This document shows positions 1 through 64,000 of a stretch of 64,000 nucleotides of DNA, in pieces; the stretch's first letter is position 1; every line of letters starts with the position of its first letter. The DNA is from Acrasis kona (Eukaryota; Heterolobosea; Eutetramitea; Acrasida; Acrasidae): positions 1 through 64,000 of the forward strand of contig JAOPGA020000191.1 of assembly GCA_026419775.2 (NCBI GenBank). Direction: 5' to 3'. The notes under the pieces were generated by a model. It had not been told where the DNA came from, did not search any database, and saw only the letters and a program-made list of their open reading frames with translations. The translations under genes were made by a program, and so were the position numbers.

Positions 1-904
1 AAAAACTAGTGAGATTAATTAAATAAAATGATGATTATGAAAAAACCAATTAAATGTTATCCAAAATGGATAACACTGATTCTACTGGCCAATCTACTCA
101 AGAAACAGTTAACATTAAATTGTTATCACTCCTTGATGGATAATAATAAAAAACAATTATAAAATGTGTTTCCGTTGATATGTGTTGAGCATTAATTCCA
201 TCATGGATTAAAGTAATTATTATTTAGGGTGGGAGGGTAGGGTAATGCAAACCAAATGAAATGTAAACTCTCGTGCTGTATAGTTCCAAAGTAATTGTAT
301 GATGCAAATATTTATCAACCAAAAGTAAACTAACTGTATTCTAGTAATAATCCTCCTTTAAATGTTCTCTAATTTAATTCTCAACCGCTTTTTTCTTAAA
401 CACTGAATCTGTAACATATCAATCTAAAGTAACTATCCTTCAAATGCTCTAATTTAATTCTAAACCGCTTTTCAAACTGAAATGTAATAACGAATAGATA
501 TGTATTTTATGTCCTGTAATGCACACTACCCCAACGGTACAGACAGTAACACTCTTTTTAACGTAGAATAATACACGTAAAAAAAGCCTTAACAGCTGCA
601 AACGAAGAGAGCAAGAGGCAAACAAGGTTGACTCAACATGACACCATTTCCCCCGTTGTGTAATGGAGTCTATATGTTACTCTAACAATTCTGATTATTT
701 ATTACTGATTAACAAGAACCTTTTTATACTGCTGTACCGGTTCGCATGCCATCAAGTTATCCTTGATGGTGCAGGACTGACTTGATGTGTCATATTGTAA
801 TGTAATTACAACAAATAGCGTTGAGTTCGCCTGATCAAACTTAAATTCGAAATTATTTGATTCGGTTAACCGTTTACCATTGCAATCCGAATTTTTTTTC
901 CAAA
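1..904. other. Gene-poor left end of the window
   Basis: No convincing gene is seen before the ATG at 905. The stretch is AT-rich with stops in all frames. It holds a 28-base sequence at 48-75 that recurs exactly at 36060-36087. A short open frame begins inside that repeat (ATG at 54, TAA at 141-143, 29 codons, starting M-L-S-K-M-D-N). The second copy begins with the same residues but stops after nine codons. This may be the 5' end of a dead duplicated gene. Confidence 0.5.
48..75. repeat. 28-bp dispersed repeat, copy 1, with 21-bp palindrome
   Basis: Bases 48-75 are identical to 36060-36087. The core 55-75 is a perfect inverted repeat: 9-base arms TGTTATCCA and TGGATAACA around AAA. Flanking bases diverge. 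It could be a target or binding site, a mobile-element end, or the start of a duplicated small gene, because both copies contain ATG followed by L-S-K-M-D-N. Confidence 0.7.
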
Positions 905-3297
905 ATGTCCAACAGAAGTGAACCTAAGTCAAAGAGACTGAAACTTGAACCAAATGCGAACAAACAACGTGAAGAGGAGGAAGATTCTAATGAAAGTGAC
1001 GAAGAATATGAGGATCCTCTGGATGAAAAGAATGAAGAAAAGAATGAGCAAAAGAGTCGCAAGAGACCTTACACAAAGCAAGGTACTGGGTACAACAACC
1101 GACTTAATATTGTAACACCACTTGCCGACAAAGTTGACGAATCAGTATTTAGACACACAAAACAAAACACAAAATCACTTCTAGTTCTCAAGAGCGACAA
1201 GTACGGGTTTGATTGTGAAATCCCGCATCACGTTGAAACGAAACAATCACAAAATTATCGAAAGATTGCTTGAACTCAATGATCTTGCAAACAAAAACCC
1301 CTTGCTACTATTCGACTATCCAGGTGTTGGGAAGACACAAACCATCATAAAGGCTGCGGAAAAACTGAAAAGAATTTACATTCAAATACCATGCGAAACA
1401 TCAGATGTGGTAATCTCGCTCATTAACGCCCTCAATGAAATTCTTGAACCAAAAGAATATTGCAAGGAAGCCAAATCTGATTTCGACATTATGACGCACG
1501 TCAAGTTTTATGCAAGCATCCTCATCGTAACAGTCATGGAAGAGGCCCTTGCTTACTTTAAAATGAATCAAAATTCCACAAAATTCACATCCACAGAAAA
1601 TGGATTGAGTAATACATTAAATCTTTATCCTAATCAAAGTGAAGCAAATAAGCGTTTTGTGGAATTGAAGCGAGAACTGTTAACGCTCGTTAAGGGTAGC
1701 AGTGGTATTATCATTCATCTTGATGATGTTCATTATTTCCCCAGAGCACCTGAATTTAAAAGACCTGCGCGTGACGAAAGAGGTAGTGCAATGTATACTC
1801 AAGATACGGAAAAGGCCATTTTGACTTCATACATTTTGATTGGGTTGAGCCATAAGCTTTACATGATTTTAGACGCACAAGTGAAGGTTGTTATATCAGG
1901 AACTAACACAACTATCAAAAATACAATTATTGTTGATAGTGAAGTGAAACCATTTGTTGAGACTTTGAGATACTCTACAATTCAAGACATTTGCAAAATT
2001 TGCGACAATTATCTAAATATCAACACAAAGGACGAAAATGTGCGTGGTATACTGAGCGTGTTATGTGGTCCATTCCGTAGGACTCAACATTTCTTAAATT
2101 ACATTTTCAACCATTACAGAGACCATTACATTGGAGGGGTTCAACAACCTGCTTTTACATTAGATTCGTTGAGGCAGGCAGTTATGGGTTCCTATACTAG
2201 ATTCAAATCCGAGGTTCATTCCAAATTAGATCATGATGAAATGGTCATGTACGCCAATGACATGATGCTTTGTGCGGTATACCCACAGATATTCCTTGGT
2301 AGATCTGGTTATTTTGACTTTGACTCATCCTCATTCACAAAACTCGATCAACTCTCTACAAACAAACCAAATGCTGTTGAATTTGATGATGTGCCTAATG
2401 CTTGGATAAGCATACAAGATAAGAGTATAGCGAGATGGGTGAAGGCAGGTTTCAAATTCTATTTGATTAAACCATACCCGCAACTGCACATGTTTTACAA
2501 TGAGATGTGTCATGATTATTTTAAAAGTGAAGATAAATATCTACAAGTACTACAGAATAAATTAGTGGCCCAAGTCGGCAATACTGGGGCTCATGGTTTT
2601 ACATTTCAATACGCGATAGCGTATGAACTATCGGTAAGAAATAATTTTTGTAGTACTCACCATCATCTAGAATCCATTATCACCACTCTTGGAAAAACTT
2701 TTACTACATTTCGAAACGCAAGTTTATGGTACGCGTAGGGGTAATGTACAACTGATGAACGGAGTAGATTATCAGGTGCTTGAGAATAATGAAAATATGA
2801 ATAATGTGGGTCACATCAATGACAATGGCGATAAGAAACTTGGTGAAGGCGATGTAAACTTGCTCATGAGAAAAGATAATGAAACGTACACTGCGGTATT
2901 TGAAGTAAAGCATGATAATAATGTCACCAACATCAGCAGAGCGGTGAACAGACTTCTCGAACATTCCAAATCAAAGTATTTGGGGGTGATTAGTTGGTTT
3001 GATGTAAACAAGCAGGGTTTCGATAAAAGTAAAGTAAAAGAAGGAACAAATTTTGTTACGGTCGCCGGTGCTGACCTCCAAACAATTTTGCGCACCTGTA
3101 ATCTACCGTTTATTGAGTTTTTTGGTGATAACTTTTCGAATTTTAAAAAATATACAGAAGCTATCAGTTACCTTGCAAAAAATTCATTCTTTACAGAAAA
3201 TAGTGCAGTAGTGTCTAAATATCAGCAGCAGACTGAAGGAAACGGTAAGTCAAGAAATTTTGCGGAAAGAATCCAAGTTGTTGCTGTGAGGAAATAA
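905..3297 (+). CDS. Crinkler/RHS-type protein: P-loop NTPase plus PD-(D/E)XK nuclease-like domain
   Basis: Three exons, 905-1200, 1265-2633 and 2671-3297, give about 763 residues. The intron 2634-2670 (37 nt, GTAAGA...CTAG) is well supported because it joins the two frames exactly. The first intron (1201-1264, or 1207-1264) has a weak donor and is less sure. The N-terminus is acidic and lysine-rich (nuclear-type). Next comes a Walker A (D-Y-P-G-V-G-K-T) near residue 130, a Walker B (I-I-I-H-L-D-D), and a strand ending V-V-I-S-G-T-N. The C-terminal third has G-D-V-N-L-L-M followed by F-E-V-K-H, the Asp...Glu-x-Lys pattern of restriction-endonuclease-fold nucleases. An NTPase followed by such a nuclease is the known layout of Crinkler/RHS-type (CR) effectors. 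Family membership is inferred from architecture. TAA overlaps an AATAAA signal at 3293-3298. Confidence 0.65.
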
Positions 3298-3614
3298 ATA
3301 CATGATTTCAAGAAGAACTGGTGATGAGGAGATTAGGATTACTGAGTGGTACTTGCCGAACCTCAAATATATATACTTTTTTATGAAATGCAATATTTTT
3401 ATTTTATTAGGATTGTCCTTGCGGTTCTGTTAACAACCTCTCGTCCTATAAATTCACTCAACACATCATTTATCGAATGATTTTGAATTTNAGTATGATT
3501 CAATCCTCACTCCTCCTGCGATCTTGTTATAATGACGTGCTGAATATTCAAAATATAATCATCATGTTGCTCGAAAATATTAATCCTCATCTAATGTATC
3601 GAAACGTAAATTGG

Positions 3615-3704
3615 GGGAATGACTATGAAATCTATAGCGACCCTATAGTTAAGGGTTATAAAGTAAAGAATTACAATACCTTCCGAACGTTGAGGAGGTT
3701 GTTC
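3615..3704 (+). pseudogene. Remnant of a phosphomannomutase C-terminus
   Basis: This 30-codon stretch encodes G-N-D-Y-E-I-Y-S-D-P-I-V-K-G-Y and continues to R-T-L-R-R-L-F. It matches, residue for residue with no gap, the C-terminal end of the intact phosphomannomutase at 54932-55696 (G-N-D-F-E-I-Y-N-D-P-R-V-K-G-Y). No earlier part of the enzyme (no DVDGT motif) is found upstream, and the frame runs on into unrelated AT-rich sequence. The rest of 3298-3953 holds no gene I can support; base 3491 is ambiguous. It looks like a dead duplicated fragment. Confidence 0.75.
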
Positions 3705-3953
3705 ATCATTTATATAAAGATTCTTTTAAAGTACCGTATACACTATTTGTTTGTATTTAAATAATTAAAAGTAGGATGATATTGCTTCAGTGGTAAAAGT
3801 GACATCAGAATACGTTGAGCTGGCTTGATTTCAAATTTCTTTTATTGGGTCAACGCGAAATTGTATTTGTTGTAAGTATCTTGTTACATAAAACTGGGAC
3901 AGAATACACAATAGACCAATCACAAGCTACACTGACAGGTCATATTTATAATC

Positions 3954-6900
3954 ATGACAGCCAAAGGCGACAGTATTGTAGACCCGAGTGGTAGATATCA
4001 GCGAGTAAGCTCAAAGTTTGGCATACCATTTAATCTTCTGTAGGGTGAAGAGCTTGGGTTTGGCTCTTTTAAAACAGTTTTTAAAGCATATGATACATAC
4101 GAAGGACTCGACGTTGCATGGAATCAAGTAACATATAAGTTTTATCTGTTATCTGACAATGTTAGGTCAAGTTACAGAACGTCAATAGTGCTCAGCGAGC
4201 AAAAATAATGGGGGAAATAACTATTTTGGAACGAGTGCGACACGCCAACATTATGGATATTTTTCATTCTTGGGAGACCGAGGATGGCGATTACGTAGTT
4301 TTTATTACCGAAATAATGTCCAGCGGTACTCTTAAAGAGTTCGTGCTTTACTCGTTCTATTTTCTAACGTTGTCAAGTTACATAAAAAAATCAAACAAAA
4401 TAGTGTTGGGTACAATCAAGCAGTGGCTGAGGCAGATTCTAGAAGGCCTCGAACATCTGCACTCCCACAACCCTCCCATTATACACAGAGATTTGAAGTG
4501 TGAAAATATCTTTATAAACGGTGATAGGGGGCAAGTAAAGATTGGTGATTTAGGACTTTCTACTTGCAAAAAAGACATTAAAGTAACATTTAAACGTACA
4601 CTTCATTAATAACAACATTATAGGCCGTTCAATCTGTGAATGGGACGCCAGAGTTTATAGCGCCCGAAGTGTACACTGATGTTTATGATGAACGGGTTGA
4701 CGTGTATGCATTCGGGATGTGTCTGTTAGAAATGGTCACCGGAGACTATCCCTACCAAGAATGCAAAAGTGTATATTCTGTCATGCAAAAAGTCCACGAC
4801 GTAAGGATTAATTTTTCAATTAACGTAACGCACCGTACAGAACATCAAACCTAAAAGTTTAGAAAAGATAACAGTTGAAAGTGTGAGAGAGTTTATTGAC
4901 TTGTGTCTGTCAGTGAAAGACAAGAGACCCTTTGTGAAGGATTTGATAAAACACCCATTCATGCTGGATGACAGTGATGCTGATGTTACATTTTCACTAT
5001 CAGGTATGCATGATGTTACTTTAATGTTTTTACTTTTCAGACAATAATAATGAGGAACCCGTCCAAAAACCAAAATCAGGCGTAGACAGGGATGGTGTAC
5101 GCGTAGTAATGGTAGAACACAATCAAGAACAAAAAGAAGCCTTACTAAAGGTGTACGTAAGAAAGGAGCAAGGTGTATACAAACAAATCAAGTTCCCCTT
5201 CGACCTTCTTGTCGATACGCCAGAGGCCGTCGCACGCGAGGTGGTCGTTGAAATAGGTCTTGGTGAAGTCATCGAAAATAGCATAGCCAATGGTATTGCA
5301 GATGTTTGTAAGTGATACGGTTCTTCATTTTATTAATTGTTGACAGTGAGAGAGGCTAACCTGGTGTTTCAAACGCCATTACGGAACACCCCAACTGTGC
5401 AAACACCAATTGACCCAACGAAGTTTACGTACACTGAACTAACGAATCCAATTATGGTTTCTAACCCATCATCACCAAAAAATCAAGGAGGAAAGAATCA
5501 ACAAACATCAACCACTACTACAATCATAGACCATGATTCACTTGAGAGCGAATCACCGTCACGAAGCGTGGATCAATCCGCTGCCAATGATTCAGCCGCT
5601 ACATCACCTTCCATCACACCTTCGGAAATTAGAGACAATCCCTTATCGGAACAAGACACCTTGACGTCAAAATATACCGAAGAACTCAAAACGAACCTGA
5701 AAAATGACTCTGAACGAAACGGTTTCGACACGCATCAAGAGAATACATCAAAACTAAACAATGAATTCAAAGAGAAGAAACCAGTTACAAATGTGACGGG
5801 ACTTACGATACACATTCCAAGGAAAGTAGAAAGTCCTCCTGTTGTGGTCCATCAAGTGAAAACGGACGGTGTTGTAACATCCAAGCCACCAATCGGCGTT
5901 AGCTCACAAACGTCAACTAGTCAACCAGTCAATCAAAATTCCACAACCCAAACTGCACTAAACCTATCGACACGAAGTGAAGAGATTACAAAAGCATGGT
6001 TACTTTTATTACGAAAGCAAAAAAAAGAGGAACAGGAGCAAAGAGAGAGACATAAGAGAGAAAGAGATGAGTTCAGAAGAAGTTATGGCATTTCAATTTC
6101 AAACAGCGGCAGCACAACTACCACAAACGCACCAACTAATTCAACAAGCATTAGTAACAGAGAATTCAACCACTCTAGTATAAGTAGCACTGGTTCCAAT
6201 TCATCATCCATTTCATCAACCGCACCCATCTCATTAAGCACTCCTGTCGGCCTCAACGCATCGTCATCCACAACATCAACACCACTACAAATCGTCACAG
6301 GCCCTCAAGCAGACTCAAAAACAAAAAACTCACCTACAACAATGGGATCGTCCAACAGCATTAATCGCATCAAGGTCATTCCATCCAAACAAATGAAAAA
6401 TGTATTTGAGAAATTAATTTCGGACGTTGAGACCAGAATATGTGAGGACTTTAAGTATTCCAATTCAAATGATTACGATAAATTCACAACCACAACGCAA
6501 ATAGTCAACGAATTGAAAAAGAGTCAAAACATGGTTTACAAGATTACCACAACCACCATGACCACCACTTCAAGCATAAACATCAAGGCCCAACAAATCA
6601 TAAAGAAGCAACAACAGCAACAGCAACAACAATTAAAATACGAACCAAGGTCACCACCAGTCATGGACAATTCCCATCACGACGTGTCAACGGACAACAC
6701 GCCCGTAACGACGCCGCTAACCACCAGCATGACGCCGAAGGACGTTACCACGACGACACCCGTCAAACTAATTCGTTCGGAATACAGCAAGAGCACTGGG
6801 AATTTGGGCATTTTGGACGATTCTTCGACGACACCTACATTAGATCTACACAGCACATTACCGATCATGGGTTCGAATCATCAACACAGTTACAGCGAAC

Positions 6901-7196
6901 CAGTTACGATTGTTGCTGCTTCCAATCCAATGGTTGCCAACGCTCAGCATGTATTAAAGAGAAGTAACACCACTACAAATTTACCAGGTGATGATTTGAC
7001 CGTGCTAATGACCAAGAATTTGGATTCTTTGATGAGCAGGGAGAATAGTGCCAATAGTAATACATCGACTCCTACTATTGTTTCGCTTCCAATTAAATTA
7101 TCTTCGCCGAAGGAGCAGCAACAAGAACCAGAAAAATCAAACCAACAAACATCACCACCAGTCAAAAAGAATATTTCAGATGAAGAAGATTCATAA
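3954..7196 (+). CDS. WNK-like (with-no-lysine) serine/threonine kinase
   Basis: Eight exons: 3954-4004, 4044-4127, 4166-4338, 4378-4582, 4624-4800, 4841-5003, 5041-5307 and 5347-7196, giving about 989 residues. The introns are 37-41 nt. The kinase domain occupies about residues 18-290. The usual beta-3 lysine is absent (V-A-W-N-Q). A lysine instead sits in the glycine-rich loop (G-F-G-S-F-K-T-V), the defining WNK feature. [11 protein letters not shown] and G-T-P-E-F-I-A-P-E are present. Residues about 330-395 resemble the conserved C-terminal (CCT/PF2-like) domain of WNK and OSR kinases, which binds RFxV motifs. The long tail is rich in Ser, Thr and Pro with a short poly-Gln run near 6610. 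WNKs control ion transport and osmotic responses; that role here is inferred. AATAAA follows the stop. Confidence 0.88.
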
Positions 7197-7389
7197 CGAA
7201 TAAATTTGTTCCTTTTTGAAAATTGTTTTTTTAATTTGTTGTTAATGCTTTTGAGAGTCATAGGTGGAATTGTGCGGCCTGTCCGAACTGTGTGTAATGG
7301 TGGAAAAGACATTTTTGTTCAATAATAGATACGTTTAAAAATAGTTTATTTAAAAGAGAGAACAACGAGAGCTTGATAATCAACACAAT

Positions 7390-10300
7390 ATGCCATCGTT
7401 GTTCAATCGATTGTTTTCAAGCAGCGATCGTCAAAGGCCGTCTCAAATACGAAATAATAGCCATTCTTTAAATAAAGTGTCTTTGGGCACAACAACCACA
7501 ACAACAACAGTATATACAAGATACGGGCCCAATGAGCCATGGCAGTACTCTAATAACATTCATGTGCCCAATCCAAACCAGTACATTGATCCTAAAGTGT
7601 TGGAAAAATACAAAACTGGTAGAGTCGTTCAAAGTCATATTACAGAGGCACCAATCACTGCCCGTATACTTAGAGAAACAACGAAGCAGCGTGATCCAAA
7701 TGAACTCGTAGAAGATTTCATCCAGCTCAACCAACCATCCGATGTAACTTTGACTTTTTTAAAGCAGCTTCATTCGGCACTTGAAGATGAGCAGTGCATG
7801 CAATATTTCCTTTGTGAGCGTAGTGGAATTTCCCATTTGGAGAGAATGGTATCATTATTGTTGTCTCCATTCTCCTCATCAGATACCTACATTGATCTAG
7901 TCCCGTAAGTTGATCGCACTACTCTCAAAATTTAACCAAATCTAGTCACTGGACAAGAAACCAAATGGAAATAGGTGAAGAACTTGCTGCCATCACACTA
8001 CTAGTCATTGACAATGAAAAAGGATTTTCGCAAGCCGTAGAGAGGGCGCAGTTCACAAAGTCACTACTATCTGGCTTTTCTTCTCCCTGCTCCTCTAACG
8101 TATGCAAATCTTACATACTAGACATTTCATCAAGGATTTGTGATGGAGCTGCCAGAGGTACTTGGTTAGTCCTTGAAGCTTTCAACCACCTCCGCTTAAT
8201 AAACAGAGAGACAGTACGCTTTTCATGCCTCATCACATCCATGCGATCAGCATGTCAATCAACCATCACCGAACAATCAGCACTATCTACCACCTCCGAT
8301 CCCGACCAAATCACAGCAACCGATCCCTTGCGTAGGTTCCAACAAGAAAAAGAAATACAACTTTTAATGGACAAGACCCAACAAGTCACGATGAAGGAAG
8401 TACTATTGCCAGAGAATGATTTGTACCTCACCCATTGCTTTTCCTTCATCAACACATTACTTCACTCTCTAGACGACGACCCATCGGCAAGAGTCACGAT
8501 CGGAAAGGAATTCACCGACAACAACATTCAGCAAATCGTCGATCGCATCACTGATCTCAACCTCAACTACGATTCTGAACTCAAAAAACAAATCAACGAA
8601 TACAAGTACATTACAAAAAAAAGTAACGAACTACCAAAGTCCGATCTAGATGATCCATCACAGATAGTCAAAGCTGTACAGGCCAAATTAAACGGAACGC
8701 CATCCATGACCCATTTCATGCGCATCATGAGATCATTAAGAACATTAGCACATCAAACTACTTTATACGATCAAACGCTCGACGATTGGACGTACATTGA
8801 TCGCGTGCTCAACGAAGCCATATCGCGACAAGGCAACGCCGATAGTGAGATCATCAACGTCAAGGAAGCAAGATTAATGGATCGCATTTCTCGTCAACAA
8901 AAACAAATTAGTCAATTAGAACGAAGAGAAGCGCAAACATCAAAAGCAATCAGTCAACTCATGGCTAACGGTCCTAGAAAACAAAAACAACAACATGCGA
9001 GATTTTTCAGCATCGACCAATCACATTCTTCGAATTATAATTCTCATAAGAGAGCCAGAAGTTTCGTGCCCAACATGGGTCACTTTGGAAATTTATCGTC
9101 GGGCGTAATTACCAACGATGATGGATCTTCGAGTGAGATTTTGAACAACGTGAATCAAATGTTACAACAACACGTTACAAAAATTCAAGAATTACAAGAA
9201 GAGAACAATCGATTACAAGAACACATTCGAATCAAAAGTCAATCCAAATTAAATCTTGATGAAAATGATTCATCATCACCATCGGTACAAATTGAAAATG
9301 TCGAAACACAAAAAGAGAGCATAGATGGCGAAAGCGAATTGGCGAAACGAAAAGAAGCTCCTGACGAACCAACACCTGCTCAATCATCGCCGGTATTAAT
9401 CATGTCGATATCATCACCAACCACACAACAATCTACCTCATCACCACCCACTACTTTATCGGTACCACCCCCACCTCCCACAAGAGTAGAAGAACCAAAA
9501 TCAACTTTGATATCACAACCTCCACCACCTCCACCACCAATGACCAATTCTTCCATTCCACCTCCACCCCCACCTCCTTCATCTTCGAATGCACTCAACG
9601 CCAATAACCAACCACAACAACAACCAGCCTACGTAAGCAAATACAAATCGAACGTACCCATGCGTTCTCTATTCTGGGATAAAATCAATGCAAGAGAGTT
9701 ACACAACACTGCATTCACCCAACACGAAATCACAAACATTGCGATGGAAATTGAATTGGAGCCGGTGATTTCCAAAATCGAATCCGAATTTTCGAAATCT
9801 GAATCGTTAATCAAAATGAATCACTCCACATCATCACCCATGGAAATCAAGAATGCATCCATGGCATTGTTGGATACACAAAGGAACCAAAACGTTGCCA
9901 TCGTGCTCAAACACTTTAAAATCACGGGTGATGAAATTAAGAGGGCCATTTTGGAAATGGATCAGGACACATTGGGAGAATCGGATATTACATTTTTATT
10001 GAATGCGATGCCCACCGAAGACGAAATGACAAAGATTAGGAATTATAACGGAGACGTGAATCACTTGACTGAAGCCGAGAGATTCTTTTATGAAATTGAA
10101 GACATTGCCGACGAGTTGCCGAAACGATTAAATTGTTGGAAATTCAAAAATGAATTTGATGAGGTGAGCGGAACGGTTCGTTCTGATATGGATAATGTAT
10201 CGGATGCTGCTGAAGAAATTATTAATAGTGTTAAATTTAATAAATTGTTGGCAATCGTTTTGGCGATTGGTAATTTTATCAATGGCGATAAGAAAGCCGC

Positions 10301-10778
10301 TGGTGGTATTCGTTTGAATAGTTTAATAAAGTTAAAAGATATGAAGGGGTCTCATTGTAGCATGTTACAATTTATTGTTGAATTTGTTTGTAATCATCAT
10401 AAGGATGTTGCTAATTTTAGCGTTGAACTGTCTTGTGTTCATGCTGCTGCTAGAGTGGATCCTGCTATGTTGGAGAAGAATGCAACCGTGCTTGATAATG
10501 GTGTCAGAAGGATTCGTAATGCCATGAACACTAGTATTGGTAAGGAAGATCAGTTTAAGACTGTGATGGAGCCGTTCATTGGGGAGGCGAAACAGGTTAT
10601 CGATACTTTGTTCGAGAGACACCAAGTGATGGTGGATCATCTTACATTGTTGTCAAAACTGTATGGAGAGGACGAGTCAAAGATGCTTGAAGGTGGTTAT
10701 TCTAAATTCTTTGGTGACGTTTCAGAGTTTGTAACCTGTTTTGATCAAGAAAGGGATAATTTGTTAGCAAAGGTGTAG
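7390..10778 (+). CDS. Diaphanous-type formin (GBD/FH3-FH1-FH2)
   Basis: Two exons, 7390-7904 and 7946-10778, with a 41-nt GTAAGT...CTAG intron, give about 1115 residues. The N-terminal half resembles the Rho GTPase-binding and FH3 regions of diaphanous-related formins. Two coiled-coil stretches (about residues 480-500 and 560-600) follow. The FH1 segment (about residues 675-720) has several proline runs for profilin binding. The FH2 domain (about 740-1100) begins M-R-S-L-F-W-D-K-I and contains the G-N-F-I-N-G actin-binding signature with L-x-x-L-x-K-L-K-D-M-K-G after it. Formins nucleate and elongate unbranched actin filaments. A RhoGEF is the next gene on the same strand, which fits a Rho-controlled formin, although gene adjacency in protists need not mean function. 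AATAAA lies just after the TAG stop. Confidence 0.93.
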
Positions 10779-10875
10779 ATACACGAATAAATTTTATTTT
10801 TTCCAGGGCTTGATTTAGTCCTATTGAGGGCAGAAATGTGCCAAACAAATGTATTTTTAAAAAGATCGATCGTTA

Positions 10876-10986
10876 CACAGCAGGGTTTTGAAATTTTCCT
10901 ATCTTCCAAATTGCTTCTGTTTAGCTGTGATTTCTCTAGGATGACTTGTCATTTAAAAATAGATCCCTTTTCAAACCCCTGCTGTG
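10876..10986. repeat. Imperfect 18-bp inverted repeat in the formin-RhoGEF gap
   Basis: The arms 10876-10893 and 10969-10986 are reverse complements at 17 of 18 positions, with 75 bases between them. They sit in a 341-base gap (10779-11119) that otherwise shows no supported gene. The transcript could fold into a long hairpin, or this could be a small degraded foldback element. No target-site duplication was recognised. Confidence 0.6.
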
Positions 10987-11119
10987 GCAGTGTATTTGTT
11001 GGATTTGCAAGCAAGTGAAACAATGTTTTGTGGACACATTTTTATTATTTTGACCAAAAAAGGAATGACAAACGGTCTCCATTTACAACTGTCATCATAA
11101 AATTGACATACAAACAACA

Positions 11120-12913
11120 ATGGAGATTAATGTGGTTGACACATTCAAGGCTCCAAGAGGCAAAGAAGTCATAATACGATTGTCATGCTATAAACATGGA
11201 GATACGTGGTCCAGTAAATTAACATTAAGCTCACTCAGAGAGATGGACGAAATCTTGCGTAATGACTTTGCAATTGAATGTCAAGTTCCATCTTCCACAA
11301 GATGTGGGTTATATGATGAAACGACAAAGTCAAAATGGAACAATGCTTTACAGTTGTACTTTGATTCCTTATTTATGGAGAACAACTTGAGTGACAATGA
11401 AACAATAGCACAATTTCTTCAAAATGGTCAGATTGGAAGCCCCATGGACTTGCATCTCCCATTGAACGTGATTGCTGATGGCGCAAACAGAGCACCAACA
11501 CCGCGATATCGTCATGGATCAATTAAGATTGGTGGGGACGACGAACAGGAGAACATAACTCTTAATAAACTTGATGTAGTTCGAAGTGATGTGACAACAC
11601 CAACTTCACCCACTTCACCCCTCGAAAGATCTTCTCCCCTTGCACTTTTATCCCCTTATGGTTTGGACGTTCAAAAGTTTGAAAAGTTTCTGGACAACCC
11701 ACCAAGTCCAAGAGCTCTTTTTGATGATGAGCTACCAATTGCACATGATGAGCAAAATGAAAGGGCCTCTCTTTTAATGGAAATATATGATTCGGAGCTT
11801 AAATACGTGGAGTTCACAACACTACTTTGGAACATGTATGTAATGCCGTTAACTGGCGATACGGACGCTTACAAAAGGAATAAGGACGATGTTTGTCCTC
11901 TATCAACACGAACGTCCAATAAATTATTCCCTCCAAACTTGGAAAAGATTATAGATCTACACTTGGCCATCTCCACAAAACTTTGTCATAGATACCATCC
12001 ATACATTAACGATTCAAATGAATTGAATGCAGAAGTCAACAACATTCTTGTGGGAGATGTGTTTTTGTATGCGTGTGAAATGTTAGACGTCTATGTTCCC
12101 TTCCTTCAAAAGTACGACAAGTGCACAAGGACCATTAGAAAATGGAGAAGCAGGGAACCGCTCTTTGATAAGTGGTTAAACTCAAGAAAAAAGATGCAAC
12201 AAAGCAAAGGATTAGATCTTGGTTCGCTTCTAATCATGCCAGGTAAGTCACTTTTCAAAAATTATTGTTCTTAATTAAACAAAGTTCAGAGGATACCAAG
12301 ATATTTATTACTTTTAAAAAGTTTATTGAAATTGACTCCGGAAGGTCACCCAGACAAACTCAACATTGAATCAAGCATTACACAAATTACCAACTGCGCC
12401 ACAAGACACAATGAGCTTATTAGATCGAATTACAAGGTCGTGAGAACGATACAGCTTTCTAAAAAGTTACAAGTACATGACCTACATAGGAACGGTCGGA
12501 GAGTTGTTTGTGAATCAAATGTTGTTGTGAATAAGATTTCTTATCTTGCTGTTTTGTTGTCTGATTTGTTAATTCTTGAAAATCAGTCCAGGTCAACCAA
12601 AGAACGTCCTGCCTTCAGTATGTACGCCATGTATCCTGCGAGATTTGCGAGAAATAATGCAAAAAGTATTGTAATCTGGGTTGTCCAGGAAAGAGTTTGT
12701 CTGGAGTTTGATTCGGTTGAGACCGCCGATGACTGGATGGATCAGCTTACAAATATTTCAGGAGAACTCACACAGCACGAACATTGGGAGCGTTATCTAC
12801 CTTCGGTAATGTTCAAGAGGGTTCCTCTCAATCAAACATGTTGGGATATCATTGTTGGATCAGTTCGGAACTTAACTCGTGCCATGTCAATTGATCAATC
12901 TCATGTAAAATAA
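11120..12913 (+). CDS. RhoGEF with N-terminal PX-like region, DH and PH domains
   Basis: Two exons, 11120-12242 and 12285-12913 (42-nt GTAAGT intron), give about 583 residues. The intron falls exactly inside the best conserved DH motif, and splicing restores M-P-V-Q-R-I-P-R-Y-L-L-L-L-K. The first 115 residues resemble a PX (phosphoinositide-binding) domain by their end pattern (L-S-D-N-E-T-I-A-Q-F-L). The DH domain covers about 215-440 and activates Rho-family GTPases by nucleotide exchange. The C-terminal 140 residues look like a PH domain with a terminal amphipathic helix (W-M-D-Q-L). A Ser/Pro-rich linker (about 155-200) carries several T-S-P repeats, possible phosphosites. It probably acts at membranes on actin signalling. 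Confidence 0.85.
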
Positions 12914-12943
12914 AAATAAATAATAAATCAATTTATTTCAAAT

Positions 12944-14326
12944 TTATAAACTTGTTGAAATTACACTCCTGATTTCCTCTAAAGCGAATGGCTCTAAATT
13001 ATCGCACATGTCCATCGTGACATCTTTAATGTTTTCACATAAAATTACAGGCCTGTTAAGATTATGTGCTCCTGTAAAATCCAATTTCTCAATTGAGTTA
13101 CTTTCAATGATTGGGTCAATCAGATGATTGCAAGTACGAAGTGACAAAAAGCGAAGTGCTGGACAATTTCTGGTAATTGATTCAATATTCTGGTCGCTAA
13201 TTCTTGTCCAACTAAGATCTATTCTATTCAGTTTTGGAGGGGACGCTCCCTCGGCAAAGCTGGTGCTTTCCATTCTATGACAGCCCTTCAAATCGAGTTC
13301 TTGTATTTTGTGATCACAAACATATGGAATAACAAGATGAACAACACTAATGTTGTATCTTGCAATTAACACCTGAATATTTGTATTCATTGCTATAATG
13401 TTGTGTAAGATGTTATCTGTAACTTTAGTATGGCCGATAGTCAATTTTGTCATCGCTCTGCATTCTAAAAACGGCCATGTCAGCTGTCTACAGAAATCTA
13501 AACAAACTGATTGTACAAATTCATTGTAAATACTTGGAGCTACTAGCTTATGGCAGTTATCTGCTTTTAGAGTCTTGATAGAGCCCCATCGGCCTAATTG
13601 TTTAGGTCCCATGATGTTATTCATGACAGCATCACTGACAAGCGTGCATCCAAGGTCTAGATGCTTTAATTTTGGAGCAAACTCAAATTGAACGTTAGCT
13701 AGCTTCTTGCATCTCTCCAGAATAAAGGTGTTCATTGATCTCGCGTAGATACTATCGATGTTGGTGATATTTTTGTTGCGGCGAAGAACAACAGTCTCAA
13801 TATCACAACTAGTTCTGAACAAAACACTCACTATTTTTTCATCGATACCCTCCGTACCAGAAAGATCTACGTATTTTAAATTTTCGCAGGTAATGCTGAA
13901 AGCCACAATGTTTTTGCAATCTAGAACCTCTACTAGCGTTGCATGCTCGAGTCTGATATGGGCTTCAGTTAAATTGGAGCAGTGTAGGATTCTTATCTTT
14001 TGCATTTTTGGATACCTGAAAAGAACCCATCTCAAAGTGTCATTGTTGAGAGCCTTGCAGAACCAGACATCAAGCTCAAATAATTGAGGAAATCTATTTC
14101 AGACAGTTAATGAAATGTGAGGCTGAAGGTCGCACCTTGATAGAATTTCAATGAAATGTTTAATAGAATCTTCGCCCTTGATATTTAGCCTCCTGATAGA
14201 GTTATAAACTTTCTGCTTAAAGTCTTTTGACACAAGAGAAAAAACTGTCAGCAGCTCAGTCGTTGCAATATAGTTCACACACTCTTGGAATATGTCTTTA
14301 TGTATGTAAAGTGTGTATAGTGTCAT
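12944..14326 (-). CDS. F-box / leucine-rich-repeat protein
   Basis: Two exons (14326-14136 and 14093-12944) give about 446 residues. Without splicing the frame has an in-frame TGA at 14101-14099. A 42-nt intron (14094-14135, GTGCGA...AATAG) removes it and leaves a clean leucine-rich repeat, F-P-Q-L-F-E-L-D-V-W-F-C. The N-terminal 45 residues resemble an F-box (S-L-V-S-K-D-F). The rest is a series of irregular LRRs of the AMN1/FBXL type, with repeated L-K-x-L-D-L-x-x-C units. F-box/LRR proteins recruit substrates to SCF ubiquitin ligases; the substrate is unknown. It ends 30 bases from the convergent RhoGEF. The donor is not GTAAG, so the intron is inferred from frame and homology. Confidence 0.78.
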
Positions 14327-14474
14327 TTTATTAATCTCTTTTTTTTTTGACAGCTATTCAGTAGGTTATTTTTAAATAATTGATGGGTGACCAAAATTTA
14401 ATAATGGTTCTTATGGCAACCATCAATTTTCTCAAACAGATAATGAGCGTTATGGTAATATATTTATTCTTATT

Positions 14475-15275
14475 TTACGTTTCTTTACTTTTAATGTATC
14501 TCTCATAAAATAACAAACCAGTCGTAAGCTTCATATCACGCGATATCTTGTGGGCGGTATAGTATGGCACAACCTCCACACGTGTAAATTCTGATTCATC
14601 CTCTATCCCACCCTCTGCTCCGTTGATTTTATTAATGTATTCTACATTAACACGTCTCTCAAGTAAAAAGATTGTTATTTCTTCATCTAAAACACCTTGT
14701 GAACAGTACAGACCGGAGCCACATTCCATTCCCATCGCAACATTGAGGTTGACCAGCTCTTCCTCTTTGACGTCAGTGATGCCTGTTTCTTCTCTAATCT
14801 CTTCCATCGCTTTTTTGACGAGGTTGGTACACCCGTCAGTCATTCCTGCTGGAAGTTCTAAACAATTCACATCTCCAACTGGAGGTCTCGGCTGTCTGAC
14901 CATCAACACATACTTCTCACCATCCTCTATAGTTGTTAGGACTATTAATATTGCAACCGCAGCGCCCTGCAGAAATCCAACATCCCACAGACGTTTGCCA
15001 TTATAGTAGACTTCAATGCTGACCTTGATATAGCAGATGCGACCGTTATAGACATCCACGCTCAAAATTTTTACGGAACGTAAGTCCAAAATGTCCTTGT
15101 TTTGTTTTTGATTCATCCGGGACAGCCAGTGTTGGAAAGGATTGGATTTGATAACTTCGTCTGTCCCAATTTCGCACTCATCTGCGATAATAACCACTAG
15201 ATCTCTGCCTTGATACTTCTATTCTGCTTTAATAAAAGGAGATGTCATCACCCTTACTGCAAGAGTATTGTTCAT
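14475..15275 (-). CDS. Nudix hydrolase, ADP-sugar diphosphatase (NUDX14)-like
   Basis: Two exons: 15275-15258 (M-N-N-T-L-A only) and 15218-14475, joined across a 39-nt GTAAGG...ATAG intron, give about 253 residues. The first exon is inferred because the downstream frame has no ATG before the conserved F-Q-H-W-L. The Nudix box region (about residues 120-150) reads L-P-A-G-M-T-D-G...E-E-I-R-E-E-T-G. It lacks the usual Glu of G-x5-E. It resembles plant NUDX14, whose box is similarly stretched (L-P-A-G-M-L-D-D). The later C-S-Q-G-x-x-D-E-E motif also matches that family. Such enzymes hydrolyse ADP-sugars to AMP and sugar phosphate; substrate specificity here is inferred. Confidence 0.8.
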
Positions 15276-16167
15276 TTTGGAAGAATAACATTACAACAAT
15301 TTGTTTCAGAATTTTCGAGGATGAAGGACACGCAGATATTATATGGTACTTCAAAAAAGATCATCAAATATGAAGCAAACTTCATTTGTTCGCAACACGT
15401 TAATTATACTTTTATTTCAGTAACATGGACGCGGAGTCGCAACTGCACGTTAATGCATTAGATGGCCACCGTTCCAGTACATTTTCATATTCACTAATTA
15501 TTCTTCTGTGGGAAATATTTCTTCACAAACATCTCCCTGGTAATTAACTAAGGCGAGAATTGATGGAATCTAATGCACGTTGAAAAAATGAAATGCTCAC
15601 CAATGACATCCAGAACATCCTATAAAGGAATTTAGCGTATACCAACAGACCATCCATTGAAGCAGACCGTATTCTTCTACAATGACTCTTTTGTGAAGAC
15701 AACATTACTCCAGAACAAGCATAATACTTTTTAATTGAAATCAAAGGTCTGACATTGTACGGGAGTTCTTCTTAGAGTACTCTAATGCATGTTGCCATTG
15801 TTTTTTGTCATTCAAAACTTTTAAACTTTGCCGAAAAGCATAAGAAGAGGATTGTTAGAATAAATTGGCCAAATACTCAAATAACCATTAGTTTGATTAG
15901 GATTTAGAATTGAAAATACGTAGGAAGTACATGATTTAGCAGTTGACCTACTTTCATTTCCGTGACAATTCTTTTTACAAAATGTTTCTTTGTTGAGCAA
16001 TAGACTTCAATAAGTTTGACACTGTGAGTTGGTTTAATATTCCAAAGCACTAACTATAAGGCTAATATATGCCATATCTCATATACTCCAAATATATTAT
16101 TAAACTTATATCATTTGCATTTAAATAGTTTTAAAAAAAATAAGTTAAGAAAACTAAACAACACATT
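15276..16167. other. Gene-free interval
   Basis: About 890 AT-rich bases with only short unsupported frames. A short motif, CTAATGCA, appears three times (reverse orientation near 15452, direct near 15569 and 15780). No RNA gene is recognised. The last 100 bases before 16168 are very AT-rich and may be the promoter of the coiled-coil gene. Confidence 0.5.
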
Positions 16168-17277
16168 ATGAATTATATTTCTTCATCATTCAATCAATTG
16201 AAAAATGCATGTAGGGGTGGATCTAATAAAAACAATAATGTTACTGAGATCACTGAATTAAGGATGTCAATATGGAAGAAAAATTATCAAATTGACTTTT
16301 TAAACTTTCATAACCAGCAGTTATATGAAAGTGTTTGTAGCCTTAAAAAAAATATAAGATATTTGATTAATGAGAATACAGGAATCCAAGCCCTGCTTTT
16401 AAATATTGAAAAGGAAAGAAATTATCTAAGATGTGAGAATGAAGATTTTAAAAGAAAGTATAATGTAAGCGCTATGCCAAGAGAGCTTACCAATGATTCG
16501 TTGATATCAAAGCTTGAGGAAGCAAATGATAAAATAACTCAAAAAGATTGTCAGATGAAAAACTTGGCGAATGCTCTCAATAACAAAGTTAATGAGAATA
16601 GTAATCTCATAGCAGATATCAATAAGAGAGATAGTTACATTGTACAACTCGAACAAACTATAAAGCAAGTAGAAGAGAAGTTAATTGCTACAAAAAGCGT
16701 ATTTAATTCAGTAAGCCAACTACAAAGGTGCAGTGAGGTGTTCACAATCAATAATGTTGTTTCTGACTTCAAAGATTTAAAAGAAAATTTAGTGCCTAAT
16801 TTAATTGAGGAATTGGAAGTAGAAGGTATAGATGACATTATAATGGAGAGATTGTATTATTTGGCATTTAAATTCTTTTGGAAAGATATGTATTATGTAA
16901 ATGGAGATCTTTGTCATAGAAGAGAAATAGCAATGAACATTACTGTAAAGCGTGAAGAAGAGTTAGCTTGTTGTTTTGAAACAATGTTGACAAATGCTTT
17001 AAAGGAATTTTTACCAACGACTCAACAATGTAGTATTGCAAAGTGCTCACAACTAATCAAAGACCTGTCGAAAAAGATTGTCAATTTTAATTTGAATGTT
17101 GCAATTCCTGAGCCAGCTATTAGCATATTAGAAGCCATTCCTGGCACTACAGTCCAGTTAGATCAGCATAGATGTGTTGGTTTCAAATCAGGGTCTGTAG
17201 TGAAGAAGCTTGTAAGACCTGGCCTTATAACTTCAATGGGATATGTTCATAATTTTGCAGAGGTACTTGCTGAGTGA
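16168..17277 (+). CDS. Coiled-coil protein of unknown function
   Basis: A single uninterrupted frame of 369 residues in a good start context (ACATTATG). Residues about 30-180 have heptad patterning rich in Lys, Glu, Asn and Leu, consistent with a long coiled coil. The last 180 residues are more globular, with several cysteines and a Gly-rich end (G-F-K-S-G-S-V-V-K-K). No signal peptide or membrane segment is seen. I do not recognise the family. It lies directly upstream of the Hsp70-vWA gene on the same strand and shares its AT-rich, Asn-rich character, so it may be part of the same accessory locus. Confidence 0.75.
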   Translation: MNYISSSFNQLKNACRGGSNKNNNVTEITELRMSIWKKNYQIDFLNFHNQQLYESVCSLKKNIRYLINENTGIQALLLNIEKERNYLRCENEDFKRKYNVSAMPRELTNDSLISKLEEANDKITQKDCQMKNLANALNNKVNENSNLIADINKRDSYIVQLEQTIKQVEEKLIATKSVFNSVSQLQRCSEVFTINNVVSDFKDLKENLVPNLIEELEVEGIDDIIMERLYYLAFKFFWKDMYYVNGDLCHRREIAMNITVKREEELACCFETMLTNALKEFLPTTQQCSIAKCSQLIKDLSKKIVNFNLNVAIPEPAISILEAIPGTTVQLDQHRCVGFKSGSVVKKLVRPGLITSMGYVHNFAEVLAE

Positions 17278-17920
17278 GTCGCAAATAGAATATTGTGTTC
17301 AACTTAATAAACTTCTAATGTTATATGACAGCGATTGTAAAAAGAACTTTCTGATCCTCTCCAACAAATCTGAATTACTGTAATCGATCGCAAAATTCTA
17401 TGAAAGGAATAGAATTTTAGAAGTGGAATTTCTGGTGGGTTGACGTGAATAACCATTACAACAGATCAGAAAGCTATGAGCACAAACGATTTAAAAGAGA
17501 GAAATTGAACACAAACAACAATAGCAGAAACACAATACCACCACAGTTGCAGCATGTTTTTTAGTCCACCCTGCACGACAATTGAGCAAATTCCCTGTTT
17601 TTCTGGTATAACTTTGACTGCAAAGTTTAATGACACTGTTTTGTTGTGCTGGCTTGTAAATTGATACACAACCTTCACTATTTAAAAAAATGATCCAAAG
17701 TGTCTCTATTGTGCAACTGTCTGCGCGCTCTCCGTTTTTATACACTGCTCCATGCTTGTCTATGTGCATTCTGTTTCAGAATCCTTTCAGGGAATTTTAC
17801 AATCGGCAATAGTAAGCAGAATTCTTAATAGGACTTTTACTTAGTGTTAAAAAAGAAATCTAAGTAGAAATTAGAAGAGAGTTTTTTTAATAATCTTGAC
17901 AATAAATTAAAAATCAAACA
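17278..17920. other. Gene-free interval upstream of the Hsp70-vWA gene
   Basis: About 640 bases with no supported gene. Short minus-strand frames at 17466-17769 have no recognisable domain and contain many cysteines typical of random translation. The final 60 bases before the ATG at 17921 are A/T-rich and probably hold the core promoter. Confidence 0.5.
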
Positions 17921-20291
17921 ATGGGAGTAGTACCTAACAACAATAGAAGGATTGTTATAGCAATTGATTTTGGAACTGCCCGCTCTGGTTATTCCTTTAA
18001 TGTCATCGGTGAAAAGTCCCACACCCAAGTGTCATCAGCATGGCCACTAAATCAACCAATGAATTACTGTAAAACTTTGACTCAAACTTTGTATCTGTTG
18101 CCCAAAGGACTGAGTGATAAACCTAGACCGCTGTATTTCGGTTTTGAGGCCCTACACAAATACAATGAACTAAGTCAAGAAGAGATTTCGAATTATGCAC
18201 TAGCAAGTTTCTTCAAGTTAAGTCTGACAAGTGAGTTTCATACAGATGAATTAAGCGGCTTCGTGTTCAAGACAATGCAGTTAATTGTAGACTACCTTAC
18301 TTATTTATATGCTGAAATCGCAGAAAAATTGGTGTTTATTCTTGGATATCTACCTAATGAGCAAGATATTCAGTGGTGCCTCACCGTACCGGCAATATGG
18401 AACGACAATCAAAAGAACATGATGAGGGAAGCGTCTTACAGAGCAGGATTAATTAGCTCTACAAATGTTCCTGGTGAGAATTTCATGCTTATTTTAGAAC
18501 CAGAGGCAGCTGCAGCGTATTGTTTAGACTCAATAAGCAAAACACATAACGCGTTAAACGAGCATCAATCTTTTTTAGTTGTTGACTGTGGTGGTGGAAC
18601 AGTTGATTTAACCTCACATGAGATCAAAGATGGTAGGTTGAAGGAAATTATACCAGGAGATGGAGGATTCTGTGGATCTCATTTCTTAGACAACGCATTC
18701 TGGGATGTCATTGCCCTACATAGCTCAAGAGAAGCTGTTAATGACTTCAAGTTGAAGAATGCTCGTGCCGTCACGAAGATAAACATGGAGTGGGAGAACA
18801 CAAAATGTTATATAAAGAGTTTGAACAATAATGTGAGCATACCGCTTAGAGATGAAGCTATAGAGATTTTCCAAATCTTACCAACAAGCAGCGCACTTGT
18901 TGACTCAAGATTTGGAATGTATCGCATAAAGTTGACTCAAGCTGAGCTGACATACATCTTCGAACAAATCTTGAAACAGATCATAGAATTAATAGAAACT
19001 CAATTTAGCAGATTACGTCAACAACAACATAAACCGTATGACTTTATTTTTATAGTTGGTGGTCTCGGAGGTTGCTCAATTATTAAGGATACCATAAATG
19101 CTGAGTTTGGAACTAGAAGCAAAATTCAAACTGTACTTGAACCAGGCGAAGCTGTCGTGAAAGGCGCAAACTTCTTGGGATTAGATTCTTCCTTGATTTG
19201 TGCTCGAAAGATGAGATCCACATATGGCATGGAGGCGATGACACTTTTTAATGACAGCATCCACTCAATTGATAGAAAAATAGCTATAGAGGGGAAAAGT
19301 TATTGCAGAAAGGCATTCGATAAGTTAGTGGAGAGAAAACAAGAAGTAGACGCAGTTCATTATGTAGAGAGAAGATACAAAGTTCAGTCAGCGGATCAAA
19401 AATTCATGTCACTTGATCTTTATATATCAAATGACATTAACCCTATTTATGTCGACCAGAATGGAGTTCACAAATTGGGTCAAGTAGTTATTGACATGAG
19501 CGATTTGAGAGGAGGATCTAAAAGAAGCGTTAATGTTAAGATATATTTTGGAAATAGCGACATTAGAATTGAAGCTGTCCAGTCTAATGATCACATGAAA
19601 GTGTACAACGCGGTGTTCTCATTCGACACTGGGGTACTTGAACAATATAACGCCCCAGTTATTGCAACTATAAATAAGTATCATATCATTTTCGTAAATG
19701 ACCGCTCTGGTTCAATGGAACACCGCGATGTTGCTCCAACCATCGAATATATACGTACAACTCACCCTAATCGATTGGGATCTCTATATGAGGCTTGTGC
19801 ATCATTTTTGGATCGTAGACGGGGATCCAATGATATAGTGTCTTGTATCGCATACAATCATGTTGCTGAAATTATATTCTGTCAACAACCAGTAGAAAGC
19901 GATGTTGTTAAAGAGTTTATGCTACCGTATGCACCTTATGGAGACACTAGTTATGACTGCGCACTTGAACGATTAGGTGAATTAGTGGCGACTACTCCGA
20001 ACGATTACACTCCAATTGTGCTCTTTATGTCAGATGGTGTTTGCTCTAATACAAACTTCGATATTCTTCAAGAATTGATGAATCAACATGCAAAGTAAGT
20101 TAGTACATTATTTATAGACTTAACTTTTCGTTAGACTTGTTGTTCATTGTGTTCTTTTAAATAGTACCGACTTCTTTGGTGACATGTATGAAATAGCTAA
20201 AATTGGAAAAGGAAAGGTTCACAAATCTAATCTGGAGATAGAAGAATTGAAGCAAGTCTATGTTAATCTCGCAGGTATATTGGAAAAATAA
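17921..20291 (+). CDS. HSPA12-like Hsp70 fused to a von Willebrand A domain
   Basis: Exons 17921-20094 and 20135-20291, joined by a 40-nt GTAAGT...TTAG intron, give about 776 residues. Residues about 10-440 form an Hsp70/actin-fold ATPase: A-I-D-F-G-T-A-R-S-G (phosphate 1), V-V-D-C-G-G-G-T-V-D (phosphate 2) and V-G-G-L-G-G-C (adenosine), in the HSPA12 style. There is no classical EEVD tail. Residues about 585-745 are a vWA domain with an intact MIDAS (D-R-S-G-S) and F-M-S-D-G. The intron choice restores the last vWA strand (L-V-V-H-C-V-L-L-N). A further open stretch ending at 20478 might be an extra 3' exon. An ATPase plus metal-dependent adhesion fold suggests ATP-driven binding of a partner; the role is unknown. 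Confidence 0.82.
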
Positions 20292-22321
20292 ATTTTGTTG
20301 CTATCATCACTTTTGTTGCATAATCTTGATTTTTACCCAACAAGAGAAATCAGCACATCACACCCCTAATGTATGAAAATGAACGCTCCGTCTCAACTAC
20401 ATTATACACAACTAATTATGTTGAGGAGATTTTGCACTCCTCTGATGTGAACGAAAGTTTCGTTGGTGATTCTATTTAGGGGTATTATTGGTTGTGGCCG
20501 GTAATTCGATAGGACCGGTTAACAAATCACGAGCGAGACGAGTCATAACCATTGGATGAGTGCCTTGGCTGTGGTTTGTTTTGGAATGTGTTATTGTTTC
20601 CGTTTCTTTTTTGATAATCTACTGTAACAACAATATCACAAACAGTCACATAACCGCTGTGTTTAAACAGGTATGTGCTCCGAAATCGCTTTTATGACAT
20701 GACCTTAAAACATTTACACAGTAATCTTTGGTTAAGAAGTACGATCTGATGCTCTCCAGAGAGATAAGTGCCTGTCGAACTATTTACGTAGCTTTTGTTG
20801 TGTTGCTGACATTGTATGCCAACAATAGCCAGGATAGATGTACTGGCCTGAACACCGACATACAGTTTAATAGTGGTGCTAATCGTAATTTGTTGATTGT
20901 TGCCGTTTGTTGCTGCTACAAGATCTCTTAATAAAAAAATCTGTAACAACATCATTAGGATTCGCAGGAGCTGTAGTAGTAATTGTTGCTGGTCGATTGC
21001 CTCTAGGTCAACGCATATGGCATCAAGAATCTGTGGATCTCTTAAGTGTGCCTGTATATAATGCATACAAAAAGATGAAAATTGGTCAAAGATGCTTACT
21101 TTTTTAAACTTCAGGTTAGAATGTTGCATAATATAATACAAATTGAGTTATGAATGCCAATCATAAATGTAATCACCATAGGGTAATTTAAAATCTATCT
21201 AAGTGTGAATAGAGAACCCTCCAAGCAACGTGCTCTGTTATTCTGTGTTCGGCAAAATTTTTTGTTTGTAAACTTTTTTCATTAAACAGTGGTAATGTGG
21301 CAATGTACGAGGTGGATCCTTCAGCATTGAAGGATATCAAAAACGAAATTTATGTAATTCACCAATTACAAACGAAGGTAGTCCGTTCGAGACCGAGTAT
21401 CGAACCACCCAAAAAGAAAGGACGCCCAGTAATTAATGAAGGAGTCGAAAGAGAAGTACTTCTATATTCTAGATTAACGTCCGTTAATCAAAAAAACCAA
21501 GCACTCAACTCGTACATGAGTACAACAACCATTGATGAGATCAACAATCAGGTATAATTAATGTGACTGAGGGAGAATCAAAAACAGGAGCCGATAAGAT
21601 CTTATACATTTTAGCAAGCGACATTGAAGCACTTTGATCAGTTCGAGAGGATTTGTCTGAAGACATCCAATAGGAAATCAAGAACAATAAGCCAACCCCT
21701 CAACGCCAGGCCGAGTTTGATAATTATATTGTGATTTATCAAGGGTGGCAATCAAGTGGGGATTGGACAGATACACAACTCACACAGCAAGAAGATCAAT
21801 GGCTACATTTACGGCTGAGGATAGATTTGGAGCGGCAGAGATACAATCATAATTAAGACACAAGAATCAATTCACCGCACAAGCATATATCGATTCGAGC
21901 GAGAGTCAGAAAAAGTACTTCTAAGAAGTTAATCAATTCATTGGCAGCTGTTGGAGACTATTGTGAGTCAAAGGCTATCAAATTTAATAAAGAGCAGGAA
22001 ACATCAAGCCTTGATAGCTCAGATACCAAGAGTTACTTATCGAGCTAGGCAGGTGATGGATATATTTTTAATAATTGTAACATCACATTTAAACAATAAA
22101 CATGGGATAAGTTGTACTAGCCAACAGTTGGAAAGTGTTTCCCGTTATAAGGGTAGTGTCACCCACAGGGGTCAATAAAATCTTTCTCATAAAGCAAATG
22201 GATTTTCAATACATAAAAGGTAATGTCAAAATAATTGAAGCTTAATATTTACAACATCCACTATTTAGATTACTTATCGAAGTTCATTATAAGTTTTAAA
22301 ATTGGAAAACAATAAAACAAA
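20292..22321. other. Gene-poor interval between two Hsp70-like genes
   Basis: About 2 kb with no intact gene. A coding-like stretch ending at 20478 (reads Q-H-I-T-P-L-M-Y-E-N-E before its stop) may belong to the preceding gene. A hairpin-forming segment lies at about 20495-20521 (CCGGT/ACCGG arms). Frames at 20692-21141 on both strands are unsupported. The part from 21297 on looks like a decayed gene and is listed separately. Confidence 0.5.
21297..22048 (+). pseudogene. Decayed coding-like region with AT-hook-like N-terminus
   Basis: An open frame (21297-21557, ATG at 21303) reads P-P-K-K-K-G-R-P, an AT-hook/NLS-like motif also seen at the start of some transposases. A possible splice (21552-21614, GTATAA...TTTAG) would extend it by about 40 residues. 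In a second frame, 21614-22048, a coding-like Gln/Asp/Trp-rich sequence is broken by TGA (21635), TAG (21671) and TAA (21854). I do not recognise the protein. The mix of readable frames and stops suggests a dead gene or mobile-element remnant, though chance cannot be ruled out. Confidence 0.35.
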
Positions 22322-24100
22322 ATGTCTAGTGGATGGATTGTACCTCAGCAAGGAATCAATAAAATCTTCTCTGTCGTAAGTATAATTTTAGAACTCTTTA
22401 TAACAAACAAGGGAATTGACTTTGGTATGAGTGGGATTGGATTTTCAATGGTAAACTTTGATGATCCATCTAACAAAGTGTATACCCATGCGTGGTCAAA
22501 AGGGGCATCTAAAACTAAGAGTGTTTTGCTATTCCAATCCAGTACAACAAGTTATAACCGTGTTGTCAAGTATGGAACAGAGGCTTATGAATTTGTTTTG
22601 GATAACGATGATCTTCAGATTTTAAATAAATATGAGATGCTGAATAGTTTCAAATTGAAGCTATTAGAAGAAGATGATACTATTTTAACGCCTACTGGAA
22701 GATCTACTACCGCCAGCGAACTTGTAACTCTCTTATTAAAAGAAGTGAGAGGTGTAATTGAACAGAAACTGCAAATGATCAAGCCTGGTATTATGGCTAA
22801 TGACATTCGTTGGGTTTTTACAGTTCCTGTTGTGTGGAACGAAAGAGCAAAGTATCGAATGAGAAAAGCGATTTTCGACGCAAATTTTATTGACTTTATA
22901 GACGCTGACGAAGACCATTTAATGATGGTTTATGAGCCTGAAGCTGCAGCTGTTTACTGCATTCATAGTATCAGTTCTAGTGTATCTCAGGCAAACTCAT
23001 CAAATCCTTTTGCTAGTATTCCAAAACTTCCAGAGGGTAGCACTATAATGATTATTGACGCCGGAGCGGGAACTGTAGATATTACTTGTCATAAAATTGT
23101 AAATGGTCTTTTAAAAGAGCGAACCATACGCAATGGTGAAAAGATTGGTTCAGAGGCGTTGGATCAATTATTTTGGGAGACATTAGACATCGAGTTTGGC
23201 GGCAACATTATTGCAAACTTTAAGTCACAGCACCCTTTAGATGCTCTCAGGTTAGAAGAAGAATGGGTGCATCAAAAAAGAACAATTACTTCTCTTAAAA
23301 AACCTATTAACATTCAATTACCACCTCCTCTCGTGCAAAGAGTCTTGATGCATAAAGGAGATACCTACAAAAAAATCAGCACCTATGGAGTGTTCAAATT
23401 GAGACCAGAGCGACTTGAATCAATCTTCAAGCCTGTTTTCACCAAACTATTAAATTTGATTGAAGAGCAGAAATCTCAAGTTGAAAGCCAACCAGGATTT
23501 CAAAAAATTGATTTTACATTTTTAGTAGGTGGATTCGGATCAAGCGAAGCATTGAAAAGTGCAGTAGAAGAACATTTCACGAATCGACTTGGAAAATTGG
23601 TGTTCCCATTATCACCCTCTGAAGCTATTATGGAAGGTGCCGCTTTGCTCGGCCTGAACAATGACCTGATCCATGTTCGCAGATCTAATATGACCTATGG
23701 TATTGAAACTACAAGATCCACTTCTTTAGGAGAGATTGAAGGGGCGAAAATTGAATTGATACGTGGAGACCTACAATATGTCGGTGTGTTCGACAGATTT
23801 GTAGCCAAAGGACAGGAAGCTTACCAGAGTCGACCTATTGTCAAAAAATATGCTATAACAGATCCTAACCAGGAGGAGCTCAATATTATTTTATACGCAT
23901 CTCCAAAAAAGAATCTTCAATTAGTGAATAGTGCTGAATCATTGAAGCTCGGAAATGGAATAAGAATCAAATTTCCTAAAGGTACAGGGAGTAGAGAAGT
24001 AACGGTCTCATTTTATTTTGGGAGAGGTGAGTTGAAAGTTGTAGCTCAAGGACCAACGGGTGACATTCTTGAGCTTTCAGCACCATTTAGCGCAAGATAA
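22322..24100 (+). CDS. HSPA12-like Hsp70 ATPase
   Basis: The frame is open throughout (592 codons), but a 36-nt in-frame intron at 22376-22411 (GTAAGT...ACAAG) is likely. Removing it places V directly before G-I-D-F-G-M-S-G-I-G-F, the Hsp70 phosphate-1 motif, giving 580 residues. Other motifs are I-I-D-A-G-A-G-T-V-D (phosphate 2), E-P-E-A-A-A-V-Y-C and V-G-G-F-G-S-S (adenosine). The family resembles animal and dictyostelid HSPA12 proteins, which have a diverged ATPase and no canonical substrate-binding domain. It is a paralogue of the Hsp70-vWA gene 2 kb upstream but lacks the vWA. Retention of the unspliced 36 nt would insert 12 residues into the ATPase core. Confidence 0.88.
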   Translation: MSSGWIVPQQGINKIFSVVSIILELFITNKGIDFGMSGIGFSMVNFDDPSNKVYTHAWSKGASKTKSVLLFQSSTTSYNRVVKYGTEAYEFVLDNDDLQILNKYEMLNSFKLKLLEEDDTILTPTGRSTTASELVTLLLKEVRGVIEQKLQMIKPGIMANDIRWVFTVPVVWNERAKYRMRKAIFDANFIDFIDADEDHLMMVYEPEAAAVYCIHSISSSVSQANSSNPFASIPKLPEGSTIMIIDAGAGTVDITCHKIVNGLLKERTIRNGEKIGSEALDQLFWETLDIEFGGNIIANFKSQHPLDALRLEEEWVHQKRTITSLKKPINIQLPPPLVQRVLMHKGDTYKKISTYGVFKLRPERLESIFKPVFTKLLNLIEEQKSQVESQPGFQKIDFTFLVGGFGSSEALKSAVEEHFTNRLGKLVFPLSPSEAIMEGAALLGLNNDLIHVRRSNMTYGIETTRSTSLGEIEGAKIELIRGDLQYVGVFDRFVAKGQEAYQSRPIVKKYAITDPNQEELNIILYASPKKNLQLVNSAESLKLGNGIRIKFPKGTGSREVTVSFYFGRGELKVVAQGPTGDILELSAPFSAR

Positions 24101-24199
24101 GAATGCTTTTATAAAAAACTATTTCTCAAATCTCTACCTTAATTTTTTGAGTAGATTCTGTAATTTATTCAATTTTTTCATTGCCGTCAAAATAAAAAT

Positions 24200-24272
24200 C
24201 TCCGTTACCGGGACTCGAACCCGGGTCTAGCGGGTGAAAGCCGCTCATCCTAACCACCTAGACTATAACGGA
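24200..24272 (-). tRNA. tRNA-Glu(UUC)
   Basis: The reverse strand folds as a complete cloverleaf. The 7-bp acceptor is TCCGTTA/TAACGGA with discriminator G. The anticodon stem AGCGG/CCGCT encloses C-T-TTC-A-C, anticodon UUC. The T-arm is CCGGG with a TTCGAGT loop. The B box GGTTCGAGTCC is intact, and a T-run (pol III terminator) follows at 24191-24199 on the minus strand. No intron. Confidence 0.96.
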
Positions 24273-24443
24273 ATCGTATTAAAACATAGATGTTTAGATA
24301 GAGTATTTTTATTGAGAATTGTCGATATAGTGTTGTTTTTAAAGATCTCTTGGAGAACAATTTTAAGAGTGCAGTTTTTATATATATTAATGTGCTATAC
24401 TCTGTGTGTGAGAAGAAGTTATTATAGTTCACACAACCCAACA

Positions 24444-25767
24444 ATGATACAACTACATAAGATATTTCAAACGACCGGTGGAATAACATGCAAAAGAATA
24501 AGATCCCTCAATGTACTCAGCACTAGATACCAGTTAAGAAAGATGAAATGGGGAGATTCTCATCCACTTAATACACACTCTCAAGATTCCGCCGACATGG
24601 TCACCGTACCGAAACATGGTTCGCGTTCTACAACTGCCGGAAACACCTGGACAGTAATAGAATTCACTCCACAAGGTAATGTAAAGCTAGTCGAATTTAT
24701 GCGGTCAGACTTGTATACTAAATTCGGACTACAAGGTAGGGACGTTCGCGTTCTTATTAGTAATATGAACTACCCTACGGTTCTAGCGAGACAAAAATGC
24801 ATCATTGCTGACATTAAAAACATCAGTGGAATCATAGCAGGAGATCGTTTTCTTTTAATAAGGACAGAAAATTCAGATCCTGCATTTGTCAAACTAGTCC
24901 AAAGTGAGCTCAAATATCACCACATGGGTAGAGAGGGAATCAGACCACTGGTCGAGGGTGCGGATGGCAGGATGGCGGGTGAACATTCCTTTGTTCTTCC
25001 TTTTGAGTTCATCATTCTGGAGTGCATTCTACATCGCATCTGCAGCGATTTAAAAAAAGAACTAGAGCAGTACAAAAAGGAAGTTAACGACATTATATCT
25101 TCTCCATCTCTGGGATCATCCGAGCAAATTTTATTCGATATTATGAAGAAGAGACAAGAGTTGAACAGATTCACTACATTTGTAAGGGAGCTACACGAAT
25201 CAATAGAAAATCTTTTACAGTCTGACGAAGACATGGCCAGCATGTACTTGAGCGAGAAAATGCTGTACGGAAAGAGCAGAGAAGTAAATAAGCATGAGGA
25301 GGTCGAAATGTTATTGGAGAATTACTACACTCAACTGGAAGACATTTTGAATAGAATTGAAGAACTCAAAAGTGACATTCAATCCACCCAAGAGTTTATA
25401 GAAATATGTTTGGATAGCATACGTAACAGAATGATTCAGTTGGAATTGAGGTTGAGTATAGCAAGTTTATCCCTTACCTCTGGTACGTTAGTTGCTGGTT
25501 TGTTCGGAATGAATTTGATGTCTCACTTGGAAAACAACCCGTTTGCTTGTAAGTTTAGTTTTTTCCAATCTTGTAACCCATGTAGTTTATTACATGACTT
25601 TTGGAATTTTATCATTTGCCGGCGGAATGTTTATAATAACATTGTTACGTGCGAGGAAGCATGGTATATTCGACTTTAAATACGTTTCTGCTTTAAAGAG
25701 GAAATTAACAAACCACAATGAAAGGAAGGATCAATTAAAATCTAATGGAATACCCAAACAAGATTAA
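24444..25767 (+). CDS. MRS2: Mitochondrial magnesium transporter, MRS2/CorA family
   Basis: Exons 24444-25548 and 25586-25767 (37-nt GTAAGT...GTAG intron) give about 428 residues. The start at 24444 is preferred over upstream in-frame codons because those lie in the tRNA-Glu gene. The N-terminal 45 residues are rich in Arg/Lys and hydroxylated residues, as in a mitochondrial presequence. A long helical soluble domain leads to two membrane segments near the C-terminus. The first ends in the diagnostic G-M-N (L-F-G-M-N-L). Splicing restores the second (Y-Y-M-T-F-G-I-L-S-F-A-G-G). CorA/MRS2 pentamers pass Mg2+ into the matrix. The C-terminus is basic. A divergent promoter region of about 170 bases lies between it and tRNA-Glu. 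Confidence 0.9.
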
Positions 25768-25944
25768 AGTGTGAGAAATTTAACTTGCTAAAAGATTGAG
25801 AAGGTCGGCAACTAACAAATAAAGATGCAATTGCTATGTTTATTTCGTAATTAATGGCTTTAAGATTATCCGGGTAATCAATAATTTCATCATTATCCTG
25901 TCTATAATTATATTGACAAAGATTACAAAAACTACACAAGAAAG

Positions 25945-28900
25945 ATGCCACCAAAGCCAAAGAAGAGCACCACTCCTGGTATCATGAGTTGGCTTATAAA
26001 AAAGCCTAAAGGTAAGCGAAAATACTTATACAAATTTAACTTTTGTAGAAGGAGATAGTTCGTAAGAACATTTACTTGATTTAATTATTGATTAAATTTA
26101 TAGAAAAACAACACCAAAAACACCAGAAAAGGAAGAGGAAGATGTCTCACAAAGGACTAGATCGAAAACAACTTCTCCAGCAAAACCAAAGTCACCCGCA
26201 AAGTCGCCACTGAGAACAACGCTGTCACCTGCGAAATCACCATCGAAGACAAGCAGTTCTGCTCCGATCTCGCGCAAAAGAAAAGTTGAAGAGAGCAGCG
26301 AGGAGGAACCGGAGGAGAAGAAACCAGAGCCCAAAAGGAGAAAATTAGAACTCACAAAAAAATCCCCCACTCCAACTAAAAAGCCCACCAAAAAGTCTAT
26401 CAAACAAGAATCGTCCGATTCAGACTCAGAGTCTGAAGTTGAATTACCAGCGAAACGAATGAGGACTAGATCCAGAATTGTGGATGACTCTGAAAGTGAG
26501 GAAGACATCACAACCAAGAAACAGAAAAAAGTCACACCCAAAAAGGAGGCCTTTAAACAAGACGAAGATGAAGATATTGTTGTGAAGACAACTAACAAAC
26601 GAAAAACACCAGAAAAGGACACTGTTAAAAAGAACGCATCAAATGATCAGCCAAAGACGCCTGAGAAAAAAACCATCGCAACAAAAAAAGAGGATGCAAT
26701 GGATGAAGACGACATCGAAGTTGTGGAAGTCAAGTCGCCTAAAAAGACACCCGAGAAAAACAAGACGCCAGAAAAGAAGATTGTGTTTGAGGATACAGAA
26801 TCTGAACAAGAGATGATTTCATCCCCAAAAAGGAAAACTCCGGAAAAGAAGACAACAACAAAAAAAGAGTCAACGAAGAAGGAAGAGAAGGAAGAGGAAG
26901 CCAAACCCAAAAAAAGACCATTCTTTAACAAACAAGCCCATGCAGTTAGAGAGGTGGCACTTAATCCAGGATCAAAAGAGATTCCTGTCGGTAAACCTAA
27001 TTGCCTTAAGGTAAATGATAACTATAATCCAAAATTAACCATGAATAGGGAATGGTATTCGTCATCACAGGTAATCTTGATTCTTTATCAAGACCAGAGA
27101 TGGATGACTTAATCAAGCAATATGGTGGATTGATCAGAACAGCAGTTAGCAGCAAAACAACTTATTTAGTTCTTGGTGCCGATCCCGCAGCAAGTAAATT
27201 AGAAACCGCCAAAAAGCATAAAACAAAGAAAACTGATGAGGATGGTGTACTAAAACTGATTCGTGACTCGGCACCACAACAACCAAAAGTCAACCAGCCA
27301 TCTCCACAAAAACAACCAGTCGTAGACACCAAAGAACTAATAGAACAATTGTCGAAACAATCACCAGAAAAGAAGGCAGCGTCCAAAACCAACGCGCTCA
27401 AACCCGCTCACATCTCACAAGCAGTCAACAATCAATTATGGGTGGATCAATTCGCACCCACCAAGAGTTCAGAAATATTAGGAAACACGACGCAAGTAAA
27501 AGAGTTACGAGAGTGGCTGACCAATTGGCAATCCAAATACGAAGCAAGTACCAAGACTGATGCGAAACAAAAAAAATCAGATCAATTCAAAAGAGCAGTC
27601 ATGATTAGCGGAGTCCCAGGAATAGGAAAAACAACATCGAGTAAAGTGGTCGCTAAAGAATGTGGCTTCGACGATGTGATTGAAATGAACGCCTCCGACG
27701 CAAGAAACAAAAAGTCACTCAGGGAACACGTACAGGACCTAACCGACAATACAAGTCTAAAGGAATTCTTCACGGTCGACAAGAAGAAGATGAAAAGCAA
27801 CAGGACCGTTCTAATCATGGATGAGGTGGATGGAATGTCGGGTGGAGATCGCGGAGGTGTCGCCGAATTAATCAGCATGATCAAGAATACGAAAATACCA
27901 ATCATATGTATTTGCAACGATCGCAGCAAACAAAGTTTAAAAACATTACTTACCTATACATTGGAGTTGAAGTTCACAAGACCCAACAAGGACACCATAT
28001 CCAAGAGGCTGATGGAAATTTGTAGAAAGATGAAAATGAGCATAGACCAACAGGCCGTTACATTATTGGTGGAGTCTCTTCACAATGACATTAGGAGCGT
28101 CGTCAATAATTTACAATTATTGAACAGTCAACATGAAAACAAGAAGATTGATTACATGACCGCAAAATCAGAGTATGTGCTTTCGTTCACACCGTTACTA
28201 ACCTTTTCGTAGAAACATACAGAAATCGGACTCTCAAACAAGTATTTTCGGAGTCACGCAGGACCTACTACAAAAAACAACATACGACGTGAAAGACGCT
28301 TTGGATCTCTATCACTTTGATTCCATGCTGGTCCCTCTGTTTATCGCAGAAAATTACATATCCATCACTCCCAGTCACGTCGAACGCAATTCACAACAAG
28401 TAACAATTACATCCCATTCACATTCTAAACATTTTCACACAGCACATTGACACGTTATCAAAAGCATCGGAGAGCATTAGCTTAGGCGATACCATTTCCA
28501 AAAAAATCTTCAAGGATCAAAATTGGAATTTGATGCCAGATGTCGCCTATTCAGGAGTAGCAAGACCATCCATGCTCATGAGAGGAAAAAGAGAAGCACT
28601 TCGTGGAGCTTACGATCACTATTACAGCTTCCCGTCCTCGCTGAGCAAGGGCAGCACCACCACAAAGAACTATAACGTTCTGAGAGGCGTGCAAAAGAGC
28701 AGCGTTTATACTTCCTCGTTATCCAACAACGACATGTTGGACTATTTACCACTGTTGAGAGATTCCATGATGGCGCCTCTCATCGACGATAAAAAAGAAG
28801 GCATACAAGATGCCATAGAGGCTATGGATGAGTACGGAGTCACGCGTGATGATTTGGAAGCGATCGATGAGTTGTGTACGTTTAAAGGTAAATTGGGAGA

Positions 28901-29243
28901 AGAGAGATTCAAGAGCGTCGACACTGTCGTGAAAACTGCATTTACTCGTTCGTTTAATGCTAGACACAAGGCGATCAATAAGGGCAAGATGAGCAAGAAG
29001 GCACAAGAGGAGAACCATGATGGTTTGAACGAGGATGAAATTCAAATTGTCGCCGAGGATCAGGTGGACAAAGAAGATGAAGTGGCCAAGGAATTGGCGT
29101 TGAAATCTGCAATTAAGAATATGAAGAATTTTGAAATCAAGCAAAAGAAAGCAGAGGCTCCGAAAAAGAGAGCTGCTGCTAAGCCAAAGAAGGAGGCGAC
29201 CAAGAAGAAGGCTACATCAAAAAAGATTTCATTGAAAAAATAA
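25945..29243 (+). CDS. RFC1: Replication factor C large subunit (RFC1)
   Basis: Six exons: 25945-26011, 26049-26061, 26104-27010, 27049-28172, 28213-28399 and 28443-29243, giving about 1032 residues. Exon 2 is only 13 nt and is needed for frame. The N-terminus carries a hydrophobic T-T-P-G-I-M-S-W-L patch (possible PCNA-binding motif), then a Lys/Glu-rich tail with many K-T-P-E-K repeats (possible CDK sites). A BRCT domain (about 330-405) precedes the AAA+ module: Walker A G-V-P-G-I-G-K-T (about 516) and Walker B L-I-M-D-E-V-D (about 586), then the RFC1 C-terminal domain. RFC1 opens PCNA and loads it on primer ends. The tail ends in a Lys-rich stretch. The TAA stop lies inside AATAAA. Confidence 0.95.
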
Positions 29244-29273
29244 ATGAGTCGTTAGTGAATATGTATGTCTTTA

Positions 29274-30104
29274 TTAATGGATGAAGAGAGTTGATCCCTT
29301 GGGTAGAACATTTAAAAGCTCTTTGGTCAACACGTCACCTGTCAAAGTTGTGATTGATTTTGGTTTGACTTTAAATTTTTGAAAAACTAAATCTAATAGC
29401 TCTTTTTCGTCACGTCCGTACATGACAATCGGCTTTTGCTTGCCACGATACGATAGCAAGATTAGATGCGACTTTTCTTCCAGACCATTTTGTTTGACAA
29501 GACCTTCAATACTATATATCTTCTCCTCAGGTATTACGAGTTCATCCAAGTTATTTTCTAGTGCTTCATGTTGAGCATGTACGAATTCTGTCAAGTCCTG
29601 AATTAGTACAATGTCGTCACCATTAATGAAACCTTGCACATTTTTTAGACCAAGTTGAACTGCTTTTCTAAGGGGGTGCCTATCACCAGAAGGGTAATGG
29701 TCTGGATCCCTATAAAGTCATTTAAATTTGAAATTTTCAAATTACCACTGTATGCGAACAGTTCCCTTTTCAGAATCAGGCATTCTCAAGTACTTATTAA
29801 AACTTTCTAACTTTAACCATATTCCTAATATATGATCTTGGTTCTTCTTCCTTGCCCAATTCGATCTAAACATCATCCATAGGAAGTTTGTTTTAATCCA
29901 CGTCATCCTTGTAGAACTCCAATCAGGTCCATTCAGCTTTTGGATTTGTACTGCATAATCAGCAATTTTTTTGTTGTAAGCTTGATACACTAGTATCGCC
30001 TCTTCGTTATACTGGGCCATAATATGCCTTCCTGATGCTGGCCATAATTCTCTCTGAAGCAGATATCTTTCAGTTTTGAGCTCCCTGTTCATTTCAGTGT
30101 TCAT
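29274..30104 (-). CDS. DUF4291 family protein
   Basis: Exons 30104-29746 and 29709-29274 (36-nt intron, GTAATT...TATAG) give about 264 residues. Splicing yields V-R-I-Q-W-D-P-D-H-Y, the family's conserved centre. The first exon holds Y-N-E-E-A-I-L-V-Y-Q-A-Y and R-M-T-W-I-K-T-N-F-L-W-M-M-F-R-S, both typical of DUF4291, which is common in bacteria and scattered in eukaryotes. No signal peptide or membrane segment. The function is not known to me. The bacterial bias of the family makes lateral origin possible, but introns and base use match the neighbours. It converges with RFC1, with 30 bases between the stops. Confidence 0.85.
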
Positions 30105-30181
30105 ATGTGAACATGTCTACGAACTCAACACCAGAACTAGATCATTACAACTTTCAAATATTGTGTTTTAATTCAATACAT

Positions 30182-32344
30182 TTAATCATCATGATCTTCG
30201 TCTTGCACCCCCTCATCACATGAACTTTGAACCGCAAATAAATCTTCATCCTGTTCCTCTATTGGTGGATTTTCTTCGTCAATCTTCTTCATCATCAAAC
30301 TCAACTCCATCTCCGCAAACAAGGCCACCTGTTGGGACACAAAATACATGTTTGGATAAGCCCTCCCAGGTGCTTCCCGTGCAACACTCCTCACAATCAT
30401 ATCACCAAAACCATAAAATATAACGTCACGACTACAAGTCATGGAACGATTTTTATTATTTAAAGGATATTTAATTTCTTGACCGGTACTGACAGCATAA
30501 CAACTTTCAAGCCTAAAGTAATGTTTAATTTCACTCAAAACATTCGTGTCAAATTCCGAAAAGTCAGTGTTCTCTAACGAAGGCTCTAAATGTATATTTG
30601 ATGTTCTTACGGCGCTAATGGGAGTCTCTTCGGGTTCCGTTTGTGTAGGGGAGGCAACGTCCGGTATGGATCTCCGATTAAGTAATGCCAATGGTGCTAC
30701 GTAACTCATTCTTCTCTCAGGTTGTGTCGGTGCCACCGGCTCCTCTTCCTCCTCCTCAATGTGCTCGACGGCTTGTTCCTCTTCTTCTTCGTCTTGGTTC
30801 TTCAACGGATCCATTTCGACTTGAGTTTCCGTGTCAATTTGAAAGTAACGATTAGAAGCTTGTTGCTGTTGTTCGGATGACATCATTCGTGATAAATACT
30901 TGTAAGCTAATGATGTGTCGTCTCCACAAAGGTTGCCGCCGATAACCAAACATGCTTTTGATTTGTTTAGTTTGTATTGCTGTTCTGCGGGTATGGTATC
31001 TAGTCGTGTCATGAGAGCATGTGCTTGAAGGGCTTGTATGAGGCGCAAGGAAAGTACATCTTCATCTTCAGGCGAATGAACGTCTTCGTGATGGGATGAT
31101 GTCTCCATACATGGATTAACCATCAAGGTTGCGCATAAAAGTTTAATTTCCTCATAGTCGACATCAACGCTTCCCTTGACCGTATAAGTCTTCATGTATT
31201 GTATCATGTCCTTTGACTCCTTAAATTCCAACTCCATAATCATTCCCACCACTTTGTGTCCATGCTTTTTAATGTGCGAATGACAAGAGTCTCTTGTGGT
31301 TGCGCTGATGAGCTTTGATTGAAACAATTGATCCACGCTTGACTTGATGCATTCGTCAGATAACTTTATCACCCAGTCCTTAACCCTATTAAATCGTGAA
31401 CGTCTATATAAAATGGCACAACCAAACTTGCTTTGATCTGAATAGTCAATTGTTGCTTCCATGTCTTCTGATGGAGCCTTTTGTTGCTGTTGGGCTTTGA
31501 ATAGACCACTGTACCCAATCTTTGATAGATCAAGATACCAACGGTCATACTCTCTGGCATTAACTCTTTGTAGGCACATGAGGTCAGCATTGTAGGATAC
31601 TAATTCTCTGTAAAGGACCTTGCGTCTATACACCTCAGTTGTAACAAAAGAAGGACATCTTGGTAGAGTGTTGACATATTGTGGGGAATTCTTGTCTGTT
31701 TTTGCCTTGATGATTCGAAGAACATCATCTCCAAACAAGTCATAAGAAAGGACCTTGAACCGACAATTAATTCTTTTTTGATGATAAGAGAGACTATATT
31801 GCACTCTATCGTGTGATAAGGGTGGGTAATGCATTCTCTTTGCTTTCACTAGAATTTTATTTTTAACCCACTTCCGTGCGGGCGTTTTTTCTGGCAAAGG
31901 TATGGCCGCTCTCATTAAGACTTCCTTACGTACAATGTGACTTGACGCTGTTACCCCATGCTGGTTTGTTTTGTGGTTGCCTATTAGAACTACCGAAAAG
32001 CGTAATTTGTGGTGCACATCATCGTTAGTGGGTGTATAGTTTGCACCTTGTGATATTAAGACCGGTATACGTGATTTTATACTCTGTACGTCGATTGAAA
32101 TGTTGGACCCAGAGGAGGCACCACCCGCTAGCACTAGATCGGTGGTGGAATCAGCATTTGACGATGTAACTCCTAAAGCTGGCATACGATGCCATTCAAA
32201 TATACACGCACCCATTCTTGTAACTTCTATCGAGGGCACAATCTCTATTCCAACAATTGGTGTATTGTTTTCTAATTCAATCAATATATCTTCTGTGACT
32301 GTGTTTTCTTCATCGCCGTTGCTGCCAGAGTACTCGTTCCCCAT
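30182..32344 (-). CDS. Divergent EEP-fold (CCR4/PDE12-like) protein, probably inactive
   Basis: About 720 residues from the ATG at 32344; the frame upstream to 32380 lacks an ATG. The region from about residue 195 follows the exonuclease-endonuclease-phosphatase fold of CCR4, Angel and PDE12: F-K-V-L-S-Y-D-L-F-G-D, then A-D-L-M-C-L-Q-R-V, later G-G-N-L-C-G-D-D-T-S and D-V-I-F-Y-G. In active enzymes these read N-I-L, L-Q-E-V, G-D-x-N-S and D-(Y/H)-I. Here the Mg-binding Glu is Arg and the Asn positions are changed, so catalysis is doubtful. An acidic Glu-rich insert (about 515-550) interrupts the fold. The N-terminal 190 residues are not recognised. It may be a scaffold derived from a deadenylase or 2'-phosphodiesterase. 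Confidence 0.68.
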   Translation of the reverse strand: MGNEYSGSNGDEENTVTEDILIELENNTPIVGIEIVPSIEVTRMGACIFEWHRMPALGVTSSNADSTTDLVLAGGASSGSNISIDVQSIKSRIPVLISQGANYTPTNDDVHHKLRFSVVLIGNHKTNQHGVTASSHIVRKEVLMRAAIPLPEKTPARKWVKNKILVKAKRMHYPPLSHDRVQYSLSYHQKRINCRFKVLSYDLFGDDVLRIIKAKTDKNSPQYVNTLPRCPSFVTTEVYRRKVLYRELVSYNADLMCLQRVNAREYDRWYLDLSKIGYSGLFKAQQQQKAPSEDMEATIDYSDQSKFGCAILYRRSRFNRVKDWVIKLSDECIKSSVDQLFQSKLISATTRDSCHSHIKKHGHKVVGMIMELEFKESKDMIQYMKTYTVKGSVDVDYEEIKLLCATLMVNPCMETSSHHEDVHSPEDEDVLSLRLIQALQAHALMTRLDTIPAEQQYKLNKSKACLVIGGNLCGDDTSLAYKYLSRMMSSEQQQQASNRYFQIDTETQVEMDPLKNQDEEEEEQAVEHIEEEEEEPVAPTQPERRMSYVAPLALLNRRSIPDVASPTQTEPEETPISAVRTSNIHLEPSLENTDFSEFDTNVLSEIKHYFRLESCYAVSTGQEIKYPLNNKNRSMTCSRDVIFYGFGDMIVRSVAREAPGRAYPNMYFVSQQVALFAEMELSLMMKKIDEENPPIEEQDEDLFAVQSSCDEGVQDEDHDD

Positions 32345-32513
32345 GCCATGCAAACGCTGGTGGTTTGGGGTTACAACCAACTTTTCAAATTACAAAGACC
32401 ATTTCATTAATATGGCCTTTTTAGATCTGGAAGCTAAAAATACTGCGTCAAAATTATCGCTCCCTTGTCAAGAACACGGCAAAGTACCAATTACATGCAT
32501 TAACAAAGATCTT

Positions 32514-34343
32514 TTATTGATATTTTCTCTTTTGCTTTATAAAACTAAACACATGCCATCCTAATAATACAACAGACGCACAAAAACAACAAACGCTCTG
32601 CACAATAACTCTCGTTTGGGTGGCTTGATTGTAGTCAGAGTTAGATTCAGTCAAGCCGAATGAAAACTTTGCTATTCCATTACCAAGATACATTCCGGAG
32701 AACACCACGCCAGTGGCGGTGGCTGCCTTGCTACTCCCACCAAGCATCTGAGATTGATATCTCAATGTGGTCATACTACACATTCTAACAATAATACACA
32801 AAAAACCGCAAGTGATGAGGCCTCCAATAGAATCGGCCATAAAGGCACCTGCAGAGATACCCGCATAAATGAACAAACTAACAGAACCAAGTGAAGACAC
32901 ACTCATAAAACGTTGACGCTCTCTAATAACCAAATTTATTAACAAGACGCAAACCATGCAAGAAATCGCAGGTGCGCATGTAATTAAAAGTAGTGCTACA
33001 GTACTAACTCCGCTTCCGAAGCCAATGTCAAATTTTTCAATCAAGTTCGAGATGAAATTAGTGTACCAGGACTCTGTTCCTATTCCGACAAATAAAAATG
33101 CAAAACTGAAAACGTAAAGCTCTGGTTCACTCAGTGCCTGTCTGAAACTCAATCTGTCTAATTGCATGGGGTCTTCGAAAGGAAAGTGCTTGTCGATTTG
33201 ATCAACCGACTCGTGGTGTCCATAATGTATGTGTTCGTGATGATGGTCATCATGTGACTGCTTGTGAGATGAGTCCGATTGTGGTGGATGTTCGTGATTG
33301 TCTTTTGCTTGATCTACCGTCTCTTCTTGTGTGTCCAATTCGCTATCTTCGTACTGACGTAGTGAGTCAGAATCAATTCCTGCAACTAGTAACATATCGC
33401 GTTCCCATCTGTCTTGTTGTGCTCTAAGACGGAGTGTATAGTAATTATAATCACTGCTTGGACTCCATTCCTTGCTGATTAAAGTAGCGCAAACTGCTGC
33501 GACGCATAAAAATGCTGAACTTGCAAATAACATGACAGTTGGACCTGAAGTGTTGTATTTTGTGAATACGTATACGTTGATGACGTAGGCCATGAACCAC
33601 TGCCAGGATTGAAAAACGTTTAAAAGTCCAGAGATGGTGGCTCTTTCGTGCTTATCATGGTACCAGGCGGAGCAGATTTTACCTTGCACTAATTCAACAA
33701 CGGTGTTTACATACGTACTAATAAGATGAGAGATGTAGAGCAGAGGTGCCACAGAACCTGTATCAACCACATTTGTATCGTCCCCACTCTTTGGCGCTGG
33801 AACTCCTTCTCCTGAACCACCACCAGCGAGAATGGACAGCAAGGCATGAGCTGCATCCGAAGAGCCTGACTCTTTTGGAAGTAAAGTTAAGGCGAGAACG
33901 CTTCCCATGATGACATTAATTAGGGCGTGTGTGAACATTCCAAAAATTAAAATGTATTTTCCATTACGCGTAACTTTCTCAAACCTGTCAATTAGCATTC
34001 CGTTGATCACCATAAACAAAGGCTTTATCATAAAAGCACATCCCACCATGATGATAAGAGTATTCTTATTTACTCCCATGGTATACAAAGTCTCTTTGTC
34101 TTGCGTGCCTAGGATGGTAAGACATGCAGTATTCATGCTTTCAACAGCGGAGCACATTCCTATCAACATCCAATTCAATGTCCGCTTCCACGTGTAGTTG
34201 TAGGATAACCTAATCGGTGTTGTTGGTCTGTACAGATCGAATAAGCCATATATAACAAGAGCTAGTATAATAACCACCAATAACACGCTGCCACTGAGAG
34301 AGTCGAATGTAAAAAAGTCCATCCATGAGGACAGAACATCCAT
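32514..34343 (-). CDS. Major facilitator superfamily transporter with His-rich loop
   Basis: A single frame of 609 residues with roughly twelve hydrophobic segments in two groups. The first half carries G-M-L-I-D-R-F-E-K after TM3, matching the MFS loop-2 signature G-x-L-x-D-R. The central cytoplasmic loop (about residues 330-400) is acidic and then strikingly His-rich (several HH and HxH clusters near 348-385), a pattern seen in zinc and copper transporters. A Gly/Ser-rich extracellular loop lies near residues 170-190. The substrate is unknown; the histidines suggest metal sensing or metal-linked transport. The stop overlaps the start of a T/A-rich 3' end. Confidence 0.78.
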   Translation of the reverse strand: MDVLSSWMDFFTFDSLSGSVLLVVIILALVIYGLFDLYRPTTPIRLSYNYTWKRTLNWMLIGMCSAVESMNTACLTILGTQDKETLYTMGVNKNTLIIMVGCAFMIKPLFMVINGMLIDRFEKVTRNGKYILIFGMFTHALINVIMGSVLALTLLPKESGSSDAAHALLSILAGGGSGEGVPAPKSGDDTNVVDTGSVAPLLYISHLISTYVNTVVELVQGKICSAWYHDKHERATISGLLNVFQSWQWFMAYVINVYVFTKYNTSGPTVMLFASSAFLCVAAVCATLISKEWSPSSDYNYYTLRLRAQQDRWERDMLLVAGIDSDSLRQYEDSELDTQEETVDQAKDNHEHPPQSDSSHKQSHDDHHHEHIHYGHHESVDQIDKHFPFEDPMQLDRLSFRQALSEPELYVFSFAFLFVGIGTESWYTNFISNLIEKFDIGFGSGVSTVALLLITCAPAISCMVCVLLINLVIRERQRFMSVSSLGSVSLFIYAGISAGAFMADSIGGLITCGFLCIIVRMCSMTTLRYQSQMLGGSSKAATATGVVFSGMYLGNGIAKFSFGLTESNSDYNQATQTRVIVQSVCCFCASVVLLGWHVFSFIKQKRKYQ

Positions 34344-34742
34344 GATTGCTCTCTGTCACTTTACAACAAAATTGAAAATTGTGACATTTTCAATCCAAAC
34401 AATACCAAAACAGATCGCACCGATTTATAATCTCATTCTTATTGGATATTCAGGTAAAAAGAATTTAGAACAAGCTTAATAAAGGGCTTGGAGGAATGTC
34501 AATGATTATAAGAATTAGTAAATTGTTGGAAAGAACACAAAGAAATAAACACACAGATGTATCCAAGATTGTTTGTATTAAATAGTGAAATTGAGTTTTA
34601 TGGAGTATGAGTCAAAGTGCCTGACCAGGGCTATATTATCTTATCGCAAGTTTGTAGATATGATCATTTATTAATCTTGGTTGTACTGATTGCTCTGTCC
34701 TCCACTTCTAGGAATTTTGCAGTCAGTCACTGCAATAATATT
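34344..34742. other. Intergenic interval, transporter promoter side
   Basis: About 400 bases between the start of the MFS gene and the end of the unknown gene at 34743. No supported gene. A small plus-strand frame from 34617 is antisense to the neighbour's 3' end and has no recognisable features. Confidence 0.5.
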
Positions 34743-35579
34743 TCATTTGATCCTTTTCTTTATTGCAATAAGATCCTTCTCAAACTCTTTATAAATTTCT
34801 TTCCAACCACGATGTTCTCCATAAGTAAAAAGTTGGCTTAATTTGTTTATTTGCCCTGAGTTGATCATAATTTTTAGTTCACTCTCTTCAGGATACAATA
34901 TTCTTTGGAACATTAATATGAGTCTTCCTGACTTGATTTGCCTAATTCGGTTGAAATTGAATTTGGATTCTGTGAGATCAGGCTTTTTGATTAACTCAGC
35001 CTCAAAGACGATAGCATGGAGGACGCAACGCAACCATTTTAAAGTTTTAGTTTTGATTGTTAGACTATTGAACTCAGCAAAATTTGAACGGGCAACTTTT
35101 TCATCTTTTACATCAACCTTGATTACCGGTGTATCTGGACTCTCGAACTTGACGATCGAGTTTATAAAATCCTTCATGTCCGTGTGCTTGTATGCATAGA
35201 TGGCTGCTACTGGAGCATCTTTTTCGTACCCTGGATTCTTGGACGCTTGCTTGTGTTCCCGTGCTTTATCTTGCGCATTGTTTAGATTAATATGATTGTT
35301 ATGCATTTGTTCGCTTGACAACAAGTAATAAATGGTTCCGTCCAACGATTCCACCACGACGTCACGGAAATCTTCAATGATGTAATCAAGTTTGATGCGC
35401 TTAGGCCCATCTTCGTTTTCTTCACCTTTGTCTTCGCGGCTTCTCTTTAAAGAACAAGAAGTAACAGATTCTTGTGATTTTTCCTCTATGTATCCTAACA
35501 AATCCACAGTGTTGTCTTCGATATCGCTGCTTTGTGAATGCTCGTCATCTGAAAAGCCTTGGTTTAAGTCTATAATCAT
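34743..35579 (-). CDS. Unknown protein with acidic, NLS-bearing N-terminus
   Basis: A single frame of 278 residues starting at an ATG at 35579. The first 70 residues are Ser/Asp/Glu-rich and end in K-R-S-R-E-D-K-G-E...P-K-R-I-K, a likely bipartite nuclear signal. The remaining 200 residues look folded, with alternating hydrophobic strands and Lys-rich helices (R-D-V-V-V-E-S-L-D-G-T-I-Y-Y). No membrane segment or catalytic motif is recognised. I cannot assign a family. Confidence 0.7.
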   Translation of the reverse strand: MIIDLNQGFSDDEHSQSSDIEDNTVDLLGYIEEKSQESVTSCSLKRSREDKGEENEDGPKRIKLDYIIEDFRDVVVESLDGTIYYLLSSEQMHNNHINLNNAQDKAREHKQASKNPGYEKDAPVAAIYAYKHTDMKDFINSIVKFESPDTPVIKVDVKDEKVARSNFAEFNSLTIKTKTLKWLRCVLHAIVFEAELIKKPDLTESKFNFNRIRQIKSGRLILMFQRILYPEESELKIMINSGQINKLSQLFTYGEHRGWKEIYKEFEKDLIAIKKRIK

Positions 35580-36059
35580 ACTCGTGCCTAATGTTTATTT
35601 ATTTTCCTGCAACCCATGTACCTTTTGGGAAAAGTGTTACTTTTTCTACACGCAAGAAAAATCTCGTTTTTTGAGCTTTGGCAATCAATTTGTAAAAAGG
35701 AGAGAACGGCGCGTTGATATAAGCAAGAGGACAGGAAAGACAGGGACAGCGGCAGAAGAAGCTCGGTATTGACTTAACAGCCTAATAGAATGCAACAAAG
35801 AAAAAAATACCCAAATACAAAAAAAGAGATTTCCAATTGCATCAGTATGTAGCAGGATACATTTCATTAACACTAAACCAACAACTGGTGAAAAATAATT
35901 TAAACAACCCTCTACTATCTGGTTCAGAAATTTAATTTCCGGGTGAGAAATAACCTATTCGCGATTTAAATCTCGATACCTTATCATCAAAGAGACCGTT
36001 CGCAAGTTCGTTAGCATGTGTTAGTTATGGTTAGTTGGTAAAATTATGATTCAAGAAGA

Positions 36060-36087
36060 AATTAAATGTTATCCAAAATGGATAACA
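36060..36087. repeat. 28-bp dispersed repeat, copy 2, with 21-bp palindrome
   Basis: Identical to 48-75, including the palindromic core (36067-36087, arms TGTTATCCA/TGGATAACA around AAA). After the shared bases both copies keep a looser GATT...GGCCAA similarity, so the ancestral duplicated segment was probably longer. The M-L-S-K-M-D-N frame begun by copy 1 is closed by TAG here. Confidence 0.7.
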
Positions 36088-36668
36088 ACGATTAGGCCAA
36101 GCCTGCATACTAATCCTATAAAGTGTCGGTATTGAACCGCTTTCCAATCGAGAAGCGAGATAAGATGTGCTTTATTCAGTCTCAAGATACATCCCATCAT
36201 TAGCCGTTGAAAAGGTCGTCGTTTTTGAGGGTAGGATTTACGCATGGGTTCATATCAATGCTCGTGTGTAAAAATAAAACTCCGTCCTAAAGGTTTAGCC
36301 ACGCTGCCGTATAATATGTATACATTATTATAAAAAAATGCATGTAGTCAGTCCTCAACCAAATTTAACTCCCCTGGTCTACCGCCACATCTTCCATAGA
36401 TTTAAGACAATATTTTTACTAAACTTATATCTAGCATCGTGCTCAAAGTATTTGGAGACTCGCCATCAAATCTACATAATTAATTTCGTTACAATTTCAT
36501 TTTGTAAAATGACTTCAAGGGTCTTGATACAAAGAGTTCAGAAGGCTTCTTTGCTGATAGTGAGTTTGTAGCAACTATTAATCTAAAATTGATAGAATAA
36601 CGTTGATCAATGGAGCAATATAAACGAAGGAGTTATAATTTTTGTGTCTTTCTTGAAAGGGGCTACTA

Positions 36669-37095
36669 TTGAACAAATTCCAGACATTGGTAATTAAGAT
36701 TTACGAACAAACAACGTTCAACCTTGAAGTGCAGAATCTATTCCAGATCAAGTGTTACAAACAGGGATTGAGTTTGACCGACGCCTCCTGTGATATAATG
36801 ATTGTTCCACAAGCAAGTTTAGGCGGAAAACCAAAACAGAAATCAGTCCAGTACGTACTCCCAACTTAATCATTTGCTGACTCGATCAGATTTCACAACC
36901 TTGTGGATAAGAGCCAAGCAGAGCCAATATACCTCTCTTTTTGCGATCACGTGAAATCCAAAACAAAGTGTAATTAATCCATTCAGTCGACGATTAAATT
37001 AACCCAACAGCAACGTTCGTTCAAGGAACTTATGGAAACAACCAAGGACTTAAAATAGAATCGGATGGCCCTTATACACATTTCTTTGAGTTATA
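36669..37095 (+). pseudogene. Decayed coding-like frame
   Basis: One reading frame from 36669 runs to about 37095, broken only by TAA (36867), TAA (36975) and TAG (37056). Between the stops the residue use (Lys, Ser, Gln, Glu, Leu) is like real genes here, for example K-L-T-Q-Q-Q-R-S-F-K-E-L and S-I-R-F-H-N-L-V-D-K-S. There is no ATG at 36669 (TTG) and no recognisable domain. It is probably a dead gene; all stops are one C-to-T change away from a Gln codon. Confidence 0.35.
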
Positions 37096-37127
37096 AACAA
37101 TCATGATCATTTAAAATAAAGTTTTAT

Positions 37128-37874
37128 TCATCCACTTTTTCTTTGACTGCTCTCAAAAATTGCTTGTTGAATTTGGGCCGACATTACTTGCGAGTATGAT
37201 TGCTGAGTATGGGCTACAGAGTGTAGATTTTTAGTTGGACACCCCACAAGTGGTTTGGACCCAGGATTTGTTTTACGCATTCTCCGCTTTACTGTTCCAT
37301 TTGATATTCCCACATCCACCTCTATGCTGGTAATCTTGAAGTCACTACTGACGGCATCATAATACTCACTAAATTTCGAGACCATGCCATCTGTAGAGTT
37401 GTTTATCTTACAAAATGTATATTTGATGTTGTTTTGTACAAGCCACTCCATGTATCCCTTCCCAATATTTCCGTCTGCATCAATTTCCGAATGGTTATCG
37501 ATTTCACCATTACTATAGAGTTTTCCGTGTCCAGGGGCATCTGCAAAATGCATTAGAAGCCTTGTTGTATTCTTCCAGCTTATGTTTTTTACTAACTCCA
37601 ATCCACCCAAAACATCTTCACAGGTATCTGCACCACCCATTGCCCTCACACCTGACAAATGGTTTTTAAACACATCAACATCTTCTGTAAAGTCTAAAAC
37701 ACTGTTAATTGAATCGAAATCTCTATATCCAACAAAAGCATAACGAATACTGGCATCGTTGTAGTTTTGCCTGACATCATCAATGATAGATTTGGTCTTC
37801 TCCTTGCATATGTTGATGCAGGAAGACATTGATCCTGTGCAGTCCATAATAATAGCGCAGTCTACTTTTGACAT
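37128..37874 (-). CDS. Small von Willebrand A domain protein (VWKA-like)
   Basis: 248 residues from ATG at 37874; an upstream extension lacks an ATG. Nearly the whole chain is one vWA domain. The MIDAS is D-C-T-G-S-M followed by S-S-C, then G-Y-R-D-F-D and G-G-A-D-T-C-E-D, the pattern of the vWA domains joined to alpha-kinases (VwkA type). No kinase domain follows. The C-terminal 50 residues are basic and Gln-rich and may be disordered. No signal peptide, so it is probably cytosolic. It stands alone in gene-poor DNA. Confidence 0.85.
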   Translation of the reverse strand: MSKVDCAIIMDCTGSMSSCINICKEKTKSIIDDVRQNYNDASIRYAFVGYRDFDSINSVLDFTEDVDVFKNHLSGVRAMGGADTCEDVLGGLELVKNISWKNTTRLLMHFADAPGHGKLYSNGEIDNHSEIDADGNIGKGYMEWLVQNNIKYTFCKINNSTDGMVSKFSEYYDAVSSDFKITSIEVDVGISNGTVKRRMRKTNPGSKPLVGCPTKNLHSVAHTQQSYSQVMSAQIQQAIFESSQRKSG

Positions 37875-38770
37875 TTTTTGGTATGTTTGTTCAGCTTCGA
37901 AAATTTCTTTTTTATTTGAGAACAAAGGGAGAACTTCGTGCTAAGTTCGTATGAACTTGCTAGTAAAAGGATCCACTGTAATGTCAGGAATAAATATCTT
38001 AGAATTGATCGTGTACTAGTGTTTATGCGACTATTCTTTTATTTCATTCCTCTTTTTCTACTTCATCTTCTACTCTTCTTCCCTCTCTTTGCGTAGTATA
38101 CCCATTACAGCGTCATTAGTCTTCTTGTACAATGGGGGATTAGCAAATAAATATTCAGTTTTCGGTGCACAAATAGTGATTGTTGATGTGATCTTGCAGT
38201 ATTATATATAATATATTACAATATCCAAACCTTCATGCAATTCAACATAATATGGAAGAGATGAAAGAGCACTGTTAGCATAGAAGAGTTTTTAAGAAAC
38301 CTTAGTCAGCAAGAATCACTTAATTTCTCTATAAACGGGTACATGAATTGAAGTGGATATGGATGGTATTACGAACCTTAAACAAAGATCAGAACAGCAA
38401 TTAACACCAACGCAACGATATGTACAAAAGTATAGAGTTCTCTAATTACGGAAGTATGCATTTCAAATCTATATATGATTGTAATCTAATTTGGAATTAA
38501 TTAAGTTATCTCGTACCTCACCGCGCCTAGACGCTGGCGTCCTGTTTAACAGAAAGCAGATTATTACCCTCCACTCTAAATGTGGATTAAGACCTGTGGT
38601 TTCCCTGCAGGTCCTTGGTACTGCCAGGCTCAAAGGCTTCCCAGCATCAAGGTGTGTATAGCCAGGATTTAGAATGGACATCACCAAATCCACCTGACTG
38701 GAACTCTATCAAGTCCCTATGGTAATCTTTCTGACACCTCTAAGTTGAAAATTAGTTAAATTTAATATAT
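37875..38770. other. Gene-free interval with a GC-richer island
   Basis: No supported gene. Bases about 38509-38700 are clearly more GC-rich than their surroundings (roughly half G+C in AT-rich flanks). They hold an unsupported minus-strand frame starting in the same place, with no recognised domain. The island may be a fragment from a mobile element or other foreign source. Confidence 0.4.
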
Positions 38771-38860
38771 GTTCGGATAGATCAGTGGTTTTTAAATTCA
38801 TCCTCACAGATCATAAGTCTTACACACTTAGGGTCCTGGGTTCAATCCCCAGTTCGAACA
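38771..38860 (+). tRNA. tRNA-Val(UAC) with enlarged D-loop (insertion or D-loop intron)
   Basis: Acceptor stem GTTCGGA/TTCGAAC (one G-U pair), discriminator A. The anticodon stem TAAGT/ACTTA encloses C-T-TAC-A-C (anticodon UAC at 38821-38823). The variable loop is GGGTC and the T-arm is CTGGG/CCCAG with TTCAATC. A box TAGATCAGTGG and B box GGTTCAATCCC are good, and a T5 terminator follows at 38862-38866. The D-stem GATC/GATC (38780-38783, 38809-38812) encloses 25 nt instead of the usual 8-11, so 15-17 nt are extra. No standard intron at position 37/38. It may be a real gene with a non-canonical intron or a pseudogene. Confidence 0.75.
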
Positions 38861-39302
38861 CTTTTTATAATTGAACTTCTTTCAGAAGTAGATGGACCTT
38901 CGCACAATGTTATTGCTGTTTGAAACCCAACTCATCCCGCAAACCCAACTCCAACACCTCAACTCTCGACGCTCTCAGTGCAAACTTTTACTTATTGGTA
39001 CAATTGAAGCAACGTCACTTCATCCCCTGCCTTCTCCAGTATCAACGCATCTCGTGTTTCCAAACCATTCACTACTGTCTCTATTCAGACCATAATGGAA
39101 GTAACAACTCCACCAGGGGATGAATAAGGCTGGTCAATTTGCTTAAGGTGGCACTTGGGTGTATTTATAATATCAATTTCGGAATTGGAAGGGTGTGTAA
39201 ATATTGTTACAAAATAAAAAATATAGCGTTAATGTTTATTATGTACATTACACTAATTCTTCTTTGTGTTGGGGTGTAGAGAGGACAGATCAGTAAATAA
39301 TG
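38861..39302. other. Intergenic interval with decayed frame and one arm of a 19-bp inverted repeat
   Basis: A Pro/Thr/Ser-rich coding-like frame runs from about 38885 to 39126 but is broken by two TGA codons. It has no recognised domain and no intact start. Bases 39143-39161 form one arm of a perfect 19-bp inverted repeat whose partner lies at 39833-39851. Confidence 0.45.
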
Positions 39303-39851
39303 TCAGTTTCCAGAAGTTAGGCATTTGTTGTAATGGTGCACGCTGGAGGCCGTAAATGTAATAATGTCGCATGGCTGCATGTCGATAACCGCATCAAGAT
39401 CTTCAAGAACAAGTTCTCCTCCCGTGTACTCCCCAAATGGAATAATGGCACAATGTCCAAAACGTGGGTCCCCCTTGTCTAAATGTGATTCTGGTGATAT
39501 ATTATAATTAACAGCACAGCATGTTTAATCCTAGGTTAAAAAGCTCTTTGTTTTCTGTTAACCACCATTTTACGTGTCGACTCTTTGAATCGTTTGATAA
39601 AAAAGGAGCCTTGGCACTTTTCCTCCATGTCCCAAAATGATGAACGCGTTTAGTTCCACGTGAGCCTTTTTCTACTGGTGGGGTGTAGCTTCTGTAATAA
39701 TACACGCACTTGAATCTTCTTTCCTTTTCAACTTCCTTGCCCTCCTCCGTCCATATAATTGAGTGTCTCTGTTTCTNANAAAGTTGACTTGCAAATTAGA
39801 ATCGACTGTCGATTCTAATTTATTTTACACACCACCCAAGTGCCACCTTAA
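39143..39851. repeat. Perfect 19-bp inverted repeat flanking 670 bp
   Basis: Bases 39143-39161 (TTAAGGTGGCACTTGGGTG) are the exact reverse complement of 39833-39851. The right arm lies within the decayed oxygenase gene's coding region (K-V-A-L-G); the left arm lies beyond that gene's end. It may be an inverted partial duplication or the ends of a foldback element. Confidence 0.8.
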
Positions 39852-40317
39852 TGCGAGTAACAGGAAAATTTCTCTTTTGCATGGGGTAAGCTTGGAGCAA
39901 AATTCTGCTGTCGACACCTCTGAGGACCAAGTTTTGAGGACGGCTAACATTGATCTCATTCAAAAATCCATCAACAAAAGTGTGGCAATTGACGTTATGG
40001 TCCCATTCAATTTCACCCTTTGACCCAGCATTGGTAAAATTCTCCCAAAATGACTCTACAAGAGATTCAAAATACATCAAATAGGAACATTTTTCATTAT
40101 TTTCATGAACACTTGCAGCATCCTTTAGAATCTCTTCACTGATTTTCCCACATTCATAAATGTAGGCCTTTCTACCTGGTACCACCTCTCTTATCAAGTT
40201 AAATAAAGTAGTAGATATTATCAAACTTACTAGTTTGGTCAAATGGTTGAACTAATCAGTGGGGATATCTTTTCAGTCGAAATAGAATTCGTTGTAAATG
40301 GATAACTCAACAAGCAT
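39303..40317 (-). pseudogene. Decayed TET/JBP-like 2-oxoglutarate/Fe(II) oxygenase
   Basis: Reading right to left from an ATG at 40317, coding-like sequence continues to a TGA at 39305-39303, but with TGA and TAG interruptions near 40275 and 40252. There is also a frame change near 39515. Likely introns are 40208-40164 region (GTAAGT donor) and about 39825-39775, whose acceptor contains the ambiguous bases 39777 and 39779. The last 70 residues are a double-stranded beta-helix: H-L-D (iron ligands, 39485-39477), G-E-Y-T-G-G-E-L-V-L, Q-P-C-D-I-I-T-F, and a distal H-H (39338-39333). This layout matches the TET/JBP family and its fungal relatives, which oxidise methylated bases or thymine. Upstream residues are unrecognised. 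Sequence error could account for some breaks. Confidence 0.55.
39793..39821. repeat. Perfect 14-bp hairpin beside ambiguous bases
   Basis: Arms AAATTAGAATCGAC and GTCGATTCTAATTT with a single T between. It lies in what would be an intron of the oxygenase remnant and beside N's at 39777 and 39779. It may be a true cruciform-forming site or an assembly foldback. Confidence 0.85.
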
Positions 40318-40811
40318 GTAAATCATCCACCAAACACTGATTCCGAACATTTGCGGCCAAAATTTAACAATCATAATTCCAAATCATACATGTAATCATG
40401 AAAAAATATGTTGGATGTGCTGCTCGTGAAATTTAGCAGAATGTAGTTCTTTTTCTTTGAAATTCTATTTGAATGTTTTATTCCAAAGCTGATGGTGAAG
40501 ATTAAATTATATCCAGGGTGCCATGCAGGTGTTTCATCTGAGATGTCTAAATCTGTTAAAAGTTGTTAACCATTTTGTTGTTTGTTTTGTGTCCGATGGT
40601 TGTTGAATTCATTAGTCAATGATTTGTTGTCGTGCTGACATTAAATTCGCGTAACGTGTGGGTCATACCAAAACCAGATTCTTGTAACATTGTAAACATT
40701 TGTAAGCTTTTTGAAGATGCATCACAGAATTGATGTTCACATGCCGAACACCTAAATTTACCTGACTATAAATTGATTGAGTTTATTTTGAATGAGTATA
40801 AAATAGCAACA
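40318..40811. other. Intergenic interval between the oxygenase remnant and the release factor gene
   Basis: About 490 AT-rich bases. No frame with a recognisable domain. The region is divergent between a minus-strand remnant and the eRF1-like gene, so it may contain the eRF1-like promoter. Nothing else is seen. Confidence 0.5.
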
Positions 40812-42129
40812 ATGTCAGGAGAGCAACAGAACGATATTGAAGTGTGGAAGTTTAAGAATCAAATGATGCAGCTGAAATCTTTGAATGGAGATGGAACTTC
40901 TGTGATTTCTCTATTGATCCAACCCAACACTCAAGTGGCACAGGTAGTATCCATTATGAATGACAAATTGAGCTCCACTGGCCGCATCAAGTCGTGTATT
41001 TAACCGTCAATCTGTCCAAACCGCCATGTCCACAGTCATTAGTAGGCTAAAGCTATTCAGGACTACCCCTACAAATGGGTTGGCAGTCTTCTGTGGACTA
41101 GTAAACGACGACAATGACCAAGGAAGAAAAAAGATGAAGAAGGTCATTGTCGTTGTTGAGCCCATATATTCAATCAAACACGACCTATACCATTGTGACA
41201 GCAAATTTCACGTAGAACCACTACTTGATCAACTAGAAGAACATACCCGTGGTGATTCTTATGGATTTATCATCCTAACCGGCTCTGGAACTCTATACGC
41301 AACCATACAAGGCGACACACCAAAGATATTACATTCCTTTTCAGAGGAATTGCCAAAGAAGCACAACAAGGGAGGCCAAAGCCAATCGCGTTTCGCAAGA
41401 AATAGACAAATTGCCATCAAACATTACCTGAGTCAGATCGGAGAGAAGGCAACCAAGAACTTTATTGACGAAGGAACCAACCTCCCTGCCGTGAAGGGCA
41501 TCTTTATTGCAGGGGCTGCCAATCTCAAAGATGAGTTTTTTAATGGAAATTATTTGGACGAGCGCATCAAAAAGATTACTTTGAAGGTCATCACTGTGTG
41601 TTATGGCGGAGAAATTGGTTTGAGAGAGGCCGTAGAGCAAGTGGCACCTATTCTACAAAATGTGAAACATTTACAAGAAAAAAAGATTGTTTGTGAATTT
41701 ATGGACCATGTTTGTAATAATGAAAATCTTGCTGTTTTTGGTGTTAATCATGTTGTGCAGGCCCTAGAAGCAGGAGTGGTCAAAACTCTTGTTGTTAACG
41801 AAAACGTTGATGCTTTGAGAGCGACTTTTACAGATTGTGATGGTGGACTCACCACTCACTTCATGTCAAGATCAGAATTTGATAAGAGGTTACAAGGCGG
41901 TTCTAATCTTGTGGAACAAACACCAGCGCTGGAATGGATCGTTGAACAATATCAGAAAAAAGTTTATACTAATGTTGAGTTGAGTATTGTGAGCGACAAA
42001 ACTTCTGAGGGGAGCCAACTTTTAAATGGATTTGGAGGAATGGGTGCAATATTGAGATACAAGATGACATTTGAGGACGAATGCTTTTATCAATCAGACA
42101 GTGAAGACGACTTGTCAGATTTCATCTAA
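40812..42129 (+). CDS. eRF1: eRF1-like translation release factor with in-frame UAA and +1 shift
   Basis: The start at 40812 gives M-S-G-E-Q...V-W-K-F, as in eRF1. The first frame ends at TAA 41001-41003 after 63 codons. Skipping T41001 continues in the +1 frame (N-R-Q-S-V...) to 42129. The sum is 438 residues, against 437 in human eRF1, with no gap at the join (R-I-K-S-C-I / N-R-Q-S-V versus N-I-K-S-R-V-N-R-L-S-V). Domain M keeps G-G-Q (H-N-K-G-G-Q-S) and the C-domain keeps the minidomain and acidic tail. In domain N the Y-x-C-x-x-x-F motif is intact (Y-H-C-D-S-K-F). NIKS is R-I-K-S and the position of Glu55 is Lys, so stop recognition may differ. No GT-AG intron explains the break. Either programmed frameshifting, a pseudogenic paralogue, or a one-base error. 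Confidence 0.8.
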
Positions 42130-42281
42130 ACAATAAAAATACTTCCTTTCGGGCATTTCTATTTGTTTTTCTACTTTTGCTTTATTATTACAAAAATGAA
42201 GTTTTTCATCGATACATACGTAGTGTTTGGATAGAAATAGAGACAATATATTATCAAAAAGTGAGTACGACGATGATTTCG

Positions 42282-43511
42282 TCATCCCATCATGATGGTA
42301 ACGTCGCAAAGGATGTGGTCTTTCTGTTTTTGAAATAGAGGGGTGTATCCACCAACATCACTACCTATTTGGTACACCCTAATAACACCTTGATGAAATC
42401 TGTGATTGATATATGCCAACTCACACATTCCTGTTTCTTCGGTGCTCTCGACAACAAACAACCTTTTATACTTGGGATCAACCATAACTCTCTTGACATG
42501 ATATGAAAAGGGGCAATCTTCCGTAACATCGTTCATATCCTTATCAAAAAAACGTACACTATAATTGCTGGTAATGTCCAACTCTTCAGAAAGAGGAGTC
42601 AATACTGCAAAATAGCCACATCCTACTTCAACAGCAGTAGAGTTTGGAGGTAAGTTTATTGTGTTTTGTTGACGTAATGTTTTTAAATCAATTGTTACAC
42701 AGCTTTTATTTGAAAAGCAGCCTTTAGCTCCCAGCAGCGTATTACCATCTATAAGACAAAAGCCATAAAAATTATAAAATTCAGTGCCATACAACCAACC
42801 AGACTCTAAGAGGCTATTATTACCTAATGAGTCATATGCAGGCAATACTATAGAGTTACGAAGGGAAATACACTCACCATCCCTTTTTTTGATGGCCTGA
42901 AGAGGATGAAGAAGAGAGAAATGATAACTACCACTGGAGTTACTCATAATTGCCATGTTGCCAAATGTCACTGGGTACAAGTTACATGTAGATAAATCAC
43001 TAACAAAAAAAGAGCTTAGTTTAACGCCGGCTCTCCAGTCATAAATAAAATAGTTATGTACCTGTGGGACGTCTTCGATGACCTCATAGGCAGCAGCAAA
43101 CCGGTTGTGAGGTAGGGGCACAGCCCACCTTATATTTTTTATACCTTCTCCAGGATGAGGAAAGTAGGCGAGCTTTTTAGATGTAATCACATTAACGATT
43201 TGAATGTCACCACAGAGGTATGAGACCTCTTGGTTATTATAAAATGAGTATTTCTGTAGTTCCAATCTATAGTAATTATACGTGTCATATTCGCAGAGTG
43301 CAACGTGCTCCTCATCAAATACGCATAGTAAGTAATCGTCTGGATTTATTTTGTATCTAGAGAATTGATGAGATTGTCACAACAAAAACTTTTACCCTGT
43401 ACCCTTCTCTTTCCAATTGTTGATTTTAACTTTCGGACTGTCTAAATAAATTTTTAATTGTTCTGCATGGTGCTTTAACTCGTCTTCAAAATCCTCTTGC
43501 GTAGTGCCCAT
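42282..43511 (-). CDS. Unknown, possible beta-propeller protein
   Basis: Two exons: 43511-43396 and 43356-42282, with a 39-nt GTAAAA...CTAG intron, give about 396 residues. The ATG at 43511 is the first in frame, but the frame is open a further 20 codons upstream (F-S-G-W-S-T-S-F), so another 5' exon is possible. The N-terminal 50 residues are charged and helical. The remainder alternates short strands with patterns such as I-Y-D-W-R-A-G-V-K-L and T-I-D-L-K-T-L, suggesting WD40- or NHL-like blades, though no canonical GH/WD pairs are seen. No signal peptide or membrane segment. Function unknown. It converges with the eRF1-like gene. Confidence 0.65.
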
Positions 43512-43769
43512 TCCGTTTTGTAGAGCATTGAATGAAGTTGACCATCCACTAAACCTTAAAGTTTGTTAGCTGAACTCTAACGAATCTAGAGACGAACATA
43601 AGAAATTTATGAGTAAAGAATTTTAACTATAAGTAACTATAACTACGAGGCAAGATTAGAAAAGAAGTTCTACCGAATTTTCATGTGCCAAATTTGTTCG
43701 CTTATGAGAACGGATCAAGAAGACTATACGACAACAAATTTCATTCTGCTTAAATTTCAAGAAACAAAT

Positions 43770-44531
43770 TTATTCAGGCTTGTTACAGTTCCAATATAAA
43801 CTGTAGCCGGCTTTGTTCTTGGTTAGTTTGTGGTAATCTTGACGGTAATTGGGTACATAATACGACTCATCCTTCTGTCCTTTGTTTGTGAACACTTTGT
43901 GTAGAGAGGTAAGAATACTACCGTCCTGTGAGGTAGAAATGCGGTGTAGGTACTCGCTATCTTGAAGTCTAAATCCGTATGGTCTAACTATGTACTCTTC
44001 CTTTCGTGGGTGCTTCAAGATTGAATAGACCGCACCCAATTCATTTTGATTGTCCAAGTATATAACAGAATCAGAGACACCCATTCCATTAATTCTGGAG
44101 CAGAAGGTTTCAGGAAGCTTGTTAAGTCCTAAAGCTGGCTTGGCTGTTATGGGTTCGTTGTATTTATCGCCTGATGAGCAAGAGACTGATTGGATTTGTG
44201 CTTTAGTCAAAGGAACACTGTAACCTGCCTCATTTGTTGTGACCACCATCTCTGCGCCGCTGTCTGCATTTCTCCAAGTAATAACTCTCACTTTTGTGTA
44301 GTTTGACCCCTCAACGTAATGAGTGAAAAAGTAGGAACCATCGAACTTGTGGCCATATACTACGGTTTTGTTGTTAATACTGCCTTGATAGCCCATAGCT
44401 TCTCCTGCCTGTGTTCCACCGCCTTTTTCGACAATGTAGGTGTTCCTCTCGTCTCCATTAACAATGAAACAGAACTTTTGAGCGTTGCAAATTGCAATTA
44501 GAGCTAGTAGTGCGAACAGTGTGTACTTCAT
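43770..44531 (-). CDS. Secreted protein of unknown function
   Basis: 253 residues from the ATG at 44531; a further upstream codon in frame is TTG. The first 18 residues are a clear signal peptide (M-K-Y-T-L-F-A-L-L-A-L ending C-N-A-Q). The mature part has six or so cysteines and several N-x-T/S sites and no membrane anchor, so it is probably secreted or lysosomal. The chain seems to contain two related halves, each beginning with a C-F or F-C near a D-x-x-x-Y-I-V/V-I-Y-L pattern, but the similarity is weak. The family is not recognised. The TAA stop lies inside AATAAA (minus strand, 43774-43769). Confidence 0.75.
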   Translation of the reverse strand: MKYTLFALLALIAICNAQKFCFIVNGDERNTYIVEKGGGTQAGEAMGYQGSINNKTVVYGHKFDGSYFFTHYVEGSNYTKVRVITWRNADSGAEMVVTTNEAGYSVPLTKAQIQSVSCSSGDKYNEPITAKPALGLNKLPETFCSRINGMGVSDSVIYLDNQNELGAVYSILKHPRKEEYIVRPYGFRLQDSEYLHRISTSQDGSILTSLHKVFTNKGQKDESYYVPNYRQDYHKLTKNKAGYSLYWNCNKPE

Positions 44532-45885
44532 GTTTTTCAATTTATTCTTAGGGTGACCTTCTTCCTCCTTTTATTTACCGGATGCGCTGAAACTTCGGTA
44601 TTAATATAAAAACCGAAATATAATAAGAAGAATCTATAGATGAATTAGGGCGACTGGAGAATAACAGGAAAATATTAATCTTCCGTTTAAAATCTTACAA
44701 CGAGAACTTGTGAATAATGGGTCAAAACCCTGCAACTCTAGCATTGGTATATTCGTATGAAACTGTATGTTGTAATGGGAAACGAAGTTGTGTCAACCTT
44801 CATTGTCTGCAGTGATATCACAGTAGTATAGTATCATATAGAGATACCCAACACTGCGTACTGGTGGGAACAATCCACTTCAGTTATAGCTATTCTATTG
44901 TAATATAGTATAACAATAATTATTTTTATACCATTTTACAGTGAAAGAAGCTTTCTTATGACGGTACCCATACAAAAAACTAGGACCTCAATTTTTTAAT
45001 CACGGTAAGAATGTCGTACGCAGATAATTATGCGAAAAAATATTTTATGTTTTAAAAAAATATCCCACGTTCTGTACTGCAATAAAAAATAATGCACAAA
45101 CGCCAATCTTTTTGTTAAGGTGATCCTCTAATTCCGTAAACTTCTTGATTGAGCAATATGTACCCTTTAGTCTTGGTCCCAAGCACTTTATTTTAAGTTT
45201 TAACCCAGTAGGAGTGCGATTACATTTTCCTCTATGAGTACCATTTGATAAGTCTATCTTGTCCATTTACATTTTCCATCAGTTACCAATCAGATTCATC
45301 AAACAAGAGAAGTGATGGTAGGATTGTGTTGGAGAGGTCTGGAATTCTGCATTTGTCCACTCTCTGGTGCAAAATGCCAACCATGGAGGTTGGAGAAATG
45401 TTCAACCATGAAACACCTCCAGTGCACAGAGAAGAATAGAATTACGACAAAGAGGCATAAAAGCCACTCTTCCCCTAAAAAGAAGTTGCACAAGTTTAAT
45501 CCCTCAAATCTCCAGAAGCCTGCAGAGAATTTAAGGATATAAATTCTTGGATAAAAACTGGACATCGAGCGAATAATAATTGTATTTAAGCGAAATGAGG
45601 TAATATACAGTTTCCTTCAACCTTCTCAATTATGTAATGATGTATTACGATTGTTTCAAAGCGCTCAGCCGTTCTCGACTGACACATCATCTATGCTTGT
45701 CAATGGTGATTGCCATGATTCTGTCAAATCGATATCCCAATCATCTGCTTACAATTTAAAAGTCCAATAATAATTCATTGAACATTCAACCAAGTCGGTG
45801 ATTGTTCTCCCTCGCAGTTCTGAACAAGAAGACAACCATTGTTTTTTCACTAAATTTTTTAAAAGAAGAACAGCCTCAAGGAATA
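44532..45885. other. Gene-free interval
   Basis: About 1.35 kb. Small frames at 45045-45266 (minus) and 45315-45542 (plus, 75 codons, Lys/Cys-rich) have ordinary residue use but no recognised domain; the plus one could be a small gene. The final 100 bases may contain a 5' exon or promoter of the gene at 45886. Confidence 0.4.
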
Positions 45886-46899
45886 ATGACACCTAGCCAT
45901 ATTGATGATCTCGAAAGTAAACTAAATCAGGTACGCGCCCCTGAGAACAGGGAATGGACGTTTGAACGTCTAACACACAATAAAGAGAGCAGAATCTGCA
46001 TTGATAGCGTACATTTAGAGATAAAGACAAGAACAGATGCCGCTACGAGCATCCTGCCGGATAAACTGTACTCCTCCTTAAAGTACCAGTTCACACACAA
46101 CGTCAAAATAAAGTCAGAGGTAGAATCGTCAACCATTGACGACCAAGATATGCTATGCTGTAACATCAAAGTTGTTGACCCTGATACTGGTAAGGAGATA
46201 CTTAAAAACGATAAGCCCATGATCGCGGGTAGGTCAACTAGTATCATGCTGGCACGTGTAATTGGTGACAACAACTATAAGTGCAGGGTCAAACTTCAAT
46301 TCAATGATTGTTCGTATCATTATAAGAAAATGTTCTTTGCTATTAGGTGTGAATATTTCTTACCCAGGGATGCTAACCAACTTCTAGGCGTAGCCATTAG
46401 TGCTCCATTTCAAGTGTTCGCACGACGCACAAACCGAAAATCACCAAAATTAACTGGAACAAAGAGAAGTCATGCCACAGACTTTGATGAGTGCTTGGAT
46501 GATGAACTTGACGAGCCTTGTAGCAAACACATCAAAACAACACAACAATCTCCAGAACTGAAGGCATACTTGCGTGCATTTACAGAATTGATGGAATACA
46601 AGAACATTTTAGAACAGCAGGAGAAGAGACAAGCCATTGAGGTTTCGTTGAACAAATTAGAATTGTGTGACCAGAGTCCGAATCAAATCCGTGACATGTT
46701 TGATATGGCGAGTGACTGGCCTCAAAACAATTACTTGTTGGAAAGAAGTTATTCTCCATCCGATTCTGACACCAGCAGCAGCACGAGTTCACTTTCGGAG
46801 GAACAAGGCTCATTTGAAGGTGATGTTAACTGGGATACATTTATGACATTTGGACAAGACTTGGAGTCTAGTTCATATTCAACTGCAATCTTGTCTTGA
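45886..46899 (+). CDS. Possible Rel/p53-like DNA-binding protein
   Basis: 337 residues from ATG at 45886 (the open frame upstream to 45802 has no ATG, so a 5' exon is possible). Residues about 15-190 look like a beta-rich domain ending F-F-A-I-R-C-E-Y-F and S-A-P-F-Q-V-F-A-R-R. This resembles the end of Rel-type immunoglobulin-fold DNA-binding domains (S-P-x-F-x-V-x-S/A-R). Next comes a basic stretch (R-R-T-N-R-K) that may be a nuclear signal. A short helical region and an acidic, Ser-rich tail (about 280-337) follow, suitable for transcription activation. The assignment rests on this pattern only and is tentative. Confidence 0.6.
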   Translation: MTPSHIDDLESKLNQVRAPENREWTFERLTHNKESRICIDSVHLEIKTRTDAATSILPDKLYSSLKYQFTHNVKIKSEVESSTIDDQDMLCCNIKVVDPDTGKEILKNDKPMIAGRSTSIMLARVIGDNNYKCRVKLQFNDCSYHYKKMFFAIRCEYFLPRDANQLLGVAISAPFQVFARRTNRKSPKLTGTKRSHATDFDECLDDELDEPCSKHIKTTQQSPELKAYLRAFTELMEYKNILEQQEKRQAIEVSLNKLELCDQSPNQIRDMFDMASDWPQNNYLLERSYSPSDSDTSSSTSSLSEEQGSFEGDVNWDTFMTFGQDLESSSYSTAILS

Positions 46900-47173
46900 G
46901 CCACAAAAGAGTGATGTGTGTCGGAGGTCATTGGAGTGATGAGAGATTGTTGTTATTGTACAGTGGATAATAAACAGAATTTTAGTGTTGATAACATTGG
47001 TTGCTAAAACTTTTTTGCTGGTTTGATTGGAAGTGATGTGCGTCTTATCTTTGTAACAGCAACATGTGTAAAAAACAATGATGGACGCAACCACTCATAC
47101 ACAGAACAAATAAATAAATAAACATTATACAAAAGAACATTTTCATTTTACTGTACACATCTACGCCCACATC

Positions 47174-48190
47174 TTACGCGGTCGTAGTGCCAGTGTTCTC
47201 TTCCATTGGAGTATCCTCAACCTGTAACGCCCGACTTGTTGGTGCAGGTTTTGTATTCCTTAGTCTCTCCTTCTCCAAGAGTGTTTCCAAGCTTTGAATC
47301 TTCTTCTGTCCATCCGTAACAGTTACATGCATGTGCTCCTTCAATTGATTAACCACCATTCTGTAATGATTGACTTGACCAACAAGTTGCAAGTCTCTTT
47401 CCGATAATGCTTGTTTCAACATCTTTACTTCATTCACATTCTTGGTCTCCTTATCAGCGAGTTGTTGTATTAGTAATTCATTCATAAATCGTAGCTCTTG
47501 AGCCTCTTGTGTGCTCTTGAGAGTGCTTCTGCGGAGGAAGGCATCTGATTGTTCTTGTCTTTTAAGATCGTTTCTTAGTTCTGTGACTTCATCGAGTAGA
47601 CTTTCGTTACTTTCCTCTAACTTTTTCAACTTTTGTATGAGGGAACTGTTAGTGGTCTTTAGTGTGGAATTCGTCTTTTCTAGTACATTTTTCTCCTGCT
47701 TGTAAGACTCCACGTCTGTGTTTGAAGCGCCATAAAGTGTTGAGAAGTATGTTATGTTGCCCTCGGCGAGTTCAATCTTCTTGCCAAGATTGGTAATTGT
47801 ATTCAATTGTATCTCCAAGTTCTGGTTCTGTTGCATAATTATTGTCTCTAGTTCTGTGATCTTTTGTGCTTGTTCCTGGAGCTTTGTTTGTTGCTCAAGA
47901 AGTATGTTGGTAGAATCGCTTGTTGGGTTTGTGACTGGTGTGGCATCTTGGAATATGGTGAACTTTTGCTTGCTAATCTTTTGAGATTGTTTTGTGACAG
48001 GTACAACGTCGCTGATCTTCCTCTTCTTTCCAACCTGGATTGTTTGGGACCAGACTCCTTTGTTCTCCTTGTGTGGTGTTCCAGCTGATTTACTTCTGCT
48101 GTTCAAAGATTTGCTTGCCTTCAAAGAAGCCATGTTGAGTACATTCTCGTTCCCGTGCACATTAACGATGCCCAAAGGATGTCTGTTCAT
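47174..48190 (-). CDS. Nuclear-type coiled-coil protein of unknown function
   Basis: 338 residues from ATG at 48190. The first 85 residues are basic and Ser/Thr-rich, with K-K-R-K as a likely nuclear signal and short motifs (P-H-K-E-N-K) reminiscent of cell-cycle degrons (KEN box: K-E-N present). Residues about 95-310 are a near-continuous heptad coiled coil. The C-terminus is Thr/Glu-rich. The basic N-terminus, KEN motif and long coiled coil are typical of mitotic or kinetochore proteins, but no family is recognised. Confidence 0.7.
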   Translation of the reverse strand: MNRHPLGIVNVHGNENVLNMASLKASKSLNSRSKSAGTPHKENKGVWSQTIQVGKKRKISDVVPVTKQSQKISKQKFTIFQDATPVTNPTSDSTNILLEQQTKLQEQAQKITELETIIMQQNQNLEIQLNTITNLGKKIELAEGNITYFSTLYGASNTDVESYKQEKNVLEKTNSTLKTTNSSLIQKLKKLEESNESLLDEVTELRNDLKRQEQSDAFLRRSTLKSTQEAQELRFMNELLIQQLADKETKNVNEVKMLKQALSERDLQLVGQVNHYRMVVNQLKEHMHVTVTDGQKKIQSLETLLEKERLRNTKPAPTSRALQVEDTPMEENTGTTTA

Positions 48191-48360
48191 TTTGAAAGTA
48201 TCTTAATTTTAACGGATTGTCAACGGCGGCTTTTAATTCGATGCTTTGTAAGAATCAACTGCCAAAAAAAAAATTGTCAATCATGAGATTGATGAGCCTG
48301 TTGGGTTGAGTTCATATAATTGAACTATTTATAAAGTTACAATGATAAATTTAACATAAG

Positions 48361-49943
48361 ATGTCCAGCAAGGCAAAGAAGGCTACTGATGTCGATGGCT
48401 TCACGAAAGTACATCAAAAAAGCAAAAAGATGTTCTTCGCGCAACAAAAATTCTTGGAGAAGAAAGAGGAGGACGAATTAGATATGAAGTTGAAAGCATT
48501 GGGCCTTAGAAGGAAGCCACTTCCCAAAGATGGATCTTGCCTGTTTAGAGCCTGCGCTGAACAATTATTCCATACGCAGTACTACCACCAAACAGTGCGC
48601 AGTAAATGTGTCGACTACCTCCATGAAAATAAACCCTTCTTTGAGCACTATGTTGTCGAAATGCCCTTCAAAGACTACTGCAAATGGATGAGACACGAAA
48701 ATAGATGGGGCAGTCAGATCGAGCTAGAATGCATCGCACAAAAATTCAGATGTAACATTCTTGTTTATTCTGTTAGGGGTATCGAGGCCGAGCACAGCTA
48801 CAGCGGTAGCGAAAAGGTCCAAGCGCACCTAAGGTTATGTTTTCTTCACGGAAACCATTACGATGCAGTGTACGATGAAAAATTCTTCGACTCTGCCGCC
48901 TTTTGTCAAGAAATTGTATATAATGATATATTGAACAAGGGGTTGGGCATAGACATACCTTTGATAGCTAACGTTAGTAATGCTTGGAACATTGACACTG
49001 CGATAGCGAACAAAGGTATTTTCCGGAACGTCGAACACGAGTCGTGGCAGGACGAAGTCAAGTTGAGGCAGGAAAGAGACAACCAGTTGGCCATGTCACT
49101 AAACCAAACAAAAAAAAAGAAAAGGAACTCAACGTTGGGAGCAGCCAACAATTCCCTACTTTGAAGAAGGTTACCTCGCCGGTCGCAAGCGTACAAGAGC
49201 CGGTGGAAGCTGGTGTTGTCGAAGAGAAGGATCCAGAATCAAACGATACCAGTCAACCAGCTCCTGTATGGTCAAAACCTGTTGACTGGGCAACAAAGTT
49301 TTCGGAACCACCACCTGTGGAAGAGATTGTTCAAGAGGAAGCCAACCAAGATCAATTATCCGCACAACAAAAAGAAGATAAAGAACATCAATATAATTAC
49401 CAGTACGCAGATGTCCAACAAACGCATGATTTAACTGTCAACATTAAACCAACCGTAGATCGTGAAGAGCAGAACAAGGCTAATAAAAAGAAAAAGACCA
49501 ACAAAAAGACAGAAAAGAAGAAGGATGCGAAGCAAACGCAGAACACCACACAAGCAGCACCTTCTACTAACGTCACATCTCCGACCACTCAACAAAGTGT
49601 CACATCTACAGTCGCGCAACAAACAACTCCCGCACCAACATCAGCATGGGGAACCAAAAAGGAATGGATACCATCAACACCTGCACCCGTCCAGGAACAA
49701 ACACCACCAGCAGTCACAAACGAACCAATTGTCCAAAACGAAAAGAAGCCGCCACGCAAACTTAAAAAGAAGGACATAGACCAACAATTAAAAAATGATG
49801 AGGAATTGGCCAAAAAGCTTGCAGAACAACTTTCAGAAGATGAGAAGCCAAAAGAAGAACAGGACGAGTGGCATTCGGTACAAAAGAAGGAGATGCCAAA
49901 AAGGCCCAATCCACCAAAGTATCGTCACAAAGCACGGTTTTAA
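48361..49943 (+). CDS. OTU-domain deubiquitinase (OTUD4-like), with frame change at an A9 run
   Basis: The first frame (48361 onward) encodes an OTU cysteine protease domain at about residues 50-180: D-G-S-C-L-F-R-A with catalytic Asp and Cys, and G-N-H-Y-D-A-V-Y with the catalytic His. This is close to OTUD4/OTU1-type ubiquitin proteases. At nine A's (49110-49118) the frame must slip by -1 to continue in a Lys/Gln/Pro-rich tail with F-P-T-L and W-x-x-P-V-D-W motifs, ending at 49943. Without the shift the protein stops at 49164 after 267 residues. Either ribosomal or transcriptional slippage, or a homopolymer sequencing error, would explain it. The combined length is about 526 residues. Confidence 0.82.
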
Positions 49944-49994
49944 TAAATATTGCATTTGAAATAATAATTAATTAATAGTTTCTACATGTTTTTG

Positions 49995-50549
49995 TTAGTA
50001 GTCGTCTGAGTTCAGCATAATGTCTAAAAATTCCTTTTCGCTGATCATTCCATCTTGGTCTTTGTCAAATTCGTCTATCATTGCTTGGAGTTCGTCCTCA
50101 CTCATGGTCTCTCCAATTTCTCTTGCTATCTTCTTTAAATTTTTGAGGGAGATTTTACCTGTTTTATCCTCGTCAAACAAACTAAATGCTTTTCTGATTT
50201 CTTCTACTGGGTCCCTCTCTGATAGTTTCTTTGTCACTATTAAAGTTGAGTTGAAAACTAACGTTGGTAACTTACTAACATCCAAAAAATCTGATTTGGA
50301 AACTTGTCCACTCTCCTCGTTATCATAACTCTTCATCAATGATACAACCTCTTCTTTTTTAACCTCAAATCCTAAAGCTCTCATGGCTACCTTCATCTCG
50401 TGTGCGTCAATGAATCCATTTTTATCTTGGTCAAACAAATCAAAGGCTTCAGTGATCTCTTGTCTTTGTTCATCGTTAAGCTGGAAGGATGCTTGCTTCT
50501 TTGATCTGATTCCTCTATTTTGTACACTTGGATAGCTGTATTTGCTCAT
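49995..50549 (-). CDS. Centrin
   Basis: Exons 50549-50276 and 50236-49995 give 171 residues, the standard centrin length. A 39-nt in-frame intron (50237-50275, GTAAGT...ATAG) was found because the unspliced frame inserts 13 foreign residues. Removal gives [15 protein letters not shown], the centrin signature between EF-hands 2 and 3. Four EF-hands: the first (D-Q-D-K-N-G-F-I), third (D-E-D-K-T-G) and fourth (D-K-D-Q-D-G) keep calcium ligands. The second (D-N-E-E-S-G) is weaker. Centrins act at basal bodies and centrosomes, implying a flagellate or centriole-bearing stage. It shares a 106-bp divergent promoter region with the next gene. Confidence 0.95.
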
Positions 50550-50655
50550 TTTTAAAGTGATACAGTTGGAGAGGCCGCGCAATTTATTATCAACTTCGAC
50601 ATTAGCTTGGCTCAATTTTTAGTTGACATAGCTGAATATTCAGCGTAAACTTTGA

Positions 50656-51342
50656 ATGTCGACTTGGTCAAGACCATCAAGCGCAGGTGCTAGGAGACCT
50701 CCTTCACCTGCGAGACCCATTCAGCCTACGCGCGGTACAGTAACCTACACTCAAAACCTGCCAAAGAAGAAGAGAAGCGGTACTCCGACGAAAGCGTATG
50801 GAGATATAATTGGCCACACAAAGTTCAATTATGAAGATAGAAGCAAAACACAACGAAAATTGTCAGAAACACAAAGTATAAACGCTGAGAGTAAAATTGT
50901 TCCTGAAAAGATTCATCTTATTCGTCCACCAAATACAAGAGCATCCAATAGTTCAAGTGGGGATGTTATAATCAATCCTCCTTTAAATAGTGATTTTAGT
51001 CGGAAACGCTCCGTGACGACATCATCCAGTAATCTCGATCTCCTTCACTACGACACTTCAAGTAAAGGTAGTCCAGACTCTGCAAGGAGCCGTCCACAGA
51101 AGTTTAACTCGAATCTGGACCTACTCTCATACAACTCTGACCGTACATACAGCAACAACAATAGTCCCAGCAATTACAACAAAGCAAGACCACCATCTCC
51201 AATGCGCTCGAGAGAGGGTTTAGGATGTCGGAGTGCTTTGGACTTTACTGCACCCGAAGCTACAGAAACGAGAGTTAAACCAACCAATAGACCCACACTA
51301 GGCCGTTCATCATCTATAAGTGATGTGTTTCAGTGGTCATAA
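50656..51342 (+). CDS. Low-complexity Ser/Pro/Arg-rich protein, divergent partner of centrin
   Basis: 228 residues, no intron needed. The N-terminus is W-S-R-P-S-S-A-G-A-R-R-P-P-S-P. Many S-P/S-x-x-R sites and basic stretches follow, like microtubule-associated proteins. An eight-residue unit recurs (S-N-L-D-L-L-H-Y and S-N-L-D-L-L-S-Y). No folded domain or membrane segment. It starts 106 bases from the centrin start on the opposite strand, so shared regulation with a basal-body gene is plausible and it could be a ciliary or microtubule protein; that is inference. Confidence 0.72.
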   Translation: MSTWSRPSSAGARRPPSPARPIQPTRGTVTYTQNLPKKKRSGTPTKAYGDIIGHTKFNYEDRSKTQRKLSETQSINAESKIVPEKIHLIRPPNTRASNSSSGDVIINPPLNSDFSRKRSVTTSSSNLDLLHYDTSSKGSPDSARSRPQKFNSNLDLLSYNSDRTYSNNNSPSNYNKARPPSPMRSREGLGCRSALDFTAPEATETRVKPTNRPTLGRSSSISDVFQWS

Positions 51343-51391
51343 AATAAATAATGTAACATTTTAGAAAATTGTATTTTACACATATACAAAT

Positions 51392-53680
51392 TTATTCAAG
51401 AAACTCAATCTCATCAAAGTCGTCAAAAGTAATGTCCTCGTCGTCAAAAGCAACGTCCTCGTCATCAAAAGTAATGTCCTCGTCATCAATTAAAATTTCA
51501 ATCTCATCTTCCGGAACGTTTGGATTCTCGCTTGTCTTCTCATCGTCAAAGTCATCAATGTCATCAAAGTTGTCTCCAATCCCAATGTCTCCTTCAATTA
51601 TGACGTTATCCGTAGCTTGTGGATTATTAACGTCTTCATCGTTGTCTCCAATCCCAACGTCTGCTTCAACCGTGTCGTTATCCGTAGCTTGTGGTTTGGA
51701 AACTGCTTCGTCTTCATCATCCATTTCGGCTTGATCTCTCACATTCAGGTCACAACTATCATCACCTAAATCAAGTTTTCCTTTTTTGTATTTGGTCAAG
51801 ATGTCGCTTATTGGGTGTCTAGGATTAATGAGACCAATAAACGGAACAACATTTCCCATAAAGGCATCACGGTGGTGTCCATGATCTGCATAAAAGTCGT
51901 GGTCAAGACAGTTAAGCAGTTGAGATGACTTGGAGCTCTTTTCAATCTCGACGGAACGTATTTTCGGTGCTGTGATGGATTGAAAGCGGCTCCTTAAAGT
52001 GTTATTTTTATTATGGTGTTGATAACCTTTATTTGAAATTAAAAAGGAATACAAATAAAATCTTCTGTCATTGACGTCTTCGCCCGGCTGTGCGAACGTG
52101 TCAGCCATGCTCATGCTATCACTACATTTCTATTTATTGTAATAAAAATATTTTTCACAACATACCTGTAGAGCGTCCATGTCTTCGCCCATAAAGTTTA
52201 AATAGTTCTGAAAGAGGTAGTTTACTTGCGCGTCCTCTTGCGCATGTATTTTATCCAGTACATCACGTTCCAAGTTTCTCTCAAGTGTCCCGTCAGGATT
52301 TCTCTTTCCATGCAAGACTCTACCTGTGGCATGAAACAAATCTATAAAAGTATCTCTACTGGTATCATCATCATCATCACATTCATCATCTTCGTCATCG
52401 TCAGACTTTTTAAACATTTTAGTAGACTTGACTTTTTTTGGCTTTGGCTGTTTATGAGGATTATTGTGGAAAGTATGTGAGAGGTTCATCTTACCTTGAA
52501 ACTGGAAGGCAAACACACAAATTGAAGTTGTTGGATGGCATGTCTTAGATCACCATCTGCACTTGCACTAATCGCTTCAATGATGGAGCGGGATACTAAA
52601 CTGATTTTATTTAAACTTTTTTCTTTTTCATACACATTAGTTAATATCTTTTTAATACATGCCGTCGTCATTGGGTTGATGTCAATCTTGGTGACCTGAT
52701 GTGAGTTGACGAAACCTTTTGGATAGTTGGCCCAAATGTCCGCATGAACGGTACTAGATTTAAAAGTATGATGGATGATTATGAGTGGACTTCTAGCGGC
52801 GTTGTGGCGGGTGAGAAAATGTGTCAGAATGTCATGTCTTTCATTGTGCTGTGCTGACTTTGGTTTCGCAAATGGTAGCTCATCAATTACAACAAAAGTT
52901 TGGTTTGATCTTGGTGCTTCTTTTGATGTTAAGGAAAGTAACGAGTATCTAGTGGCTTGAGACATGAACTCCCTGAAATGACTCATTCTGGATTGATAGC
53001 CCTTGTTCTACGAAAAGATTAAAAATCATTAAAAATAAAAAATTTACTCTTTCACCCCACTCGTCACTTTGAACATCGTGTTGGTATTTGATGACATTGT
53101 AATTTTGAAGCAGTACATCGATCATGGTGGCTTTACCGGCGCCTGGTGGTCCAACTAACAAGAGTATTTGACCATCATTGTTACCTTGTACACTAGCGTT
53201 GATCCATGCGGAGACAGCTTTTACTTTGTTTTGATGAACTTTAATGTCTTGCCCCAATCGTGGGGAGTACTTGTTGCACCAAAGCTTGTTATCTGTTGGG
53301 TTTGTTTTGGTTTGTTTGTTTTTTTGCTTCGGTGTTGTTTTTGTTTTTCGTTTAACTAGAGGTTTGTTTCGAGAGATTTCAGAAAAGTCATTAGGTGAAT
53401 CATCGTCTACGACTATAAGTTCATTTTTCTATAAACATGTCATGATGAGAGCGTAGAAACTAATAACCTTGATAGGCGATTCATCATCGCTTTGAGTTAG
53501 TGCTTGTGATGATTGGCTACTGTGATTAAAGTCAATATCTGTATCTTGAGACGGACGGAGCTTTAGAGGCTTTTTTACAGCCTTCTTCTTCGGTTTTTTC
53601 TTTATATTTACTTCTATTTCTTCATCTGTATCACCTACGACTTTCCTTCTTGATGTGGGCTTTTTGTGCCATCCACTCAT
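51392..53680 (-). CDS. RAD17: RAD17 checkpoint clamp loader
   Basis: Five exons (53680-53468, 53428-53048, 53007-52495, 52447-52166, 52129-51392) with introns of 39, 40, 47 and 36 nt give about 708 residues. After a basic N-terminus comes L-W-C-N-K-Y-S-P-R-L, as in RAD17, then Walker A G-P-P-G-A-G-K-A-T (about 167) and Walker B V-V-I-D-E-L-P (about 235). F-I-D-L-F-H-A-T-G-R-V-L matches the RAD17 core. RAD17 with RFC2-5 loads the 9-1-1 clamp at damaged DNA. Walker A has Ala where Ser/Thr normally follows the Lys, which may weaken Mg-ATP binding. The last 100 residues are acidic repeats (D-D-E-D-I-T-F) encoded by near-identical DNA units at about 51424-51490. The TAA stop lies inside AATAAA. 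Confidence 0.9.
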
Positions 53681-53893
53681 TGTTTCTACTTTGATGTGGA
53701 ACTCAACCAACACGATCTTACAACAAGTAGAGCAAAGATAATATTTCGAACGTTTTTTACTTTTACTTCAATACTGGCTTGTATTATCTTGAAAATAATT
53801 CACTAAAGAACTCAACAATGATGTCTACTATTACAAAAGTCTTCTCAACTAAAAAAACTGTTAGAAAGTTAAAAAAGCGGCAATCACAATTTG

Positions 53894-54785
53894 ATGAGTG
53901 AGGACGACGGTTCTGACATTGAGGAAGTCAAAGATGCATCTGTTGAGGAGTCAGATATGTTCAAGCGTATTCTTAAGCAGCGTAAAAAAATACAGAGCAT
54001 GAGACAGAAGCACAATCAACTACTCATGTTACACAATGCTGACATAAGTAACCAAATTGAAAATGTGATGTTAACTCTATGTAGACAAAGTAGCTTCTCC
54101 GTACCTCCAATTGAACTCCAACATTCTAAATGCCTTCGTACTTTCTCTTGAGGACAAAGATGTTCTACTTGAGGAGCAAGTGCCTGCACATTGTATACCC
54201 ATCAGGGCAGATGTTAGAGAGTTTGATTGGGAGCAACTCGGATCGACAATTAAATTTGACTGCATCATGATGGATCCGCCGTGGCAACTTGCTTGTGCTA
54301 ACCCTACTCGTGGTGTGGCCATCGGATACTCACAGCTTATGGATCAAGACATTAAAAACATGGGCATCAAGCATATTCAAGATCATGGTTTTCTATTTAT
54401 TTGGGTCATTAATGCAAAATATAGCTTTGCTTTTGATCTATTTAAAGAATGGGGTTACGAATTTGTTGACGAGGTGTCATGGATCAAAAGGACGGTGAAT
54501 AGAAGGCTGGCCAAATCACATGGTTATTACCTCCAACATGCAAAGGAAACTTGTCTTGTTGGTGTTAAAAAACGCAAGATTGATGGAGTGGAGCAGGAAA
54601 TCGAATTCAACAAGGAGGTCAAGCTGAGCGACATTATTTTCAGTGAGAGGCGTGGACAGAGTCAAAAGCCAGAGGAGATTTATAAGCTTATTGAGCAGTT
54701 GGTACCCAATGGTAAATACTGTGAAGTGTTTGCAAGAAAGAATAATCTTCATGACTACTGGGTCTCTATTGGTAACGAATTGTGA
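53894..54785 (+). CDS. MT-A70 family N6-adenine methyltransferase, MTA1/AMT1-like
   Basis: Exons 53894-54100 and 54153-54785 (52-nt intron, GTACCT...TTG-AG) give about 279 residues. D-P-P-W, the catalytic motif, lies in I-M-M-D-P-P-W-Q-L-A-C. It is followed by N-P-T-R-G-V-A-I where METTL3/IME4 has N-L-P-Y-G-T-M. Later G-F-L-F-I-W-V and H-A-K-E-T-C-L-V-G-V are shared by the family. The modified loop is what I recall from the ciliate/algal/early-fungal MTA1/AMT1 subgroup, which methylates adenine in DNA. That sub-assignment needs a tree. The N-terminus is a charged helix without CCCH fingers. An upstream ATG (53818) opens a 28-codon frame whose TGA overlaps the ATG used here, so it may be an uORF or a 5' exon. 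Confidence 0.85.
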
Positions 54786-54931
54786 ATAAATTTGGAATCT
54801 GTTCAACAATAATTGATAAGTGCTATTCATTTGTTTTCAACATGTTTGCTTTGGTGACGCACGTAAATTGTTGTGTTCGTTGATCGATAATTACAAAATC
54901 AGTTGTTTTCATATGTTTTGAATACTAAAAA

Positions 54932-55696
54932 ATGGCGACAAGAGAAAATACTTTGATTTTATTCGATGTTGATGGCACACTAACTGTACCGCGCTTAGCT
55001 GCTACTCAAGAAATGCACGATGTTCTAAAAGCTCTTCGTGACAAGGTAACAATTGGAATAGTGGGTGGAAGTGACCTTGTCAAACAAGTAGAACAGTTAG
55101 GAGCCTCAGTTTTGGCTGATTTCGACTTTGTTTTTGCCGAAAATGGATTGGCTGCTTATGAGAAAGGTCAATCCATCGGTGAGCAGAGTTTCAAGGATCA
55201 CCTCGGTGAAGAAGCGCTTGGCGAGCTCATCGATTTTACATTGTCAGAATTCTCAAAAGTTAAACTTCCGAAGAAGCGTGGTACTTTTGTTGAGTATCGT
55301 AAGGGTATGCTCAACTTATGCCCAATAGGGAGAAGCTGTTCTCAAGACGAAAGGAGGGAATTCTTCGAGTACGATAAGATACACAAAATTCGTGAGGCAT
55401 TGGTCGAAAAATTCACAGCCAAGTTTGGTTCATTCCAAACAGCAGATGGAAGACAAATCAATTTGAAGTTTTCGATCGGAGGAGAGATTAGTTTCGACGC
55501 ATTCCCCGTTGGTTGGGACAAAACTTTCTGTCTTCAATACGTAGAGAAGCGATTCGAAAATATTTTATTCTTTGGGGATAAGACAGCAAAAGGTGGAAAT
55601 GACTTTGAAATTTACAACGATCCAAGAGTGAAGGGTTATACTGTTGTCAGTTATCAAGACACCATCAGAATTTTAAAGGAATTATATAACGTTTAG
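54932..55696 (+). CDS. PMM: Phosphomannomutase
   Basis: 254 residues, no intron, ATG in good context. HAD-fold catalytic motif F-D-V-D-G-T-L-T at the N-terminus, V-G-G-S-D in the cap-linked second motif, R-K-G-M-L-N-L-C-P-I-G-R-S in the substrate-binding cap, and G-G-N-D-F-E-I-Y-N-D-P near the end. Length and motif order match eukaryotic PMM1/2. The enzyme converts mannose-6-phosphate to mannose-1-phosphate for GDP-mannose, dolichol-linked glycans and GPI anchors. A fragment of a second copy lies at 3615-3704. Confidence 0.97.
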   Translation: MATRENTLILFDVDGTLTVPRLAATQEMHDVLKALRDKVTIGIVGGSDLVKQVEQLGASVLADFDFVFAENGLAAYEKGQSIGEQSFKDHLGEEALGELIDFTLSEFSKVKLPKKRGTFVEYRKGMLNLCPIGRSCSQDERREFFEYDKIHKIREALVEKFTAKFGSFQTADGRQINLKFSIGGEISFDAFPVGWDKTFCLQYVEKRFENILFFGDKTAKGGNDFEIYNDPRVKGYTVVSYQDTIRILKELYNV

Positions 55697-55777
55697 ATAA
55701 ACATTTTATTCAGCTTTATCTTCCTCTATTTTATATTTCTTATGATTTGTCGTGCCCTTTCCTGCACGACCGTAATG

Positions 55778-58700
55778 TCAATCTCTATCCGATGCCAGGC
55801 TGTAATTACTCTCGTCACCTAGGGAAAATAGATCGTCTCGTTCTAAATTGTCCGACGGTATTGTGACATTCAATATACTGGAAGAATGACTTCTCCCTGA
55901 TAATCGTGAAGTGAGTGCTTCGGCTTGACCCCCCTCTGTTTGAGAGAAGGAATACCCCTTGAAGTCTAGTGGCTGTAGTAAGGTCTTTTTAGAGCCTCTG
56001 TGACTGGCAAGAGGGGAATCATAGGGAGCGGTGACGTTAGCGTTGAGCCTCGTCCTCTCATCCTCTCTTGGACTCTCCACTGGTGATGGATTTCCAGGTA
56101 GAGACAAGTACACTCCAGGTTTTAATCTACGTTCTGGTGGCTTCAAATCTACAATCTCTGGACATATGTTTTTGAATGATTCCTCGTCAAACTTGACACC
56201 CTTCTTGCGTTGTGTATCCTGTATTACATGGTAAGGTAATCTGAGCCAATTCTTCACATATGGCAAATTAATCTTCACATTATGAACGACTGATTTGGTC
56301 AGTAGATCCTTGACAAGTGCAATCCCTATTGTAATTCCGCAGATAGCCCAGAACAAGGGATTACCGGCAGCGTTAAAGAACTCAAAGTAAGCATATTTTA
56401 GTTGACTAAAAAACTCAAACATTGAGGGGCTCAATGGGGCTTTACCGATCGGTAGCCACAAAACACTATATACATTTGCCACCACAAACCAAGACAGAAT
56501 AGAGCCATACACAGAAAGGTAATTAAATACTGTCATACTGGCACTCTCCAATGCAACCTTTAGTGACACGACAGTAATAACGCTGGTATACACTATATAA
56601 CTGAGATACGAAAACTCAGCAACAGCCCCATTGTACAAAGTAGATAAACTGTAATATGGAATAAAGAAGCAGCACACAGAATGCCAAGCACTCGTAAACA
56701 GCCAACCTACAAATACTCTTATATCAAAGTAATGTCCGCGTTGGCCGAGCGAGAACAATTGAGGAATGTTCATGCTGGCTTCAATACTAACGTCTCTATC
56801 AAAAAGGCCAAAAGCCATAATTGGTATGGACGTGAACACAATATTATACAAAGAAAGTAACAAACTATCATATACACTTGCCCCTGTGTATGCATTGTAG
56901 AAGACAAACCAGAATTGACAGAGTTGTAGAGTTAAATTTTTGTAGAAACTATAGCAAATCAAACGCGCTATACGTCTATAATTGTATCTTCCATGCACTA
57001 ACAACAGTTTTTTCAAGTATCTGAACTGACCAATAGCGTAGTCACTGGCTCTTGCAGCCTGCAATCCCTCCTGTCCACTAATTCCTATTCCAATGTGTGC
57101 TGCTTGAATCATGCTGACGTCATTGGCACCATCACCAATAGACAGTGTAATCGCTCCATCAAGGTTATTTTTCACCAGCTTCACAACTAGAGCCTTCTGC
57201 AGAGGACTGACTCTGCAACAAATGACACTTTTACAATACATACACAATTTTAAGAAAGTAACTGCAAGCTTTTCTTCTCCAGGCAAGTCGACATCAACAC
57301 CATCGTTGTTGTTACTTAGAGGAGTAACAGTAGGAGGGGATGGAAGCGGAGATTGAACATCTTCTTCTCCAGGTTCTTCAAGAGGACCAGATAAACCACT
57401 GGGAGAAGAACTGGTGTTTCGTTGCTGTATCTTTTCTTCCAATGTTGGTTCGTGAGAACTGACATCTTCATTACTCTGCAACACCAATTCCAAACTAGAA
57501 CCGTCAATCACCACACCTATACCACTTTTATTTTCAATTAAACCTCTTTGGGCCAAATCTAACTTTTCACGAATTTCCTTCTTTAAGGAGGCCCTGTCGG
57601 AATCATTCAACACTATGATGCCCATGTTGTTGTCCAGCAATGCACAAGCGAAACCAATGTTAATGGCTGTTTCTTGCTTGTCTCCTGTTAGCACCCAAAT
57701 CTTGATTCCTGCTCTTGCTAAATCAGAAATAGTGTCAGGGACGCCGTCTTGTAGTTTATCTTCTATGGCGCTGGCACCAATCAATGTCAAATTCTTTTCC
57801 ACCTCTTCTGCAGCGGCAGCAACTGCTTCTTCTTTGTCGGTTAATGATGTATTTGCCTTATCAAACACATCCCTATTCCACTTGCCATATGCAATCGGAT
57901 CCAATTCTACTTGAGCACATACCAAAGTCCTTAGCCCCTCCTCCGCGAACTTCCTCAAGTTTTCCTGTGTCGATTCGAGGTAAGGTTGACCAGGTTTCAG
58001 TAGTTTAAAAATGACATTATCGGCTCCTTTAGTCATTAGCAAGATACGTTGGTCCTGCGTTCTTACAATGACGCTCATTCTTTTTCTAGTGGAATTAAAT
58101 TCGAGGACATTGAGCACTTCGTATGTCTCCGAAACACCATCTGCCTCGATGGTGCAACTTGTGGGTGTTCTATGTTTAAAAACAAAACCGAGGTCTGCAG
58201 CAGCCCTTACAAGTGCTCCTTCGTCAGGAGATGCTGCTTGGTAGAAGAGTTCGTTTGGATTCTTTTTATCAATCTCTGGAATTACTGTGTGACAAACGGC
58301 AAGTAGAGTGAAGAACTTTACAATGCTGAGGACATGTGGTTCATTTACAAATGCTCTATCTATAATGCGCTCGTCATAAAAGTTGAAACCTGGTTTACTG
58401 GGTATCCAATCTAAAGGTCTATCGTCATGCAAATCGATTCCGTTTCTCTTCGCTGCTGCTCTTCCTATTTCCGTTGTACCTCTGCCATACTCGACTCCAT
58501 TTACACTGAATTTTAGAAACTCCATTACATTCTGAGTAAGCGTTCCTGTTTTGTCTGAGAAGATGTACTCGACTTGACCTAGTTCTTCATTCAACGAACT
58601 AGTTTTGGCTGATGCTGGAATATCGGCTGGTTCGTAGTATATGTCGATATCCTTATCTAAAATCCATCTCGCTTGTAGCATTTTGACAAACTCCATACTA

Positions 58701-59931
58701 ACGTAAAGACTGATGGGAATAAAGTTGTTGAATAGAATGAAGAAGGTGACGAGGCCTTGTAAGCCTGTTATAACGGCCGAATTTATGATTCCGGGTAGAA
58801 CGTAGTATGCACCAGGGTTGGTATATTGCCAAACTCCTATACCGATGGCACAAGCAACAGTCACCAGCACTTCTAGGGCGAACAAGATGGTAATCATGTA
58901 ATTAGTCAAAATCTCTACTCTGCTCTTTTTGTGAGGTGCTTCTTCAGAGTTCATCATTAATTTGGTGTGACTACCAGTATAAACAACAACACCGAAAATG
59001 TGAGTAGTGTTTTTTAGAACAGCACCACGAAGTAATATTTGTTCTACTTCTACGGGGACTGTTTTTTCGTCCTCGTCAATTAGCACGCCAGCCTCCATTC
59101 TAATTGTACCCAAGAATTTGTATAGTTGATTGTTGGGCTGCTGACATGTTATGGTAGCCTTGACGTCCGTGAGGGAGTCAACGGTATAAAGGTCAGACGT
59201 TACTGGTAGGGAGCGTCTAATTTTCAAATTCGTCTCTCCATCAAGTTGTGAAGTTTCAATGTAGCACAAGCCACCTAATTCAGAGCTCACTAGACAAATC
59301 ATATCTGCCGGAAAAGCTTGATCCTGTTCCACCTTTAAGATATCCCCGACACTTTTTGAGTGAGTAAAATTGAAATGAGCTCCTTACACGACTTCACTCC
59401 AAAGTATCTCTTTTAATACTCCATCTCTGATTGCCTGTGATTTTGATTTGTTTACTTGTCTGTCGGCCAGATGACGTTTCTGCGAGGTTAGCATTTACAA
59501 AGGCGTTTATTTTACCAGGTCCTCAAATCCATCCTTAACCATTTGGAACAAAACCACCAGCAGTAGTGGTATTGCGGTACCAAATTTTCCTGTAGGACTT
59601 AGCCCCGAGAACAGCTGCAACATTGATATAACAAAGAAGTAAATATTTGCAACCCTGCAGAACTGCTCAAATAGATTGTACGGAAGAAAAGTTATAATGT
59701 TGTACTTCGCAGTGGACACTTTGTGTATTAATTTTTTTGATGGTTCAATCGGCTTACCTCCATTGCTACAAAACTTGTTTGCACGATTAGCATTTGCAAG
59801 AGGGTCATTCGTAACGATAACTCTCGGTGTGGTGGGAAGCTGCGAACGATTAGTAATACAACAAGCTATAGTGCTACCTTAAGCCATGGTATCTTGGACT
59901 TTATCTTGTTGATAATCGTCCCAAGATTCAT
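55778..59931 (-). CDS. P4-ATPase phospholipid flippase
   Basis: Five exons: 59931-59878, 59839-59758, 59718-59516, 59479-59388 and 59351-55778; introns 38, 39, 36 and 36 nt; about 1334 residues. Splicing restores S-T-A-K-Y-N-I-I-T-F-L-P and V-V-V-G-D-I-L-K-V, both P4 signatures. Catalytic D-K-T-G-T (about residue 407), D-G-E-T-N in the actuator loop, and G-D-G-A-N-D-V-S-M near residue 883 are intact. About ten membrane segments, and a Ser/Pro/Glu-rich insert (about residues 800-850) in the nucleotide-binding region. P4-ATPases flip aminophospholipids to the cytosolic leaflet of Golgi and plasma membranes, usually with a CDC50 partner (none in this window). The C-terminal 180 residues are cytosolic and phosphosite-rich. 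Confidence 0.93.
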
Positions 59932-60083
59932 TGTGCGTGCCCCGACTACTGTAGCGATGCCCTTACAATACGAAAATTTTTCTACTTTTGAAATAATGTC
60001 GCATAAACATCAAAAGGCCATAAATGTAAAAATCGACACCAGGCATCTAATAAAAATCTTTCTGTATTTTGTTTATTTGAATT

Positions 60084-62057
60084 ACAACTCATCTTGTTGA
60101 GGAATATCACCACCCTCCGAACCATCTGGTGCTTGACCTGATGATCCATAAAGTTTGGCCATAATGGGCTGCACCTTCTCTTCGAGCTCCTTCTTCTTGT
60201 CGTTATACTCGCTGGTCTCTGCTGAAGGATTGGTGTCCAACCATGAATTGAACGTCCTTGATGGCTCTCCTCTAGAGTCTTCTTGTCGTCATCGCTGAAC
60301 TTCTCTGCCACCTTCTTATCTTCCAATTGATTCTTGATTTGATAAGTGTATCCTTCTAGGCTGTTCCTGGCATCAATCTTCTCCTTGATGGCCTTGTCTT
60401 CGTCCTCGAACTTGGCAGCCTCCTTGACCATTCTATCAATGTCCTCCTCGCTCATGTTCAACTTGTCGTTGGTGATGGTGATGCTGTTGCTCTTTCCTGT
60501 TCCCTTATCGCTTGCAGTCACGTGCAAGATACCATCGGCATCAACGTTGAAACTGACTTCGATTTGTGGTTGACCGCGAGGTGCGGGTGGAATGCCAGTC
60601 AATTCGAACTTGCCCAATTGATTGTTATCTTTGGTCATGGCTCTCTCTCCCTGGAACACTTGAATCAACACTCCTGGTTGGTTGTCTTGATAAGTGCTGA
60701 ACACTTGGCTCTTTTCTGTGGGGATCTTGGTGTTGCGTGGAATCAATTTGGTCATGACGCCACCTACCGTTTCGATTCCCAAACTCAAACTGGCGACGTC
60801 GACCAGTACGATTTGATCTTCTACTTCACCACCCAAGATGCCTCCTTGTACGGCTGCTCCATAGGCCACTGCCTCATCTGGATTGACCGATTGTTTTGGC
60901 TCTCTTCCGTTAAAGTAATTCTTCAACAATTGTTGGACCTTTGGAATACGTGTGCTACCGCCGACCAACACAATCTCCTTGACTTGATCCTTGGCGACGT
61001 CGCTGTCCTTTAGTACTTGATCGACCGGTTTGATTGTCTTTTGGAACAAATCATTGTTCAATTGTTCGAACTTGGCTCTGGTCAACTTGAAAGAGAAATC
61101 GATTCCTTGGTACAATGATTCGATTTCGATGCGTGCTTCTTGTTGCGACGATAACACTCTCTTGGCCTTCTCCACTTCTCTCTTTAGCTTTTGGGTTGCC
61201 TTCTTGTCGCTGCTCAAATCAAGATTGTTCTTCTTTTTGAATTCCTCAATCAAGAATCTCATGCTGCGATGGTCGAAATCCTCACCTCCCAAATGGGTAT
61301 CACCGGCTGTGGCCAACACTTCGAACAGACCATCATCCAAGTTCAATAGGGAAACATCGAACGTTCCTCCTCCCAAATCAAAGACCAATACGTTGACGTC
61401 CTTGTTTTGTTTATCTAAACCGTAGGCGATGGCGGCGGCGGTTGGTTCGTTGATGATGCGTTCGACGGTTAGACCGGCGATGGTACCTGCGTCCTTTGTT
61501 GCTTGACGTTGAGCGTCGTTGAAGTAAGCGGGGACGGTGACGACGGCTCTGGTGACCTTGTGACCCAAGTATGTCTCTGCGATGTTCTTCATCTTCTGTA
61601 AAACCATGGCTGATACCTCCTCGGATGAGAATGTCTTGTCTTCACCCTTGACTTGGACCTTGATGTGTGGCTTGCCACCCTTGTTGACAATCTCGTAGGG
61701 TAGGAGCTTAATGTCGCGTTGAACGTCTGGGTCGTCGAATCTGCGACCGATCAAACGCTTGGCGTCGTAGATTGTGTTTGTTGGGTTGATCGTGGCTTGG
61801 TTCTTTGCGGCATCTCCGATGAGACGCTCTCCTGTTTCTGGTACGAAAGCGACTACGCTTGGTGTGATACGGTTTCCTTGATCGTTGGCTATAATTTCAA
61901 CTTTACCGTTTCTCCATACACCAACACAACTATATGTGGTACCAAGATCTATTCCGATGATTGGTCCACTACTTTCATTCTTCTTTGCTTCATCAGCGAA
62001 CACTGTCGCTATGAATGTTACTAGTAAGAGTGCCACAATAATGTATCGTGACAACAT
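60084..62057 (-). CDS. BiP: ER Hsp70 chaperone BiP/GRP78, with two +1 frame breaks near the C-terminus
   Basis: ATG at 62057 starts a signal peptide ([11 protein letters not shown]...V-F-A-D). The ATPase domain has [18 protein letters not shown] and V-G-G-S-T-R-I-P. The substrate-binding domain follows with the usual motifs. Near 60260-60285 the frame breaks: L-E-E, then one extra base, then A-I-K-D-V-Q, then another extra base, then W-L-D-T-N-P. The restored frame ends in Q-D-E-L at 60084, an ER-retention signal, at the normal length (about 657 residues). As given, the unshifted frame runs to 59982 and loses that signal. Two single-base insertions within 25 bases suggest sequence error or a damaged allele. 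BiP folds proteins in the ER lumen. Confidence 0.93.
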
Positions 62058-62206
62058 TGTGTTGATTATATTTTTTGAGAAGTTGATGGACCAGGGATCT
62101 CTTAAAAAAATGTAAACACGTATTCCTGGACTTTCCGCATCCAATCCGAAAAGTCCTTATTACAAAAATCAAAAGAACACGTGTTTCATAAAATACGAAA
62201 AGGACT

Positions 62207-62623
62207 TTATTCTTTATTTGTTAGGTAGGACGATATAAAAGAATCTACAGTATCATTGTATGCCTGGTCCTGATTGCTTCGTGATGTTTTAGCAACGGAC
62301 TTTCCTTTTTTATTATTGTTTGCCTGGAGTTTGGCATACTGCTCCAGAGTTTCTATACGCCTTTTTTTCTCATCAATCTCATTTTGCATCCTATGAATTC
62401 TTGTCAACATGTTTGATAGTTCAAGTTTCACGAGACTACTCGCAAACTGCTCTTGAATGTCACCAAGTCCATCTTCAGACTGGTTCCGTATTGCATCCAC
62501 TTTACTCTCTAATTTTTGTACTTTGGTTTGCCTTATCATTATCAATTGCCGAAGTTCATTTATCTTGCTCTTCTGGTGCTGTATGATAATGTCTTGACTG
62601 TCATCATCGACGTTTGATGACAT
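62207..62623 (-). CDS. Small coiled-coil protein of unknown function
   Basis: 138 residues from ATG at 62623 (frame open a few codons upstream without ATG). Residues about 10-100 form one or two long amphipathic helices with Leu/Ile heptads; the end is Lys/Asn/Ser-rich. No other domain. Proteins of this size and shape occur among flagellar and kinetochore components, but nothing here shows which. It follows the BiP gene on the same strand, 150 bases upstream of its start. Confidence 0.65.
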   Translation of the reverse strand: MSSNVDDDSQDIIIQHQKSKINELRQLIMIRQTKVQKLESKVDAIRNQSEDGLGDIQEQFASSLVKLELSNMLTRIHRMQNEIDEKKRRIETLEQYAKLQANNNKKGKSVAKTSRSNQDQAYNDTVDSFISSYLTNKE

Positions 62624-62680
62624 TGTAACAACCAAATCAAAACAAACAACACAGACAAAAACTTTTCACAATCTATTGTT

Positions 62681-63570
62681 TTATTTCGTTTTTGATCGTT
62701 CTAATTCGTCTTCCTCTCTTAGTTTCGCTCTCAAATTTGCATAATAGTCTGGATCGAAGGAGTCTCCAGCATCCACGTCCTTAAAACTAGTGTAGTAATT
62801 TGCTGGAACCATTGCCTCCAATTCCTCATCAGTGATCTCAACTCTCTTCTTCTTTCTCTTTTTCTTCTTCTCTGGTTCAGGAACAACTTGTGCAACTGTT
62901 GGCACTACTGGTTTAATGAGCTTTTGGTAATCATCAAGAGTAATTGATCCGCAACCCTTGATGATGACTGGATTGAGTGGTGCAGCATTTTGGTTCGTTG
63001 GAATGACCTCCACGTCTTCTTCGATGAATTTTTCACTATTCTCCATCACTCTTCCGAAAACAACGTACTAAAATGTTTTGTTATGAAAATGATTGTATGG
63101 ACTTACTTGTTCGTTGAGGCGTTCTAGATCATTTGATAAAGTAATGTAGAACTGACTTGCGTTTGTGTTTGGTCCTTTATTGGCCATTCCAACACAGTAC
63201 TTGAAATGTGGAATGATGACACTTTCATTTTCAAAAGGTGCTCCATTTTCAAAACTTGACAGGCCGCCTGTTCCATCTCCGTTTGTGATGTCACCTCCTT
63301 GGACTACAAAGTCCTCAATGATGCGATGTATTTTGGAGTTCTTGTATCCACCCTTCTCTTTTTGGATTAATTGCTTAAAGTTTTCAACTGTTTTTGGGAC
63401 ATTCTAAAAAAAATTAGTCATTAACAAGATCGGTAAGTGTTATTATATACCTCACCAAAGAGCCCAATGTAAATTCTTCCCTTGACTCCTCCAGCTTCTT
63501 CTATATCAATGTAAACTATATCAGTAACTTTTAGATCTTTCAAAAGAAATTGCTGGAGCGCGATACGCAT
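62681..63570 (-). CDS. Cyclophilin-type peptidyl-prolyl isomerase
   Basis: Exons 63570-63451, 63403-63107 and 63067-62681 (introns 47 and 39 nt) give about 267 residues. The cyclophilin fold spans about residues 20-175 with H-R-I-I-E-D-F-V-V-Q-G-G-D (catalytic Arg, Phe and Gln present), F-E-N-E, G-M-A-N-K-G-P-N-T-N-A-S-Q-F-Y-I and Y-V-V-F-G-R-V. The loop Trp of CypA is missing (D-L-E-R-L-N), which usually lowers cyclosporin binding. A Lys-rich (K-K-K-K-R-K-K-K) and acidic C-terminal tail follows, resembling nuclear cyclophilins. The hydrophobic N-terminus is too short and charged to be a sure signal. Prolyl isomerisation in protein folding or nuclear complexes is the likely role. Confidence 0.92.
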
Positions 63571-63591
63571 TTCTCTCTTTCTATTTTCTTG

Positions 63592-63921
63592 CTACATAGT
63601 TGAGTATTTATTATATTTCTGTCTTACGTTGACTCTTTGATTGGGTGTGTATCGATAGGTGTAGTAAATGTAGATGAATGCTCCCAAAAAGACTGCAATA
63701 GCAATGTATGACTGAACAGGTTTATGTGTTCCGACCATTGATATATGTGGGTTGTCCTTCTTGAACCTTTCCTCAGCAAAGCGCCTGCGATAATATTCAT
63801 CTTCACTTCCAGCGTAAGACCTAAAAATCGGTTTTGTCGCAAGTATATATGTTGGCAATCTCGATTTGATCCTGCGATTTATCCACCCGATGTTGGCAAG
63901 TTTGGATGATGGCCTCAACAT
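63592..63921 (-). CDS. Small single-pass, probably mitochondrial, membrane protein
   Basis: 109 residues from ATG at 63921. The first 35 are rich in Arg, Lys, Ser and Leu without acids (M-L-R-P-S-S-K-L...N-R-R-I-K-S-R), like a mitochondrial presequence. One hydrophobic segment (Y-I-A-I-A-V-F-L-G-A-F-I-Y-I-Y-Y) follows, then a short basic tail. This is the usual form of small respiratory-chain or assembly-factor subunits, but no family is recognised. It is head-to-tail with the cyclophilin gene, with 21 bases between its stop and the cyclophilin start. The remaining 79 bases to the window end hold nothing I recognise. Confidence 0.68.
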   Translation of the reverse strand: MLRPSSKLANIGWINRRIKSRLPTYILATKPIFRSYAGSEDEYYRRRFAEERFKKDNPHISMVGTHKPVQSYIAIAVFLGAFIYIYYTYRYTPNQRVNVRQKYNKYSTM

Positions 63922-64000
63922 TTTTTTGTAATTCCTTTTGTAACAACTTGATGCTGGACATGTTTTGAAAATTCAGAGATGAAATTCGAGTACCGCTTGT

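Follow-up and report, generated by a model that had tools for sequence, protein, structure and literature searches.

In eukaryotes, antizyme provides an example of a +1 shift at a stop codon, UGA, that serves feedback, the signal being polyamine. In bacteria, autoregulation of a release factor through a frameshift at its own stop is textbook knowledge, and the frameshift of release factor RF2 is accompanied by a Shine-Dalgarno-like stimulator. The closest described systems are found in giant viruses: passages of Jeudy 2012 (PMC3521657) describe Mimivirus R726 and Megavirus mg280 as release factors of the eukaryote/archaea type, whose genes combine a readthrough with +1 shifting, the site of which is CUU UAG C or CUU UAA C. 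According to the same passages, the full-length viral factor is expected to damp its own synthesis, the break is common to both viruses, the mechanism is stated to be absent from eukaryotic and archaeal homologs, an Acanthamoeba eRF1 paralog has no internal stop, and UAA-C is reported to be among the most frameshift-prone contexts in yeast. Plant eRF1 is also autoregulated, in that readthrough of its genuine stop shields the mRNA from NMD (Nyiko 2017, as relayed in a section of PMC11062462). In Euplotes, about one fifth of genes shift +1, for instance at AAA TAA, and such sites can persist neutrally, as stated in parts of PMC10235951.

The locus presented here belongs to a window, the stretch of 64,000 nucleotides that was analysed, which is part of contig C100 in an Acrasis kona genome searched as 37.35 Mb in 1021 contigs. 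Its organization is of the RF2 type: an early in-frame stop interrupts a release factor gene, and the remainder of the gene lies in the +1 frame. We consider it, with a probability of about 0.68, to be a functional eRF1 paralog that needs a +1 frameshift at an in-frame UAA and is likely a reserve release factor made when termination is slow. The features of the locus are as follows.

40683..42170, + strand: duplicated segment, comprising the gene with about 130 nt of 5' and 40 nt of 3' flank, covered by a single blastn match to a second copy
40812..41003, + strand: ORF1, zero frame, 63 codons and TAA; N-terminus of eRF1 domain 1 ending R-I-K-S-C-I-stop, homologous to eRF1 up to KSRV
40986..40994, + strand: IKS codons of the NIKS-equivalent motif (RIKS in this gene), read from the sequence
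40996..41035, + strand: top alternative intron, 40 nt, GTATTT...CCACAG; disfavoured (the +1 shift scores 40 bits higher, and the donor is GC in the second copy)
40998..41004, + strand: proposed shift site ATT TAA C, at which T41001 would be skipped; identical in both copies
41002..42129, + strand: ORF2, +1 frame, 375 codons from N-R-Q-S-V... to D-L-S-D-F-I-stop; rest of domain 1 and domains 2 and 3 (Pfam eRF1_2, eRF1_3)
41188..41208, + strand: YxCxxxF stop-recognition motif (YHCDSKF); Y126, C128 and F132 invariant in the alignment
41371..41379, + strand: GGQ peptide-release motif, invariant in the alignment

At the site itself, ATT occupies 40998-41000, TAA 41001-41003 and C 41004, and when TAAC is read as a single Asn step the gene translates without interruption into 438 residues. 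The first ATG of ORF2 lies at 41026, leaving eight codons between TAA and ATG that encode NRQSVQTA. The +1 frame is open already from codon 53, and the sequence alone permits a shift anywhere in codons 53-63; we place it at TAA because both homology and the substitution pattern favour that position.

Taken by description only, the gene resembles the Mimivirus and Megavirus factors in being of the eRF1/aRF1 type, with an internal stop and a +1 shift. The viral genes have an extra UGA-C readthrough stop upstream, whereas the Acrasis ORF1 has no further in-frame stop from ATG 40812, and so no readthrough stop of the Mimivirus kind. The P-site codon also differs, being CUU in the viral genes and AUU in the window gene, as does the setting, a viral genome on one side and, on the other, a cellular genome that also holds an intact eRF1. 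The site shares with Megavirus CUU UAA C and bacterial CUU UGA C a codon ending in UU, a stop starting with U, and a following C. Antizyme offers a likeness as a eukaryotic +1 shift at a stop that serves feedback, in a protein unrelated to eRF1; a search of this genome in which no positive control responded gave no antizyme match. With bacterial RF2 (prfB) the gene has in common an early in-frame stop, the C after it, a +1 shift and, putatively, the feedback logic set out in parts of PMC3521657 and PMC5009743; RF2, however, belongs to an unrelated protein family and shifts at CUU UGA C, while the window gene has AUU UAA C and no stimulator was found in it. Plant eRF1 would be similar as a eukaryotic eRF1 gene that responds to how well its product works at a stop, but has neither the frameshift nor the internal stop of the window gene.

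The sequence-only reading of this locus had ended the zero frame at TAA 41001-41003 and obtained a full-length eRF1 of 438 residues by skipping T41001, and its coordinates were right. The joined product scores 353.3 bits against TIGR03676, the aRF1/eRF1 model (cutoff 234.7, residues 11-417), and its best matches are solved eRF1 chains, over residues 4-421 (best, E 3.8e-92) or about 7-435. ORF1 alone matches no Pfam family at E 0.001. For Pfam eRF1_1, the joined product gives a nearly full match of 52.3 bits, compared with 20.2 bits, under the cutoff, for ORF2 alone. Against a profile of canonical eRF1, ORF1 scores 45.3 bits, ORF2 367.2 bits when started from AAC 41002 and 352.2 bits from ATG 41026, and the joined product 428.0 bits, the NRQSVQTA codons contributing 15 bits of eRF1 homology. 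GGQ, YxCxxxF and IKS are all present in the joined product, with NIKS replaced by RIKS and the TASNIKS loop altered to STGRIKS. At one position of the stop-reading loop, which we take to be human E55, Lys in the paralog stands against Glu in the aligned canonical copy. The altered loop may change the stop preference of the paralog, and release at all stops would, by the same residues, not be assured.

A second copy of the gene is located on the minus strand of contig C320 (L002, G000:C320:71314-72796) and is 94% identical over 1493 columns of a single blastn match; beyond it, nothing in the window matches the 140 kb of C320 compared, and the flanks of the copies differ. The break is identical in both, reading TGT ATT TAA C in the window and TGC ATT TAA C in the second copy. 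A degenerate DNA pattern for the site, which is specific to this gene and silent on shifts in other genes, occurs twice in 37.35 Mb, both times in the eRF1-like copies. Over 1318 coding bases the copies show 60 mismatches and one 3-nt indel, with no further stop or frame-breaking indel, and the about 130 nt of 5' flank contain several gaps, some of them not multiples of three. When uniform substitution was simulated at the same synonymous divergence, a mean of 7.8 new stops arose and 1 of 2000 runs had none. ORF2 differs between the copies by 34 synonymous and 21 nonsynonymous changes (dS 0.158, dN 0.024, dN/dS 0.15), and ORF1 by five synonymous and no nonsynonymous ones.

The positions of these changes also bear on where the frame is switched. 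At 40925, 40961, 40988 and 40997 the differences leave the zero-frame protein unchanged, and each would alter the +1 frame. After the stop, those at 41049 and 41103 leave the +1 protein unchanged and would alter the zero frame, that at 41071 would alter both frames, and that at 41060 alters +1 and not the zero frame. Because the silent frame differs on either side of the interval, the coding frame switches between 40997 and 41049, and because NRQSVQTA is homologous to eRF1, the switch is located at TAA. Judged from these comparisons, both ORFs are under purifying selection, and the pattern is the trace of a translated frameshift and not that of a pseudogene.

Four matches to eRF1 domain 2 were found in the genome: L001, L002, the window gene and L004, the last of which we read as a candidate Dom34/pelota gene. 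A search for a second intact eRF1, advised when the locus was first read, was thus answered by L001 (GTASNIKSRVNRLSV), the intact canonical eRF1 of the same genome, whose gene has no such break. Since this gene is present, the shifted genes are paralogs and not the sole release factor; that canonical eRF1 provides the function already is a point against the proposed role. In a tree computed with the shift site left out, and with a bootstrap that had not settled, the window family (A, six rows) forms a clade (98/93) and a second family (B, 14 rows) forms a separate clade (86/82). L001 adjoins Naegleria (100/96), its nearest named relative in the set compared, and the two fall within a group of 12 canonical eRF1s and one unbroken eRF1 (96/87) that excludes A and B; other unbroken eRF1s, including that of Anaeramoeba, also fall outside this group. 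A quick tree of 78 rows puts family B among the canonical rows with weak support. When A and B were constrained to group, the likelihood rose by 29.6 (p-AU 0.92) in one quick tree of 50 rows and fell by 2.6 (p-AU 0.158) in a tree of 40 rows that excluded the site. In a 40-row tree, deriving the window family from the canonical lineage of this genome was 41 log units worse (p-AU 0.063).

Protein searches for relatives listed 346 proteins, the best 120 of 167, 1877 and 1418 matches with overlap; 8000 candidates were scored in the search that gave 1418 matches, and the search with the ORF1 peptide, represented by the best 120 of 1877 matches, was dominated by canonical eRF1 fragments and uninformative. 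The four nearest relatives of ORF2 listed (62, 48, 49 and 46% identity) have their recorded start at the internal Met of ORF2, and family A relatives bear on the break through the position of the ORF start only. A tree member labelled EukProt (P0330) likewise begins after the shift site. Family B, whose members may be cellular or viral, retains upstream +1-frame residues, as in SSRVFNRQSV, and keeps FNRQSVQxA. We defined as testable those relatives in which six or more residues precede FNRQSV, which left out P0063 and P0248, where only a Met stands upstream. As far as protein letters go, this being the form in which the relatives are known and one in which a Phe encoded by TTC would put CAA and not a stop in the zero frame, a zero-frame [IV]KS-x-[VILF]-stop is possible in 13 of 13 testable proteins (8 clusters at 80%), compared with 679 of 102,830 controls (0.66%). 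The strict form xIKSRV-stop is possible in 12 of the 13 (P0292 being the miss) versus 145 of 102,830 control windows. In 247 NR[QLIV][SA]V contexts, canonical proteins have V, T, I, A or M just ahead of the motif and 15 cases have F; S, Y and C, the residues that other third bases before TAA would give, never occur there. Because the preceding residue is F, the last codon is scored as NTT in 15 of 15 non-canonical relatives (10 clusters at 80%); in long ORFs sampled from this genome, NTT makes up 33% of Val codons and 45% of Ile codons. The choice of UAA over UAG or UGA in the relatives is no separate evidence, because the conserved Asn forces UAA. In the comparison of the same site in related species, which had also been recommended, the protein letters are compatible with the break in 13/13, with NTT in 15/15: judged from residues that a stop would fit, the break appears to lie at one and the same codon in the relatives. 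Separately, the canonical eRF1 fragments P0149, P0154, P0168, P0175, P0183, P0187 and others end exactly after KSRVN[RK], probably at an exon border that lies in almost the same place as the frameshift.

In both copies the stop stands in a weak context, UAA followed by C, which is the rarest UAA context among the stops of 74 unfiltered long ORFs (4 of 74; UAAA accounts for 29). We propose that ribosomes would reach UAA in this poor termination context (3' C), after an Ile codon in the P site, and would usually terminate, leaving a useless peptide of 63 residues. Slow release would allow a one-base slip, either by re-pairing of the P-site tRNA from NUU to UUU or, alternatively, by out-of-frame entry of Asn-tRNA on AAC, after which the ribosome would complete a full-length release factor. 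Slow termination at UAA would in this way yield more paralog, which would relieve termination and supplement canonical eRF1. We infer this negative feedback because the product carries the parts of a release factor (GGQ, IKS, YxCxxxF), and the autoregulatory loop is put forward on sequence grounds. The sequence-only reading had likewise suggested autoregulation by frameshifting: its shift stands as the best reading, given the two copies, selection and the relatives, while the autoregulation keeps the conditional status it has here. AUU and GUU can re-pair with UUU at two positions only, which is poorer than the CUU of RF2; since the codon is AUU (NUU in relatives) and not CUU, the site would be RF2-like in its working with a signal that is not the same. 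Over the 97 nt that follow the stop, no stimulatory structure stands out (z -0.66).

The shift could also be constitutive and non-regulatory, that is, efficient and merely tolerated, with no feedback. In Euplotes, where as in the window gene +1 shifts take place at UAA, shift sites can persist neutrally (a point made in part of PMC10235951), and a canonical eRF1 is present here beside the candidate. Several conserved genes of this genome, in what is a small sample, match their Pfam models nearly end to end in one frame (FH2, PMM, OTU, an HSP70 and the canonical eRF1), and one gene family is known to need the shift. Two other genes, RhoGEF and P4-ATPase, are split, the former in a way that a 42-nt GT-AG intron would explain. 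The break moreover appears to recur where feedback makes sense, in the release factor gene class and at a single codon, NTT being scored there in all 15 relatives. We regard a purely tolerated shift as unlikely.

Restoration of the frame at the RNA level, by a short intron, editing or polymerase slippage, is a further reading. The RhoGEF ORF (11120-12274) resumes past a 42-nt GTAAGT...AAAG intron (12243-12284), restoring LLIMP-VQRIPRY. Given that this genome contains short GT-AG introns, splicing has to be taken seriously; the probable exon border near the break in many canonical eRF1 fragments points the same way. The earlier statement that no GT-AG intron can bridge the break does not hold literally: with donors at 40872-41001 and acceptors within 400 nt, 99 GT/GC-AG pairs, each 20 nt or longer, would restore the frame. 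The best of them, the 40-nt pair at 40996-41035, nevertheless gives a product of 387.7 bits versus 428.0 bits for the +1 product and removes conserved +1-encoded residues. It has a GC content of 0.475 and a donor, GTATTT, unlike the GTAAGT of RhoGEF, and the copies differ at one of its 40 positions, a change that leaves the second copy with GC in place of the donor GT. Fifty-two of the 99 pairs stay GT-AG in both copies, the best of these being 44 bits below the shift. An intron across the break was rejected, being 40 bits worse at best with its donor gone in the second copy. A run of three T is short for polymerase slippage. Taken together, we consider a correction in the RNA very unlikely.

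About as improbable, if anything slightly more so, is a locus with two products, ORF1 as a short peptide and ORF2 translated by reinitiation from ATG 41026 as an eRF1 without the NIKS region. Gene callers do start the four nearest relatives at the equivalent of ATG 41026, but NRQSVQTA, upstream of that ATG, is conserved with canonical eRF1 and worth 15 bits, family B keeps FNRQSVQxA, and the conservation of ORF1 as eRF1 domain 1 argues against separate products.

A pseudogene, for which the intact canonical eRF1 elsewhere in the genome could speak, or a one-base sequencing or assembly error, both of which the sequence-only reading had kept as alternatives, is scarcely credible in view of the same break in two copies 6% apart, purifying selection on both ORFs and relatives that appear to share the break, relaxed selection being rejected by a dN/dS of 0.15 and the lack of further stops.

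The frameshifted eRF1 paralog thus preferred is not of an undescribed kind, since giant viruses have it (in the passages of PMC3521657 cited above), yet the cellular eukaryotic case of release factor frameshifting still appears new. Among the matches listed in the open-licence literature, a body that most subscription papers fall outside, there was no report of a frameshifted cellular eukaryotic eRF1. A conserved cellular case would mean that eukaryotes had evolved, or retained, the same feedback. Such a gene would act as a natural sensor of termination capacity in living eukaryotic cells, and its NUU UAA C would be a new +1 shift signal that has no obvious stimulator. It would also offer a cellular candidate source for the giant-virus release factor genes, the origin of translation genes in giant viruses being a standing question. 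A broader idea, which we hold to be rather doubtful, is that a frameshift-gated reserve eRF1 family of one ancient origin is widespread in cellular eukaryotes, and that the frameshifted factors of giant viruses were taken from this family or were its source; if so, the 'bacterial' trick of giant viruses would in fact be eukaryotic. Scans of viral contigs returned no frameshifted relative, the giant-virus release factor genes themselves not being among the matches, and only one unbroken protein. The latter, 329 aa long, is aRF1-like, contains NIKSR and GGQ, and is encoded on a 121-kb viral contig (L044 2444-3430, IMGVR_UViG_3300044799_000154). Among 33 DNA pattern matches in viral and prokaryote contigs, none has IKS-x-x directly before TAA.

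The surroundings of the gene are those of a eukaryotic genome, the window carrying formin FH2, RhoGEF, RFC1-like, phosphomannomutase, P4-ATPase and HSP70 genes. A viral origin of the locus was rejected, as the flanking genes with Pfam matches are cellular, several of them eukaryote-type and none viral. Near the second copy, contig C320 holds a gene with a sestrin (PA26) domain (L052 5426-6328) and another with a 2-oxoacid dehydrogenase acyltransferase domain (L052 4040-5341). The P4-ATPase ORF of the window (55778-59332) is missing its N-terminal part in frame; N-terminal-like P4-ATPase pieces are found upstream in other frames at 59200-59980 (- strand), probably behind short introns. The window also encodes two divergent HSP70-like proteins, at 17921-20098 and 22322-24100, the first with a C-terminal von Willebrand A domain.
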